Below are positions 1 through 64,000 of a DNA stretch of 64,000 nucleotides, one piece after another. Both the position numbers and the translations under genes were made by a program. A model generated the notes under the pieces. That model saw only the letters and a list, made by a program, of their open reading frames with translations. It was not told where the DNA came from and did not search any database. The stretch lies in contig JAGSHN010000018.1 in the NCBI GenBank assembly GCA_029855935.1, positions 1 through 64,000 on the forward strand, read 5' to 3'. The stretch's first letter is position 1; every line of letters starts with the position of its first letter. Origin of the DNA: Candidatus Thorarchaeota archaeon (GTDB taxonomy: Archaea > Asgardarchaeota > Thorarchaeia > Thorarchaeales > Thorarchaeaceae).

Positions 1-1143
1 CACGAGAAGGGGATTGAGTACGGGCATATCATAGCTGACTACAAGAGATGGCCTCTCCTCGTCGACTCAGCAGGCCGGACACTGAGCCTCCCACCGATAA
101 TAAACAGCAACGATCTGGGGCGTGTGACAGAGGACACGCACGACATATTTGTGGAAGTGACAGGGACGCACCTCCTGACAGTGGAGCAGACACTGAACAT
201 CATGGTCACATCGCTCGCGGAACGCGGGGGGCGTATCGGGTCAGTGACAATCACGTACCCGAACGGCACCGTGCAGGAGACTCCCAACCTGCGCCCCCAG
301 ACAATGGATCTGCCTCTCGATGACATCCGTTCCCTGACAGGGCTGGACCTCACAGGCGAGAAGATTGTCGAGGCCCTTCAGAAGATATGCTACGGAGCCC
401 GTCTGATTGGCAAGAAGAGGGTGAGGGTCTCTATCCCGGCGTTCAGGGTGGACATCCTGCACCCCGTCGATGTGATAGAGGATGTAGCCATCGGCTACGG
501 CTTTGACCGCATCGAGGCCACGATGCCCTCAACAATGACCGCCGGAAGACTCAGACCTATCACACGGCTGAAGAACAAGTGCAGGGACCTGATGGTGGGT
601 GCAGGATATCAGGAGATCCTCAGTTACGTGATGACATCACCAGAGGTGCTGAACACCAAGATGCTGCGTGACAGGCCTATTGTCAGGGTGGGCAATCCAA
701 AGAGTGCGGAGTTCTCGGCCCTGAGGAACTCCCTTCTGCCAATCCTGATTGACTTTGCTGCAGCAAATCAACATGCCGACTACCCGCAGAAGGTGTTTGA
801 GGTGGGTGATGTTGTCATCCCAGACGAGACCAAGGAGACACGCGTGCACCACGAGTCTGTCGTGTGCGGCCTGGTTGCCGACACAAGGATCAATCTGACG
901 GACCTGATGAAGGACATCGGCTTTCTACTCAGAGGGATGGATCTCGATGGCAGATTTCGGTTCAAGACGCGACAGGATCCGAGCTTCATCGCAGGACGAT
1001 GTGGAACCATAGTTGTAGACGGTGCCGAGGTCGGCTACTTTGGAGAGGTCTCACCAGAGGTACTCACCAACTTTGAGATGGGCAGACCCGTCATGGCCTT
1101 TGAGTTGGTGCTGCCGGAGGAGGGGACCTGGGACAAGACCTAG
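1..1143 (+). CDS. pheT: Phenylalanyl-tRNA synthetase beta subunit, C-terminal part (5' end outside window)
   Basis: Frame 1 is open from base 1 (HEKGIEYGHIIADYKRW...), continuous with the 124..1143 ORF; motifs such as DILHPVDVIEDVAIGYGFDRIEATMP and the C-terminal core GYQEILSYVMTSPEVL are typical of archaeal PheT. Confidence 0.93.
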   Translation, partial: HEKGIEYGHIIADYKRWPLLVDSAGRTLSLPPIINSNDLGRVTEDTHDIFVEVTGTHLLTVEQTLNIMVTSLAERGGRIGSVTITYPNGTVQETPNLRPQTMDLPLDDIRSLTGLDLTGEKIVEALQKICYGARLIGKKRVRVSIPAFRVDILHPVDVIEDVAIGYGFDRIEATMPSTMTAGRLRPITRLKNKCRDLMVGAGYQEILSYVMTSPEVLNTKMLRDRPIVRVGNPKSAEFSALRNSLLPILIDFAAANQHADYPQKVFEVGDVVIPDETKETRVHHESVVCGLVADTRINLTDLMKDIGFLLRGMDLDGRFRFKTRQDPSFIAGRCGTIVVDGAEVGYFGEVSPEVLTNFEMGRPVMAFELVLPEEGTWDKT

Positions 1144-1166
1144 GGACGGCTTGAATGACTGCAAAG

Positions 1167-1180
1167 AAAACATATAAGCC
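1167..1180 (+). promoter_or_regulatory. Archaeal TATA-box-like element upstream of small GTPase gene
   Basis: gcaaagaaaacatataagcc: purine-rich BRE-like stretch plus catataag about 50 nt upstream of the start codon. Confidence 0.4.
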
Positions 1181-1228
1181 ACTGACCAGAGTGAACTTCG
1201 GCGGTTCCCGCATGGAGGCACCGAATCT

Positions 1229-1822
1229 ATGAGTGCGAGGCCTTCGCCCTCCGATGATGACGAGGACGACACTGGGAGTTTCAAGTTCCGAGTGGTCCTC
1301 TTGGGGGAGGAGGGAGTAGGAAAGACCTCCCTTCTCAGGAGGTTCACAGAGAACTCTTTCGACCCCGAGTACAAGCAGACCATAGGTACGACCTTTGCGT
1401 CGAAGTCGGTCTCCGTGAGATGCAAGGATGGATACACGCGTACCGTGAACCTTGTAATATGGGATATGGGAGGGCAGGACACATACAAGGAGCTGAGGCG
1501 TCGCTTTATGAGGGGTGCGGCTGGCGCTGTCATCGTCTACGATGTGACACGCCCAGAGACATTCATGGCGATGAACAACTGGTTTGAGGCCTTTAGGAGC
1601 ACATGTCCTGGGGCCGATGTAATCATCTGTGCCAACAAGATAGACCTTGAGGACCAGCGAATGGTGCCGATAGAGCCGGGACTGATGCTCAGAGACTGGT
1701 TCCAAGCAGAGTACTACGAGACCTCTGCGAAGACGGGTCATCTGGTCGCTGATGTCTTTGCAAGACTGGCAGAGATAATGTTGGAGAAGAAGCTGAGTAA
1801 GTATGCAGAGCCAAGAATGTAG
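1229..1822 (+). CDS. Ras/Rab/Arf-superfamily small GTPase
   Basis: G1 GEEGVGKTS, G2 TIGTTF, G3 WDMGGQD, G4 NKID, G5 TSAKTG. Confidence 0.93.
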   Translation: MSARPSPSDDDEDDTGSFKFRVVLLGEEGVGKTSLLRRFTENSFDPEYKQTIGTTFASKSVSVRCKDGYTRTVNLVIWDMGGQDTYKELRRRFMRGAAGAVIVYDVTRPETFMAMNNWFEAFRSTCPGADVIICANKIDLEDQRMVPIEPGLMLRDWFQAEYYETSAKTGHLVADVFARLAEIMLEKKLSKYAEPRM

Positions 1823-1852
1823 ATACCGAGTCTGTCACGTGGTGGAGCCCCA

Positions 1853-2257
1853 ATGGTGACTGTCAGGGAATTCATGACCAACATCCTTGTGACTGCCGAT
1901 GCGGACACGCCCGTGGTGGAGGCCGCCCGACTGATGGCCGCAGAAGACATCGGCAGTCTCATAGTCACCAGCGGTGACGAGATGGTGGGGATTGTCACTC
2001 AACGTGATATCATCGAGGCACAGCTCCTCTCTCCCGAGACCTACAAGGACCTGACAGTCAGGGACATAATGGCAACTCAGGTCGTGAGCATAAGCCCTGA
2101 TGCGGATCTGTGGCACGCAATCTCGCTGATGGACCAGACTGGAAAGAAACACATTCCCGTGGTGGACAACCACGAGACCATCGGCGTCATATCTGCTACT
2201 GACATAATCAGGGTGCTGGCCACTATGAAGCTCATCGCCGACGGTGGCAAGGACTAG
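1853..2257 (+). CDS. CBS-domain pair protein
   Basis: Two CBS repeats (VREFMTNILVTADADTPVVEAARLMAAEDIGSLIV... / VRDIMATQVVSISPDADLWHAISLM...IPVVDNHETIGVISATDI). Confidence 0.92.
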   Translation: MVTVREFMTNILVTADADTPVVEAARLMAAEDIGSLIVTSGDEMVGIVTQRDIIEAQLLSPETYKDLTVRDIMATQVVSISPDADLWHAISLMDQTGKKHIPVVDNHETIGVISATDIIRVLATMKLIADGGKD

Positions 2258-2266
2258 TACAGACAG

Positions 2267-3115
2267 TCACGCTGGTTTGTACTTGGGAATCTCTGCGCGA
2301 ATCTCCTTCTTCAGCTTTAGGATGTCCCGTGCCTGAAGCTGGTGCCGCTTCTGATAGGAGGAGACGACACTGGCCCAACGGTCTATCTTGACCATTATCG
2401 GATCGCTCGGAGTCACCTTCATGATCTCGGCCTTGGCATCGTTCATCGTTGCAAGAACATCGCCAGCTATGCACCCCATTTTCATCGAGGCGATAATCCG
2501 CTCAAGCTGCTCTACGATCTTAAGCCCTTGCTCAAGCGAAACACGTGACGGCGCTGTGGCAGGAGCGGCCGCAGGGGGCGGTGCCTCCTGTGCCGCAGGA
2601 GCTGCCGCAGCTGGGGCTGCTACGGACGGCTGAGCAGGTGCCGTAGCGGCCTGTGCAGCAGCTACGGGTGCCGCTGCTGCGGGTGCTGGTGCCGGAACCT
2701 CGATGCTCTTCACCGTCTCCAAGAGCTCCTGCTTGAAGGCCTCGAGCTGCTCACCAAGGAACTTCCCGAGGAACCCAATCTCGGTCTTTATCATCTCAGC
2801 CAGTCGCTCAGTGTCTGCAGAGGCAGTGCCCTCGCCAGCGGGGGCTTTCGCACTCGTCATCGCAGGTGCTGAGAGTATCTCGTCCTTCGCTGCGCGCACC
2901 TCAGTCACAACGAGCTGAGCCAGCTCTGCAGAGAGGCTCTCCTCAGGACTGGACATGGTCTTCAGCTGCTCCAATATCTCCTCTTTTGCAATGCGCACTT
3001 CTGATTTGATCTCAGTGATGGCGCCGAGGATTGTTATCATGCGCTTGAGTGTCTCACCGAGCGCCTGGACCTTGGTCTCAATCTCGTTCAGTTTGTTGAG
3101 AAACTGCTCAGCCAT
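2267..3115 (-). CDS. Helical/coiled-coil protein with Ala/Pro-rich linker, unknown function, between two small-GTPase genes
   Basis: 282-aa ORF; N-terminal helices, AP-rich linker, C-terminal helical domain ending KKEIRAEIPKYKPA. Confidence 0.8.
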   Translation of the reverse strand: MAEQFLNKLNEIETKVQALGETLKRMITILGAITEIKSEVRIAKEEILEQLKTMSSPEESLSAELAQLVVTEVRAAKDEILSAPAMTSAKAPAGEGTASADTERLAEMIKTEIGFLGKFLGEQLEAFKQELLETVKSIEVPAPAPAAAAPVAAAQAATAPAQPSVAAPAAAAPAAQEAPPPAAAPATAPSRVSLEQGLKIVEQLERIIASMKMGCIAGDVLATMNDAKAEIMKVTPSDPIMVKIDRWASVVSSYQKRHQLQARDILKLKKEIRAEIPKYKPA

Positions 3116-3257
3116 GGTAGTCGCACCGTCCGTGTGTTGTCGAAAGGATACAAACTCACAAAAAAAGGATTTGCCACGCCGAGACTGGCCACAAAGATTC
3201 GATTGAGACTGTCAGAAGAACCATTAAATGCGGTCCCACATCCTGAGGTAGTGTTCA

Positions 3258-3866
3258 GTGGACGGTGGAACGAGTTTGGCCTCCGATAGCATCACGCACA
3301 TGTTCAAGCTCGTCGCCCTCGGTGACGGTGCGGTCGGGAAGACCAGCTGTATCAGAAGATACACCGAGGGCAGCTTCAGCGAGCAGTACATAATGACTAT
3401 CGGGACCACCTTTGCACTCAAGACACTGACAGTCGACGTGCCCGGTCGCGGCAAGGTCAATTGCCGAATTGTTCTCTGGGACCTCGCAGGACAGCCGACG
3501 TACAACGAACTTCGTAGGCGGTATATGGCCGGGTCCTCTATGGCAATCATTGTCTACGACGTGACGAGACCACAGACATTTCTGAATGTAGGAGAGTGGT
3601 ACACCCGATTCACCACAGTGTGCCCCAATGCAGTCGTTGCCGTCGTCGCGAACAAGATTGACAGGCCAGACAGGCTGGTACCGCCAGAGGCGGGCGAGAT
3701 GATCGAGAAGTGGCTGGGCGTGCTGCATTTTGAGACCTCAGCCAAGACGGGCGACAACATTGACATAATGTTTGACGAGCTCGTAAAGAGAACGCTGCTC
3801 AAGCAGGAGGAGCTCGGAATATCGACGGGCGTTCAGCTGACCGGCCGGCCCACAAAGCTAATCTGA
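3258..3866 (+). CDS. Ras/Rab-like small GTPase
   Basis: GDGAVGKTS, TIGTTF, WDLAGQP, NKID, TSAKTG; GTG start. Confidence 0.93.
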   Translation: MDGGTSLASDSITHMFKLVALGDGAVGKTSCIRRYTEGSFSEQYIMTIGTTFALKTLTVDVPGRGKVNCRIVLWDLAGQPTYNELRRRYMAGSSMAIIVYDVTRPQTFLNVGEWYTRFTTVCPNAVVAVVANKIDRPDRLVPPEAGEMIEKWLGVLHFETSAKTGDNIDIMFDELVKRTLLKQEELGISTGVQLTGRPTKLI

Positions 3867-3891
3867 GGTTCTAGTACGCCGTGACAACACA

Positions 3892-4428
3892 ATGACAAGC
3901 CGAAGAAAAATCGTCAGGGGTGCATTGGGTCACATTGCTCTATTCTTCATCAACTTCTGCGTTCTTGTAGGCGTTGTGGAGTCGTTTCAGCTTTTCAACG
4001 TTGGACTGCCCCTCCTCAACGTCATCATCCTCGGCTACATACTGATCCACACAGCTATCATGCTGTCCATACAGCTGGGCGTCCAGATTCTGGAGCTCAT
4101 CCGTATCCGAATGCCAACCCTGCTCGTGAGCTACTATTTTCAGTTCGACGACAACGAAACGATTCCAATCCCGCTACTCGACCCTACGAAGAGCCGTCTT
4201 GCGTTGATAGTGCTCTTACTGGTCCTGAGTGGAGGTCCTGTGTTCTATCCAATCTTCGCCATCTACGGATTCCTGCTCGTATATGCTCATCTTGTGAAGA
4301 TAGTGCTCGACCCCTCCACAATCCTATACTACTTCGAACTGTTCCTGAACTGGATGCCTCCGGTCTTTCTTGCCATCGTCTGCATCGTGGTAGTGTCGAT
4401 AATTGTCATAGAGCGGAGGCATCTGTGA
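3892..4428 (+). CDS. Multi-pass membrane protein, unknown
   Basis: 178-aa ORF with about 5 hydrophobic segments, immediately downstream of the GTPase gene. Confidence 0.75.
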   Translation: MTSRRKIVRGALGHIALFFINFCVLVGVVESFQLFNVGLPLLNVIILGYILIHTAIMLSIQLGVQILELIRIRMPTLLVSYYFQFDDNETIPIPLLDPTKSRLALIVLLLVLSGGPVFYPIFAIYGFLLVYAHLVKIVLDPSTILYYFELFLNWMPPVFLAIVCIVVVSIIVIERRHL

Positions 4429-5722
4429 GGGAGGACAGTACACCTTCCACGACGACTGTGTCGCGTCGTGCCGGACCTGTCGACACAAGCGCAATCCTCG
4501 ACCTCGTGTGATGGGCCATCAGAGCGAGATACTCGCGCAGGCCCCCGGGGAGGTCGTCGTACGCCTTTGAAGAGGAGCGCCAGTCTTCGATCTCCTCAGG
4601 AGTCCAGCCTTCAACGTCCTCAAGTACTGGCTCGACGCGGGCCAGCACTCTGCTGTCGGCTGGAAACCTCGTCGTCTCCTCGCCGTTGATTCGATATGCG
4701 ACACAGACCCTCAGTGGCCGAATCCCGGCGAGAACGTCGACTTTCGTGACCGCAAGAGCTGTCACACCGTTGACACGACTTGCATAGCGGAGAGCGACCA
4801 GATCAAGCCATCCGCATCTTCTCGCTCGACCCGTCACTGTACCTCTCTCACCACCACGTTCCCGCAGCTCCTCACCCATCTCGTCACTGAGTTCGGTGGG
4901 GAATGGACCAGCCCCGACGCGGGTGGTGTATGCCTTGCACACACCGAGAACATCGTGTAGAAAGGAGGGCGGCACACCAGTCCCAACTGACGCAGCAGCT
5001 GCGACGCAGTTTGAACTCGTGACAAAGGGGTACGTACCGTGATCGATGTCGAGAAGTGTGCCCTGAGCGCCCTCGAAGAGCACCTTCTTGCCACTGTCCG
5101 TTGCATTGACAAGAAACTCGCCTGTGTCGGCCACACTGTCGCGTAGTGTCATGGCCATCTGTCTCAGCCGCAGCCAAGTGCGATGCGGATGGCACTCCAC
5201 AGAGGAGCCAAACAGGCGCTCCACGCGCCCGCGCTGGTACTCGAAGAAGGCATTCCATCGGTCCTCATCACCGTTCAGTAGGTCGATCATTCGAACGCCA
5301 GAACGGAGTATCTTGTCACCGTACGTGGGGCCGATGCCACGACGAGTGGTACCGACTCTGTTCTTGCCGCGGGCCTCATCAATCAGACCATCAACCTGAA
5401 TCTGCAGCGGGGTGATGATATGTGCCCTCTCGCTCAGAACGAGGTCAACAGGTATCCCAGAACGGGCCAGCTGCTCAATCTCGTGGATGAGGACATCGAG
5501 GTCCACAACAACACCGTTTCCAATCACCGCTGTCTTACCCTGCACAACACCGCTGGGCATGATGCGGAACTTGTACGTCGTGTCGCCCACTACAACGGTG
5601 TGGCCAGCATTGCTCCCACCTTGGAACCGGGCGACGATGTCGAACCCGCCTGCGAGACAGTCGACTACTTTTCCCTTTCCCTCGTCGCCCCACTGGAGGC
5701 CCACTGTCACCAGGTTTGTCAC
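4406..5722 (-). CDS. purA: Adenylosuccinate synthetase
   Basis: VTNLVTVGLQWGDEGKGKVVD..., GGSNAGHTVV, GTTRRGIGPTYGDK; GTG start at 5722 is more plausible than the 5989 start in the ORF track. Confidence 0.95.
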   Translation of the reverse strand: MTNLVTVGLQWGDEGKGKVVDCLAGGFDIVARFQGGSNAGHTVVVGDTTYKFRIMPSGVVQGKTAVIGNGVVVDLDVLIHEIEQLARSGIPVDLVLSERAHIITPLQIQVDGLIDEARGKNRVGTTRRGIGPTYGDKILRSGVRMIDLLNGDEDRWNAFFEYQRGRVERLFGSSVECHPHRTWLRLRQMAMTLRDSVADTGEFLVNATDSGKKVLFEGAQGTLLDIDHGTYPFVTSSNCVAAAASVGTGVPPSFLHDVLGVCKAYTTRVGAGPFPTELSDEMGEELRERGGERGTVTGRARRCGWLDLVALRYASRVNGVTALAVTKVDVLAGIRPLRVCVAYRINGEETTRFPADSRVLARVEPVLEDVEGWTPEEIEDWRSSSKAYDDLPGGLREYLALMAHHTRSRIALVSTGPARRDTVVVEGVLSSLTDASAL

Positions 5723-5837
5723 CGCTGACGCCCGTGACGACCGATGGGACAGCCCAGATAACGCTTTTGGCAGGAGAGAATGCGCATTCTCACCTACGAG
5801 TTTATATCTTGGACTTGCTTCGGCTCCTCGAACGACG

Positions 5838-7196
5838 TTGAGAAGGGTAGATGTCGTAGTTGTCGGAGCCGGGACCGCCGGTTGCGTCACCGCAAGACGA
5901 TGCGCAGAGATGGGCCTGAAGACCCTCATCCTAGAGAAGAAGAAGAGGGAGGATATTGGGAAAAAGGTCTGCGGTGACGAGATAAGCAAGTCACACTTCG
6001 ACGCAACTGGAATTGACTATCCGTCTGGGGACGAGGTTTCCAGTGTGGTTTCCGGCGCAGATGTCTACCCTCCAAACCTGCAGAACGAACTCATTGTGCG
6101 TGGGTGGTCCGACTTCGATGGATGGACCGTCAACCGGTGGCGTTTCGGACAGAGATTGCTGGAAGAGGCACTCAGGGCTGGCGCGACTCTCGTGGACCAA
6201 GCAAGAGCCGGAAACCCTGAGGTCCGCGCCGATAGAGTCGTTGGCGTACGATACAGGGATGTGCAATCGGGGCAGGAAGATGTCATCAGGGCCAAGCTCG
6301 TGGTGGATGCGAGCGGCTTTGCTGCAGTCATGAGAAACAACATTGACAGCCCGCTAGTCGAGAAGAGAGTTGCCAAGGAGGACGTTGCGCTCTGTTATCG
6401 AGAGATTGTCAAGCTCCGGGTCCCCATGGCCGAACCAGAGGTAGCACGAGTCTTCCTTGGTGGAAGGTTCGCCCCTAGGGGGTATGCGTGGATCTTCCCG
6501 AAGGGGCCACAGACCGTGAACACGGGTGTCGGAATTGGAGGCGGGAGCGGAGCGAGACCGCCACGTGCCCTGTATGAGCTCTTCAAGGAAGAGTACCCGC
6601 TTCTCTATGACTGCCAAGTAATTGAGGGGGGCGGTGGAGCTGTCCCGGTGAGAAGGCCCCTGAAGAGCCTTGTTGGAAATGGTGTCGCCTTTGTGGGAGA
6701 CGCCGCTCTGCAAGTCAACCCGATCCACGGTGGAGGGCTCGGGCCGGGGATGCGTGCAGGAATCATCCTAGGAGAGGTGGCCAAGGAGGCAATCGCCAGA
6801 CGCGACACCACTGCAAGAGGTCTATGGGACTACAACATACGGTACCTGACTGGCTATGGGAGAAGACTCGCCTCGCTTGAGGTGTTCCGTCGTCTGCTAC
6901 AGCAAGTGTCGGACGATGACATCAACTTCGGTTTTGAGAAGAGGCTACTTGAGGCGGGCGATCTGATGGCAGCAAACCGTGGCGAGGGTATCCCCATGGG
7001 GCTGCTGGAGAAAGTGAGACGGCTCAAGAGGGGAATCGGCAGACTCTCGCTTCTGAGAGACCTACAGCGTGCAGCTCGCCTGATGAAAAAGATGGACAGG
7101 CTGTACCGTCGCTATCCCCACGAGCCTGACCGGCTTGAGGCTTGGAACCAGTCCGTGCTTCAGGTCATCGAGGCGGCGGTGTTCGGCCGACGATAG
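5838..7196 (+). CDS. Geranylgeranyl reductase-family FAD-dependent oxidoreductase
   Basis: LRRVDVVVVGAGTAGCVTARRCAEMGLKTLILEKKK (GxGxxG), VGDAALQVNPIHGGGLGPGMRAG; TTG start proposed, ORF track start (5412) lies antisense to purA. Confidence 0.88.
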   Translation: MRRVDVVVVGAGTAGCVTARRCAEMGLKTLILEKKKREDIGKKVCGDEISKSHFDATGIDYPSGDEVSSVVSGADVYPPNLQNELIVRGWSDFDGWTVNRWRFGQRLLEEALRAGATLVDQARAGNPEVRADRVVGVRYRDVQSGQEDVIRAKLVVDASGFAAVMRNNIDSPLVEKRVAKEDVALCYREIVKLRVPMAEPEVARVFLGGRFAPRGYAWIFPKGPQTVNTGVGIGGGSGARPPRALYELFKEEYPLLYDCQVIEGGGGAVPVRRPLKSLVGNGVAFVGDAALQVNPIHGGGLGPGMRAGIILGEVAKEAIARRDTTARGLWDYNIRYLTGYGRRLASLEVFRRLLQQVSDDDINFGFEKRLLEAGDLMAANRGEGIPMGLLEKVRRLKRGIGRLSLLRDLQRAARLMKKMDRLYRRYPHEPDRLEAWNQSVLQVIEAAVFGRR

Positions 7197-7276
7197 AGGG
7201 GATAACCTAGGACCAGCCCTTGCGAGGCGGGAAACGAGGGACCAGCGATATCGTGTCTTCAGGTGCGTGCAACAAG

Positions 7277-7323
7277 ACAAAAAGAGAGAGGGTGGGGCAA
7301 GTGTGGTCCGCCACAGACCACAC
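7277..7323 (-). terminator. Hairpin plus pyrimidine/T-rich tract downstream of radA
   Basis: Minus strand GTGTGGTC-tgtggcg-GACCACAC (8-bp perfect stem) followed by ttgccccaccctctctctttttgtc. Confidence 0.55.
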
Positions 7324-7333
7324 TCAACGGAGA

Positions 7334-8359
7334 TCACACGTCACGAATTCCGTCCTTCGTGACGATGAATACTGCCTCGCCCTCAGGCAGATTGGGCGAG
7401 TCGACAAGTCGGCAGATTCTGCGTTCGCCTTTCGACTTGCGGAGATAGCACCGTGTCTGCGGTACGTGCGCGAGAACGTGACCACCAACCGGCGCTGTCG
7501 GGTCCCCAAAGAAGGCATCCGGACGCGCCATCACTTGATTTGTGATGAACACGGCCATGTTGTTGACTTCTGCGCCACGCCCCAGATGATGGAGATGCTT
7601 GTTCAGCTTCTGCTGACGCGCAGCCAGAGTCCCCCTGCCAGTATACTCTGCGCGGAAGTGACTCGTCACGGAGTCGACTACTAGGAGCCTTGCGTTCTTC
7701 TCGGGGGCCATCTCCATCGCCTGGTCACAGAGAAGAATCTGATGGTCGGAGTTGTAGGCGCGTGCCCATATCACATTCTTCAGAACCTTTGCGGGATCAA
7801 GGCCAAGTGCCTGTGCCATATCGACAAGACGCTCCGGTCTGAACGTCCCCTCAGTGTCGATGTAGATTGCCGTCGCGTCCAGACCACCCCTCTCAGGAGG
7901 CAACTGTACGTTGACTGCCAATTGGTGTGCCAACTGGGTCTTCCCCGACCTGAACGAGCCATACACCTCGGTAATGCTCTGTGTCTCTATTCCACCGCCG
8001 AGAATCTCGTCAAGCGCCTTCGAGCCTGTGGTGATCCGCCCTGCGCTCCTCCGCCGCTCAAGCAATAGGTCAGCAGTCTCGAATCCTATGTCCAGCATCT
8101 CACGGGCAGCCTTGATTATCTTCGTGGCCGTGGTCTCGCCAATGGAGCCGGCAGCGGCCAGCTCGGACGGTGAGGCCACAGCGATTGCCTCCACACTCTT
8201 GAAGCCGGCCTCGCTCAGCCTCTTCGCGATTGCGGGACCGACACCAGGCAGGTCCGTCACATCAAGGCCCGTGACGCTCTCGGCCTCCGCATCAACAATC
8301 CCATCTGCCGCTTCGAACTCTTCATAGTCCGATTCATCAAACTCTTCGTCGGGTGATAT
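7334..8359 (-). CDS. radA: DNA repair/recombination protein RadA (ORF-track GTG start at 8260; acidic N-terminal extension open to about 8359)
   Basis: Hh[21 protein letters not shown], Walker [50 protein letters not shown]; start codon uncertain. Confidence 0.93.
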
Positions 8360-8434
8360 CGTAAAGACCTCCCTACTTGGCCTGTGCTCTCTTCACTGAG
8401 ATCTACGTTGGCCGAGCTCCATACTCTCTGGAGG

Positions 8435-8444
8435 TTATAAAAAG
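8435..8444 (-). promoter_or_regulatory. TATA box for radA
   Basis: Minus-strand ctttttataa; predicted TSS about 25 nt downstream (about 8413), leaving about a 50-nt leader before the RBS gggagg. Confidence 0.45.
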
Positions 8445-8562
8445 AGCACGAACTGGAACGCCGAGTGACATTAGGTCGACCGCAACGTACGCCATCGTGG
8501 TTGATCGGGCAAGCAATCGGCGGATCAGCGACAGCCGAAACAAGACGGCAGCAGTTCGATTC

Positions 8563-8874
8563 TCAGTCTGTGTGCGTCATCGTGACAAGGATGAACTCCT
8601 CTTGGGGAGCTATCTTGATGCCGCCCTGCGTCGTCTGGATCTGAATGAACCGCATCTCGGCGCCCTCATTGACCTGAGAGATCACCTCTTTCGTCTTTCC
8701 AATCAGAGCACTAAGCAGCGCCGAGATCTCCTCAGCCCGCTCCATCGTGACTCCCCAGCTATTGATTGGAAATCCCTCCGGGCTGATGAAGAGCGCAGCA
8801 TAGACATCAGGAAACTTGCTGGTTATGTTTTGAATGATTCGCTCGAAGATCTCGCGTTTCGGCATCGCTGGCAT
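8563..8874 (-). CDS. Roadblock/LC7-domain protein
   Basis: 103-aa; VYAALFISPEGFPINSW...EISALLSALIGKTKEVISQV...IKIAPQEEFILVTMT pattern typical of Roadblock/LC7 fold. Confidence 0.75.
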   Translation of the reverse strand: MPAMPKREIFERIIQNITSKFPDVYAALFISPEGFPINSWGVTMERAEEISALLSALIGKTKEVISQVNEGAEMRFIQIQTTQGGIKIAPQEEFILVTMTHTD

Positions 8875-8981
8875 GTTGAGTTCACATCCGCGGGCTTAGC
8901 GTCCACGGAGGGAGTGTTGAGTACGCGAAGAAAAGCTTTGTGCTTACATATTTTGCCAAAACCTATAGGTAGGATGAGATA

Positions 8982-9668
8982 GTGACGTTGCTGGCCGAGA
9001 GTCCTATCACGAAGACGGTCCCACAGGGGCGTGCCAAGGAGGACAGGTTCGTGAGATTCGGAGATGACCATCTCACCATCGAGGACAAGAGCGTACGAAT
9101 CGCACGAGCTGTGTCCCGTGCTGCTGCAGCTCCTCTCTTCAATCTCTACACCGTCATTGTTATCGTGATCTTGTCGCCAGACCAGCTCGGGCCTCTCCTG
9201 GATTCCCTCAGTGCTGTGATGATCTGCGTCGTCCTGATGGTCACGATGCCTGTAGCTCCCATCCTGCTCAGTGCACATCGTGGTTATACTGACCTTGATG
9301 TATCGGAGCAGTCCAAGCGCGGCAAGTTCTTTCTCTTCTCGGTCGGATGTTATGCCCTAGCCTGGTGGGCCTACACCACTCTTCAGTGTCACATTCTCGC
9401 GGTTCTCGCAGCAGGGTACGTGGGTGTCAGCAGCAGCCTCCTCCTACTAAATCTCAGGACGAAGGTCTCGGTCCATGCGGCTGGTGTCTCTGGGCCGGGT
9501 ACGGCACTGATATACATGTACGGCCCGCTGGCATCCGTCGTCACCATCATCTGGATTCTGGTAGTCTGGTCCAGGGTAGTCCTTGTCCAGCACACACTCA
9601 GACAGGGCGCGCTAGGAATCGCTACTGGTGCAATTGTGACATTCGCTGTCTACGTATTGATGTACTGA
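8982..9668 (+). CDS. Multi-pass membrane protein, diverged PAP2-superfamily-like
   Basis: 228 aa, about 6 TM; KVSVHAAGVSGP ... WSRVVLVQHTLRQGALG resembles the H / SRxxxxxHxxxQ motifs of PAP2-like proteins. Confidence 0.6.
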   Translation: MTLLAESPITKTVPQGRAKEDRFVRFGDDHLTIEDKSVRIARAVSRAAAAPLFNLYTVIVIVILSPDQLGPLLDSLSAVMICVVLMVTMPVAPILLSAHRGYTDLDVSEQSKRGKFFLFSVGCYALAWWAYTTLQCHILAVLAAGYVGVSSSLLLLNLRTKVSVHAAGVSGPGTALIYMYGPLASVVTIIWILVVWSRVVLVQHTLRQGALGIATGAIVTFAVYVLMY

Positions 9669-9779
9669 CCGCCGCGGGAGCTTCATAGTGACATCACAAA
9701 AAGCCTTATGAAAACACAGCTAGGAGGGACTAGTAGAAGAGACTCTAACTCAGAGGGCCTGTCGACCTGATTCCTGTTT

Positions 9780-11078
9780 ATGCCTCGCCAAGACAGCAGG
9801 ACCGAAGGTGGTGAAGTATTGGCGGAGATAATCATCTGCCCAAAGTGTGGAAACCGTGTGGTAAGAGGATCAACCCACTGCCTGCACTGTGGTGCACGGC
9901 TGACGGATGGCATTGGCGCAGCCCAGCAGACGGCTGTCTCAGGGACCAAGCTGGAGACTTCGGAGGACTCACTTCACCTTGCTGAGTCCACCATGACAGA
10001 TATGCTGGCCACAGAGCAGACATCGCCGACTGGTGAGCAGACAGCCGAAACGGAAGAGGATGTTCTTCCCCCGATAGATGAGGGGCTGCTACCCGAGCCG
10101 GAGGCCGAGGGCGAGACAACAGACACAGGCGCATCTTCGCCCGGACTGCTGGAGGCAGAGACAGAGACAGCAGACAATATGACGTGGGATGTCGAGGACA
10201 TCTCTGCAGATGCAGGAGAGGGGATGAGAGTAGTCGAGAAGGAGGCGACAGTCGCCCGGGAGATAGAGGCCGACGAGGTTCGGGAGGGAGACCCGTTCAG
10301 AGAGGTGGCGCCCCCCGTCGTTGTGGACCAAGATGATGACAGTGTTGTGACCGATGATGTTGTGATGCAGGTCCTTAGGGACACAACTGAGGACGAAGAG
10401 GCCGTCCAGGCCGTCGCCCATCTCTTCCCCAAGGGGAAGGGGACCACTTCGCGCGAGTTTGTCGAGGTAGTGGTCGGAAAGCCGAAGAGAATACAGCCGA
10501 AGGAACCTATGCGAGAGCTGCAGACCCCCTCTTGCCCGAGCTGCGGGGCTATCCTGACGGGGGACGACTTCGAGTATCCCGGGTACGTATTCGAGGCCAT
10601 GGGTCGTGCTCGGATGGAGCACGGGGACGCCCTGCTTGACAATGGTGACCATGAGAAGGCCATCGAGGAGTTTGAGAGGGCCAAGAAGCTCTTCGAACGC
10701 GCGGGAAACGAAAAGCTTGTCGAGGAGGCAATGAAACGAGTGGACTATAGCTATGAGGCTATGGCAGAGTCGCACTTCAGCGAGGGCGAGAGTCACCTGC
10801 GAGCGGACGAGTTCGAGTGGGCCATTGTCCAGTTCAAGAAGGCTCGAGAGATCTATATGTTCACGACGCGGGCCAAGATGCGGGCCAAGTGTAGCGAGCG
10901 GATAAGAAAGAGCTATGAGGAATGGGGTAAGCATCTAGAGGAGGAGGCCGAAAGGATGGCCAAGCTCGGCGACTCGAGGAGGGCCCTAATGCTATATCAG
11001 GAGGCCGCCGAGAAATACCGCGAGGCCAACGCCGAGAAGAGACTACGTGGCCTCGAGAAGAAGATTGCGCGTGTCTGA
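9780..11078 (+). CDS. Zinc-ribbon protein with acidic linker and TPR-like helical repeats
   Basis: CPKCGNRVVRGSTHCLHCG at N-terminus, long Glu/Asp-rich segment, CPSCG, then TPR-like helices. Confidence 0.8.
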   Translation: MPRQDSRTEGGEVLAEIIICPKCGNRVVRGSTHCLHCGARLTDGIGAAQQTAVSGTKLETSEDSLHLAESTMTDMLATEQTSPTGEQTAETEEDVLPPIDEGLLPEPEAEGETTDTGASSPGLLEAETETADNMTWDVEDISADAGEGMRVVEKEATVAREIEADEVREGDPFREVAPPVVVDQDDDSVVTDDVVMQVLRDTTEDEEAVQAVAHLFPKGKGTTSREFVEVVVGKPKRIQPKEPMRELQTPSCPSCGAILTGDDFEYPGYVFEAMGRARMEHGDALLDNGDHEKAIEEFERAKKLFERAGNEKLVEEAMKRVDYSYEAMAESHFSEGESHLRADEFEWAIVQFKKAREIYMFTTRAKMRAKCSERIRKSYEEWGKHLEEEAERMAKLGDSRRALMLYQEAAEKYREANAEKRLRGLEKKIARV

Positions 11079-11086
11079 TGGATGCG

Positions 11087-11878
11087 TCACCTGAATAGGT
11101 CTTCTCTCGCGGGTCTTGGAATGGACACCGCAGCCGCTGTTTCATCAACCTCGTATCTGTAACCTCTGATCAGCACAACAGGCACCCCTTCATCCGCCTG
11201 CCCCATAAGGGTCTCTGCAGCCGCAGCCAGCTCGTCCGCTTGGCAGACGGTACTCCTCCGTAACACCCGCCCCCGTAGATCGACTCGTCCCCTATTGTAC
11301 TTGAACGGGCCTATCCCAGCCACTCCGACGGCCACATTCACTCCACCCCTACGCCAGGGCCGCCCCTGTGTGTCCGCGACTATCACCGCAACTCGATGAC
11401 CAGTGAGGTCTTGCACCCCCTGCCTAATGTGGCGTGCACTGGCGTCAGCGTCGAGCGGGAGCAGAACGAAGCAGTCTGGCGGAGCGTTCGACTTGTCTAC
11501 GCCGCCGAAGTTGCACACAAGACCATCAGGCCTCTCGGTGATGAGGGCGCGCCTTGATCTCAGAACAGCCTTACTCTCCCTGAGTGCCAGCTCCACGTGG
11601 ACCGGGTCCCATCCATTGTCACCAGCGATGCGGATGGCATCCTTGGAGGGTCTCACAGTAGACCTGTGAACCACTCGTCCCTCGGCCTTGGAAACTATGG
11701 TGTGCGAGACTACGAGTATGTCGCCGTCACAGAGCGGTTGCGAGCTGCGAGATAGCACGTCAACTATCAGTCGGGCAAGGTCGTCACCCTCTGACACTAG
11801 GCCGATGCCCTCGACACCAATGAATCGTACTCTGGCTGTCTGCACAGCCCAAGAGACTACAGCAACATTATTCAACAA
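11087..11878 (-). CDS. cofE: Coenzyme F420-0:L-glutamate ligase
   Basis: GDILVVSHTIVSKAEGRVV, VADTQGRPWRRGGVNVAVGVAGIGP(F). Confidence 0.92.
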   Translation of the reverse strand: MLNNVAVVSWAVQTARVRFIGVEGIGLVSEGDDLARLIVDVLSRSSQPLCDGDILVVSHTIVSKAEGRVVHRSTVRPSKDAIRIAGDNGWDPVHVELALRESKAVLRSRRALITERPDGLVCNFGGVDKSNAPPDCFVLLPLDADASARHIRQGVQDLTGHRVAVIVADTQGRPWRRGGVNVAVGVAGIGPFKYNRGRVDLRGRVLRRSTVCQADELAAAAETLMGQADEGVPVVLIRGYRYEVDETAAAVSIPRPAREDLFR

Positions 11879-12023
11879 TTCGGCATGTTGTGGACCGAAG
11901 AAAACGTCCCTCCACTCTACCGGAACTGATTCGCAGGAGAAACGCTACAGAGCAGGCGTTTTCAGGCCCTACGGGAAAACAATAAATGCGAACGGAGTAG
12001 AGCCTCAATTCGGCTCATTGTGA

Positions 12024-14141
12024 GTGTCAGGGGATCGTTACGACATCGTCATCCAAGAAACTCCAATTGGGGCGTCAATAGCTCGAGCAGAAAAGGTGAC
12101 AGAGTTGGCTTCATCACGAAAGAAGAGAAAGGCCAAGAGTAGCAGGAGGCAGAGAGCAGCTGCGGCAACAGCAGAGCTCCCCGCCGACACTGGCGACATC
12201 AAGCAGGGCACCATTGCGAAATTCATGCGCAAGAGGACGCAGCTGGTCGGCTTCGAAACCGGGCTCAATAAGCACACACAGTACGTCATAGAGTTTCTCG
12301 ACAACGCAGTCGACGCCCTTGAGAGCTGGTGGTGGAAGACCAAGAAACACCCGCGGCTGCAGGAGCATCTCGACCCTGCTATTGTTGAGGAGGTACGCGC
12401 GAAGCTCGAGCCCTCTCTATACGACTCTATCGCCCTGAGCAAGAAGCTGGAGAAAGAGATTCGTGAGGGGAAGGACGTAGAGTTCCCGACCCGACCAAAG
12501 GAAACCCTGGAGGAGAAGGTGAAGGCCTTTCGTAAGTTCCTAGTTCCCTTCAGGGCGCTGATCAAGAAGAATGAGCCATTCGCTGTCATTCAGCTCACTG
12601 AGGTGATGATGCCAGACCTTGTGCCGCTCGACAACGACGAGGGCCTCCGTGTCTACGAGTTCACATGCTTCGACAATGGTGTCGGAATGGTGGCCAGTGA
12701 CTTCGAGAAATACGGCATCTATCTGGCGTCAAGCAAGTCGGAGAAACTGCGTCAGACAAGAGGCAGCCAGGGCTTCGGAGCACCATCAGCCTTCAGCGAT
12801 GCGCAGAACACGACGGGAAAGCCCATATTCGCAATCACGAAACGATTCACGGCGTCACGCGCCATTGTAGCAGACTTCTTCACAACGACCGCCAACACCA
12901 AGCAGTACGAGGCGGGTCCGGTGGAGATGGATCTCCCCTTCGAGCACGGGACGTACATCCGACTATACTACCTCAACATCCAGTACCGTCGCGGATACGC
13001 CGACACGTATGCTCAGATGGCATCTCTACTCAACTCTCACGTCACAATCATCTTCATCGACCCCTACGGTGAGATTCACATCTACCCGAGGAGAGTCAAC
13101 CAATTCCCAAAGGAGCCCAAGTATGCCCAGCCGCATCCGGCCTCAATTCGAATAGGTGAGTTTCAGGATCTTCTCAGAGAGTCGCAAGAGAAGACCCTGG
13201 GAAGCTTTCTGACCAAGGCATTCTGCCGGATAAGCACAAACAAGGCGAGACAGATAATCGAAGCGGCAAACAAGGAACTCGGTCGAAAGAAACTGCCCAA
13301 GCTCAGTCTTCGGACCCCAATAGACTCTCTCTCCAAGATCGAGGTCGAGCTGCTGTACAAGGCCTTCTCGAGCCAGGACTACCTGGCACCTCCAACGGAC
13401 ACGGTGGTCCCTGTGGGCGAAGAGGTCTTCGAACAGACGATAAGAATGGCCTACGAGCCGGACTTTGTGACAGCAGTCACCAGGAAGCCAACATCCGGGA
13501 AGGGATTGTCCTTTGCTGTTGAGGTGTGTATAGCATACGGCGGCAAGATTCCTCCTGCGACATCAGCGACCCAGGTACTATGGAGATTCGTCAACAGAGT
13601 ACCCAAGCTCAGAGACAACAGTGACTGTGCCACGTGGAAGGCGTGCGCCTCGGTCAACTGGCGGAACTACAAGGTTCAGACCTTTGACAACGGCATTCCT
13701 CGCGGACCACTGATGGTCTTCATCCATGTCTGCGGTGCCTATGTCCACGTGATGTTCAAGGGTCAGAGTAAGCAGGCCTTGGCCGAGGACGAGGTTCTGC
13801 TGCGGGAGATCAAGCTCGCTCTTGAGGATGCTGGAAGGAGGTTCAGGAGATTCATCACACGGCGTGAGACAGCCCGTCGCAAGGCCAAACGCGCCGGGAT
13901 TCTCGCGATGTATGCTGATCAGTTCGCACAGAGCCTAGTGAATATCGTGAACACAGCAAAGGGGAAGCAGCTCTTTGACCCGGAGACGGTGGCTGGTAGA
14001 CTCAGGGACGCCATCACGGGATACGAGACTCGCCACGATGTTGTGGAGACCGAGGCCGAGGTGGCCGGTTCCGACCTTGTGGCAGACATTCCACTCGGAG
14101 AGCCTGAGGCCGTGGAAGCGGACATCAGGGAAGGTGAATAG
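12024..14141 (+). CDS. top6B: DNA topoisomerase VI subunit B
   Basis: GHKL motifs: EFLDNAVDALE, DNGVGM, GSQGFGAPSAFSDAQNTTGKP; GTG start. Confidence 0.95.
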   Translation: MSGDRYDIVIQETPIGASIARAEKVTELASSRKKRKAKSSRRQRAAAATAELPADTGDIKQGTIAKFMRKRTQLVGFETGLNKHTQYVIEFLDNAVDALESWWWKTKKHPRLQEHLDPAIVEEVRAKLEPSLYDSIALSKKLEKEIREGKDVEFPTRPKETLEEKVKAFRKFLVPFRALIKKNEPFAVIQLTEVMMPDLVPLDNDEGLRVYEFTCFDNGVGMVASDFEKYGIYLASSKSEKLRQTRGSQGFGAPSAFSDAQNTTGKPIFAITKRFTASRAIVADFFTTTANTKQYEAGPVEMDLPFEHGTYIRLYYLNIQYRRGYADTYAQMASLLNSHVTIIFIDPYGEIHIYPRRVNQFPKEPKYAQPHPASIRIGEFQDLLRESQEKTLGSFLTKAFCRISTNKARQIIEAANKELGRKKLPKLSLRTPIDSLSKIEVELLYKAFSSQDYLAPPTDTVVPVGEEVFEQTIRMAYEPDFVTAVTRKPTSGKGLSFAVEVCIAYGGKIPPATSATQVLWRFVNRVPKLRDNSDCATWKACASVNWRNYKVQTFDNGIPRGPLMVFIHVCGAYVHVMFKGQSKQALAEDEVLLREIKLALEDAGRRFRRFITRRETARRKAKRAGILAMYADQFAQSLVNIVNTAKGKQLFDPETVAGRLRDAITGYETRHDVVETEAEVAGSDLVADIPLGEPEAVEADIREGE

Positions 14142-16118
14142 ATGAGCCCTCGCAAGAAGGCGGGAGATGAAGAGGCAGTCCAAGTCACGCTGGAAGAGAT
14201 TGTCATGAGCAGTGAGAAGAGATCCAGACGAAGAGCGACGCGCGAGGTCGCGGAAACCACGCCTGTGGAGACTGATCTGGAAGGTATCAAGACCGTTGGC
14301 AAGAAAGTACTTGAGAAACTTGTGGATGCGGGTTATGGCACAGTGGACAAGCTTGCTCGATCCAAGGCCAGCATCCTCGCCGAGAAGGTAAAGGGACTGT
14401 CGAAGGAGCGCGCTCAGAAGCTGATCGATGAGGCAAAGGCGCTCAGGAAGGCGAGGCAGAGGGCAAGCAAGAAGCCAGAGGGGCCATCCAAAAAGACTAC
14501 CACGAAGACAAAGGGAGAAAAGAGCATCACGGAGTCCGAGACGACTGTGACACCGCTGACCGCTATACGTGGCATAGGTCCGAAGCTGGCCACGAAACTC
14601 ATCGAGGGAGGTTACGACTCGGTCGAGAGACTCGCCAGATCCAAGCCTCAGACAGTAGCCGGCATCGTCGACGGTCTGGGAATCACAAAGGCGCGGCAGA
14701 TAGTCTCAGCAGCGAGGGAGTATGTCAAGCAGAAGCAGATTGAGTCGCTTGTCGGACCAAAGGAATCGACGACAACTTCAAAGAGGGAGGCAAAACCATC
14801 TAAGAAGAAGACCACACCCAAGAAGACAACAAAGAAGACAGAGAAGGCCAAGGAGAAGAAGCCCAAAGTGACGCCAAGACGCAAGGCAAAGCCCCACGTC
14901 GCACCGCACAAGAGACCCGTTCGCAAGCAGTCAGGCCTGCCAGTCCCTGCGGCAGTGACTAAGCTCGCCGAGGAGCTCCGAAGGCAGTGGAGGGAGGCTG
15001 AGAAACGGGCGGCGTCGAAGACTGGTGACGAAACTCAGGCGACCGTGGAGGTCGTGGCACTCACCCGAGAGGAGACTATGGAGCGCCTAGTCGACGAGGC
15101 GATGGAGATTCTTAACGAGACAATGACCACAGGTAGGCCTGCCTTCGAGATACCCAGCAGGTCGTCCGACAACATAGTCTGGGATGAGGTCCGTGACCTC
15201 CTACTGCTTGGGATGAAGACAATATCGAGGCCGTACCACTCTCTCGCCTCAGTCGTCGATGCGACCCGGACTGCAAGGGTGATGGAGATAGTCTTCCAGC
15301 TCCTGCGTTCCAACCTGCACGCCACGAAACGAGAGATCTACTACTCTGATGTCAACCTGTTCAGGGACCAGAAATACAGTGACAAGATAATCGAAGATGT
15401 CGCGTCAATGCTGCAGACGACACGAGACAGCATCCACGTTGTGGCATCGGCCCGTGGTTCAGCCATGGGACGCGTGATAATCAGAGACGGCGGGGACCTG
15501 ATCGACCTGACTAAGATGGGAACAGGTGGCTGGGCCATAACGCCATTCCTCGATCAGGTCGAGATAGTGGAGAGCGATGCCGAGTTCATCATCCTGTCCG
15601 AGAAGGACGCTGCGGTCATGCGACTCGCTGAGTCCAAGTACTGGAACCGACAGCCGTGCATCGTCCTGACCGGAAAGGGCTCCGGAGATATGGCCACACG
15701 AGCCTTCCTCAAGAGGCTCGTCAAGGAGTTGGAGATACCAGCTTTTGCCCTTGTGGACTCTGACCCATATGGGCACTACATCTACTCCGTCTTTCTTCGC
15801 GGGTCGAAGAGACTGAGCTACGAGTCGCCATTCATCGCGACGCCAGAGCTCAAGCTGCTGGGCGTGTTGAGCAGAGACCTTGACGCATACAACATTCCGA
15901 GGTCGGTCCGCATACCGATGGAGCCTGCAGACATCAAGCGCGTGAAGGACATGCTGAAGGAGCCGTTCGTCAGAAAGAACAGAGAGTGGGTGGAGGACCT
16001 TCAGCTGATGCTCAAGATAAAGGAGAAGGCCGAGATTCAGGCATTTGCCAGCCACAGCTTTCAGTTCCTGACAGACGAGTATCTCCCAACCAAACTAGAG
16101 ACTGGCGACTGGATATAG
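14142..16118 (+). CDS. top6A: DNA topoisomerase VI subunit A (Spo11-like) with about 270-aa N-terminal double-HhH/basic extension
   Basis: REIYYSDVNLFRDQKYSD (catalytic Tyr region), TOPRIM-like ALVDSDPYGHYIYSVFLRGSK; start codon directly abuts top6B stop. Confidence 0.95.
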   Translation: MSPRKKAGDEEAVQVTLEEIVMSSEKRSRRRATREVAETTPVETDLEGIKTVGKKVLEKLVDAGYGTVDKLARSKASILAEKVKGLSKERAQKLIDEAKALRKARQRASKKPEGPSKKTTTKTKGEKSITESETTVTPLTAIRGIGPKLATKLIEGGYDSVERLARSKPQTVAGIVDGLGITKARQIVSAAREYVKQKQIESLVGPKESTTTSKREAKPSKKKTTPKKTTKKTEKAKEKKPKVTPRRKAKPHVAPHKRPVRKQSGLPVPAAVTKLAEELRRQWREAEKRAASKTGDETQATVEVVALTREETMERLVDEAMEILNETMTTGRPAFEIPSRSSDNIVWDEVRDLLLLGMKTISRPYHSLASVVDATRTARVMEIVFQLLRSNLHATKREIYYSDVNLFRDQKYSDKIIEDVASMLQTTRDSIHVVASARGSAMGRVIIRDGGDLIDLTKMGTGGWAITPFLDQVEIVESDAEFIILSEKDAAVMRLAESKYWNRQPCIVLTGKGSGDMATRAFLKRLVKELEIPAFALVDSDPYGHYIYSVFLRGSKRLSYESPFIATPELKLLGVLSRDLDAYNIPRSVRIPMEPADIKRVKDMLKEPFVRKNREWVEDLQLMLKIKEKAEIQAFASHSFQFLTDEYLPTKLETGDWI

Positions 16119-16149
16119 AACTGTGCCGGCATTGATGCAGAGAAGTGAT

Positions 16150-16182
16150 GAAAAGAAAATGAGGGGAGATGACAGTCCCCTC
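16150..16182 (-). terminator. Hairpin plus T-rich tract
   Basis: Minus strand GAGGGGA-ctgtcatc-TCCCCTC followed by attttcttttcatc at the 3' end of the 16182..17051 gene. Confidence 0.5.
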
Positions 16183-17051
16183 TACGCTAGCTTGTGACCA
16201 CAGTTGTTGCAGAACTTCGACCCAGCAGGGACAGGATTTCCACAGTTCGGACAGTATCCACCGCGGGACTCGACTGTGACTGTGTACTCGGCACCCTCGC
16301 CCTCACGAATGGTGGCGTGTATCTTTGTGGGACCCTCACCTGTGCCCTCGTGGATGGTGGCGTGCACCCGTGTTGCACCAGACCCCCCGCCCATAGCAGG
16401 AGCAGTTCCCGCTCCGACGGCTCCGGTTCCACCGATAGGAGCACCGCAATTAGTGCAATTGGGACCAGGGCCGACAGGCGCTCCGCAGTATGGACACTTT
16501 CCCTCGTCCTGTGCAGCCTTTAGGTTGGCAACAACGGAGGGTATGACTTTCTTCTGCTTGAACTCGAACTCCAGCGTTCCGCCCGACTTCAACTCCACAA
16601 TGAGCCGATTTCCACTCTGCGCAGCATTGCTGATGGCCACAAGCGGAACAGCTAGGCTCTCTGTCTCTCCAGACTCGCTCCTGTTGTAAAACGCGTCTGC
16701 GGTCCAAGAACTTATAGCGGCCCCAACCGCCGCATAGCCTATTCCCCGACCGATACCGCGAATTGCCGCACCACCAATGCCACCGACCTCTCGACCGACC
16801 CCCTCTAGAATCGCAGCACCCGCAATGGCACCCGCCAATGCGCCCACCTTCTTGAGGCTGCCAAAGAGGCCGCCTCTCTTCTTCTTTTCGGGCGCCTTAT
16901 ACCAGACGAGCCGAACGTCGGTGAGCTCTAGCGTGCCATCCTCTCCATCGAACTTCACGTCCTTCTCTCGCACCATCTTCCTCTCGTAGTCTAGTGTCGA
17001 GAGACCGGACTCGGAATATGTGACAGTCAGGAATGCAGGTCTTCCAGACAT
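16182..17051 (-). CDS. PH/GRAM-like domain protein with glycine-zipper insertion and C-terminal zinc ribbons
   Basis: DGEDGTLELTDVRLVWYK ... VPLVAISNAAQSGNRLIVELKSGGTLEFEF; GALAGAIAGAAILEGVGREVGGIGGAAIRGIG; CPYCGAPVGPGPNCTNCG and CPNCGNPVPAGSKFCNNCG. Confidence 0.7.
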   Translation of the reverse strand: MSGRPAFLTVTYSESGLSTLDYERKMVREKDVKFDGEDGTLELTDVRLVWYKAPEKKKRGGLFGSLKKVGALAGAIAGAAILEGVGREVGGIGGAAIRGIGRGIGYAAVGAAISSWTADAFYNRSESGETESLAVPLVAISNAAQSGNRLIVELKSGGTLEFEFKQKKVIPSVVANLKAAQDEGKCPYCGAPVGPGPNCTNCGAPIGGTGAVGAGTAPAMGGGSGATRVHATIHEGTGEGPTKIHATIREGEGAEYTVTVESRGGYCPNCGNPVPAGSKFCNNCGHKLA

Positions 17052-17241
17052 TTCAGATGCACCGGGTAGCAGAATAGAACGAATGCTCTTAACTCTGCCG
17101 TAGCACGAACGCTGCAGATTAGACTCATCTCGTTACACAGCACACGAAACGGGCCTAGAAGCGCCATGGCTAGAAATATTACGCGGGTCGCACGGACTAC
17201 AGACCGGCCAACCCAAGAATCCGATAGGGAGGATACAGACA

Positions 17242-18123
17242 GTGGAAATCAAGAGAATTGCAGTTCTCGGAGCAGGCCAGATGGGCAACGGCATAGCGCA
17301 TGTCTGCGCTCAGGCTGGCTTCGAGGTCAAGATGAGAGACATCGAGCAGAGGTTCCTCGACAGGGGCTTCGAGACGATCAAGAAGAACCTCGGTCGTGGA
17401 GTCAAGAAAGGCAGGATGACCCAGGAAGAGGCCGATGCGATAGTCGCACGGATAGAGGGCGTCTTGGACCTCAAGAGAGCTGTAGAGGATGCAGACCTCG
17501 TCATAGAGGCGATACCAGAGATCGTGCAGCTCAAGCTCGACACGTGGAAAGAGGTCGATGGTCTGGCGCCGGAACACGCGATTCTGGCATCGAACACATC
17601 CAGCATCAGTATCACTCAGATGGCGGCGATGACAAAGCGACCTGAGAAGTTCATTGGAATGCACTTCTTCAACCCTGTGCCAGTGATGAAGCTAGTGGAG
17701 ATCATCAGAGGCGCAGCAACAAGCGATGAAACGGTTCGTGTGATTGAGGACGTTTCTCACAGGCTTGGTAAGGAGACCGTCATCGTCAACGAGGCGCCCG
17801 GTTTCGCCGTCAACAGACTGCTGGTACCAGCGATAAACGAGGCGATCTTTGCAGTGCAGGAACATGTTGCAACCATTGAGGATATGGACAAGGCAATCAA
17901 GCTCGGCCTCAACTGGCCGATGGGACCACTCACCCTTGCAGACTTTGTGGGACTGGATACGCTGCTCTACATCTCCGACTACCTCTTCGACGAGTTCAAG
18001 GACCCCAAGTACAGAGCTCCCTCGTTGCTCAGAAAGATGGTCAGGGCGGGCTGGCTCGGACGAAAGGCTGGCCGCGGCTTCTACGACTACTCCGGCGAGC
18101 AGCCAACACCCATCAAGCTGTAG
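17242..18123 (+). CDS. 3-hydroxyacyl-CoA (3-hydroxybutyryl-CoA) dehydrogenase
   Basis: IKRIAVLGAGQMGNGIAHVCAQAGFEVKMRDI, GMHFFNPVPVMKLVEII, NEAPGFAVNRLL. Confidence 0.95.
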   Translation: MEIKRIAVLGAGQMGNGIAHVCAQAGFEVKMRDIEQRFLDRGFETIKKNLGRGVKKGRMTQEEADAIVARIEGVLDLKRAVEDADLVIEAIPEIVQLKLDTWKEVDGLAPEHAILASNTSSISITQMAAMTKRPEKFIGMHFFNPVPVMKLVEIIRGAATSDETVRVIEDVSHRLGKETVIVNEAPGFAVNRLLVPAINEAIFAVQEHVATIEDMDKAIKLGLNWPMGPLTLADFVGLDTLLYISDYLFDEFKDPKYRAPSLLRKMVRAGWLGRKAGRGFYDYSGEQPTPIKL

Positions 18124-18224
18124 TTTGGTGAGGTCTTCGACGAGAGGCCATGATGCCTCTCCGTCTTTCCTCTATCTATCTCGCCCGGCGTTGACCACTA
18201 TGTCTCCGCCGGAGCAACGGGCTG

Positions 18225-19076
18225 GTGAGCAACTTGAGGCTTGAAGAGACGAACTACATTGGCTATGACGGCACGAGAATGTATATGGCCTGCTGGCTTC
18301 CGGACGACGACCGGCCCCGAGCCCTTGTCATTACCATCCACGGCTTTGGCTCACATGGTCAGACGCTCAAGGAGATTGGAGAGTATCTCGCAGAGAGGGG
18401 GATAGCCGTCTTTGCGCCAGACATGAGAGGCTTCGGACACTACTCTGGGACCAAGGGTCACGTGATGAACTTCGACGAGTACATTGAGGATGTCCAGAAC
18501 CTTGTGATGCAGGTCAAGGACAGGTACATCAACAGACTGACATACTTGCTCGGACATTCGCTTGGTGGTCAGCACATCATCAGGTACGCGGCTCTCTATC
18601 CCAAGGAGGTCGACGGTCTCATTCTCTGGTGCCCGGCAGTCGCGCACAGCCTGAAGATCTCGCCCCTCAAGCGCCTTGTGGGGGAGATCCTCTCACTGCT
18701 GAATGTGAAGAAGTACTTCAGTGACGACACCCCTACAGAGTACGCAACACACAATCCGGAGGCGCTCAGGCAGATGGAGAACGATCCGTTGACGTGGGAC
18801 CTCGCCACCCCAAGATTCGCAATCTCGGGGCTGAGGGCGATGAAGCAAGCGATGAATGCCGCGCCTCTAATCACACTGCCCGTACTCGTGCAACAAGCAG
18901 GCGACGATATGGTCGTCCCACCGGAGAAGGTCCGCGAGTTCTACGAACGCCTGTCTTCAAAGGACAAGACGTGGATTCTCTACGAGGGCTTCTATCACGC
19001 ACTTCACTTCGAGCCGGAGAGGGAGAGGGTGTTCGAGGACACATATGCCTGGCTTGAGAGGAGGCTCCCTAGGTAG
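18225..19076 (+). CDS. Alpha/beta hydrolase, monoacylglycerol-lipase-like
   Basis: ITIHGFGSHGQT, LLGHSLGGQHIIRYA (nucleophile elbow GHSLGG), QAGDDMVVPPEKVREFYE, YEGFYHALHFEPER. Confidence 0.9.
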   Translation: MSNLRLEETNYIGYDGTRMYMACWLPDDDRPRALVITIHGFGSHGQTLKEIGEYLAERGIAVFAPDMRGFGHYSGTKGHVMNFDEYIEDVQNLVMQVKDRYINRLTYLLGHSLGGQHIIRYAALYPKEVDGLILWCPAVAHSLKISPLKRLVGEILSLLNVKKYFSDDTPTEYATHNPEALRQMENDPLTWDLATPRFAISGLRAMKQAMNAAPLITLPVLVQQAGDDMVVPPEKVREFYERLSSKDKTWILYEGFYHALHFEPERERVFEDTYAWLERRLPR

Positions 19077-21876
19077 ACTCCAGTCTCGCGCGCTCCGCCC
19101 TATGGCCGAATACGATGTGGGGTGGAATCAGTAATGCAGGTATGCATGTGACAACTATGAGGAACCAGTCGAACGGGTTAATGGGCTCTGTCTGGAACAG
19201 CGGCTGCATGAGCGGTACATAGATGGTCATCAGAGTGAGAATGACCGACACCGCCACCGCAGCAAGAAGTGCACGCGACTGGCGAATATGTGTTTCCCAG
19301 ACCCAACGATACTCATCACGACAGTTCCACACAAAGACCAGCTCGAAGGTCACAACACTGGCGAACACCGTCGTCCGTGCGTGATGGAGGACCCTGTGCC
19401 AAAACGGCGATGACCAGTCAACGGCAGGACCCGTGACGCCCGGAATCCAGCCTCCGTACACTGTGAGAGAGTAGAGAAAGATGAATGATGAGGCAAGGAA
19501 GGCCAAGAACCCGGCGACCAGAACGAAGGATGCCAGGCCACGGTTCATCATCTTGGAACCCGGCTTTCTCGGCGGCCGGTTCATCACACCAGGCTCTGGT
19601 GGATCAACACCAAGGGCTAGCGCAGGGAAGCCGTCGGTGGCAAGGTTGAGCCACAGAATCTGAATCGGGGTGATTGGTAGCGGCAGTCCCAGCATGATGA
19701 TGGTGAATATCAGAAATATCTCGTCGAAGTTGGCTGCTAGCAGAAACCTGACGAACTTCCTGATGTTGGAGTATATCTCTCGCCCCTTCTGGACTGCCGT
19801 GACAATGGTCGCAAAGTTGTCATCCGTCAGTATGACATCAGAGGCCTCCTTCGTCACATCCGCGCCGCGCATTCCCATGGCCACACCAACATCCGCGGCC
19901 TTGACAGCAGGTGCATCGTTCACTCCGTCACCTGTCATGGCCACGACCTGTCCCTGCGCCTTCAGCGCCTCTACGATCCTGAGCTTATGCTCTGGAGCCA
20001 CACGCGCGTAGACATCACACCGGGCCACCGCCTCAAGGAACTCCTCATCGTTCATCCGGTCAATCTTCGAACCGGTGATCACCTCTCCGTTCTCGGGAAT
20101 CAGGCCGACTTGTCTGGCCACCGCCCGAGCTGTCAGCTCGTGGTCGCCGGTGATCATAATCGGGCGAATACCCGCGTTCTTGCACACGTCGATTGCCTCA
20201 GGGACCTCCTCACGTGGCGGGTCCATCATCCCCATCAGTCCGACAAAGACCATCTCCCTCTCGACGTGTTCGGGCTCCCAACTCTGAACCTCCTCGGCAA
20301 GAGGCCTGTAGGTGAATGCAAGTACGCGGAGCGCCTCTCCAGCGAACTCTTCGTTGACTTGAAGAATGGCCTCACGATCGGCATCGGTCATTCGACGCAC
20401 TTGATGGTTCTCGTAGATGTGGGTGCATAGTGGGAGTATGACATCCGGAGCGCCCTTCATATAGGCAAGGAGAGAGCCCTTCTCGTCCTCCACAATCGAT
20501 GTCATTCGCTTCCGCGCGGAGTCAAACGATATCTCAGACACCTCACGAAAACGGGACATCGTCTTCTCGTGCGGGATGCCGGCCTTTTCCGCGACCACCA
20601 GAATTGCTCCCTCTGTGGGATCGCCCACCACATCCCAGTCGGCGTGGCCCTTGGGGTCGGGCTGAAGGGTGGAGTTGGAGCAGACCTGTCCTATCTCGAA
20701 TATCCGTACGATATGGGGATCAGAGAGGACCTCGTACTCCTCGCCGTCTACTATGAACTTGCCCGCCGCATTATAGCCCGTGCCGGTGACCTCAATCACT
20801 CGCCTGTTGACGTAGAGCTTCCGGACGGTCATCTCGTTCTTTGTTATTGTGCCAGTCTTGTCGGAGCATATCACCGTGGTCGCACCCAGGGTCTCCACCG
20901 ACGGGAGACGCCTCACTATCGCATTGTGCTGCACCATCCGCTGGACGCCGATGGCCAGTGTGATTGTGACGACAGCTGGGAGCCCCTCGGGGATGGCAGA
21001 GACCGCCAAGGCGATGGCCGCGAGAAGCTCCTCAACGAGACTATCTGAGATGTCCTTCAGAACCTCGGCTCCAAAGACTATACCACACAACAGTATGACA
21101 ACGATTCCAAGCTTCTTGCCGAGATCTGCAAGGTCTACTTGGAGAGGCGTCATGTCCTTCTCGCTCTCTTGGACCATCTCGGCAATCTTCCCAAAGTATG
21201 TCGTCATGCCTGTGGCCGTGACCACGGCCTGGCCCTTGCCCGAGACGATTGTTGTTCCCTGGAAGACCATGTTGCGCATATCGCCGACAACGGGTGACTG
21301 AAGATGAATCGGGTCCTCAATCTTGCGGACAGCAACCGACTCGCCAGTCAGGGCAGACTCGTCAGCAGAGAGCCCCACAGCGTAGATCACACGCGCATCG
21401 GCAGGGACCTTGTTTCCCGCTTCAAGCGCGATGATGTCGCCAGGGACGACCAGTTTTGCATCAATATCGACCCAGAGACCATCACGTCTGACACGTGCAC
21501 GTGGTGCTGCCATCTCCTTCAGTGCCTCAAGGGCCTGCTCCGAACGGTACTCCTGAACGAAGCCGAATATCGCATTGAATATGACAATGGCCGAGATCAC
21601 CGCTGCATCAATGAGCCCGCCCTCCTCGTGAGACTCAGGAAGCATCGACGTGAACACCGAGATTGCAATCGCGACAAGCAATATCAGTACCATCGGGTCG
21701 GTGAATTGCTCCAGAAACATTCGCAGGGGACCCTTCTTCTCCGCCTCGACTATCTCGTTGTACCCGTATTCTGTGAGGCGAGCCTCCGCCTCTTGCGCCG
21801 TCAGTCCCTCACGACTGGCCCTCAGTTCGGCCAGAACAGACTCTACATCATTGCTGTACCATTGCGCCTTGCTCAT
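19069..21876 (-). CDS. P-type (IIA) calcium-transporting ATPase
   Basis: CSDKTGTITKNEM, MTGDGVNDAPA, PEGLPAVVTITLAIG; start set at MSKAQWYSNDVESVL. Confidence 0.94.
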   Translation of the reverse strand: MSKAQWYSNDVESVLAELRASREGLTAQEAEARLTEYGYNEIVEAEKKGPLRMFLEQFTDPMVLILLVAIAISVFTSMLPESHEEGGLIDAAVISAIVIFNAIFGFVQEYRSEQALEALKEMAAPRARVRRDGLWVDIDAKLVVPGDIIALEAGNKVPADARVIYAVGLSADESALTGESVAVRKIEDPIHLQSPVVGDMRNMVFQGTTIVSGKGQAVVTATGMTTYFGKIAEMVQESEKDMTPLQVDLADLGKKLGIVVILLCGIVFGAEVLKDISDSLVEELLAAIALAVSAIPEGLPAVVTITLAIGVQRMVQHNAIVRRLPSVETLGATTVICSDKTGTITKNEMTVRKLYVNRRVIEVTGTGYNAAGKFIVDGEEYEVLSDPHIVRIFEIGQVCSNSTLQPDPKGHADWDVVGDPTEGAILVVAEKAGIPHEKTMSRFREVSEISFDSARKRMTSIVEDEKGSLLAYMKGAPDVILPLCTHIYENHQVRRMTDADREAILQVNEEFAGEALRVLAFTYRPLAEEVQSWEPEHVEREMVFVGLMGMMDPPREEVPEAIDVCKNAGIRPIMITGDHELTARAVARQVGLIPENGEVITGSKIDRMNDEEFLEAVARCDVYARVAPEHKLRIVEALKAQGQVVAMTGDGVNDAPAVKAADVGVAMGMRGADVTKEASDVILTDDNFATIVTAVQKGREIYSNIRKFVRFLLAANFDEIFLIFTIIMLGLPLPITPIQILWLNLATDGFPALALGVDPPEPGVMNRPPRKPGSKMMNRGLASFVLVAGFLAFLASSFIFLYSLTVYGGWIPGVTGPAVDWSSPFWHRVLHHARTTVFASVVTFELVFVWNCRDEYRWVWETHIRQSRALLAAVAVSVILTLMTIYVPLMQPLFQTEPINPFDWFLIVVTCIPALLIPPHIVFGHRAERARLEST

Positions 21877-22056
21877 TTTGTGGACTCCGGGTGGAGATGA
21901 GCGCAATCACCTGGCTCATACGTGACGTCCTGCGCGCGGCAAAGAGAGTTATACCTTTCGGAACGTTGCGACGAATCACTAGTCGTCCTCGCACTTTCGA
22001 AATCATTAAGTCTTCTATACGATTCACCAATTGCACAGGGAGCGAGGTGGAACGGC

Positions 22057-22740
22057 ATGCCAGGAAAGCAGAAGTACTCGTTCAGGTGTCTTGAGCAGAA
22101 CTGTGACAACCGCGTATGCTGCACCCGGCCTCACGTGAACGTGACCCTCGGTGACCTCTCCCGCTGGGCGGCACAGGGCTATATCGAACACATCTTCCCC
22201 GGCCTGATCATCAATGTACCGAAGGCGAAAGAGGAGGCCTTCACCATCGAGACCCAGCGCAGAACTTTCAAGAGGACCCTAGATGGCAACGAGGAGGAGG
22301 TAGACGCCTGCATCTTCTTCAGAGAGGATGCAAACGCGTGCTCGATCAGGTACAGTCGACCAATCTCCTGTCGGACATTTCCTCTGCTATATGATGGTAG
22401 CAAGTTCATCGTCTCGGACAAGGCCTGTCCCGGAATTGGAAAAGGGGAGGTCACCAAGGAGAGTCTCAGAGAGGCGCGGGAGCTGGCGGAACAGGAGTTC
22501 CGTGAGCGCTTGGAGACGGAGGCTGCCCTCCCGTCTGTCTACGGGCTGATAATGGGCTATATGCTTCGACAGTCCGCCGAGATAGTCAGCAAGATGTCAA
22601 AGGAGGACAGAGAGAGGCTTGAGGAGATAATGTCGAAGACCCCGAAGACAGGAGAAGAAACGGGGGCGCCAGTGGGCCACGAGCACGAGAGGGGAGGGGA
22701 GAAGACGGAGAGCCAGAGCGGCAAGGGGGAGAATGAGTGA
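22057..22740 (+). CDS. YkgJ-family cysteine-cluster (Fe-S/Zn) protein
   Basis: FRCLEQNCDNRVCCTRPHVNVT ... CIFFREDANACSIRYSRPISCRTFPL; ATG at 22057 preceded by gaggtgg. Confidence 0.8.
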   Translation: MPGKQKYSFRCLEQNCDNRVCCTRPHVNVTLGDLSRWAAQGYIEHIFPGLIINVPKAKEEAFTIETQRRTFKRTLDGNEEEVDACIFFREDANACSIRYSRPISCRTFPLLYDGSKFIVSDKACPGIGKGEVTKESLREARELAEQEFRERLETEAALPSVYGLIMGYMLRQSAEIVSKMSKEDRERLEEIMSKTPKTGEETGAPVGHEHERGGEKTESQSGKGENE

Positions 22741-23850
22741 CTACCGCTCCTCCACGATCCTGAGTTCCTTGGGGCTGAAGGTCAGAGGCTCGCAGCCGTC
22801 GTTCGTGATGACAACAAGGTCCTCTATCCTGACGCCGAACTTTCCCTCTAGATACACCCCCGGCTCGACGCTGTGAGTCATCCCCACATCAAGCGCCATC
22901 GCATTTCCTCTGACCAGATACGGCGGCTCGTGTACCTCAAGTCCAATCCCGTGACCGAGTCTGTGAGTGAAGAACTCCCCAAGGCCCTCCTCCTCGATCA
23001 CCCGTCGCGCAATGCCGTCTGCGCTGCCGCAGGCCAGGCCAGGTGCCAGCCTCTCAAGAGCAGCCTCTTGGGCTCTGAGGACGATCCTGTACACACGTTC
23101 CTGTTCCTCGGAGGGCGGTCCAAGTATGCCCACGCGTGTCATGTCGGTGTTGTAGCCGTCAAGGCTACAGCCACAGTCGAGTAGAACTATGTCGCCGCGC
23201 ACGAGTTCTCTCGGCCCGGCCTCTGCATGCGGAAGAGCACTGTCGGGACCAAACTGAACTGCAGCAAAGGTTGGAGTCGCCCCCTGACGGACTATCTCGT
23301 CCTCGATGACCCTCTTGAGCTCGACCTCCGTGATTCCGGGATGGGCGTGTCTGAAGGCAGCCTCCTCCGCGTCAGCAATGATGTGACCGGCCCGCCGCAT
23401 CAGCTCCAGTTCAGGAGCAGTCTTCCGAATCCGCATCTCACCCAATAGTTGCGTGATTGATACATCCCGCCGCAGATCCTGGAGATGCCGACGAAGCTGG
23501 CGAAACACACCGAGCGGTAGCGCGTCGTCGAGGGCAACTGTCTCAGCGTTCTCCTGATTCACGACGCTGATGACGAGGTCATAGGGATCCTCGTCCTCCT
23601 GCCAAGAACGAACATCCTGAATCCATGTCTTCCTTGAGAGGTTTGATTCCTCAAACGCGGGAACGACGAGAGATGGCGGTCCTTCAGAGGGGATGACAAC
23701 GGCAATGAGCCTCTCGCGCATCGAGTAGTGAATGCCTGTCAGATACGCGAAGTTGGGAGAGGGAGTCAGTAGCGCGAAGGATGCACCACTCGACCGGAGA
23801 AACTGCTGCACCCGGTCTACCCGAGACTCGTACGTCCGTGCATCTAGCAT
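22741..23850 (-). CDS. M24-family Xaa-Pro peptidase
   Basis: DIVLLDCGCSLDGYNTDMTRV, HRLGHGIGLEVHEPPY, EPGVYLEGKFGVRIEDLVVI. Confidence 0.93.
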   Translation of the reverse strand: MLDARTYESRVDRVQQFLRSSGASFALLTPSPNFAYLTGIHYSMRERLIAVVIPSEGPPSLVVPAFEESNLSRKTWIQDVRSWQEDEDPYDLVISVVNQENAETVALDDALPLGVFRQLRRHLQDLRRDVSITQLLGEMRIRKTAPELELMRRAGHIIADAEEAAFRHAHPGITEVELKRVIEDEIVRQGATPTFAAVQFGPDSALPHAEAGPRELVRGDIVLLDCGCSLDGYNTDMTRVGILGPPSEEQERVYRIVLRAQEAALERLAPGLACGSADGIARRVIEEEGLGEFFTHRLGHGIGLEVHEPPYLVRGNAMALDVGMTHSVEPGVYLEGKFGVRIEDLVVITNDGCEPLTFSPKELRIVEER

Positions 23851-23853
23851 CTT

Positions 23854-25326
23854 ATGACACTCGCTCGGCTACAGTCTCCTATGTTCTTGTTCTTAACACA
23901 TTCGGTGACTGCGAAGCCATTACCAATAGAACTAGAGTTAAATTGCAGCACTGGCGGGGGCGAGGTCCCGGGAGTTGATTGGCACTTGTCAGCGGAGTCG
24001 GAGAGTGGCGGCAGACTACCTGCCAGAGTCTTCCTCGTGGGATCGTTGACAAGATTTGCCCAGGGCCTGTATCAGCCCTTTCTCGGAGCATACCTGATAG
24101 ATATGGGTGCCACTTACTCCGAGCTCAGCACGTTCCGTAGCGTGGGCAACATTGCCCCCACAATCCTTCAGCCACTATGGGGTGCAGGGTCCGACCGCGT
24201 TGGCCGCGCAAAGGCGTTCGTCGTCTTCGGCACGCTCACTGGTCTCTTCACGGTGCTCCTCTTTCTCTGGGCCGCAACGCCTATTGACATGATAATACTC
24301 TATGGCATTCAGTCTCTCCTGCTGAGCATCCAGATACCCACGTGGCTGTCTCTGATTGGTGGACTGATTGACGAGGAACACAGAGGGACAGAGCTCGGAA
24401 ACCTCGGTATTGTCACCAATGTCGCCTCCCTTCTTGCAACACTGCTGTCGGGCTTTATCGCAGGATTCCCAGCCGTCATCCCATACCTGCGTCAGGCTCT
24501 CGGTGATATTGGATTCATTCTTTTCCCCACTGTGGAGGCCTGGAGAGAGGCCTACTACGTGCCGTTCTATCTGACGGCCGTTGTGGGTATAACGTCCTCC
24601 ATAGTGGCGCTCACCATAAGAGAGAAACCACCTGACAAGACACAGAAGAGAACATTCCCGCCAATCCACAGGATTCTGTCACGGCCCGGGGACTTCCGCA
24701 GACTCTGTGCAGTGGCCACAATGTTCTCGTTTTCTATGTCTATGGCGTGGCCGTTCTTCTCTGTGGTCCAGAGGGTCTGGCTGCAGAACACGCTCCTCGA
24801 GATTGCCATAGCCTCAGCAATAATGACGGGTGTGACCGTCGTCTTCACAGGACCGCTCGGGCGTCTCAGTGACCGCGTGGGACGCAAGCCATTGATCATA
24901 ATGGGACGAGGGACACTGTTCACGGTCCCAATCATCTATGCCTTTGCGACAAGCACCATCCATATCTACATAGCAAACGCAATTGCGGGCTTTGCCATCG
25001 CCGGGGCATTCAACGCTCTGACCGCCTACATATACGACGTTGCACCGGAGAACGAACGCGGAGCCTATCTTGCGGTCTACAACACCTTTACCGGCACAGT
25101 ATTCCTTGCGGGGTCTCTCTTTGCAGGAATCATCGCGGACCTCATAGTCCCAATTGTGGGTAGCCGCGGGGCCGTCTTTGTGATGCTCCTTGTCAGCGGA
25201 ATTATGCGACTCGTGTCGACAGGCTTCTACACCTTGCTGCGAGAGCCAAGGGAGTACAGCTCGACGCTGAGAGCCGAAGTGCTGGCATTGCTCGGCCGAC
25301 GGACGGGTGGTAGTGACCGTGTGTAG
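23854..25326 (+). CDS. Major facilitator superfamily transporter (true start may be a TTG near 23986)
   Basis: 12-TM-like hydrophobic profile, GAGSDRVGRAKAFVVFG and GRLSDRVGRKPLIIMGR MFS signatures. Confidence 0.88.
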   Translation: MTLARLQSPMFLFLTHSVTAKPLPIELELNCSTGGGEVPGVDWHLSAESESGGRLPARVFLVGSLTRFAQGLYQPFLGAYLIDMGATYSELSTFRSVGNIAPTILQPLWGAGSDRVGRAKAFVVFGTLTGLFTVLLFLWAATPIDMIILYGIQSLLLSIQIPTWLSLIGGLIDEEHRGTELGNLGIVTNVASLLATLLSGFIAGFPAVIPYLRQALGDIGFILFPTVEAWREAYYVPFYLTAVVGITSSIVALTIREKPPDKTQKRTFPPIHRILSRPGDFRRLCAVATMFSFSMSMAWPFFSVVQRVWLQNTLLEIAIASAIMTGVTVVFTGPLGRLSDRVGRKPLIIMGRGTLFTVPIIYAFATSTIHIYIANAIAGFAIAGAFNALTAYIYDVAPENERGAYLAVYNTFTGTVFLAGSLFAGIIADLIVPIVGSRGAVFVMLLVSGIMRLVSTGFYTLLREPREYSSTLRAEVLALLGRRTGGSDRV

Positions 25327-25373
25327 AAGACTTAAGTCAGAACTTCGCAACACCTCATCCGTCGCTGACGGAG

Positions 25374-25739
25374 TTGACTGCACAGTTGAAAAAGGGGCTG
25401 TCCTTTGAAGAGAGCTGGAAGGTCGAGATCAGGAGAGGCCTCCTTCAATATGCAGTCCTTGCCATCGTGCGCTCGCACAGCGACGGTATTCACGGCTATG
25501 GCATAGCGCGCGAACTCGATGAGAAGACTGATGGTCTGCTCGAGGTGAAGGAGGGTACGCTCTACCCCATACTTCACAGGCTGCGAAACGAGAGACTGCT
25601 CAATGTGAGAATCGAGCGGTCGGAGTCGGGGCCAGCAAGGAAGGTCTACGTCCTGACGGGGGAGGGTGACAGGGTATACCGCGAGCTGACCGTCACGCTT
25701 CGGAACGTGTTCGAGAGACTGAAGGAGATGATGATATGA
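25374..25739 (+). CDS. PadR-family transcriptional regulator
   Basis: GYGIARELDEKTDGLLEVKEGTLYPILHRLRNERLL...RKVYVLTGEG. Confidence 0.92.
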   Translation: MTAQLKKGLSFEESWKVEIRRGLLQYAVLAIVRSHSDGIHGYGIARELDEKTDGLLEVKEGTLYPILHRLRNERLLNVRIERSESGPARKVYVLTGEGDRVYRELTVTLRNVFERLKEMMI

Positions 25740-26179
25740 GCACTGCAGAGAGCCGAGACAGGATTGACAGATTCCTGTCAGAGGTCAGAAAGAAGCTGCC
25801 AGACACCTTTGAAGCGGAGGACATCCTTGAGGATCTCCGCACTCATATCGACGAGGCGCTTCGCGAGAGGGTTGCGGCCCATCCCGATACGCCTGAGAGA
25901 GAGCTTCTCGAGAAGGTGCTGGACGAGATTGGCGATCCTGATACAATAGCCAAGGAGTACGAAGCTGCACGGCTCGACGAGGAGGGAGAGGAGAGCGGGA
26001 GGCACCGAATGCAGATGGCCCTCAGATGTATCGTGGCCGTGGTGGTCTCTGTGCCGGCTGCGTGGGTCTTTGTTGACCTGACTCACGGGATGCTTGACTT
26101 TCCAACGGCCCTGACCGTGCTACTCATCTTTGCCCTGCTTGAGGGTATTGTCAGGTCGTGGCAGACCGAGAGCAGTTGA
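25736..26179 (+). CDS. HAAS/DUF1700-like PadR partner membrane protein
   Basis: ATGA overlap with padR; N-terminal helical LEDLRTHIDEALRERV...LLEKVLDEIGDPDTIAKEY, C-terminal TM segments. Confidence 0.75.
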   Translation: MSTAESRDRIDRFLSEVRKKLPDTFEAEDILEDLRTHIDEALRERVAAHPDTPERELLEKVLDEIGDPDTIAKEYEAARLDEEGEESGRHRMQMALRCIVAVVVSVPAAWVFVDLTHGMLDFPTALTVLLIFALLEGIVRSWQTESS

Positions 26180-26197
26180 ATGGAGGAGGTCTGAAAC

Positions 26198-26767
26198 GTG
26201 GGAGTGAAGACGCACTACTTCGAGGAGGCGTCCCCTGAGCACACAAGAGAGGTGCTCGACATAGTCGAGGAGTTTCTCAAGGAAAACAGCGACATCGAGC
26301 ACATCGTCGTGGCAACAACAGAGGGTAATACCGGAGTGCAGACGACAGAACGATTCAGGGACCGAAGGGTGATCGTCGTGACTCACTCGACCGGATTCGT
26401 GGCACCGAACTTCAACGAACTCGCCGAGGAGGCCAGACAGAGGATAGAGGCCAATGGTGGAACGATCCTTACTACAACCCACGCCTTTGCAGGTGTCGCA
26501 CGAAGTTTCCGCAAGGTCCTAGGAACGTGGACACCCACCGAGATGATGGCGGTCGCCTTCAGAACATTCGGCCAGGGAACAAAGGTCTGTGCAGAGATAG
26601 CGATGATGGCGGCCGATGCCGGACTTGTGCCAGTGGACAGAGATGTCGTCACAATCGCCGGTACGGGACGAGGCGCAGACACAGCGTGGGTGGTCAGACC
26701 GGCATATACAAGCGAGTTCCCATCGCTCAAGATGCGGGCCTGCCTGTGCAAGCCGCTGGAGTTCTAG
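26198..26767 (+). CDS. Pyruvate kinase alpha/beta (C-terminal) domain-like protein, stand-alone
   Basis: [33 protein letters not shown]...[19 protein letters not shown]. Confidence 0.82.
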
Positions 26768-27801
26768 CCAAAGACCTCTCTGAAGCGTTCGAGATACTCA
26801 CGCTGGACCCGCGTCAACTTCTCCGGTATCTCTATGTGAACACGCACGAGTTGGTCGCCCTTCCGGCCATCATTCGTGTGCACGCCCTTGCCCTTCATTC
26901 TAAATAGCGTGCCATCTCGTGTACCGCGAGGAATCTTGATCTCGCTGGAACCCCACATCGTCGGGACTTGGACAGTACCGCCAAGAACTGCAATGTCAAA
27001 TGGGATGTCAATCTCGATGTACGTGTGCAGACCGCGCCGAACGAACTTCTCGTGAGACTGAACGCTGAACACTATGATGAGATCGCCCGGAGGCCCGCCA
27101 CGCGGGCCAGCATCACCCGCCCCAGAGATGCGCTGATACATCTCATCCTCTACTCCAGGCGGGATGGGAATCTCGACCTCCACGCGCTGGCTCTCCAGTC
27201 CCGTGCCTCTGCACGTGGGACAGGGTGTTGTGACAACCTCCCCCAGACCCTGACAGGTGGGACAGGTCTGCGATACCGTCAGAAAGCCGCCCATTGATTG
27301 AATGACCTGACCACGTCCTCCGCAGGTCGGACAACGCGAGGGCGACGTGCCCGGTGCCGCGCCAGTGCCCCTGCAGGTCTTGCAGGGGACACGCCGCTTG
27401 AAGGCGACCTTCTTCTTGGTACCGAAGAACGCCTCTTCAAAGGTGAGGCGGATATTCAGTCGGAGATCACGGCCACGCATTGGTCCTCTTCTTGCGCGCG
27501 GGCCGAAATCAAAGCCGCCGAAGCCTCTGAAGAACTCTCTGAAGAGTTCGGAGAAGCCGTCCATGTCTATTCTCTGGAAGTCTGCGGTGCCATATCGGTC
27601 GTAGTTGGCGCGCTTCTCCGGATCGCTTAGCACCGAGTAGGCCTCGTTTATCTTCTTGAGCTTCTCCTCGGCCTCTTTGTCGCCCGGATTCCTGTCAGGG
27701 TGGTACTCCTTGGCGAGGCGCCTGTACGCGCGCTTGATCTCCTCCTGTGTCGCATTTCGGCTGACGCCGAGAATCTCATAGTAGTCGTCATCGGAAGCCA
27801 A
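26764..27801 (-). CDS. dnaJ: Chaperone DnaJ
   Basis: J domain [36 protein letters not shown], four CxxCxGxG zinc motifs. Confidence 0.96.
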
Positions 27802-27831
27802 GGAGTCTCACCCCGTCAAGATGACATCTGC

Positions 27832-29736
27832 CTACTCGTCGAGGTCCTCAAACTCGACATCGACAACATTCTCATCGTCGTCGCTGGTGGACGAGGATCC
27901 TGAACCACTGCCTGCGCCTGCCGCTGCGCCGGCCTTGCCCGGCTGACCTGTGGCCGCACCGAATCCTCCCACCTTGGAGGCATCGAAGCCAGTGGCACCC
28001 GCACCGACACTGCCATAGAGCTTCTCCGAGATTCTGAAGATGACCTGCTGGAGGTCATCGCTACCTGACTTGATCTTCTCGAAGTCGTCCTTCTCTATGG
28101 CCTCACGAAGGCTCTTGGCCTTCTCTTCAAACTCCTTTCGCAGATCCTCTGGAATCTTGTCCTTGTGGTCCCTCAGCAGCTTCTCGCCCTGGTAGATGAG
28201 ATTGTCGGCATTGTTCTTGGCCTCAATCTGGGCCTTTCTCTTGGCATCCTCCTCAGCGTACTTCTCTGCCTCCTTGACCATCCGCTGAATCTCGTCCTCT
28301 GAGAGATTCGTCGTTGCCGTGATGGTGATGGACTGTTCGTTGCCAGTCGCGAGGTCCTTTGCCGACACCTTGACAATGCCGTTCGCGTCTATGTCGAAGG
28401 TCACCTCAATCTGAGGGACTCCTCGCGGAGCAGGAGGTATGCCAACGAGCTTGAACCTACCGAGGGTCATATTGTCCTTTGCCAGCGGACGCTCTCCCTG
28501 CACGACATGGATCTCGACCTCTGTCTGATTGTCAGCAGCGGTCGTGAATATTTTCGACTTTCTTGTGGGGATGGTCGTGTTCCTTGGGATCAGTGGAGTG
28601 GCCACCCCGCCAAGGGTCTCCACGCTGAGAGTCAGCGGAGTGACGTCCAGTAGCAGGATGTCCTTCACCTCGCCTGCAAGCACACCGGCCTGCACTGCAG
28701 CGCCCAGAGCGACGCACTCATCAGGATTGATGCTCTTCTCGCCCTCCTTGCCGAACAGGTCGCGGATTAGCTTCTGAATCATCGGCATCCGCGTCGCACC
28801 GCCAACGAGCAGAATCTTGTCAATCTGCTCAGCCTCCAGCTTCGCGTCCTGGAGCGCCTGACGAATTGGTCCAACCGTCGCCTGAGCCAAGTCCTCAGTC
28901 ATCTGCTCGAATTTAGCACGCGTAAGCTCAAGGTTGATGTGCTTTGGACCGGACTCGTCGGCCGTGATGTAGGGCAGACTAATGATTGTGCGCTGCACCG
29001 TCGAGAGCTCAATCTTGGCCTGCTCTGCGGCATCCCGGATGCGCTGCATTGCAGCCAGGTCCTTCGTAATGTCAATGCCAGTATCCTTCTTGAACTCCTC
29101 GACCACCCAGTCGATTATGCGCTGGTCCCAGTCATCGCCACCAAGATGCGTGTTGCCACTCGTGGCGAGGACCTCATAGACATCCTCACCGATGTCAAGT
29201 ATAGAGACGTCGAAGGTGCCACCACCGAGGTCGTAGACCAGGACCTTCAGCTCATCCCCCTTGTCAAGGCCGTAGGCAAGAGCAGAGGCGGTGGGCTCAT
29301 TTATGATTCTCACAACATCAAGACCTGCGATTCTCCCAGCGTCCTTGGTCGCCTGACGCTGACTGTCATTGAAATACGCAGGTACTGTGATGACCGCCTT
29401 CTCAATCTTCTCCCCAAGAAACGCCTCGGCATCCTCCTTCAGCTTACGGAGAATCATCGCCGAGATCTCCTGGGGCGTATACTCCTTGTCGCCAATCTTC
29501 ACCCTGTAATTCTGGCCCATCTTCCTCTTTATCGAGCGAACTGTCCTGTCAGGCATGGACACTGCTTGTCTCTTCGCCAGCTCGCCGACGATGATCTCGC
29601 CGTGGGCAGTTATCCCCACCACTGAGGGGGTGAGATACTTGCCCTCAGCATTCGGTATCATAGTGGGCTTGCCGCCCTCCATATACGCAATTCCGCTGTT
29701 AGTCGTACCCAGGTCAATACCAACTATTCGTGCCAT
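27832..29736 (-). CDS. dnaK: Chaperone DnaK (Hsp70)
   Basis: [52 protein letters not shown]. Confidence 0.98.
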
Positions 29737-29738
29737 CT

Positions 29739-30341
29739 TTACTCACCATCCCCTTCTGAGACTGTGTTCGCTTCGGAGCTGGGACTCGCACTCCCGTCAG
29801 ACTCGTGACGGTTCACACATACAAGTGCAGGTCGTAGGACCTTCTCTCGGAGCATATACCCGTGCTGATACACCTCAACGACTATGCCATCCGGCTGGTC
29901 AGGGTCATTGACCTTGTTGACCGAGTGCTGATAGTATGGATCAAATGGCTTTCCAAGAGGTTCCATCCGGCGCACGCCCTCCTGCGCGAGAAGCGTCTCC
30001 ATCTGCTGTTTTATGGCGGCCACCCCTTCTCGCGCGCCCACAGGATTGCGCTCAAAGTCGACATCAAGGGCTCGTTCGAGGTTGTCGTAGATGTCTAGTA
30101 GCTTGAGGAGTATGCCCTCGCTGGCATAGCGGCGGGACTCCTCGAACCGGGCATCCATACGCTTGCGATAGTTGTCAAAGTCGGCCTGCAGCCGCTGGAG
30201 GCGTTCAAACAGTTCGTCGGCACGTCTCCGGTGAACCTCCGCCTCACTCTCTGGCACCAGTTCAAATGCCTCCTCATTGTCCTCGTCCCCGTTGGCCGGA
30301 GTGGGCTCCAGTTTGCGGTCCTCGTCGTTCTCCTGTGACAT
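29739..30341 (-). CDS. grpE: Nucleotide exchange factor GrpE
   Basis: [16 protein letters not shown]...[44 protein letters not shown]; start at [10 protein letters not shown]. Confidence 0.95.
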
Positions 30342-30557
30342 CCTTGGCACACTCTGCCTACCTGTCTGTCCGTCTGTCAGTGATGAAACAAGCACAGAAG
30401 CCATCCAGACCGTGAAGTTGTCCACAACAGCCTATAGAGCGGCTGGCTCCCTCGGTGACTCAGAGCCGAGAATCTGAAAAACGAAGAAAAAGCTTTCGAC
30501 ACTACCAAAGCGTCACGACCGAAAACAACAAGTTGGCTCAATGAGGCCCACTATCTT

Positions 30558-31304
30558 ATGACCTTCGAAGAGGACTTCCTTCGGGCAAAGGAGATGATCG
30601 AGAGGGCGGAGAAAATCTGTGCCCTGACTGGTGCGGGCATCAGTGTAGACTCGGGTATACCAGACTTCAGGTCAGAGGGTGGTCTGTGGAGGCGCTACGA
30701 CCCTCTGGAATACGCCACATACGAGAGCTTCCTCGAAGATCCTAGCAAGTTCTGGACAATGGGCAGAGAGCTTGCAAGAGTCATCCTTGATGCAAAGCCG
30801 AATGACGCGCACCTTGCCCTTGCCGAGCTTGAGAGACGTGGCAAGCTGATAGGAATCATCACACAGAACATCGACAATCTGCATCAAGCGGCGGGCAGCA
30901 AGAAGGTCATAGAGCTTCACGGGAACTATCTGAGGGCGTACTGTATGAAGTGTGGGAAGGTCTACGTGGGGGAGGAGGTCCACAGAAGAGTTGTGAATGG
31001 TGAGATCCCACCACACTGCGATGCCTGCGGCGGCGTTCTCAAGTCCGAATCGATTCTCTTCGGTGAGCCGCTTCCTGAGAAGGCGATGTCCGAGGCTATA
31101 GAGCTGTGCAGGAAGACCGACCTGATGCTCGTTGTCGGGACCAGCCTGACAGTCTATCCGGCCGCGTATCTTCCACAGCTGGCGAAGGACCACGGTGCCA
31201 AGGTGATCATCATCAATCTCCACGGTGGCAACCGTGATGGCGTTGCTGACATCGTCTTAGAGGGGAGAGCCTCGGTCATCTTGCCACAGCTTGTCGACAG
31301 CTAA
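30558..31304 (+). CDS. Sir2-family NAD-dependent deacylase
   Basis: ALTGAGISVDSGIPDFRS, TQNIDNLHQAAGSKKVIELHGN, zinc site CMKCGK...CDACGG. Confidence 0.96.
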   Translation: MTFEEDFLRAKEMIERAEKICALTGAGISVDSGIPDFRSEGGLWRRYDPLEYATYESFLEDPSKFWTMGRELARVILDAKPNDAHLALAELERRGKLIGIITQNIDNLHQAAGSKKVIELHGNYLRAYCMKCGKVYVGEEVHRRVVNGEIPPHCDACGGVLKSESILFGEPLPEKAMSEAIELCRKTDLMLVVGTSLTVYPAAYLPQLAKDHGAKVIIINLHGGNRDGVADIVLEGRASVILPQLVDS

Positions 31305-31362
31305 GATACGCGCGGATTTCAAGGGTACATAGACGCGCTGCACGCCGACTGGACAGGCATCC

Positions 31363-31698
31363 CTATGCTGCCGGGAAAAAGACCCATGAGTACACTGCCA
31401 GAATACCAGGCATCAGGAGCACGCCGAAGAAGATTGTGACCAGGCCTAGATAGTGCTGGTTGTGGTCAATGAGCCAGAGACCCAGATACGAGTAACCGTA
31501 CGATATGACACAGGCCGTGAATCCGAGGACAATCACAGGCAGGAGCGGAAAGGCAACGGCAAGGAAGCCCCCGGCATGGGTCCATAGTAGACCGATGTTC
31601 AAAATCACGAAAAAACCTCTCACGACGAGATAGTCCAGAATCGAGATAATGAGTCCGACTTGCGAGAATGTCAGACGTGCCGATAGGCTCATGGTCAC
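31363..31698 (-). CDS. Small membrane protein, unknown
   Basis: 111 aa, about 3 hydrophobic segments. Confidence 0.65.
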   Translation of the reverse strand: MTMSLSARLTFSQVGLIISILDYLVVRGFFVILNIGLLWTHAGGFLAVAFPLLPVIVLGFTACVISYGYSYLGLWLIDHNQHYLGLVTIFFGVLLMPGILAVYSWVFFPAA

Positions 31699-31818
31699 AC
31701 CTCAGCGCACTGGAACTCTGCAGTGCGGGTATTTATCCTCTCCGAGGCCTTGTCGGCCGGAACTGGGGACGGGAGTAAGTGAAAACAACTATAGGCACTC
31801 GGGAGTTGGCGTTAGGAG

Positions 31819-32781
31819 ATGATGGACATCACGTGGACGGTATCCTCAATGGCGCAGCTGGCAGTGCTACTTGAGGTCAGTGCGCCGAAGCCCGGAAACG
31901 TTAACAGGGGAGCAGATTTCTCTGACACCGGATACAGACACTTTCTGGCCAGCGCGGCTCTAATGGGTGAGGGTATCTACACAGCGGCACAGAGAGGAGT
32001 AGCAGTTTCGCGCGGAGAGCTCTCTGCGTCTGATGTCCGGGCGGGACAGACTATCCTCGACATAACGAAAGCGGTCTGCGGCGGGATTGTCTCCAAGAAC
32101 ACCGTGTTCGGGACGGTTCTGCTGTACGTTCCTCTTGCAGTCGCAATGGCCGCCACTATCGAACGCAACTGCGGTGTGGATCCTGAGGCGGTGTCAACGA
32201 CTGTGGACACCATACTGTCTGCGACGACCGTGCAGGACACTCTGGACCTCTTTGTGGCCCTTCGCCTCGTTGCCCCCAGAGGCGAGATGAACAAACAGGT
32301 GCCAGATTGGAGCGATCACCACGACAGGTATGACATCTACAACCCGGAAGTATTCGAGAACATAACTACGGACAGGCTGACGCTGGACCGCCTGTTGAGA
32401 GAGTCCTCATCAGTGGACAGGATCTGTCGCGAACTCTCAACCAGATACCGTACCGTCCTGTTCGAAATTGTGCCAAGGCTCAGGGAGCGCATGTCCGGCG
32501 TTGACAACGCAGAGGAGGCAATCGTGGACGTATTCCTCTGGCAGCTGGCCCGGGAACCGGACTGGCATATCGTCCGACGAGCGGGACTTGAGCAGGCACA
32601 GGAGGTAACACGGAGAGCAGCTCAGATAGTTGAGGGAGAAGGGACTGCGCTCGACAGTCTGAGAAGACTTGATGCCCTTCTCAGAAGCAATGGGAACCTC
32701 CTCAATCCGGGCACCACGGCCGACTTGGTGTCGGCTGGTGTCTTCTACAGGCTCGTAGAACTCGCTCTCAACAACCAGTAG
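31819..32781 (+). CDS. Triphosphoribosyl-dephospho-CoA synthase (CitG/MdcB)-like protein
   Basis: LLEVSAPKPGNVNRGADFSDTGYRHFLASAALMG is the family signature. Confidence 0.85.
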   Translation: MMDITWTVSSMAQLAVLLEVSAPKPGNVNRGADFSDTGYRHFLASAALMGEGIYTAAQRGVAVSRGELSASDVRAGQTILDITKAVCGGIVSKNTVFGTVLLYVPLAVAMAATIERNCGVDPEAVSTTVDTILSATTVQDTLDLFVALRLVAPRGEMNKQVPDWSDHHDRYDIYNPEVFENITTDRLTLDRLLRESSSVDRICRELSTRYRTVLFEIVPRLRERMSGVDNAEEAIVDVFLWQLAREPDWHIVRRAGLEQAQEVTRRAAQIVEGEGTALDSLRRLDALLRSNGNLLNPGTTADLVSAGVFYRLVELALNNQ

Positions 32782-32790
32782 ACCGCACAA

Positions 32791-32985
32791 TCAGCCGAGA
32801 AGACCCGAAAAGATTATGGCGGCCATGGCGAAGAGTAGCAGACCAGTGGGTATCAGCATTATCTTCCCCTCCATACGTCTTGCCTGTCGGACCTCATTCC
32901 GGGGACCAAAGTAGTAGGCGAGGAGGAGAACAGCACCCAGTACCGCAATCGTTACAGCAAGCGCTTCGTGAGCCACGTGATACAC
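32791..32985 (-). CDS. Small two-TM membrane protein, unknown
   Basis: 64 aa, hydrophobic segments at both ends. Confidence 0.5.
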   Translation of the reverse strand: MYHVAHEALAVTIAVLGAVLLLAYYFGPRNEVRQARRMEGKIMLIPTGLLLFAMAAIIFSGLLG

Positions 32986-33063
32986 TCCTCTTGGTTGGGT
33001 CGATGTCTCCTCACGCTTGCCCGGGGAGAAAAGAGTTACGAAAGAAGAGATGACACAGGGGCC

Positions 33064-33339
33064 TCACATCAAGACCTGTCTGAAGACGTGCTCGTACTTC
33101 ATCCTGAGCTCTCTGGCTCGCTCCGCGTCGACGTAGTAGAGCGGCTGCCTCATGTCCTGCAGATTGGGTACCTTGTGGCACAGCTTATGACGGACCAGTT
33201 TGCGGAGCGCAAAAGAGACCGTCCTAGGAGCCAAGTCTACCTTCTCAGAGATGTCCTTGGGAGTCATCGGACCATCTATTTGAAGCCTGTGAAGAACGAT
33301 TATCGCACTTCGAGGAAGCTCCAATGACACCGTTACCAC
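33064..33339 (-). CDS. Winged-helix (MarR/ArsR-like) transcriptional regulator
   Basis: IVLHRLQIDGPMTPKDISEKVDLAPRTVSFALRKLVRHKLC. Confidence 0.82.
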   Translation of the reverse strand: MVTVSLELPRSAIIVLHRLQIDGPMTPKDISEKVDLAPRTVSFALRKLVRHKLCHKVPNLQDMRQPLYYVDAERARELRMKYEHVFRQVLM

Positions 33340-33347
33340 CCGTTGTT

Positions 33348-33359
33348 CTGGGTACCCAG
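33348..33359. promoter_or_regulatory. Perfect 12-bp palindrome CTGGGTACCCAG, candidate operator of adjacent winged-helix regulator
   Basis: Located 9 nt upstream of the 33339 start codon in the divergent intergenic region. Confidence 0.4.
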
Positions 33360-33482
33360 CCCAAGAACTATTCCTCCTACGCGTTATTTAAGCGCTGCCG
33401 TTGACGCACACGGCGGCGATGGGTTGAAATCGCTCAACCTGCTGACCAGACAAGGGCGGAGCAGCAAACAGGAGGCCACGAA

Positions 33483-34472
33483 ATGGCGTCAAGAGTGTTT
33501 GTCACACGAGAGATTCCCGGGACAGGACTGCAGATGATAGGCCAGCATTTCGATGTCTCAGTCTGGCCACACGAGAGACCTCCTACAAGCGAGGAGATCG
33601 TCTCAGCGGCCCAAGGATGCGAGGGCCTCGTCACCCTCCTGTCAGACAACATCGACAGCGGAGTCATCGATGCTCTCCCCAGGCTGAGGGCCATCTCCCA
33701 GTATGCCGTCGGATACGACAACATCGATGTGGAGTATGCGACCAAGAGAGGCATAATCGTAACGAACACTCCGGGGGTGCTGACGGAGACCACAGCAGAC
33801 TTGGCGTGGGCGCTTCTGCTGGCGGCGTCACGCAGAGTCGTGGAGGCTGACAGATACGTCAGAGCCGGAGAGTGGCGAGTGGCGTGGGGGCCCACTCTCC
33901 TTCTGGGGCGGGACGTCTATGGAGCCACCCTAGGCATCGTGGGTATGGGCCGCATCGGGTTTGCCGTGGGAAGGCGCGCAACGGGGTTCAACATGAGAGT
34001 CCTCTACACGTCCCGTTCGGACACCAAGATCACACGCCGTGCGGAGAATGAACTTGGGGCGAAACGTGTGGATCTCGACACGCTGCTGCGCGAGTCTGAC
34101 TTTGTGTCACTGCACGTCCCCCTCACCCCCCGGACAAGACACCTGATAGGTAAGAGGGAGCTCGGCCTGATGAAGCCAACGGCAGTCTTGGTAAACACAT
34201 CTAGGGGGGCCGTCGTCGACGAGAGAGAACTCGCCCGCGCACTCTCTGAGAGAAGAATTCGTGCAGCAGGACTAGATGTCTTTGAGAGAGAGCCGATCCC
34301 GTTGGACAGCCCCCTCCTTGGACTGGACAACGTTGTTATCGTGCCCCACATCGGGAGCGCGAGCGTCGAGACCAGGTCGAAGATGGCACAGATCTGCGCT
34401 GAGAATCTCATCGCGGCGCTCTCGGGTCAGAGACCCAAGTACGCTGTCAATCCTGAGGTCTTCGAGAGATAA
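33483..34472 (+). CDS. D-2-hydroxyacid dehydrogenase (glyoxylate reductase-like)
   Basis: [70 protein letters not shown]. Confidence 0.95.
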
Positions 34473-34624
34473 CTGGTTCCGGTAATTGTACGCGACCGCA
34501 CCATTCTGAGACTGCTCGACCATAGTATGAGGCAGCCGTCTCACCAAGTCTCCGTTGCGCAGCCGGGGAATTGCTATGGTCTACGGATGAGGTGAACTGG
34601 AGCCCACTCCCGACTGCTCAGGAG

Positions 34625-34665
34625 AGGTGAGAGAAAAAGAAAGGGTGTGGGGGACTTTCGTCCCC
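34625..34665 (-). terminator. Intrinsic-like terminator after the 1607-aa subtilase
   Basis: Minus strand GGGGAC-GAAA-GTCCCC (GNRA tetraloop) followed by cacaccctttctttttctctc. Confidence 0.6.
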
Positions 34666-34680
34666 GCTATGCTACCACGC

Positions 34681-37600
34681 CTATCGCTTCTTGATCAGGA
34701 ACAGGATCAAGATGACGACGACACCGACGCCGATACCGCCGAGCAGTCCAATGATCAGCGGATCGATACCCGGTGCGGGTGGCGGTGTAGTCGTGGTGGT
34801 TGTAGTCGTGGTGGTTGTGGTCGTGGTTGTCGGAATCGTGGTGGTTGTCGGCGTGTATCCACCAGCAGTGAAGCTGCTGGAGTACGCCACGTCGGACAGA
34901 CCCATCCAGTAGTCGCCCTGACCCGCAGTCGGGTTGACGGCCGGATCGTTGTCATAGACCCTGACCCTGACCACGTACGTGCTGAGGTGCTCGAACGGGG
35001 TGCTGTCCCAGACGTAGAACGTCTGAGTCAGATTGACGGCCAGCAGCTGGTACGTCTCACCACCGTCCTTCGAGACAGACACCTCGAAGTACAGGTCGTC
35101 ACCTGTGTTCCTGTCGTAGGCGTCCCAGGTGATGTTGACAAGGTTGCCAGTGATATGGGTCTGGACGTTCGACACGTCGGGTGCGAAGAAGTTCGCAAAG
35201 GTCAGTGACGCGTAGTTGATGTCGAACGCGATGTTGGTCTGAGTGAGAGCGCTGATCTGGACGGAGAACGTACCGTTCTTGAGGAACTGGTAGGTGTCGT
35301 AGGTGACACTCCGCCCAGTCTTGACTATGTCAGTACCAACACGAGTGTCGACAGTCAGCTTGTACTGACCAGTTGACAGGTCGTAGTCGAAGATACCGAC
35401 CATTATCGCACCGTCGTGGTCTGCAACGAACGAGCCGTGCTCGGGCTTGTTGCCAGTAGCCATCTGGCTACCGAGCAGGTTGTTCGCGTATGACCACGTG
35501 CTGTTGTCGGAGTCAGCCCACCAGGCCATGATGTCACAGTCACCATTGGTGAAGTCAACGGTCACTCTCACGGTGTCGCCAGCCTTGATGCCCTCGACCC
35601 TCTCCCAGGCAAACTGATCCAGCTGGATTGTGCCCGAGAATGGGTTATAGTTCGAGTCGGGGACGACAAGGTCGCCGATGTGTTGGTAGTAAACACCTGA
35701 CAGGAACGACACGGTGGTCTGTACCACCTCGTACTCAGGCATGTTTGGCAGATTGAACTGTGGGAATGTGGCGTTGACCACAGCGTGGTCACCAACAATG
35801 GTGTCGCCATCCGTTATTGGCACTGGGCTGGTCACGTCGTTGGCCGTGTAGGTGAAGATCAGATCACCCGCGCCACCAGTCAGCTGCTCGTAGACCATGA
35901 CCTCCAGCGTGTAGTTGACCGGCAGCATCACCGTGCCGTTCAGCCGGTTGGGATGCACGAAGATGTAGTAGTAGCCCACCGGACTGGTCATGTCGCTGAG
36001 GTCAGCGATCAGAGCTGTGCTGGTCGGTGTCAAGGCGTCGCTCGTCGCAATGGCCGCGCCCGTGGTGCTAAGGACCTCGACATGCATGTCGTTGCCAGTG
36101 TCAGCCCACTCAACGCGGACACCGAGGTATCCGGCCGTGTCGTACGGGTTGTAGACGACAAAGCTGCGGAAGTCCCAGTCGTCCGGATCGCTGTCCATGC
36201 ATCCGTAGACAGGGCTGTCGTATGGTGTCAGCTCAGCACCGAATCCGTTGACAACAGTGTTGACGTCGGTCACATTGGCGCTGAGGTTGGCCACGACCAT
36301 GTAGCTGTAGGGCAGCCTGAGAGAGTAGCCACCCTTGGCCAAGTTGATGTAGCCCTGGTGGATGCCAGCCTCGGCATCGTTAGGCACTGTCAGCGTGAAG
36401 TTCAGGCTGTTGTCAGTGCCTGGTGCCTGAATGGAGATCTCGGACGATGATACCTCCTCCCAGAAGATCACCGTCACGGTGAAGTTGTGGCCGGTTGCAT
36501 TCAGGTCCTCATCGAACACTGGGTCGTGAATGACCAGTGTCATGTTTCCGCTGAGTGCCGCAGCCAAGCTGGACCCGCTGACTGCAAATGGCATCATGTT
36601 GGTCGCGCTTGGGTCACTTGCGCTGGTGAGCCTGTGCAGCTCATTGCCGTCGGTGCCGTTCCAGAGGTTCGGATATCCGTCCGTGACGTTGTTGTCCTCC
36701 CAGTCATAGAGGAACATCCACGGCTCGGCTCCAGCGACCTCTGCGCTGTCAAATGCCACGCCAATTGTGACATAGCTGTAGGTTCCCATGTCTGTGTCGT
36801 AGACAGATGGCGTCAGCTGGTCACGCAGGTTGTAGAAGCCATAGGCCATGTCACCACTGACGTTTGCGTCAGTGTACCAGAAGGTTGTGTTCTCGAAGGT
36901 GTAGCGCTTTGCCATCTTGTAGTGCGTGGCACTGCTCACCCAGCCAGTACCATCGTCCAGCGTGCTGAAGAAGTCGCCGTAGATCTTCTGATGCACGGTG
37001 ACAGTTGCTCCAGGCCATACCTGGCCGAAGAAGACAGAGCCTTCCCACAGGTTGGTCGGATATGCGACTTCGGAGTTGTTCACAAACACGCCGAGGTAAG
37101 AACTAGGCAACACACCCCAGTAGTCCCACGCGTCCTGCATGAGAGCAGCGTGGTTCGCGAACGAGTCAGTGGAGTATGACACCCAGCCGTTGTTGTTTAC
37201 GGCGAAGTCGATCGCCTTTGCGGCGTTTATCCTTCCGAAGCCCTGTGTTGCAGGATCATAGCCGAGGTCGTCCGCAGTCTGCTGCAGTATCATCTTGGCC
37301 TGTGGTCCGGTGATTCCAGATGCCGCCTCGTAGAGGAGTGCAGCAACACCAGCTGCCACGGGAGCAGCCTGGCTGGTACCCGCGAAGAGGGTGTACTGCA
37401 TGTCATAGCCAGCCGTCTTGTCCCACCACTGACCAGCAGACCAGAACTGCGCGCAGTACGGAGCGTACCACGGGACTGCCGCGTAGCCGGCAAGGCCTGG
37501 TGCAAGCACGTCAGGCTTCACGTAGCCAGACACCAGCGGACCCTTGCTTGTGAAGCTGGCAATACCCTCGTAGGGCTGCGTTGGACCGTAGAGGTACTCC

Positions 37601-39504
37601 AGCCAGTGGCTCGACGTGGACGCACCAATAGTCAGCACTGCAGGTGATGAGCCAGGTGGCCCAATAGTCATGAAGCCGGCACCCTCGTTTCCTGCAGAGA
37701 ACACGTGCAGGATACCAGGATAGCTGCTATCGAGGATTCCTGGCGTGGAGAGTATGGTCCAGGTCATTGACAGATAGTCAAACTCGCTGTACGGCTCCGT
37801 GATCCAACCCCAAGAGTTGGTCACGAGGTCAGACTGGTGATTGCCAGTGTAGTAGAACTCACCGCTTGTCGCGTTGTAGTCGAAACCACAGACCCACAGG
37901 TAGGCACCGTAGTCGTCGCCTCTTGTGAGGGCTCTGGCGGAGATTATGTCCGCATCAGGAGCAATACCTGGCAGAGTGAAGTTCTGACCAGTGTCCTCAT
38001 TCTGGTAGGTCAGCACACCAGCTGACGCCACGTGAGAGGCGGTCGCCGTACCGTGGGTACCGGCATCGAAGTACAGTGAGAGGGCGGTACCGTTCTCGAA
38101 GTGGTAGAACCCGTCAATGTAGGCGGGATAGCCGAAGTCCTGTAGCCAGCCCGGCACGAAGCCAGAGGCAATGGCACCCAAGCTGAAGTCGTCGATACCG
38201 TCACCGTCGAAGTCGTGTGCGACAATCGGGTGGCTCTCGTCATAGATCTCACCGGCCGCGATCTCGTCTGTGAAGTCCCAGTCGAAGGTCGCGATGATGT
38301 GGTATGCATCAATGATGTTGGTGAGATCGTACGACTCGTAGTAGAAACCACCAGTCCAGAACTTGTTCCAGCCGTTGGCGTCGTCCCAGTTGATGACAAC
38401 CGCCCAGTCGTTCGTGCTCGTGTAGTTGAACACGATTGCTGGAGCGAAGAGCTTTGCATATGGGTGGAACCGCTGCTGCATGACCCAGTTGATGTAGTAG
38501 TCACCATTGACTATCGATGGGTCAGGCATCTTCCAGTCGTTCCAGAGATAGTTCTGGATCAGGTTGTCTGCACCCTCGATACCCCAGTAGTAGGCGTAGA
38601 GATAGACGAAACCAACCCTGTGGACGTACGGGGTGTTCGCATCACCATCGCCTATCAGGTACCTCGGGCCAGCCTCACCGCTGTAACCGTAGTTCAGCAG
38701 CGGGTCCCAACCAGTCACATTCAGATAGAGGGCGCTATCCGAACCAGTGTAGGTGAGTAGGTGGTACGGATCTGCCAGCCACTCCGTCGCATTGACAACA
38801 GTACCGTTAGCGATGTAGAATGCCGGTACAACACCGTAGCCTGATGGGTCAAAAGCACCACCAAAGGCATGCTGAAGCTCGGGGTTGCCGAAGTCAGCAC
38901 CAGTGTCGATGTGACCAACCTTGACGCCAGTACCGTCGTAGTTGGTTGCAGGAGCAGTTGTCGCACCGACAACCTCCTTGATCTTGTACATGTCCACACC
39001 GACGCCTGGCTGTGAGGTGTCGCCGGTCATCCTTGCAAGGTCGTCAGCCACATTCAGCTTGAACAGGTCAGCCTCGATTGAGCTGACGCCGTTCACCCTG
39101 GCCAGTGCGTCGAGGGCATCAGTGTTGGGGATGTACACGTTCCAGACCTTGAAGAATCCAAGGTCCGCCTTCCAGTGCACCTCGACAATATCCGCCACTG
39201 CGTCGACATCGGCCCACGGGGTCATGACGACGAGCGCGCGGACGCGGCCATCAGGGCTTGTGACGACCCTGTCGCTTAGCACTCCCGAGTCAATCCAGCT
39301 GGCCAAGGCATTGTCAATCTTGGCCGTATAGCCCGGCTGCGCAACGTTGTCATACCATTGCTGCAGCGTGTCTCGGGCCTCTGGACTGAGCTGAGGAGCG
39401 CTGGCCGGTTCTGCTGTCGTTATGGGAGCAGCTGGAGCCAGCAGCATAGTCAGGCTCAGCGCTGCCATAAGAAACAGAACTGCCGCTGTTCTTATCTTGT
39501 TCAT
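34681..39504 (-). CDS. Secreted, membrane-anchored subtilisin-like (S8) protease, 1607 aa
   Basis: Signal peptide; D: VKVGHIDTGADFGNP, H: GTHGTATASHVAS, S: GTSQAAPVAAGVAALL; Thr-rich linker then TM IIGLLGGIGVGVVVILILFLIKKR. Confidence 0.93.
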   Translation of the reverse strand: MNKIRTAAVLFLMAALSLTMLLAPAAPITTAEPASAPQLSPEARDTLQQWYDNVAQPGYTAKIDNALASWIDSGVLSDRVVTSPDGRVRALVVMTPWADVDAVADIVEVHWKADLGFFKVWNVYIPNTDALDALARVNGVSSIEADLFKLNVADDLARMTGDTSQPGVGVDMYKIKEVVGATTAPATNYDGTGVKVGHIDTGADFGNPELQHAFGGAFDPSGYGVVPAFYIANGTVVNATEWLADPYHLLTYTGSDSALYLNVTGWDPLLNYGYSGEAGPRYLIGDGDANTPYVHRVGFVYLYAYYWGIEGADNLIQNYLWNDWKMPDPSIVNGDYYINWVMQQRFHPYAKLFAPAIVFNYTSTNDWAVVINWDDANGWNKFWTGGFYYESYDLTNIIDAYHIIATFDWDFTDEIAAGEIYDESHPIVAHDFDGDGIDDFSLGAIASGFVPGWLQDFGYPAYIDGFYHFENGTALSLYFDAGTHGTATASHVASAGVLTYQNEDTGQNFTLPGIAPDADIISARALTRGDDYGAYLWVCGFDYNATSGEFYYTGNHQSDLVTNSWGWITEPYSEFDYLSMTWTILSTPGILDSSYPGILHVFSAGNEGAGFMTIGPPGSSPAVLTIGASTSSHWLEYLYGPTQPYEGIASFTSKGPLVSGYVKPDVLAPGLAGYAAVPWYAPYCAQFWSAGQWWDKTAGYDMQYTLFAGTSQAAPVAAGVAALLYEAASGITGPQAKMILQQTADDLGYDPATQGFGRINAAKAIDFAVNNNGWVSYSTDSFANHAALMQDAWDYWGVLPSSYLGVFVNNSEVAYPTNLWEGSVFFGQVWPGATVTVHQKIYGDFFSTLDDGTGWVSSATHYKMAKRYTFENTTFWYTDANVSGDMAYGFYNLRDQLTPSVYDTDMGTYSYVTIGVAFDSAEVAGAEPWMFLYDWEDNNVTDGYPNLWNGTDGNELHRLTSASDPSATNMMPFAVSGSSLAAALSGNMTLVIHDPVFDEDLNATGHNFTVTVIFWEEVSSSEISIQAPGTDNSLNFTLTVPNDAEAGIHQGYINLAKGGYSLRLPYSYMVVANLSANVTDVNTVVNGFGAELTPYDSPVYGCMDSDPDDWDFRSFVVYNPYDTAGYLGVRVEWADTGNDMHVEVLSTTGAAIATSDALTPTSTALIADLSDMTSPVGYYYIFVHPNRLNGTVMLPVNYTLEVMVYEQLTGGAGDLIFTYTANDVTSPVPITDGDTIVGDHAVVNATFPQFNLPNMPEYEVVQTTVSFLSGVYYQHIGDLVVPDSNYNPFSGTIQLDQFAWERVEGIKAGDTVRVTVDFTNGDCDIMAWWADSDNSTWSYANNLLGSQMATGNKPEHGSFVADHDGAIMVGIFDYDLSTGQYKLTVDTRVGTDIVKTGRSVTYDTYQFLKNGTFSVQISALTQTNIAFDINYASLTFANFFAPDVSNVQTHITGNLVNITWDAYDRNTGDDLYFEVSVSKDGGETYQLLAVNLTQTFYVWDSTPFEHLSTYVVRVRVYDNDPAVNPTAGQGDYWMGLSDVAYSSSFTAGGYTPTTTTIPTTTTTTTTTTTTTTTPPPAPGIDPLIIGLLGGIGVGVVVILILFLIKKR
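34786..34850. repeat. Threonine-codon microsatellite (poly-Thr stalk)
   Basis: Imperfect 15-nt direct repeats gtagtcgtggtggtt on + strand encoding TTTTTIPTTTTTTTTTTTTTTTPP on - strand. Confidence 0.8.
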
Positions 39505-39544
39505 TTTTCCTCAGTCTCCTCACATGTTGACACCGAGAACTGCA

Positions 39545-39564
39545 AGTGCACTATATGGTGCACT
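39545..39564. promoter_or_regulatory. Inverted repeat AGTGCAC-tatatg-GTGCACT upstream of the 1607-aa subtilase
   Basis: Perfect 7-bp arms flanking a TATA-like hexamer about 40 bp upstream of the start codon. Confidence 0.4.
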
Positions 39565-39934
39565 CTCTTGCGATAATGAACCTCCAATCCTCCGAGGCGG
39601 TTGCTCCGCCTCAAGAGCCAATCTCCTCGTTCGCGTTCTCCGGTATCGGGTGTGATTGTTGGTGTTCAGGAACTCGGTCATTATTAAGGATTGCGACTCA
39701 TAGAGAGGCCACTCCAACTCAATATCCATCAGATTCCGTAGTCGGCGTGCGATTGCTGATATCTAGCTGTGCACAGTCGGATATCATAAATACTCATTTA
39801 ACGAATATATTAAAGATGGGGGGAGGGGTGTCGAGACGAGAACGCAACACCCGTAGTGGCATAAACAAGAGGCGACAATCGAAACGGGGGAAACGTGTGG
39901 TAGTGATTCAGGGAGGAGCGGGAGGTTGACATAG

Positions 39935-39976
39935 TGAAGAGAGGCGGTCGCCCAGACGGACGACCTGAGGGAGAAA
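39935..39976 (-). terminator. Hairpin downstream of the TM/coiled-coil gene
   Basis: Minus strand GGTCGTCC-gtct-GGGCGACC followed by pyrimidine-rich gcctctcttc. Confidence 0.35.
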
Positions 39977-39979
39977 CAC

Positions 39980-41077
39980 CTACTCGCTGCCAGAGCGGGC
40001 CATCCGCTTTATGCTGTCGACAACCTCGTGCACCATCATGACTGCACCGATGAGTTCCACGCGAGGCTCTTCGGTCTTTGCCTCGGGCCTCGATATCCGG
40101 CCAACCGACCGGCCCATGTTCTCAATGATCGTGGCCAGCGTCTTCTTTGCACTGTCGTCGAGAGAGCTGCCCTCGACCTGAGTGATCAGCTCAGCCAGTT
40201 CGGATATCATGCTCTCGGTGACCTCGGCCGCAGTCTCTGCTCGCCGCGTAAAGCTCTCAATCCGGGCTTGGCACTCGTCCAGCTGTGCCTGAATCTTCTT
40301 CATCCGCTCGGCATCGGCACCGGGCGCGGCGCTCTGGAGCTTTGCCCTCAGTTCCTCGACCTCGGCCTGGAGTCTAGTTATCGTCTGGTCCTTCTTCGCA
40401 ATCGTCTCGAGTAGCTCGGACTCCATATCGGACCCTCCGCCCTCAGAGGGTGGTTGCGCAAGGAGGTCAGCCCGCTCCCTCTCAAGGTCGGAAACCTTCT
40501 GCTTGAGAGCAGTGAGCTCACCCTCGATGGCCGCAAGCTTCTCCTCCTTCTCATTGAGGAGATCCGCAAGCTGCTTTTTCTCACCCTCTAGTCTCTGGAC
40601 CTCACTCTCAAGCACCTTGGCGTTCTCGGAGGCCTCCTTCAGCTGCTGTCTCAGTTTGACAAAGTCGGGATCAGGAGGCGAGATGACGGAGTGGGCCAGA
40701 ACCAGAAATATCACGGCGACACCGGCGAGATAGGCGATACTTGAGAACACGCTTCCAAAGACGACGTTGGTCAGGCCTTGGACCACTGCGACAAAGGCGT
40801 ACCAAGATCCGAAGGTGAGCGTGTCAGGGCCCCACCAGACAGCTCCAAAACCAGCGTACAGTAGGACCAGACATGAGCCTATGACGAGCACAAGACCACT
40901 CAGGACCATCGCGTTACGCACTCGTGACTCTGGGTCGAGATGTCTCTGATAGAGCAAGAGAGTGATGCCGATGAAGATCATCGGTATTACGTAGGGCGCC
41001 ACAGCGATGATATCACTCATAGGAAACTCGAAATCAATCAATGCTTCCAGACCAGGACCGGGATTCAGACCGAGCAC
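39980..41077 (-). CDS. Multi-TM protein with long C-terminal coiled coil
   Basis: 4 N-terminal hydrophobic segments, then about 130 aa of heptad-rich sequence and a helical tail. Confidence 0.82.
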   Translation of the reverse strand: MLGLNPGPGLEALIDFEFPMSDIIAVAPYVIPMIFIGITLLLYQRHLDPESRVRNAMVLSGLVLVIGSCLVLLYAGFGAVWWGPDTLTFGSWYAFVAVVQGLTNVVFGSVFSSIAYLAGVAVIFLVLAHSVISPPDPDFVKLRQQLKEASENAKVLESEVQRLEGEKKQLADLLNEKEEKLAAIEGELTALKQKVSDLERERADLLAQPPSEGGGSDMESELLETIAKKDQTITRLQAEVEELRAKLQSAAPGADAERMKKIQAQLDECQARIESFTRRAETAAEVTESMISELAELITQVEGSSLDDSAKKTLATIIENMGRSVGRISRPEAKTEEPRVELIGAVMMVHEVVDSIKRMARSGSE

Positions 41078-41203
41078 GGATACTCCTCCTGCGTGTAGAG
41101 TGACTATGGAGAAGTGACGGATAAATCCTACGACCGCCTGCGGCTGGTCAGGCGGCCACGCATCACAACACTGGTCTGTGATTCTTGGTATGTCGAGTAT
41201 GTT

Positions 41204-41494
41204 CTATTCTCGCCACAGACGGGCGGCCTCAAGCTCGTGGTCCTCCACTATGAGCTCGAGCGCCTTGATTAGGCGAGCAGTTTCTGAGATGGACAGGAGA
41301 AAGGCACCCTTGATGTCTCTGTCCTCACCCAGTGTGAGGCGGACCTTTCCCTCGTTTACCCATCCCTCTTCGCTCTTCTCGGGCGGCTGAAACTGGATCT
41401 CAAGCCACGTGCGACGGGTCTGCCCCGTGCTACGGTCTTCGAAGAAGTGCTTGATCTGTAGCCTACGTTCATAGTTAGAAGGTCTTGTTCCCAT
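41204..41494 (-). CDS. Small conserved-looking hypothetical protein (96 aa)
   Basis: ATG at 41494: MGTRPSNYERRLQIKHFFEDRSTGQTRRTWLEIQFQPPEKS...; upstream part of the ORF-track entry looks non-coding. Confidence 0.65.
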   Translation of the reverse strand: MGTRPSNYERRLQIKHFFEDRSTGQTRRTWLEIQFQPPEKSEEGWVNEGKVRLTLGEDRDIKGAFLLSISETARLIKALELIVEDHELEAARLWRE

Positions 41495-41698
41495 CTTTTC
41501 ATCAATCCTGTCTTGCTCTTGTTCCCCTGACTCAGGGGAGTCAGTCGCTCTTGTCCAAGAACATGCGTACAGACGGATAAGACTGAATCTCTCGGTGGGG
41601 GCGAGTCTGAAGTGACATATGTGGACATCGTACAGAAGACGTAGGCAAGACAAGGCTTAATTGCAGACGCGATGACCGGGGCTATCAAAGGGCGGTAG

Positions 41699-44605
41699 AT
41701 GATACCAATGACGAGGCCGATCAAGATACAGGCTCTACTTGTGCTTCTGATGATGATCTCACCACTCTTCGCCCCCCTCATTCAGCAGGGGACAGCCCGA
41801 GTCACGCCCTCGACAAGACTCGGTGTTCTCTCGCCCACGTTGGCGGACCGGATAGCGGAGGAACGTGATGACACCCCCATACCAATCATTGTGAGATTCC
41901 CTGACGGGACAGATCCCACCACAATGCTGAGCATCATTGAGACCTATGGCAGAGGTCTCACGGTGAGACATGTCTTTCATCTCGTACCATATGTCTCAGC
42001 CTATGCTCCCGCAAGAGCTATCCACGCACTCGCGTCTTCAGGGCTGGTGACACAGGTCGGCCTCGACAAGAGAGTATCGGCCCTAGAGACTGCGCCAGAG
42101 CCAGTCTTCGAGGCAGAGAGTAACGTCACGTATCTCCACCCGACTGAGGCACTGGACGTGCGCCCGCTCTGGGAGCAAGGGTACAACGGTTCGGGTATCA
42201 CGGTGGCTGTGCTAGATAGCGGCGCCTGGGGAGGCCACCCGGATCTTCAGGGTCGAATCATAGGCTTCAAGGACCTCGTAAATGGCTTGGACGATATGAA
42301 TCCAAGTGATGGTATTGACGCGTACGATGACAATGGCCACGGCACAGCGACTGCTTGGCTCGTTGGAGGCACGGACAACGGTACGGGTATCTACAGCGGA
42401 ATCGCCCCGGGTGCTGACCTTCTCATCATCAAGATACTCGACGAGGATGGTACGACCGATCTATCGACAATGGCACAGGGTATAGAAACCGCTGTCGATC
42501 TCGGTGCTGACATCATCAGTCTCAGTGTCGGAGGCCAGTGGGAGGACACTGGCGAGGATGTGGCAGTCGAGAGCTGTGAGTCTGCGGTGGATGCTGGCGT
42601 CACTGTAGTGGTGGCCGCGGGCAACTCAGGACCTGCGGCCGAGACCATAGCCACACCGGGTGTTGCCACACGGGTCATCACTGTTGGGGCATCAATAGGA
42701 GACGGTGGCGTGATAGCCTTCAGCTCCAGGGGACCGGTCGTACGGACTCAGTCAGCCCCGCTCGGTAGAATCGTCAAGCCAGACATTGTTGCTCCGGGCT
42801 ACGAGGTGTTCTCAGGGAGATGGCCGAATGCCAGCGTTGCAGAGTATCCAGCGTACAACTCCACACAGTATGGCGGGCTCTACACAAGATGGTCAGGAAC
42901 GTCGGCAGCGACGCCGCAGATTGCGGGCGTTGCAGCTCTGCTCAAACAGAAATTCCTCACGTTGAACCCGCTCACCACAAAGGCCGCTATTATGGCGGGG
43001 GCCAACGACTTGCGTCAAGACCCAATGGCGCAGGGTGCTGGGCTTGCCAACGCAACGAGAGCAGCAGAGGTGATTCAAGAGACCTCAAGGATGATCACCA
43101 TCCTAGCCCCGAGGAGATACCCGACACTGCCCGAGGGACGGAATGCGTTCATCGTGGGCGAAGAGCGGGCACCTCTGAACGCAACGGTGATATCGACCGT
43201 GCGATACGAGAACACCGAAGTAGTGGTCAACGGCAACGTGAGCCAGTTCATCACGGTATCGCCGAGCACTTTTCTCACCAGGGTGGGCTACACATTCTTC
43301 ACCATCGGCCTCACAATACCGGACAATCTTCCCCTGTCCGCAGCCGGAAGGTACCTCGGCAATCTCACGCTGGTCACCGACTCGAACGTCATCGCAACAA
43401 TGGAGCTTGATCTTGCCATCACAACCTTTGGAGGGCGTGTGCTCATAGACATGTCGCATCACAGTCTGGACGATCCAGATGACCCATCGTACTACAGCTA
43501 CTTCAAGGACTATCTACGGGCCCGGGGAATTGTCAGTTCTTGGCTTGGCGACCCTCAGAATCCAGTGCTGGCCACTGACAGCACTCTCGGGGACGCGGAC
43601 GCCTTCCTCGTAATGGACACGGAGGTGCCCTACGCCCCTGAGGAGATCGATGCCATCCATCAATTCGTCGAGGATGGAGGGGTCCTCATAGTGCTCTCGG
43701 AATACTATGACAGTGAAACGGGTCAGGCCTCATTTGCAATCGACTCTTACAACGAACTGCTACAGCCGTACGGCATACAGTGCGAACGTTATACAACAGG
43801 CTACGTGCCATTCTCAGACTCAGGAATAGCATACGGCGTCGGCTATGGCGGCGTGGTGGACAACTCGTCGCCGCTGATGGACGACGTTGAGAGACTATAC
43901 ATCCTGATGGGAAGCGCGTTGACTGTTGATGAGAACAACTCAAATGCGCGGGGGCTCTTTTGGACAGACTCTACGAAGAGGCACGCACTCGTCGCGACCG
44001 CCACTGAAGGCAAGGGACAGGTGCTTGTGATAGCGGACGGCTCCACACTCTATGATACAACCATCTATGATGCCATCAGGTCTGGTGCCGATAATCTCAA
44101 GTTCCTTGAGAATGTCGCGTCATGGATTAATCCTGTCAGACCCCGAGTCTATGATGTCATACTTGAGGCAGGAGAGATAGGCGAGACGGCGAACCTGACC
44201 GCGTATATCTTTGATGACGACCTTGAGGACGTGAGGATCACGGTCACGACCCCGCTGGGCGAGCTCGTCAACACCACGATGACTGAAACTCTCGGCTACA
44301 GGTACCACGTGAACTTCACAATGGCAAGCGCAGGATTCTATGATGTGACTATTGTGGCCCGCGACAGCGCTGGCAACGTACGCACGTTCACAAAGACAAT
44401 ACTGGTGCCAGTCGAACCCGTTGATGAGTCGTTCGCTAGAAATGTCATGATTGCTCTTCTTGCCGTTGCAGGACTCGCTCTATGCTATGTCGCGGTGATC
44501 AAGTTCGGAGTGCGAAGACCAAGAGTCAGACGGCGAAGTGAGGACGAGGAGTGGGAGATACCGATAGCTCCCCCCGGGCAGGGGGCTCCACCAGAGATAG
44601 AGTGA
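41699..44605 (+). CDS. Membrane-anchored subtilisin-like (S8) protease with C-terminal S1P (MBTPS1)-like module
   Basis: Signal peptide; D: VAVLDSGAWGGHPDLQ, H: DDNGHGTATAWLVGG, S: GTSAATPQIAGVAALL; RVLIDMSHHSLDD...DAFLVMDTEVPYAPEEIDAIHQFVEDGGVLIVLSEYYD; C-terminal TM and basic tail. Confidence 0.93.
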   Translation: MIPMTRPIKIQALLVLLMMISPLFAPLIQQGTARVTPSTRLGVLSPTLADRIAEERDDTPIPIIVRFPDGTDPTTMLSIIETYGRGLTVRHVFHLVPYVSAYAPARAIHALASSGLVTQVGLDKRVSALETAPEPVFEAESNVTYLHPTEALDVRPLWEQGYNGSGITVAVLDSGAWGGHPDLQGRIIGFKDLVNGLDDMNPSDGIDAYDDNGHGTATAWLVGGTDNGTGIYSGIAPGADLLIIKILDEDGTTDLSTMAQGIETAVDLGADIISLSVGGQWEDTGEDVAVESCESAVDAGVTVVVAAGNSGPAAETIATPGVATRVITVGASIGDGGVIAFSSRGPVVRTQSAPLGRIVKPDIVAPGYEVFSGRWPNASVAEYPAYNSTQYGGLYTRWSGTSAATPQIAGVAALLKQKFLTLNPLTTKAAIMAGANDLRQDPMAQGAGLANATRAAEVIQETSRMITILAPRRYPTLPEGRNAFIVGEERAPLNATVISTVRYENTEVVVNGNVSQFITVSPSTFLTRVGYTFFTIGLTIPDNLPLSAAGRYLGNLTLVTDSNVIATMELDLAITTFGGRVLIDMSHHSLDDPDDPSYYSYFKDYLRARGIVSSWLGDPQNPVLATDSTLGDADAFLVMDTEVPYAPEEIDAIHQFVEDGGVLIVLSEYYDSETGQASFAIDSYNELLQPYGIQCERYTTGYVPFSDSGIAYGVGYGGVVDNSSPLMDDVERLYILMGSALTVDENNSNARGLFWTDSTKRHALVATATEGKGQVLVIADGSTLYDTTIYDAIRSGADNLKFLENVASWINPVRPRVYDVILEAGEIGETANLTAYIFDDDLEDVRITVTTPLGELVNTTMTETLGYRYHVNFTMASAGFYDVTIVARDSAGNVRTFTKTILVPVEPVDESFARNVMIALLAVAGLALCYVAVIKFGVRRPRVRRRSEDEEWEIPIAPPGQGAPPEIE

Positions 44606-44625
44606 CGATTCCAAGCCCCGCTGGC

Positions 44626-45918
44626 TCATTCAATGGGTCCAAGTACGTGCTCCAGATACGAACGCAGCGCAGCGTGCCTGAAGGGCGGGAGTGGGTGCTC
44701 GGACAATGTCGACCCGATCTTCACGCGGTTCAGCAACTGAATTCCCACTCGCGAGGCCATTCGGCTCGAGATCACCTGCCCGCCCACTAGTCGGCCTCCC
44801 GGCGTCGTCAGAAGAGCCACATCAGTGAACTCCGCGCTGTCCCTCAGGAAATGAGCCGAAACTTCGACTCCGAGCGACTTGGCAACGGCTGTGGACTCCC
44901 CGACCGTGACGATCTCGGTTCCGAAGATCCGGTCATACTGGAATCTCAGGAGTACATCATCATAGAGCCTGTCCTTGCCAAGCGCTGCCGAGGCAGCCTG
45001 ACGACCTGCCCGTGCTGCAGTGCTGCCGACAGGCATCAAGAGAGGTCGGCCGGTCAGAAAGTCCCGCATCTCGACACAGTCACCAGCAGCATAGACGTCT
45101 CTGCTCGACGTTCTCATGTACTCGTCGACAACAATACCTCCAAGCGCACCAACCTCAAGACCAAGCGCGCGTGCCAGAGTCGTGCTAGGGCGCACGCCCG
45201 TGGCGAGGACGACGAGGTCGCAATCAATCGTCTCGTTCCCAAGATCTACTGCACGTACCCGACTGTCACCGACCAGTCTCTTCAGCGGACTGTCTTCGTG
45301 TACGGCCACGTCTCCGGGAAGACGTGCCAATAGACGGTCGGTCATCTCCGGCTCCAGTAGCCGACCGAGAACACGAAACGCCTCTACTATGTGAACCTCA
45401 AGTCCCAGGTTTCGGAGCCGTTCCGCTGTCTCAAGTCCGCTGAAACCTGCGCCCACCACTGTGGCGGTTGAGGCCCCCTCGGCGGCCTCCGAGATGCGCA
45501 TTGCGTCTGCAAGGCCCCTCAGAGTGAAGACGCCATTGAGATCAACGCCCGGAACTGGAGGTACTAGAGGCTCACCACCAGTGGCGAGAATCAGCCGGTC
45601 GTAGCTGATAGTCTCCTGCGGGCTGTCTCCGCCATCAACATCGGTAGCGACGAGCGAGTGCGACTGTGTGTCACCACCGATCACGCGCAGTCCCTGGCGC
45701 AGAACTATTCCCCTGTCAGTCAAGGAATCGGGTGACCAATAGTCTATCTCTAGTCCGTGATCGTCACGATGACGGAATGCTCTCGTCACTCCGGGCTTGC
45801 GATATGCAGGGAGCCGATCTGCTGAGACTATTTCAACATCGATGTCTGGTGACAGAGTCTTTGCGGTCACAGCGGCCGATGCTCCGGCGGGGCCGTACCC
45901 AACGATCACAATCTTCAT
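44626..45918 (-). CDS. FAD/NAD(P)-dependent pyridine nucleotide-disulfide oxidoreductase (NADH oxidase/CoA-disulfide reductase-like)
   Basis: MKIVIVGYGPAGASAAVTAK, LILATGGEPLVPPVPG, VVGAGFSGLETAERLRNLGLEVHIVE, YAAGDCVE. Confidence 0.92.
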   Translation of the reverse strand: MKIVIVGYGPAGASAAVTAKTLSPDIDVEIVSADRLPAYRKPGVTRAFRHRDDHGLEIDYWSPDSLTDRGIVLRQGLRVIGGDTQSHSLVATDVDGGDSPQETISYDRLILATGGEPLVPPVPGVDLNGVFTLRGLADAMRISEAAEGASTATVVGAGFSGLETAERLRNLGLEVHIVEAFRVLGRLLEPEMTDRLLARLPGDVAVHEDSPLKRLVGDSRVRAVDLGNETIDCDLVVLATGVRPSTTLARALGLEVGALGGIVVDEYMRTSSRDVYAAGDCVEMRDFLTGRPLLMPVGSTAARAGRQAASAALGKDRLYDDVLLRFQYDRIFGTEIVTVGESTAVAKSLGVEVSAHFLRDSAEFTDVALLTTPGGRLVGGQVISSRMASRVGIQLLNRVKIGSTLSEHPLPPFRHAALRSYLEHVLGPIE

Positions 45919-45920
45919 CG

Positions 45921-48900
45921 TCATACCTCTCTGCGCGCAGCTCTCTTGGTCCGCCACAGGACGATTGTAACTGTGACTGCAAACACTGCCCCCGCTGGGA
46001 CTATCACTCTCGAGTAGTCGGACACCAAGTGAAGGACTCCCATAGGCTCTTCGATTGTATCACCGAAGATTGTCACAACGACGGCGTAGGTCTCGTAGTC
46101 GCCGACAGGCATCGAGCCCGTAGACAGTGTCAGTCCGTACACACCGTCTTCTACGGTACGAGAGGCGGAGATATTCCAGACCGCCTCAGATGACAGCCTG
46201 AAAGACACGTACACGTGGTCCACGTAGGCCCAGCCCTCCACAGTGATTGAGGCCGTTATCATCTCATCTATGAGCGGACCGACTGCAACCGTATCTGCGC
46301 CCAGGACCGCAGAAACAATGGCGATATGCGGAGATGTTGCCTGCGACAAGAGCAGCGGCGGCAACGTGAACTGGCTGTGACCGTCAGTGACATCTATCAC
46401 AATCACAGGGTCGAAGCTGTGATTGACTGTAGTGAGGTCAATATCTATCGCCACATTCGCATCACCTGTGCTCCCACCTGAGAGGAGAGGAGTTCCATCC
46501 TCTGTGGATCCAGAGTAGACATGGTACGAGTACGCCATGCCTGTAGACGGAGTGTCAAGGTCCACCGCTGTGAATTGTGTGTGCCAGACCCCGTCATCAC
46601 CCAAGTTGGAGGAGAGTGAACACACCAGCGGCCGCCAAATGTCAGAGATCACGAGCGAGCCCGACGAGTCCGACTCGGGACCGGTTGTGCTCTCCACCGA
46701 TACCTCGAAGGTGAAGGAAGGTGCAAGACTGGTCAGCAGACGTACAAACAACGTGTTGGAACTGTTCCGGACAAAGGCGTTCAATGAGGACGCGACAAAG
46801 CTGCTCCCATCCCATTCGTACACGGACGCACTCCCTCCAGTGACATTGATGAGAAGATCCACGCCATTGTCGCCTGTACTGCTGGAGCTGTCACGGTCCA
46901 CTGCCAACGTTGTGATGGTACCACCCGTGATGTCAGGTGCACCCCTCATAGTGATGGCGAAGTGGGCCTCTTGGAGAGAGGAGAAGACGCGGACGTTGAC
47001 AATGTCGATATCCTCGGGAAGACCGTTGTTCTCGGCTGGACCGTACACAGGGTTGACACCAAGCCAGTCGCTAATGTCAACGTCTGGACCCCACGGGACT
47101 GGCATCACGTGTCGAACTGAGGCAATAGCACTGACAGCACCATAGCCCATATCAGGCCGTGGAGGTTCATCGTAATGACTGCCATCGAGACCACCAGCCC
47201 CCTCGACAATAGCGGAATAGGCCTCCCAGGAGTCGGCTGAGGAGGAGGCCTGAAGAACAAGTGCAAGCAGGCCAGCAACGTGTGGACTTGCCATACTCGT
47301 CCCGCTCTTGATTGTCCAGAGGGAGGTCAGGCTGTTCCTGGCCGCAGTGATGGCAACACCAGGGGCCACAACGATGGGGCGGACCGCTCCATCCACACGA
47401 GGCCCCCGCCCTGAGCTTGATGACACACTGTTGAGCGAGTCGTCCACGGACCCCACCGCGATCCCGAGGTCAGCAGTCCCAGGAGAACTGACAGTGCGCG
47501 AGTTGTCAATGTGATCGAGGAAACGGAGGTTTGTGAGCCCCCAGTTTCCAGGCCAGACATAGCAGTCCATCACAACGTCATCTCCGGACGGGTTCGAGAC
47601 CACGAGCGACCAGTCGCCATTCTGCCACTCTGGCTGCTGGGATGGCAGCTGGACGATGAGGCGATTGGTGCCCCTCACACTCCTGTCGGCAAAGACATAG
47701 GCGTGTATCTCGTCCTCGTCGAGTTCGGAACTCATCCCTACAATCTCGCTGAACGTACCAATCTCAATCTGGCGGCCTGAAGGCGTCCGGAGATAGATCT
47801 GCTCATCACTGTCATCGCTGTACCACAGCGCGTTGAAGAATGAGTACTCGTCGGGGTTGTTGACTGCGAACGAAACACTCGCCGTTTCGCCAGCGTTGAC
47901 AGCCAGCCGCGCATGTTTCTGCGTGCCTGCGAGATTCCCAGTGGCCACAGTTGTGAGTACGCCATACTTTCGCAGCGCCTCGCTCACAGCCGCATCCTCT
48001 ATGTCGGTGCCATCAAGAAAACCTAGGAAACTCGAGAAAGACATGTTGATGACGTCAGCGCCATTCTCAATGGCGAAGTATACGGCCTCGATTATGTCCG
48101 CACTCATCAGAGGACTGCGAATCACCATGAGATCGGCGCCCGGTGCGACACCAATCATCGAAGTGTACCCAGGCTGACCTGCAGCGACAATGGATGCCAC
48201 GTGAGTGCCATGCCCATTGCTGTCCCCGACAAAGAGGGCATCGGTTGTCAGATTGACCCCTCTGACGTACACGTTGTCAGCGAACTGATCGAAGAGTATG
48301 GACACCTTCGGCTCGCCAAGAAGCATCACATCCTCGTCAGGTAGGGAGATTACACCATTGTGGTCATGGTCAACGCCGACAAGCCAGCGATCACCCTCAG
48401 CATAGTCGAACCGGCTGTTGCCCCGTGTGTCGATGTACAGGTACTCGTTCTCGGTCTCGATGACCCCGTTATGTGCGACCTCGACGACCTGTATCGGCCC
48501 CTCGTCGTCATCGGCGATGGAGTCGTTGTCGAGGTCAGCATAGAACTCAGAACCCTGTTGAAGAACGTTGATGGGTCCCTGGGTAACCCTCCAGAACGAG
48601 GGATGCAGCCACTGCACACCAGTGTCGAGTACGGCGACCGTGACCCCGGAGCCATCAACGGACTCGCCATCCACCGAGAGAGAGTTGTGAACGTCAATTG
48701 CACCAATTGCCGGGACAGACGACTCCAATGAGGGGACGAACCGGCGATCCCCAGAGTAGGCCCCAGTCAGGCCCATCTGGCCAAGACCGGTGAGAGAGGA
48801 CTTGCTCGTGACGCGCACCACGTATATTGACCCAACGTGAACTACATTGCCGTTCCTCATCTCGGGTCTGATGCCAAGACTCCGCATTGCAGAGAGCTCA

Positions 48901-49163
48901 GATGCTGATAGCTCGTGCGAGAATCTCAACAGTGCACGTACACCCTGATCCCCGGTGGTTGCGGGCGAGCTCTGTAGCCTGTTGAGTTCCGCTGCCAGAG
49001 TGGAATCGACAATTGGCGAAACAGAGAGGGCAGGAGCAACGGACATCGGCGACCTGGGCACCTGTGTTGAGATCGCCCCTGCAGAGAATGGTGAGAGGGT
49101 ACAGAGTAGGACTGAGAATACCAGAAGAACCCTTGCAGACGACACGCGTAGCTTCACCGCCAT
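45921..49163 (-). CDS. Secreted, membrane-anchored subtilisin-like (S8) protease, 1080 aa
   Basis: D: VTVAVLDTGVQWLHPS, H: GDSNGHGTHVASIVAAG, S: GTSMASPHVAGLLALV; C-terminal TM VIVPAGAVFAVTVTIVLW. Confidence 0.93.
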   Translation of the reverse strand: MAVKLRVSSARVLLVFSVLLCTLSPFSAGAISTQVPRSPMSVAPALSVSPIVDSTLAAELNRLQSSPATTGDQGVRALLRFSHELSASELSAMRSLGIRPEMRNGNVVHVGSIYVVRVTSKSSLTGLGQMGLTGAYSGDRRFVPSLESSVPAIGAIDVHNSLSVDGESVDGSGVTVAVLDTGVQWLHPSFWRVTQGPINVLQQGSEFYADLDNDSIADDDEGPIQVVEVAHNGVIETENEYLYIDTRGNSRFDYAEGDRWLVGVDHDHNGVISLPDEDVMLLGEPKVSILFDQFADNVYVRGVNLTTDALFVGDSNGHGTHVASIVAAGQPGYTSMIGVAPGADLMVIRSPLMSADIIEAVYFAIENGADVINMSFSSFLGFLDGTDIEDAAVSEALRKYGVLTTVATGNLAGTQKHARLAVNAGETASVSFAVNNPDEYSFFNALWYSDDSDEQIYLRTPSGRQIEIGTFSEIVGMSSELDEDEIHAYVFADRSVRGTNRLIVQLPSQQPEWQNGDWSLVVSNPSGDDVVMDCYVWPGNWGLTNLRFLDHIDNSRTVSSPGTADLGIAVGSVDDSLNSVSSSSGRGPRVDGAVRPIVVAPGVAITAARNSLTSLWTIKSGTSMASPHVAGLLALVLQASSSADSWEAYSAIVEGAGGLDGSHYDEPPRPDMGYGAVSAIASVRHVMPVPWGPDVDISDWLGVNPVYGPAENNGLPEDIDIVNVRVFSSLQEAHFAITMRGAPDITGGTITTLAVDRDSSSSTGDNGVDLLINVTGGSASVYEWDGSSFVASSLNAFVRNSSNTLFVRLLTSLAPSFTFEVSVESTTGPESDSSGSLVISDIWRPLVCSLSSNLGDDGVWHTQFTAVDLDTPSTGMAYSYHVYSGSTEDGTPLLSGGSTGDANVAIDIDLTTVNHSFDPVIVIDVTDGHSQFTLPPLLLSQATSPHIAIVSAVLGADTVAVGPLIDEMITASITVEGWAYVDHVYVSFRLSSEAVWNISASRTVEDGVYGLTLSTGSMPVGDYETYAVVVTIFGDTIEEPMGVLHLVSDYSRVIVPAGAVFAVTVTIVLWRTKRAARREV

Positions 49164-49459
49164 CCTCTCTCACTGTTCCCAAGGGGCTGATATGCTTTGC
49201 CGAACGCGGTGACGGGACGCGCGTCAATCTCCGAACAGGACCGAAGGCGAGTGATCTGCCGAGCACCCTACAGGGGCCCAACCAGACAGGCAACCCGGGG
49301 TGCGCACCCCGCCGCTGAAGACTAGAGAATGCAATGAAACCGAAAAAGAACTAGTAGATTTCTCCGCAATACTTTTACGAAGAGCATCCGAGAGCCTGAC
49401 GAAACCCACCTATCAAGAATGGAGAGGAGAATACTCGGATTCCATTTGAGGTAACAGAG

Positions 49460-52400
49460 ATGAGAGCGAGCCGCATACTTCTCATCATGAGCCTGCTTCT
49501 GATGTCATCGCTGTTCGTTGTCAGTTTCTCGATGATGACGAGCACAACCAGCATCAGAGCAGAAGATGACAATTCTGATTCAGGTCTTGAAACTATATCG
49601 TTTCTTGAGCCAGTCAACAAGTTCGGGACGGCCACCTCGGTCTGGGACTACGTTGATGAACACTACAAGTCCAACTTGGGAAAAGTCACCGACTTCATCT
49701 ATATGACGCAGAATAACGACGACGCCGCAACGCTATCCGAGGCGGCATCGAGCTACGCCCTCTTGGAGTACCGCAGAACATGGAGTCCGTGGCTACCTGG
49801 CGGGTGGAGCTCGACCGGGGACTTCAAGCTCGTGAACACAGGGGGAGTCGACGGTGACGACTATGCAGGGTGTGGATTCGAGGAGCAGCATACAGCACAT
49901 GGAACACTCACCAGCCCCACCTACAACATGGCCGGAGTGGAGTCCTTCAAGTTCTCCGTATATCTGAAGGACTATAGACACGCCGGATCCTCCGCTGACC
50001 TGAAGGTCTACTTCAAGGACAGCTCGGGGAACTGGGACTACAAGTTCGACTTGGAGAACTGCGGCGAAGCGGATGCCAATGGATGGAGATACAAGGCAAT
50101 GACAGTCACTGACTCTCAGTACCTCCATGGCTCATTTCAAGTGAAATACGAGGCAACTCAGGTTGGCCAGTTCGAGATGGTAGGTGTGGACAACCACCGC
50201 ATCGAGAAGGGAGCCAATCACGGTCTGGACCAAGAGTTCCGCTTCACGAACGTTGACTACAACAGGTTTGCGGACGAGCGCCTGACAATCTATTCTTCCC
50301 CTCTAGGGGGCGAGAACATGATAGCCCAGTGCTGGACGGGATCATCGTGGCATACTCTCGGATCTATCAGCTCGAGCCCTCAGACCTTCAATGTTCACGA
50401 CTACCTCAACTCCGACACGTTCCGTGTGCGACTGATTGATGAAACGAGAGGCGGTGACTGGACAAGGAACAAATGGTACATCTCAAGGATGTACCTCTAT
50501 CTCTCAAATGCCATACCCACGCATCCGTACACACCAACGTCCGACTCACTGTATGACGGAGGGGTGTTCTATGCCCGACAGTCACCGCACAGCTCGAACT
50601 ATGCATATATCACTACCAAGCACGTCGATGATGACGGATACGGCGACATTGACTACTGCTACATCATCGGGCGCGTCAGCGGAACAGTGAGATGGAAAGC
50701 ACGGTACACCCCGGCTGGGAACCAGTGGACGATAATCAGCGGTTCCTCGTATATTGATCTCGGCCCCGGGAGTGTGATCAAGAGTGGCACAACCATCACC
50801 ATAACGTGGCACATCAGGTTCGACTGGAACCATCCGGACACCAATGACCTAGACATAGGACTAGAGACCGATGACGGCGTGTCCGATGTCACAACATACT
50901 TCCCAACAAACTGGGACGTAGAAACCGGCTTGGAGCTGATATATCACGGTGTGACAGATTCACGCGTCGACGTGGGAGGCTCTCTCTCTGTCACAGGCGA
51001 TATCAGATACTATGGATCGGCCTCTAACATAGCACCCGACCCATCAGAGGTAGAGGTCTATGTGACAAGAAGCCTGACCTCGTCAGCCAGCTGGACTGGA
51101 ACTCCGAACGGCGATGGAACCTTCTCAGTGCCAGTGTCTGTCGATACCTACGTCAGCAACAACAGATTCTCATACCAAGTGAGAGACACGGTGCATCACG
51201 TGAACCGGCTGACTGACCCATACAGCGATGATGTGATAGGAGATAGAGTCAAGGTAACTGACATGCACTGCGATGATCCGCAGAATAGGACCGACGTGGG
51301 TGCCTCTGTGACCATCTATGCCACTCTCGTCTACGAATACGATGACACACCCGTGACGACAGGCACTGTGACGATAAACGGCATCACTGCAACCCACGAG
51401 GGGAGTGGTACGTGGTCCATCACACATTCTGAGAGCTCGGTGACATCGATCACGTTTGACACCGTGGCAATATCGGGAGACACGTACGGCCTCTCTGTTG
51501 TGAACCAGAACTCTCAGAGCGTCGAGGTGATATGGGACCAGATCATCGTGGGCGGATATTCTGTCGAGGACTCGTGGGTGAACATCGGCGCGACAGTTGA
51601 TGTCCACGTCACACTCACCTACGCCTACGATGGGGCCAACGTCACCGACGGTACCGTGACCCTCAACGGCTATTCTGCATCACACGTCAGCGGCAGCGCT
51701 TGGGTGGCCCCGGTCTCTCAGTCCGACGTGACAAGAATCATCTTCAACGACGTAGCGTGCAGTGGAAACCAGTACGGAATAACAGTGGTGGACCAGAATG
51801 GCCAACAACAGCCGGTGACCTGGGACAAGGTGACTGTACGCTCCTATTCGGTGACCGACGCGCGAGTCAACATAGGAGACTCCGTGACTATTCAGGTCGA
51901 GATAGAATACGAGTACGATGACACGGACGTTGTGGATGGCAGTGTCACAATCAACGGGATCTCGGCCACATACACTGGCAGCAATGGCGTATGGGAGATC
52001 ACTGTGACCCAGAGCACGGTACAGCAGGTGACCTACGACACTGTGGCGTGCGTGGGTAACGCCCACGGAATATCAGCCGTCGATCAGAACGGCCAATCGA
52101 CATCTGTCATCTGGGATGCGCTGGTGATCCACATAACAGACCCCACAGATCAGCGGATTGACATCGGGGCGAATGCCAGCGGCATCGCGGTGTCAGCAAC
52201 GTACGCTTACGACGGCGGTGCATATGACGGTTCACTGACGCTCAATGACACAACCTTCCAATTTGCGACGGTGGGAAGACGCGGGTACACTGTGTCCAGT
52301 GCAGCAGGCGACGACACCTATGGAATCTCTGTGATTCTCACCAATGACGAGACCTACTGCATCTGGGATGCACTTATCGTCCACTTGTCAGGCCCATCCG

Positions 52401-54556
52401 ACCAGAGGATCAACATAGGTGACGCGGCCTCGGGAATCTCGGCATCAGCTGTCTACGCTTATGATGGCGCCTCCTATGACGGCACGCTGGCTCTCAACGA
52501 TACCACGTTCGTCTACGCCACTGTGGGCAAGAGAGGATACACTGTCGCAAGTGCGGCAGGCGACGACACCTATGGAATCTCGGCAATACTCTCCAACGAT
52601 GAGACCTACTGCGTCTGGGATGCCCTGATTGCAAGCGTCACCGACCCGGTTGACCAGCGAATCAACGTGGGTGACACTGTGACCGGAGTGACCGCATCGG
52701 CGGTCTACGCCTACGACAATGCGGTCTATGACGGCACGCTGATCCTCAATGATACGAATCTGGCCTACGGTACTGTTGGCAAGAGAGGATATTCTGTGGC
52801 CTCTGGTGCTGGCGATGATTCCTACGGCATAACGGTCGTCCTTTCCAGCGGGGAAACATACTGCATCTGGGACGAGATTGAGGTGCAGGGCTACACGGTC
52901 GCGGATAGTCGCGTCAATATCGGGACAACGGTCACCGTCCAGGTCTTGCTCCGGTACGCGTACGACAGTGCGTATGTCAACACCGCGACAGTGATCATCA
53001 ACGGCCTCGTGGCATCACACGCCGGAGATGGTACGTGGGAGGTCACGGTGAGCAGGAATGTCGTGTCAAGCAGGACTCTCAACAATGTGACCGTTGAGAA
53101 TGACGCATTGTACGGCATTGACGTCTTGAACCAGAATGGTCAGTCAGTGACCATAATCTGGGATGCGATAGAGGTCTACGAGATTGGCTCACCTGAGTGG
53201 GTGCTCTCGGGCGAGTCGTTCACCGTCTGGGCCAGGCTAAGACTTGCCTTCGACGGCCACGAGCTCGGTGCGGAGGACAATGTGATCATCGGCAACATAG
53301 CGGCCACCTGGAACGGCTCCTGCTTCGTCATCTCTGACTCGTACTCTGGAACCGGTGCTAGAACCTACCACGTGAACGCCACAGTGGAGGCCACCTATGG
53401 TATCTCTACTATCGAGGCAGTGGAGACGACAACAACGAAGGTCACGGACACGCCAGGAATCACTGACCTCAGCAGCGACTTTGAGCCTGCGAACAACCTC
53501 TACGTTGGCGTTCTCTCAACCGACCCGCTCTGGATACAGTGGGACCCTGTCAATGACCCGCAGCCGCCAGAGTTCTCGTTCACAGTCACAGGAGCCTACA
53601 TTGACGAATGGACTGTGACCTCCTCGTGGAGCAACTCCACAGTGGCCACCGGAACAACTGCCGGGCAAAAGACTGTTGCAATCGAGAGCGGACTGCCCTA
53701 CAGTGCCAAGAACTACACGTACAGAATCGAGGTCAGAAACGAGGCGGGATACTCAACATATGTCGATATCTATGTCCTCGTGACGGACTTCACGGCACCA
53801 ACAATTGTCGGTCCGGACGACGTATCGCTTGAGGCTGGTGACAGCATAGTTCTGAACTGGACCCTCGATGACGCGCACCCGGGTGAGCTCAGGGTCATCA
53901 TCGACGGCACGCCCGGTGCGTACGAGGAGTGGGAAACGGGCGAGTTCCGGCTGACTGTTGAGGGCAACTCCCTTGGTGAGCACAACTACACGATTGAGGT
54001 CAATGACGACTTTGGCAACGTGAGGACAGACACCGTGATCGTCACAGTTGTCGATACAACGCCTCCAGAGATCAGTCACCCCGATGACGTGGTCATGTCC
54101 GAGTCCGACACAAACGTCACCATAGAATGGACGGGATCTGACCTCTTCCCCGGGACCTACGCCATATTTCGAAACGACACCGTCATCGAGTCGGGACGCT
54201 GGAACTCCAGCAGCGAGACGATCAGCGTCAGACTTGATGGTCTGGCACTAGGATACTACGTCTTCAGACTTGTGCTCAACGACACTTCGGGCAACTCCGC
54301 GAGCGATGAGGTTGCCGTCCAGGTCACAGCAGAGACCACAACAACGACCACCACCACGACTACAACGACGACCACTACTACAACAACGACCACAAGTACA
54401 ACGTCGGAGACCACCGGGGTCACGACAATCACGACCACAATCACAGGACCAGGTTTCACACTCGTGGTGATGATAATAATTGGCGCCGCGGGCGGAATGA
54501 TTGTCATTGTGATCGTGATTCTCAACAGGAAGGGCGTCATAGGCTCCGGACCGTAG
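49460..54556 (+). CDS. 1698-aa secreted, membrane-anchored surface protein with tandem beta-sandwich (Ig-like) repeats
   Basis: Signal peptide, repeated RVNIGxxVTIQVxxxYxYDxxxVxxGxVTINGxxAT units, Thr-rich stalk, C-terminal TM. Confidence 0.9.
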   Translation: MRASRILLIMSLLLMSSLFVVSFSMMTSTTSIRAEDDNSDSGLETISFLEPVNKFGTATSVWDYVDEHYKSNLGKVTDFIYMTQNNDDAATLSEAASSYALLEYRRTWSPWLPGGWSSTGDFKLVNTGGVDGDDYAGCGFEEQHTAHGTLTSPTYNMAGVESFKFSVYLKDYRHAGSSADLKVYFKDSSGNWDYKFDLENCGEADANGWRYKAMTVTDSQYLHGSFQVKYEATQVGQFEMVGVDNHRIEKGANHGLDQEFRFTNVDYNRFADERLTIYSSPLGGENMIAQCWTGSSWHTLGSISSSPQTFNVHDYLNSDTFRVRLIDETRGGDWTRNKWYISRMYLYLSNAIPTHPYTPTSDSLYDGGVFYARQSPHSSNYAYITTKHVDDDGYGDIDYCYIIGRVSGTVRWKARYTPAGNQWTIISGSSYIDLGPGSVIKSGTTITITWHIRFDWNHPDTNDLDIGLETDDGVSDVTTYFPTNWDVETGLELIYHGVTDSRVDVGGSLSVTGDIRYYGSASNIAPDPSEVEVYVTRSLTSSASWTGTPNGDGTFSVPVSVDTYVSNNRFSYQVRDTVHHVNRLTDPYSDDVIGDRVKVTDMHCDDPQNRTDVGASVTIYATLVYEYDDTPVTTGTVTINGITATHEGSGTWSITHSESSVTSITFDTVAISGDTYGLSVVNQNSQSVEVIWDQIIVGGYSVEDSWVNIGATVDVHVTLTYAYDGANVTDGTVTLNGYSASHVSGSAWVAPVSQSDVTRIIFNDVACSGNQYGITVVDQNGQQQPVTWDKVTVRSYSVTDARVNIGDSVTIQVEIEYEYDDTDVVDGSVTINGISATYTGSNGVWEITVTQSTVQQVTYDTVACVGNAHGISAVDQNGQSTSVIWDALVIHITDPTDQRIDIGANASGIAVSATYAYDGGAYDGSLTLNDTTFQFATVGRRGYTVSSAAGDDTYGISVILTNDETYCIWDALIVHLSGPSDQRINIGDAASGISASAVYAYDGASYDGTLALNDTTFVYATVGKRGYTVASAAGDDTYGISAILSNDETYCVWDALIASVTDPVDQRINVGDTVTGVTASAVYAYDNAVYDGTLILNDTNLAYGTVGKRGYSVASGAGDDSYGITVVLSSGETYCIWDEIEVQGYTVADSRVNIGTTVTVQVLLRYAYDSAYVNTATVIINGLVASHAGDGTWEVTVSRNVVSSRTLNNVTVENDALYGIDVLNQNGQSVTIIWDAIEVYEIGSPEWVLSGESFTVWARLRLAFDGHELGAEDNVIIGNIAATWNGSCFVISDSYSGTGARTYHVNATVEATYGISTIEAVETTTTKVTDTPGITDLSSDFEPANNLYVGVLSTDPLWIQWDPVNDPQPPEFSFTVTGAYIDEWTVTSSWSNSTVATGTTAGQKTVAIESGLPYSAKNYTYRIEVRNEAGYSTYVDIYVLVTDFTAPTIVGPDDVSLEAGDSIVLNWTLDDAHPGELRVIIDGTPGAYEEWETGEFRLTVEGNSLGEHNYTIEVNDDFGNVRTDTVIVTVVDTTPPEISHPDDVVMSESDTNVTIEWTGSDLFPGTYAIFRNDTVIESGRWNSSSETISVRLDGLALGYYVFRLVLNDTSGNSASDEVAVQVTAETTTTTTTTTTTTTTTTTTTTSTTSETTGVTTITTTITGPGFTLVVMIIIGAAGGMIVIVIVILNRKGVIGSGP
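52109..52864 (+). repeat. Three tandem 252-bp (84-aa) repeats in the surface protein gene
   Basis: Units start at [AG]TCTGGGATGC at 52109, 52361 and 52613 and end at 52864; each encodes DQRI(D/N)(I/V)G...YAYD...YDG(S/T)L.LNDT......GY.V.S.AGDD.YGI...L...ETYC. Confidence 0.92.
54330..54412 (+). repeat. Threonine-codon (ACN) microsatellite, stalk of surface protein
   Basis: acaacaacgaccaccaccacgactacaacgacgaccactactacaacaacg. Confidence 0.85.
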
Positions 54557-54570
54557 CCACACATACGGAT

Positions 54571-54630
54571 GGAGAGTGGCAGATAGCCGGGCCAACCCGG
54601 CCTCCACTCCCGCCATTTTCTCTTTTTCCT
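54571..54630 (+). terminator. GC hairpin plus T-rich tract after surface protein gene
   Basis: ggagagtggcagataGCCGGG-ccaa-CCCGGCctccactcccgccattttctctttttcctc. Confidence 0.55.
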
Positions 54631-55009
54631 CTCATCGAGCGAGGAGCAGGTGGGCAACGGCCCGCGTCGGATTGCCATTTGCACCCCACGTCGCGCCCAA
54701 AGGGAGCACAGTGGTCCTAGCGTATCCGGGGTGGCAACAGGAAACTCTGACGACAACGGGGATGAAGACAGGTGATTGTCGTCATTGGAGGGTAATATCC
54801 TCGCGTTAGTCAATGATCAAACGGGTGAGCTCACAAACAAGGTGCTCTGGTTTCATAGACCCTCATTGGCCCGCATTGGTGCATACTCGTGCTGGTGAGC
54901 AATTCCGCCCTGTCGTCATCATCTCTCAGATTCGAGAATGGTGTGATCTTGACGAGATACAACTCGTTGTGATCTGGAAAGATGAATCTTGAACAGACTG
55001 ATGTACGTC

Positions 55010-55127
55010 TGGCGTAGACCACTCGCCATAGATTTTCAAAGTCTTGACAAGTCATAGTTTCCGGCATCAACCCAAGTTCACAACAACACAGAAACCGTCT
55101 GCTTGGTCAAGACTTGAGTCTACGCCA
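55010..55127. repeat. Two nested inverted repeats at the 3' end of the mazF-like gene
   Basis: Outer TGGCGTAGAC (55010-55019)/GTCTACGCCA (55118-55127); inner AAGTCTTGAC (55039-55048)/GTCAAGACTT (55106-55115). Confidence 0.6.
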
Positions 55128-55476
55128 ACGAAAGGATGTTATAAAGTGTGTAACGAATTTTGAGTAGATCTTTCTTTACAATTGGCTCAGGGGTCTTCTG
55201 TGAAATCCGCTGTATCGAAACGGTGCGAATCTGATGACACAACGCAAAGGACTTTGACCGTAGCCCCCTCACCATTTCAACAGGGACAACCGTCCACCAA
55301 TTTCGCCTTTTGGTTGTAAGTGGAACAATAATGGCAAGTCCAAGGTCCTTGCTAGTGTTCCTATGCCTCGTAGGAATTGCAACAATGACGCACGGTCTTG
55401 TCTTTGCCTCTTCGTGCCCGACCACGGGGTCAAGGTTGACGTGGACAATATCGCCTACGGAAAACGTGTCACCCAT
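55120..55476 (-). CDS. MazF/PemK-family toxin-like endoribonuclease
   Basis: VGDIVHVNLDPVVGHEEAKTRPCVIVA...LGLAIIVPLTT...FALCHQIRTVSIQRIS. Confidence 0.8.
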   Translation of the reverse strand: MGDTFSVGDIVHVNLDPVVGHEEAKTRPCVIVAIPTRHRNTSKDLGLAIIVPLTTKRRNWWTVVPVEMVRGLRSKSFALCHQIRTVSIQRISQKTPEPIVKKDLLKIRYTLYNILSLA

Positions 55477-55484
55477 CTACGCAG

Positions 55485-56279
55485 TCACTCCAGATCTGAA
55501 TCGATACGGCCAAAGTCTTCGGCTATTTCGATGTCTTCGGGACTTGGAACGATACCCTCAACCCGAAGAGTCGAGCCAGCACATTGCTGGTCTGTTAGCA
55601 TTGAGAGCTGTGCAATTGTTTCTTGTGTCCAATCGCGGAGCAATACCTGAAGTTCTTGAATCTGTTTCTTGGTCAGGGTTGCTTGCATCTGGGCTAGTCC
55701 GATTACCACTATCACCAAAGTCGGGAACAGCGCAAGGTTGTACGTCATTATCCACCACGACAGGGACAAACTGTCAATTTGCCCTTCGTCACTCTCTACT
55801 GCTGTTGCATCTGGCATCTCGGAAGTGTCATCAACAATGCGTCGAAGCTCTTTCATAAGCCTTTGAAAGTCAGAGTATTCGAGATGGAGATTTCCGTCCG
55901 GTCCCGCTTCAACAGAGAACATAAGGACTGGCAGTAGAGTCCTGAGAGTATCGAGCGCAAATGTGAAGTTAGAGAGAACAACTGAGCCATAGAGTTCTCT
56001 AAGCGTTTCAAACAGTGCACTGTCCTCCGCTATTCTTTGGAAGAATGACTGAAGTGACTTATACGCGGAGATTGCTGTCTTCTTTGCCTTTTCTATGTCC
56101 TGAAACATCGCCAGAAACGAAGACTCGAACTCCTCTAGGACAAGCTTCTTGATGGCTGCACCAATTGATTCTCTTGAGAATTCCTCAATAAGCGCTTGCA
56201 GATGACTGTCGACATGCTTGGGTTCACCCATCAAATGCGCACTGATCATGCTGGAGCGATTGGGAACCATTTGCATCAT
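55485..56279 (-). CDS. Helical protein with one TM-like segment, upstream partner of mazF-like gene
   Basis: 264-aa ORF, 8-nt gap to mazF-like start; hydrophobic WWIMTYNLALFPTLVIVVIGLAQM. Confidence 0.7.
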   Translation of the reverse strand: MMQMVPNRSSMISAHLMGEPKHVDSHLQALIEEFSRESIGAAIKKLVLEEFESSFLAMFQDIEKAKKTAISAYKSLQSFFQRIAEDSALFETLRELYGSVVLSNFTFALDTLRTLLPVLMFSVEAGPDGNLHLEYSDFQRLMKELRRIVDDTSEMPDATAVESDEGQIDSLSLSWWIMTYNLALFPTLVIVVIGLAQMQATLTKKQIQELQVLLRDWTQETIAQLSMLTDQQCAGSTLRVEGIVPSPEDIEIAEDFGRIDSDLE

Positions 56280-56954
56280 CGACTACCTGCCTCCGAATTG
56301 GCTGGTGACTCCCACAGCTTTTTTTTCCGACCACGTTTGTGTTCCCGCCTAGCTCTCTATGATAGAACTTTCGGTTTCGCTCTTATCATAGTTTTCTGCC
56401 TGAAACGCGTGACTTTATCCCGACGAAACATTCAGCCCATCGTCGCTGTGCACTCTTGGGAAACGAGGGGTCGCTACGAAACCCGGCCGTACCATTGCAG
56501 TTGTCGTGGAACACCTTGTAGTCAGACTCTAGATAGCTGAGGCGAGTGTTATGTATCTGCTCGACGGTCCTTGCAGGACTGCTGTGCCGATAGTCGTGAA
56601 TCTCCACACGTTCCCCGCAGTCGGTCTTGGTTCGCTTCTCCGTGCTAGTGGAGAGCCTTGTCTGCTGCAGGGGACACATCGGCAGTCACTCATCGTGATA
56701 GGTCACAGGAAGGCCGTTCCACGCCCATACATTGTTCTGGAGAGGACACTGTCAGCCTACTTGGACTGGCGCCCTCCCGGTAGTACCGCACCTGCATACA
56801 GACTGCGCTTCTTGTGTGTGTCCAGCCTCTCGCAACAAGCGAGACCCCAGTTTCTTGCTGGCATCATAGAGCGAAATTGCGGGCACACCCTTCCAAGCGG
56901 CCGATAGACTGTGATCCAATGACAGGTTTGCAGCATCGGAGCCACAATATTCAG

Positions 56955-57540
56955 TTAGGTCCTATGCGTGGATACATTCAGTCGGGACTCACTAGACAAG
57001 GTTCCAACTCCGAAGAGAACTACAATGCTCAAGTAGAAGCCTCTAAGAGAAACACCAGAACTATGTTTCCGGTGACCACTTGAGATCGCGGCGGTTTCGA
57101 CGTGGGTCACGTCACAAAGAGCCGAATCACCAAGTTCGGGAGCAGGGTCAGTTGAGGCGGGTTCGGCTCCCGGTTCTGGCCGCGTAGATAGAAGCTGCGA
57201 GCTGTCATACACCGACGTTGCCTCGTAGTACTAGTTCTGCGTGTAGTTGGTGACTAGCCTCTGCATCATCCGCATAATGGTGTTGGAGAAGAACTGGAAG
57301 GATTCAGAGCCGCTTGACAGATATAGGCCACGAGTAGCCAACAACTGAGCCTGACCGTAGTCTCTCGCTTGAAGAAGAGGAGGGCTTTGGCGAATTGTTC
57401 ATAGTCAGACTATGTGGCTCTGCGGAATCAGGTTATCCTAGGCGGGCCCAGCCCGTGTCGAGTCGCCATCTACGGCCAGCGTCATGCTCAAGTTCATCCA
57501 CCAAAAGACCAATTACGAAAGTGCTCAATCTCAGCGGGAG
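56955..57540 (-). pseudogene. Possible decayed protein-coding gene (frameshift and in-frame stop)
   Basis: Minus-strand fragments SDYEQFAKALLFFKR (one frame) then ARDYGQAQLLATRGLYLSSGSESFQFFSNTIMRMMQRLVTNYTQN*YYEATSVYDSSQLLSTRPEPGAEP (adjacent frame, TAG inside). Confidence 0.3.
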
Positions 57541-57543
57541 TGA

Positions 57544-59547
57544 GTGTGTTTCATATTGGAAATTCCGTCGGAGTTCGGTCATCTGAGGGAAGACTCAAGC
57601 ATCCCGTGGGAGAGGATAGTATCAGAGGCCAATTCTAGGCGTGAGAAGAACTACTTCATTGCCTTTACCGATGTCGCAATCGAGTTCGCAAGGAAGGAGA
57701 GTATGAAGAAGCGCCCACGGGAGGGAGTGGTCATCCTAGGCATCGAGGCTGCGCTGACACGTGGTCGACTGGCGGACGTTCTCTTCCTCTCTGATAGCAG
57801 TGATAGCATCGCCGTTCTCAGCCTGAGAGCAATTGCGCTCTTCGTTATCTCCGATACCGAGGGACTGAGGCACGTTCTCGAAACCGTGGAGGCGAAGGTG
57901 AGCGATGAGTCTCCAGTCACAGACAGGGTGAGAGTCTCGACGGTTCGAATCCTTCTTGCGGCCGTGGAGAGGGATACAAGCGTCATAATGTGCATAATGG
58001 AGTTTGATAATCTGCTTGACAACTATCCTGAGCAGGTCGAGCAGCCCCTGACAGAGACTATGTTCGCACTCTACGTGGTCGGTACTCTGCTCAAAGAAGT
58101 AGGGGAGGTGGGGAAGGCCTCGCGATTGGCCGACACGCTGGAGACAATGACAGAGTCGAAAGGCCACAGGATGCTCACCGCTCTCGTTGAGAACCTCAGG
58201 GGCAACATAGCCAACTACTTGGGAGAATACAGTAGAGCAGAGGAGCACTATCTCAGGTGCCGCGAGATCAGTCAGGAGTACGGTTTCTCTCTAGGCGTGG
58301 GAATGGCTCTAAACAACATGGGTTCACTGATGATAGCGGTCTTCAGGCTGGAGGAGGCGCTTGAGTATCTCCGAGAGGCGCTCAAGTATATGGACATAGA
58401 GACGCCAAGGCTCACCACACTCGTCAATCTGGGAGAGATTGCGACTCTCCTAGGCAAGACCGATGAGGCACGCGAGTACTTTGAGGAGGCTGTACGGATA
58501 GAGAAGAAGCTCCAGAAGGGAGTCGTAGAGACCTACACGCTGTACTGTTCCCTACTGTGTCGCCTTGGAGAAATGGACAAGGCAAGAAAGATGCTGTCCG
58601 AGGCCGCGAAGATAGCGGAGAAGTCGGAGAAACCAATCAAGCGATGTTCCTACCTACTCTCGCTCGCACTCTTCAACGCCAGCAACGGCGGGTATGCGGA
58701 GGCCAGAAAAGCGCTGGACGAGATGCTGACAATTGCCCGCGAACAGAAGGTCTTCGAGATGGTTGTCCGTGCCATCATCGAAACCGCGAGGGTCTATATG
58801 AGCGAGTTTGAGGCCACAGGCAACAGACAACTGATCTCTCAGGCGATGCAGTATCTAGACGACCTGACGCAGATTGCGAAGGAGCAGGACCTGCCATCGC
58901 TGCGAGCACGTGCGTTGATGCTCAAGGGAGAGTTGCATCGTCTCACTGGGGGCGTTCTCCAAGCGAAGGGCTATCTGGAACGTGCACTCAGTATTGCAAG
59001 ATTCAGGGATGACGCGATGTTGGAGGCACAGATAAGGGAGAGCCTAGAGACGTTGGGTGGCGCGGAGGAGGAAGATGTAGAAGAAAGTGTGATGAGCTCT
59101 ATGGACCGCATCTCAGTCTTCAGAACGCACGGCCGCTACAGAGAGGTTGCAACACCAACACTGCACGCCTTGATCACCATAATCAGAGAGTCTGGCCTGA
59201 CCGAGTTCGTTCACTATTTTGACAGCTCGCTTGAGATGGACAGCTCAATAATTGCAGGATTCATCACAGCCATTGCGGCATTTAGTTCAAAGTTGATGGA
59301 GTCTACGGGGAACCTGAGGACAATCTCGCACGAGGGATTCACCATCATGATGGAACATACTGAGAGACGGACGGTGGCTCTCATAGCGACTGAGGAGACC
59401 TATGAGATCAGATATAGACTGAGAAAGTTCGCGAAGGAATTCGATGAAAAGTTCCCACTGCCCGAGGGCGACGTCATCGAGACAAAGGTATACGAGGCGG
59501 CCACTGAGATGGTCAACCAGAGCTTCACAGACCTTATAGTGGCCTGA
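57544..59547 (+). CDS. TPR-repeat protein with C-terminal longin/roadblock-like domain
   Basis: Many TPR-type helices (LGNIANYLGEYSRAEEHYLRCREISQEYGFSLGVGMALNNMGSLMIAV...); C-terminus DSSLEMDSSIIAGFITAIAAFSSKLMESTGNLRTISHEGFTIMMEH... Confidence 0.85.
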   Translation: MCFILEIPSEFGHLREDSSIPWERIVSEANSRREKNYFIAFTDVAIEFARKESMKKRPREGVVILGIEAALTRGRLADVLFLSDSSDSIAVLSLRAIALFVISDTEGLRHVLETVEAKVSDESPVTDRVRVSTVRILLAAVERDTSVIMCIMEFDNLLDNYPEQVEQPLTETMFALYVVGTLLKEVGEVGKASRLADTLETMTESKGHRMLTALVENLRGNIANYLGEYSRAEEHYLRCREISQEYGFSLGVGMALNNMGSLMIAVFRLEEALEYLREALKYMDIETPRLTTLVNLGEIATLLGKTDEAREYFEEAVRIEKKLQKGVVETYTLYCSLLCRLGEMDKARKMLSEAAKIAEKSEKPIKRCSYLLSLALFNASNGGYAEARKALDEMLTIAREQKVFEMVVRAIIETARVYMSEFEATGNRQLISQAMQYLDDLTQIAKEQDLPSLRARALMLKGELHRLTGGVLQAKGYLERALSIARFRDDAMLEAQIRESLETLGGAEEEDVEESVMSSMDRISVFRTHGRYREVATPTLHALITIIRESGLTEFVHYFDSSLEMDSSIIAGFITAIAAFSSKLMESTGNLRTISHEGFTIMMEHTERRTVALIATEETYEIRYRLRKFAKEFDEKFPLPEGDVIETKVYEAATEMVNQSFTDLIVA

Positions 59548-59581
59548 TGATGTACAGTCTCAAGACCGGAGAACCTGTGAC

Positions 59582-61246
59582 ATGACCACTATAGATGACA
59601 TTCAGCGTATCGTCACAATCGGAGAGACCCGCAATACTGAGTTCAAGAGAACGCTGACAAGAGCGGACCTCAAGAAAGACCGAAGAGAGAGACTCGTCGC
59701 GCGCATCCGGTACATGACCTGCGAGAGCCCCTTCGAGGGGCGATTCCTGGTTGGCATTGAGGACATCAACGACAGAGAATGGAAGATATACGGCCTCGAT
59801 GAGAAGCGCCTAAGAGAGGCTCAAGAGGTCCTCCACATAATCTGCGAGGAGGCGGGAGTCGAGATAGTTGAGGAGGAACAGATAGAGACTGAGAGAGGCC
59901 TTGTCGGTATGTTTCTCCTCAAGCGAGTGGTCACGCCAGAGGTCAAGGAGACCTGTTCCGTCAATGTCGCAGGACGTGTCAACTCCGGCAAGTCCACGCT
60001 GATTGGAGTGCTCGTGACGGGAAATGCTGACAATGGGAGTGGTCGGGCCAGATCGTTCCTCCTGACCCATCCTCAGGAACTCACCCGCGGACAGACCGCT
60101 GACATTCACCTGGCATTCATGGGATTCACCGAAGACGGAGAGATCCTCCATCTCGATGACCCGTTGAACAAGGGCGAGGCCGCAAGAGTACTGGACAGAT
60201 CTTCGAAGATTGTCACATTCTTTGACGCACCGGGACACAAAGAATACTCCAAGACTATGATAAGGAGTATTCTGGGCGCTGACGCACAGTATGGAATGGT
60301 GCTAGTACCAGCACCAGAAGAGGCCGATCTGATACGGCAGGAGGAGCTCCGTACCGGCATCCGCCGGCTGGACGATATCACCCGGGAACATCTGATATTG
60401 ATGGCCAGCCAGAAGATGCCCTTTATGCTGCTCATCTCAAAGGTGGACAGAGCAGACGCCGATGACATCACGCTTGTGAGCGAGGTGACTAGGTCCACGC
60501 TGAAGGAGATTGGAAAGATTCCCGTCACGGTGAACAGCCACGATGAGATTCCGCCAGTAGTCAGAGAGATGCCGAATGGTACTGTGGTGCCTGTTCTGCT
60601 CGTGTCTGCAGTGGACTCGCGTTCGCTAGACCTAGTGACAGAGATACTCCGACAGCTGCCGTCAAAGTCAACTGAGGACTCGCTCGACAAGCCAGCGCTT
60701 GCCTACGTTGACAAGGTCTACAGAGGGATTCGCGGTACCAACGTGGTCGTCACAGGGACCGTGAGGCAGGGCGTCTTCAAGACGGGTCAGATCGTCGTCC
60801 TCGGACCGGATCACAATGGTAGTCTGCTCACAGGCCGCATCTTCAGCATCGAGGTGTTCAAGAAACGTGTCAGCGGGGTGAAGGCTGGCGACCTCTTTGG
60901 CTTTGACATAAAGGATGTCGACAAGCACTCAGTGCGACGCGGCCAAGCGATTGCCGACTCTGAGGAACTCATCACTCCGTGCAGAGTGTTTGAGGCCAAC
61001 ATAGTAGTCACCCGTCACCCGACGCGAATCTCAGTGGGCTACTCTCCCGTCTTGCAGTGTCACACGATTCAGCATACCGTCGTCCTGCGGAAGATCTACA
61101 ATGCCGAGTATCTCTGCGTAGGCGACTTTGCCAGAGTACGACTGGAGTTCTCGATGTATCCCGAGGCCATAGGCGTGGGCGACAAGATAGTGCTGAGAGA
61201 GGCGAACACTCGGGCCATCGGGACGGTCATTGAGATCATCAAGTAG
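59582..61246 (+). CDS. GTPBP1/2-like (EF-Tu superfamily) translational GTPase
   Basis: VNVAGRVNSGKSTLIGVLVTG, DAPGHKEYSKTMI, LLISKVDRAD; N-terminal extension before G domain and beta-barrel domains after. Confidence 0.88.
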   Translation: MTTIDDIQRIVTIGETRNTEFKRTLTRADLKKDRRERLVARIRYMTCESPFEGRFLVGIEDINDREWKIYGLDEKRLREAQEVLHIICEEAGVEIVEEEQIETERGLVGMFLLKRVVTPEVKETCSVNVAGRVNSGKSTLIGVLVTGNADNGSGRARSFLLTHPQELTRGQTADIHLAFMGFTEDGEILHLDDPLNKGEAARVLDRSSKIVTFFDAPGHKEYSKTMIRSILGADAQYGMVLVPAPEEADLIRQEELRTGIRRLDDITREHLILMASQKMPFMLLISKVDRADADDITLVSEVTRSTLKEIGKIPVTVNSHDEIPPVVREMPNGTVVPVLLVSAVDSRSLDLVTEILRQLPSKSTEDSLDKPALAYVDKVYRGIRGTNVVVTGTVRQGVFKTGQIVVLGPDHNGSLLTGRIFSIEVFKKRVSGVKAGDLFGFDIKDVDKHSVRRGQAIADSEELITPCRVFEANIVVTRHPTRISVGYSPVLQCHTIQHTVVLRKIYNAEYLCVGDFARVRLEFSMYPEAIGVGDKIVLREANTRAIGTVIEIIK

Positions 61247-62942
61247 CCTGTGACTCGAAGCGCGGCAATGACGTCGGGAGAAGGGGCTCGTATCGGACCA
61301 GACCACGCGAGGAGACCACGCGCAGCAGGGGGTATACGGCGATGTCTGTGTCGGTGCATCTTCGGAGTAGCTCCACTCTCCAGTGAGGCGGACTTGACAC
61401 GATGGCCACGGCCCCGTCCTCCGTCAGCAGCAGTGTTCTCTCGATTGCCGCACCCTCTGTGGCCTGTCTAACACTCTCCTCCGATCCTGTGATAAGCAGA
61501 TTGGGCTGAAGACCGAGATGATTGAACTCCGGCAGGAGTAGAAGATTCCCGGTGCGTATCAGGGACTCCATCCTCTCGGGCGAACCGATAAAAGTGTCTC
61601 GAAGGACCTGAGGATCTCCCGAGTACAGCCGTTCTAGGACGGCCCTCTCCGCAGCAGGGAGCTCCGCCTGGCGAAAGTCTATTCTTGCCTCAACGGTTGG
61701 AGAAACCTCACGGGACCGTCCCAGTCGTGACAGTGCCCAGGTCACTATTCTGTCCACCTGGGGCAGAATGCCTCCTGACTTTGGTACCACGTCGTCAAGC
61801 TCTAGGCGATACTCAAGGGCCAATAGGTCTGAGCCGCTCCCGCTATCGGACACTGTCGCGGCAGATACGTGAGAGCCTTGGATGTAGTCGAGACGCAAGA
61901 GTGCCTTATCATCATCAGACGGCCGCTGCCACGTGATGCGCTGGTCGAGAGCTAGAGGATTGACGACCGCTCGAACACCAAGATGTATCTCCGGTACTGG
62001 GGAGTCGGTCTGGGCAAGTCGACGAGGAGAAGGGAGCAGTCCACAGAACTCTCTGAGGGAATGATACCGCTCTGTCCCGAGATTTACCTCGTGAGAACTG
62101 TGCACAACGTCAAGCACCTGTTGGAACTGCTTCCATCCCTTGATGGGTGGTGACGCCTCTCTCAGAACATCGAGCAAAGACCGGAAGCCGCGAGAGTCGT
62201 AGCTCTCTGCGTGGTAGACCAAGTGCGTCACAACGGAGAGCCGACCACTCTTCTTGGAGGCCCTCAGCCACGCCCTCAGCCAGCCCGTACGGGAATCACC
62301 ACGCAGAAGAGAGTATGCGATAGCATTGCCAAGCGTGACCGACCATTGCGCCAAGCGCCTGTCAGGATCAAGGTGCAACAGCACGGCAGCCCTGAGCGCA
62401 AGCCCCTCCCTCCACGAGGCCCGCACCGATGCCTCTTCGATGACAAAGGCATCGCCATCAAGTGCAAGGCCAAAGTTCTGTCCCTCGCCAACGGGTGAAG
62501 AGCTGACAAAGAGTGGCGGGAAGTCGGGCTCGGTCAGGCCCATATGCCGCGACACTCGCCTGATGGCACGTGCGAGCAGCGAGCGCACCTCCTCTGTGGC
62601 CTCCATTCTCAGCTCCTCTGGCGTGGGCTCCCTCGGCTTCTCGTACCGGGCAATCAGGCGGGAGGCGCGCCGAATCTTCTTGTACACCTCAACACTGACA
62701 TTCTCGCCCAAGTGCAGCACGCCCGAGGCGTCGAAGAAATAGACCCTTATCCTGTCGAGACTAATCACTGCTACAAGGAAGACGATGCCGCGAAGCTGAG
62801 CGAAGTGCTTTCGCAAGGTGGAGGCCTTCACGCGGAGAATCTCCACGGCAAGTGCGCCCGTCTCCCGGTACTGTCGTTCTCCAAACTCTGCCACCGCGCG
62901 CGGGACTCTCCTGCTTCTCTGACTCAATACGCGTACCTCCAT
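61239..62942 (-). CDS. Conserved-looking 567-aa protein of unknown function
   Basis: Single long ORF with normal composition; 3' end overlaps the convergent GTPase gene by 8 nt. Confidence 0.75.
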   Translation of the reverse strand: MEVRVLSQRSRRVPRAVAEFGERQYRETGALAVEILRVKASTLRKHFAQLRGIVFLVAVISLDRIRVYFFDASGVLHLGENVSVEVYKKIRRASRLIARYEKPREPTPEELRMEATEEVRSLLARAIRRVSRHMGLTEPDFPPLFVSSSPVGEGQNFGLALDGDAFVIEEASVRASWREGLALRAAVLLHLDPDRRLAQWSVTLGNAIAYSLLRGDSRTGWLRAWLRASKKSGRLSVVTHLVYHAESYDSRGFRSLLDVLREASPPIKGWKQFQQVLDVVHSSHEVNLGTERYHSLREFCGLLPSPRRLAQTDSPVPEIHLGVRAVVNPLALDQRITWQRPSDDDKALLRLDYIQGSHVSAATVSDSGSGSDLLALEYRLELDDVVPKSGGILPQVDRIVTWALSRLGRSREVSPTVEARIDFRQAELPAAERAVLERLYSGDPQVLRDTFIGSPERMESLIRTGNLLLLPEFNHLGLQPNLLITGSEESVRQATEGAAIERTLLLTEDGAVAIVSSPPHWRVELLRRCTDTDIAVYPLLRVVSSRGLVRYEPLLPTSLPRFESQAT

Positions 62943-63050
62943 CTCATAGGCTGGCGGAGTTGACTGCCTCAGCAGTCGCCATCAGGCCTGGCAGATAGCT
63001 GTGAGAGACATACTTAACTGTATTCGCCTCTACGTGTGGCTGAGAATGCA

Positions 63051-63209
63051 ATGCAGTTCTTCGATATGACCATGCTCATAATCTGGCTCGTGGTCCCCCT
63101 CATGGTCCTCATCGGACGTGCGCTCTTGGCGGCATATAGGACCAAGCAGATACGAGACAGACTCCGCGAGACGGAGAAAAAGTCCACCCCTCTGACAAGG
63201 CCGCTATGA
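63051..63209 (+). CDS. 52-aa single-TM microprotein
   Basis: MQFFDMTMLIIWLVVPLMVLIGRALLAAYRTKQIRDRLRETEKKSTPLTRPL; below the ORF-track length cutoff; TM followed by basic helix. Confidence 0.5.
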   Translation: MQFFDMTMLIIWLVVPLMVLIGRALLAAYRTKQIRDRLRETEKKSTPLTRPL

Positions 63210-63232
63210 ATCTCAAATAGATACGCTGGCAC

Positions 63233-63733
63233 CTACGTGCCCTCTGTTGCCGCCCCTTCCTCTTCGGCCTGCGTCTTCTCCAGATCCTCGTACATGGGCA
63301 AGAGGAGATCTCTGGTGGGGGTTGTATTCATCACAACATCAAGGATCTCGTTGTTCCTCAGCAACATACAACCCAAGAACTCATAGAGATACTTGTCGAG
63401 TCGGATGTTCACACCTCGGCGCGGGACCTGTGTGAGGAATAGTACGATGCTGAAGTCTCCACGCGGCAGCTGATTCAAGATGCCTCGCTTCATGTCCGGC
63501 TTAAGGTCCTGCTCCAATTGCTTGGTGGCTGTGCCACGTTCAATGAAGCTATACCGGATCCGCTCAAAGTTTCCCGACGCGCTCTTCTTTGGCCGCAGAA
63601 ACGATATCGAGTACCCGAGCCTCTTCAGAGAGTTGTACCCAATGAACGTACGATACAGCGGAGGACAGAGTGGCTCCAGCTCTACCTTTCTGAGCTCGAC
63701 TATCTTGCCGTTTCTGCGAACCTTCAGATTCAT
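63233..63733 (-). CDS. Hypothetical protein (166 aa)
   Basis: MNLKVRRNGKIVELRKVELEPLCPPLYRTFIGYNSLKRLGYSISF...; Glu-rich tail. Confidence 0.65.
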   Translation of the reverse strand: MNLKVRRNGKIVELRKVELEPLCPPLYRTFIGYNSLKRLGYSISFLRPKKSASGNFERIRYSFIERGTATKQLEQDLKPDMKRGILNQLPRGDFSIVLFLTQVPRRGVNIRLDKYLYEFLGCMLLRNNEILDVVMNTTPTRDLLLPMYEDLEKTQAEEEGAATEGT

Positions 63734-63801
63734 ACTTCAGGCCATCCCAGAGTGAGTGCCCTTACTGCTTGTTGGGCAGGTGTCGGACCATCTATTGAAT
63801 G

Positions 63802-64000
63802 TCACGGCCCGTCTGTGACATATAGAGATACCCCTTCTCTACTTAAGAGAGTCGCCTTTGCTCTCCGACCGAGAGCATAGCCTCCGATGCCGCCCGCCGA
63901 GACGACGCGGTGGCACGGGATGATTGGTGCAAAACGATTCGAGGCCATTACATTCCCCACGAATCTGGCGGCCCCCGGCAGCCCCGCCATCTTGGCCAGT
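63802..64000 (-). CDS. ogt: Methylated-DNA-protein cysteine methyltransferase, C-terminal part (5' end outside window)
   Basis: LAKMAGLPGAARFVGNVMASNRFAPIIPCHRVVSAGGIGGYALG with active-site PCHRV. Confidence 0.93.
   Translation of the reverse strand, partial: LAKMAGLPGAARFVGNVMASNRFAPIIPCHRVVSAGGIGGYALGRRAKATLLSREGVSLYVTDGP

Follow-up and report, generated by a model that had tools for sequence, protein, structure and literature searches.

The Golgi site-1 protease (S1P, also SKI-1 or MBTPS1; MEROPS S08.063; PDB 8uw8, 8uwc and 9csd) cleaves membrane-bound substrates after R-x-(L/V)-x, depends on SPRING, and turns on the cholesterol and stress genes of human cells. All over the eukaryotic tree S1P is found, and earlier work either leaves its origin open or takes it to be eukaryotic; a phylogeny of subtilases hypothesised a eukaryotic origin for SBT7, the S1P group (PMC6713707). 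In S1P, the P-like domain and in part the GIFT domain contact the partner SPRING (PMC11231238). The same paper cites Beatson and Ponting (2004) for the GIFT domain family. The other members of this family, IFT52, OST48, GldG (ABC_transp_aux) and DUF4350, have no protease domain, unlike the protein described here. For the catalytic domain and propeptide of that protein, the best sequence match in the PDB is the subtilase Tk-SP of Thermococcus kodakarensis (3afg), which gives no GIFT match. The C-terminus of Tk-SP is a β-jelly-roll domain, and the enzyme is not known to have a transmembrane helix.

Of all known archaea, the Asgard group is most closely related to eukaryotes, and we find that its members widely encode a membrane protease with the domain order of S1P, which suggests that the protease predates eukaryotes. 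A large survey of eukaryotic signatures in Asgard archaea reported subunits of the translocon, of TRAP and of OST; one of them is OST48, a GIFT protein present in Heimdallarchaeia. The word ‘protease’ is absent from its main text (PMC10307638). Among the papers listed in a full-text search, none linked Asgard archaea to site-1 protease and none on Thorarchaeota and subtilisin was relevant; subscription papers and preprints mostly lay outside its scope, so priority is not certain.

The window, which is the whole stretch of 64,000 nucleotides analysed here, comes from a Candidatus Thorarchaeota archaeon. An open reading frame on the forward strand (41699..44605) encodes 968 residues, and its translation agrees with the one quoted in the original prediction. 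The product is a type-I membrane subtilase of Thorarchaeia (Asgard), with a signal, a propeptide, an S8 domain, an Ig-like domain, a GIFT domain, a β-domain, a transmembrane helix and a basic tail in this order, all on the forward strand. We modeled it with AlphaFold from 35 sequences (pLDDT 86, pTM 0.78). The sequence begins with a hydrophobic signal or anchor helix (residues 1–34, 41699..41800), modeled as a helix at 6–29. The propeptide (residues 45–130, 41831..42088) is predicted to adopt a β-α-β-β-α-β fold, with strand 61–66, helix 73–83, strands 88–92 and 98–103, helix 105–112 and strand 119–127, and it aligns with the pro-region of Tk-SP. The Tk-SP_N-pro profile matches it with E 0.21, and the corresponding region of the Asgard relative L041 with E 1.9e-5.

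The S8 catalytic domain (42176..43078) matches Pfam Peptidase_S8 (PF00082) over residues 164–441 at 2e-53, with 182 bits against a cutoff of 21.8. By alignment, the catalytic residues are D173 (42215), H214 (42338), the oxyanion residue N309 (42623) and S402 (42902). All four are invariant in 35 aligned homologs and line up with the catalytic motifs of S1P. The Pfam score above cutoff and the intact catalytic residues place the product in peptidase family S8A.

Downstream of S8, an Ig-like (P-like) β domain (residues 463–577, 43085..43429) takes the position of the third Ig-like domain of S1P. It is a β domain in the model and is collinear with S1P in both hhalign and Foldseek, and PF23094 (MBTPS1_3rd) gives no match to it. 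The GIFT (GATase-like) α/β domain follows (residues 578–815, 43430..44143), and then a C-terminal β domain (residues 816–904, 44144..44410), recognized in models and by weak PKD and Filamin matches; the Asgard relative L084 does not have this β domain. The transmembrane helix (residues 910–937, 44426..44509) is evident in the sequence and is a helix over the same residues in the model. The predicted cytosolic tail (44510..44602) carries the basic stretch RRPRVRRR, is modeled with low confidence, and ends in a P-P-x-I motif, which is a common C-terminal end of the tail in the Thorarchaeial family.

The original prediction had described an α/β module, a β-rich segment, one transmembrane helix and a basic tail after S8, in the order of human S1P, and both the parts and the order are borne out. 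S1P and the Thorarchaeial product share signal, propeptide, S8 with its D/H/N/S residues, a putative Ig/P-like domain, GIFT, C-terminal transmembrane helix and basic tail. The features of type-I topology found in S1P, namely the two terminal helices and the basic tail, are all present. Identity between the two proteins is about 20%. The product differs from S1P by the additional β domain between GIFT and the transmembrane helix and by a bacterial-type S8. Neither SPRING nor the substrates of S1P are known from archaea. The GIFT domain starts with ‘RVLWDQYH’ in S1P, ‘RVLIDMSHH’ in the product and ‘RVLWDQSH’ in its relative L039.

A structure comparison with S1P, which had been proposed as a check, gave S1P as the top PDB match in Foldseek for two Asgard models. 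For the product, S1P (9csd_A) came first with E 1.7e-39 over 762 columns at an rmsd of 10 Å, a high value because the orientation of the domains differs or is uncertain. For the compact L084, which comes from another Asgard family and, like L039, is about 818 residues long, 9csd_A again came first (1.3e-46, 711 columns), and TM scores of 0.57/0.62 suggest that the overall domain packing in the model is similar to that of S1P. At the sequence level, a full-length profile searched against the PDB ran from S8 into GIFT (151–693) in a single chain among the matches listed, that of S1P; the remaining matches listed end by about 460, where S8 ends.

On profile evidence, the α/β module is a GIFT domain, of the superfamily that includes S1P, IFT52, OST48 and GldG, and the S1P structure paper also names the corresponding module GIFT (PMC11231238). 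The module of the product alone matches DUF4350 (1.3e-5), ABC_transp_aux (1.7e-5) and MBTPS1_4th (0.016) in Pfam, all below cutoff. MBTPS1_4th (PF23090) gives 15 bits with the product against a curated cutoff of 27, and a search of the source genome with this profile found nothing above cutoff. With phmmer, the single module finds S1P as the sole molecule in the PDB with E<=10, at a non-significant E of 0.21. An identity as ThuA or glutaminase was considered and rejected, since GIFT, DUF4350 and IFT52 profiles dominate.

The result changes once relatives are added. An Asgard-only profile (A3) matches IFT52 at 5e-10 and S1P at 3e-8 in the PDB. The Asgard-only profile of Ig plus GIFT (A4), searched against all 177,635 distinct sequences of the PDB, matches IFT52 at 1.6e-20 and S1P at 9.8e-20, and the next match stands at 1e-4. 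The match in S1P spans Ig into GIFT (profile 67–316), whereas IFT52, matched just as strongly, lacks the Ig part and aligns over GIFT only. In hhalign, Asgard Ig plus GIFT aligns with S1P (identical to PDB 8uw8 over residues 1–980 of the human query) at P 4.5e-18 and GIFT alone at P 6.5e-17, and a further collinear alignment of Ig plus GIFT with S1P reaches P 8e-13. Taken by itself, the Ig domain falls short of significance (P 0.05); controls with shuffled S1P gave 0.14–0.82. In pairwise comparisons, the GIFT domain of S1P scores 22.2 against Asgard S8-GIFT proteins and 16.4 against other GIFT domains, and that of IFT52 has the opposite preference, with 29.5 against Asgard S8-GIFT and 43.1 against other, non-protease GIFT domains.

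The original prediction had called the likeness to S1P ‘far beyond generic’. This fails for the single sequence, where E is 0.21 and DUF4350 and ABC_transp_aux stand above MBTPS1_4th, and it holds with high significance for the family profiles. The D(T/S)E..PEEI match is not unique to S1P, because by profile the module is equally close to IFT52. The single-sequence ranking would suit an ordinary secreted or surface subtilase with a nutritional role, in which the module is a generic accessory and the likeness to S1P has no historical or functional meaning. The profile results, together with those on structure and distribution, count against this account, to which we return with the gene neighbourhood.

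A search for the module in other Asgard lineages detected Ig plus GIFT in 227 of the 228 genomes. S8 lies upstream of it in 34 of the 35 matches inspected, the remaining one being cut by the start of its contig. MBTPS1_4th exceeds its curated cutoff in 12 of the 228 Asgard genomes and in none of 14 controls; members that pass it include L077 (31 bits) and L076 (41 bits), the latter with the highest score of all. We consider a transfer of the gene from early eukaryotes to Asgard archaea highly improbable, given the deep divergence and the spread of Ig plus GIFT through nearly every Asgard genome, many families and several subfamilies.

In the outgroup of about 820 genomes (394 Halobacteriota, 250 Bacillota, 149 from another bacterial phylum and roughly 35 more, with Thermoproteota and Thermoplasmatota outside the sample), no inspected match combined S8 with GIFT. 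GIFT matches there reach at most about 110 bits. The full-length proteins of Halobacteriota and Bacillota with long reading frames and GIFT matches showed no hidden S8 among those inspected. In one phylum (reached via genome G249), a search run without a positive control gave no GIFT match, a result of little weight.

These data bear on whether S8-Ig subtilases gained GIFT twice, once among Asgard archaea and once on the eukaryotic stem, both parts being common and easily combined. The building blocks do exist apart: Halobacteriota and Bacillota have GIFT by itself or in different settings, and the S8 proteins of Methanothrix have an Ig-like domain and no GIFT. Against such independent assembly, the lack of the combination in the inspected outgroup matches indicates that the fusion is not frequent; the same domain order and position of the transmembrane helix in S1P and the Asgard proteins, and the similar packing of the L084 model, point the same way. 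We regard independent assembly as unlikely. Three Methanothrix loci (L181, L182 and L184), with S8 and an Ig-like domain, possibly resemble a state before GIFT was gained.

A phylogeny of S8 domains had also been proposed, and here the expected affinity to S1P was not found. The Thorarchaeial clade with our product joins bacterial and Methanothrix subtilases (97/97), apart from the other Asgard S8-GIFT proteins. The bacterial enzymes of this group (Bacillota, Calescibacterium and others), which we take to be AprX-like, are short, mostly 380–550 residues, and have neither Ig nor GIFT domains. Because the outgroup S8 sample was drawn with the full-length Thorarchaeial alignment, it favours S8 motifs of the Thor-like kind, and the grouping may look stronger than it is. 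S1P, represented in the trees by one eukaryotic sequence, lies outside the group on a long branch, placed without support; its nearest paths lead to the Asgard families f12, f3 and f13, which are more S1P-like than the Thorarchaeial protein. The AU test rejects a topology in which S1P and every non-Thor Asgard S8-GIFT protein form one clade (p 0.009). In pairwise comparison, the S8 of S1P scores 112.5 bits with Methanothrix and 112.3 bits with the Asgard L038. Taken with the 97/97 grouping, this means that the S8 domain of this particular gene behaves in the way that the original prediction had named as refuting it, by clustering with generic bacterial subtilases.

The GIFT tree separates S1P, on the side of Asgard S8-GIFT, from IFT52, although support for this split is weak (40/76), and in the combined tree S1P stands outside all Asgard groups, its position again without support. 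Separate gains of GIFT would fit the unsupported position of S1P in every tree and the grouping of the Thorarchaeial S8 with bacterial enzymes; the latter also suggests that S8 may be exchanged within the architecture.

The trees neither show nor exclude a single assembly before eukaryotes. The best explanation of the shared order, the profile homology, the similar packing and the absence of the combination in inspected outgroups is a single assembly of the S8-Ig-GIFT protein that predates eukaryotes and reached them by inheritance. We infer this as the most likely reading and hold it to be probable. The chances seem evenly balanced that eukaryotic S1P is a vertical descendant of an Asgard membrane protease of the S8-Ig-GIFT type. 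The opening cut of the SREBP/ATF6 pathway, so far regarded as eukaryotic in origin (PMC6713707), would then go back to a step of membrane-protein processing in the archaeal ancestor. If vertical descent is true, S1P would join the eukaryotic signature proteins with Asgard roots. In the Asgard-wide family, S1P has a tangible prokaryotic counterpart that can be examined for structure, specificity and role, and this turns the origin of Golgi regulated proteolysis into a testable question. The original prediction of an archaeal relative of S1P stands as regards Asgard origin, domain order, GIFT homology and the top structural neighbour; it does not extend to orthology, and the S8 is bacterial-like. 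We would assign the product to an S1P-like Asgard family and not treat it as an S1P ortholog; the name S1P is unsuitable for it because its S8 is not S1P-like.

With the full-length Thorarchaeial alignment as query, nearly all of the nearest named relatives of the product are Candidatus Thorarchaeota. A close homolog (E<=1e-60) occurs in 30 of the 37 genomes from its family, almost always with 47–58% identity. The gene sits among neighbours on the reverse strand: a large S8 subtilase (34681..39504), a membrane and coiled-coil protein (39980..41077), a small conserved protein (41204..41653), an FAD/NAD-dependent pyridine nucleotide-disulphide oxidoreductase (44626..45957, Pfam 1e-54) and the third S8 subtilase of the cluster (45921..49163). 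Where a Thorarchaeial contig extends far enough, the small protein is 60–81% identical, and a Pfam search gave no match to it. Across Thorarchaeia, almost every locus on a long enough contig has the gene order of 34681 to 49163, and the block has the appearance of a core locus passed on vertically. Its three membrane subtilases, the coiled-coil membrane protein and the small conserved protein recur together across Thorarchaeia.

Two further membrane subtilases close by, and a bacterial-like S8, could again speak for the nutritional enzyme introduced above. The conservation of the cluster across Thorarchaeia and of the architecture across Asgard argues instead for a housekeeping role in processing, and we judge the nutritional account to be quite improbable, more so than separate gains of GIFT. 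By analogy with known families, the product is probably an outward-facing, membrane-anchored processing protease, inhibited by its propeptide, with GIFT as a non-catalytic platform. After export, the active site would lie outside the cell, and the folded propeptide would inhibit S8 until autocleavage. The mature tethered enzyme may then carry out limited proteolysis on the ectodomains of proteins in the membrane or at the surface, with GIFT and the Ig-like strut serving as a putative docking and regulatory platform, in the way that the P-like domain of S1P and in part its GIFT domain contact SPRING. More speculatively, it might make the first of two signalling cuts, the second being left to an M50 (S2P-type) protease; the source genome encodes such enzymes. 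All 14 control genomes give M50 matches as well, which makes their presence uninformative for the most part and the two-step pathway no more than a possibility.

Several other Asgard members depart from this pattern. L205 (3487–7758), L206, L209, L210, L086 and L076, from families f4, f11, f23 and f25, form one S8-Ig-GIFT clade that keeps the catalytic Asp and His. Its oxyanion Asn is replaced by Asp and its catalytic Ser by Ala, Phe or Leu, and the S8 domain of those checked has no G-T-S motif; judged from these residues, they are probable pseudoproteases. In L038, L041, L042 and L077, from several other families, the C-terminus beyond the transmembrane helix is a zinc ribbon with a predicted cytosolic location, which could couple the protease outside to the inside of the cell. 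We also notice a second, short S8-Ig-GIFT form of 655–740 residues (L222, L223, L225, L226, L241 and L242), which keeps the catalytic residues where checked and has scant room for a propeptide before S8. The source genome carries two genes of this short form, at C10:19638-20390 and C19:45690-46445 (L241 and L242).
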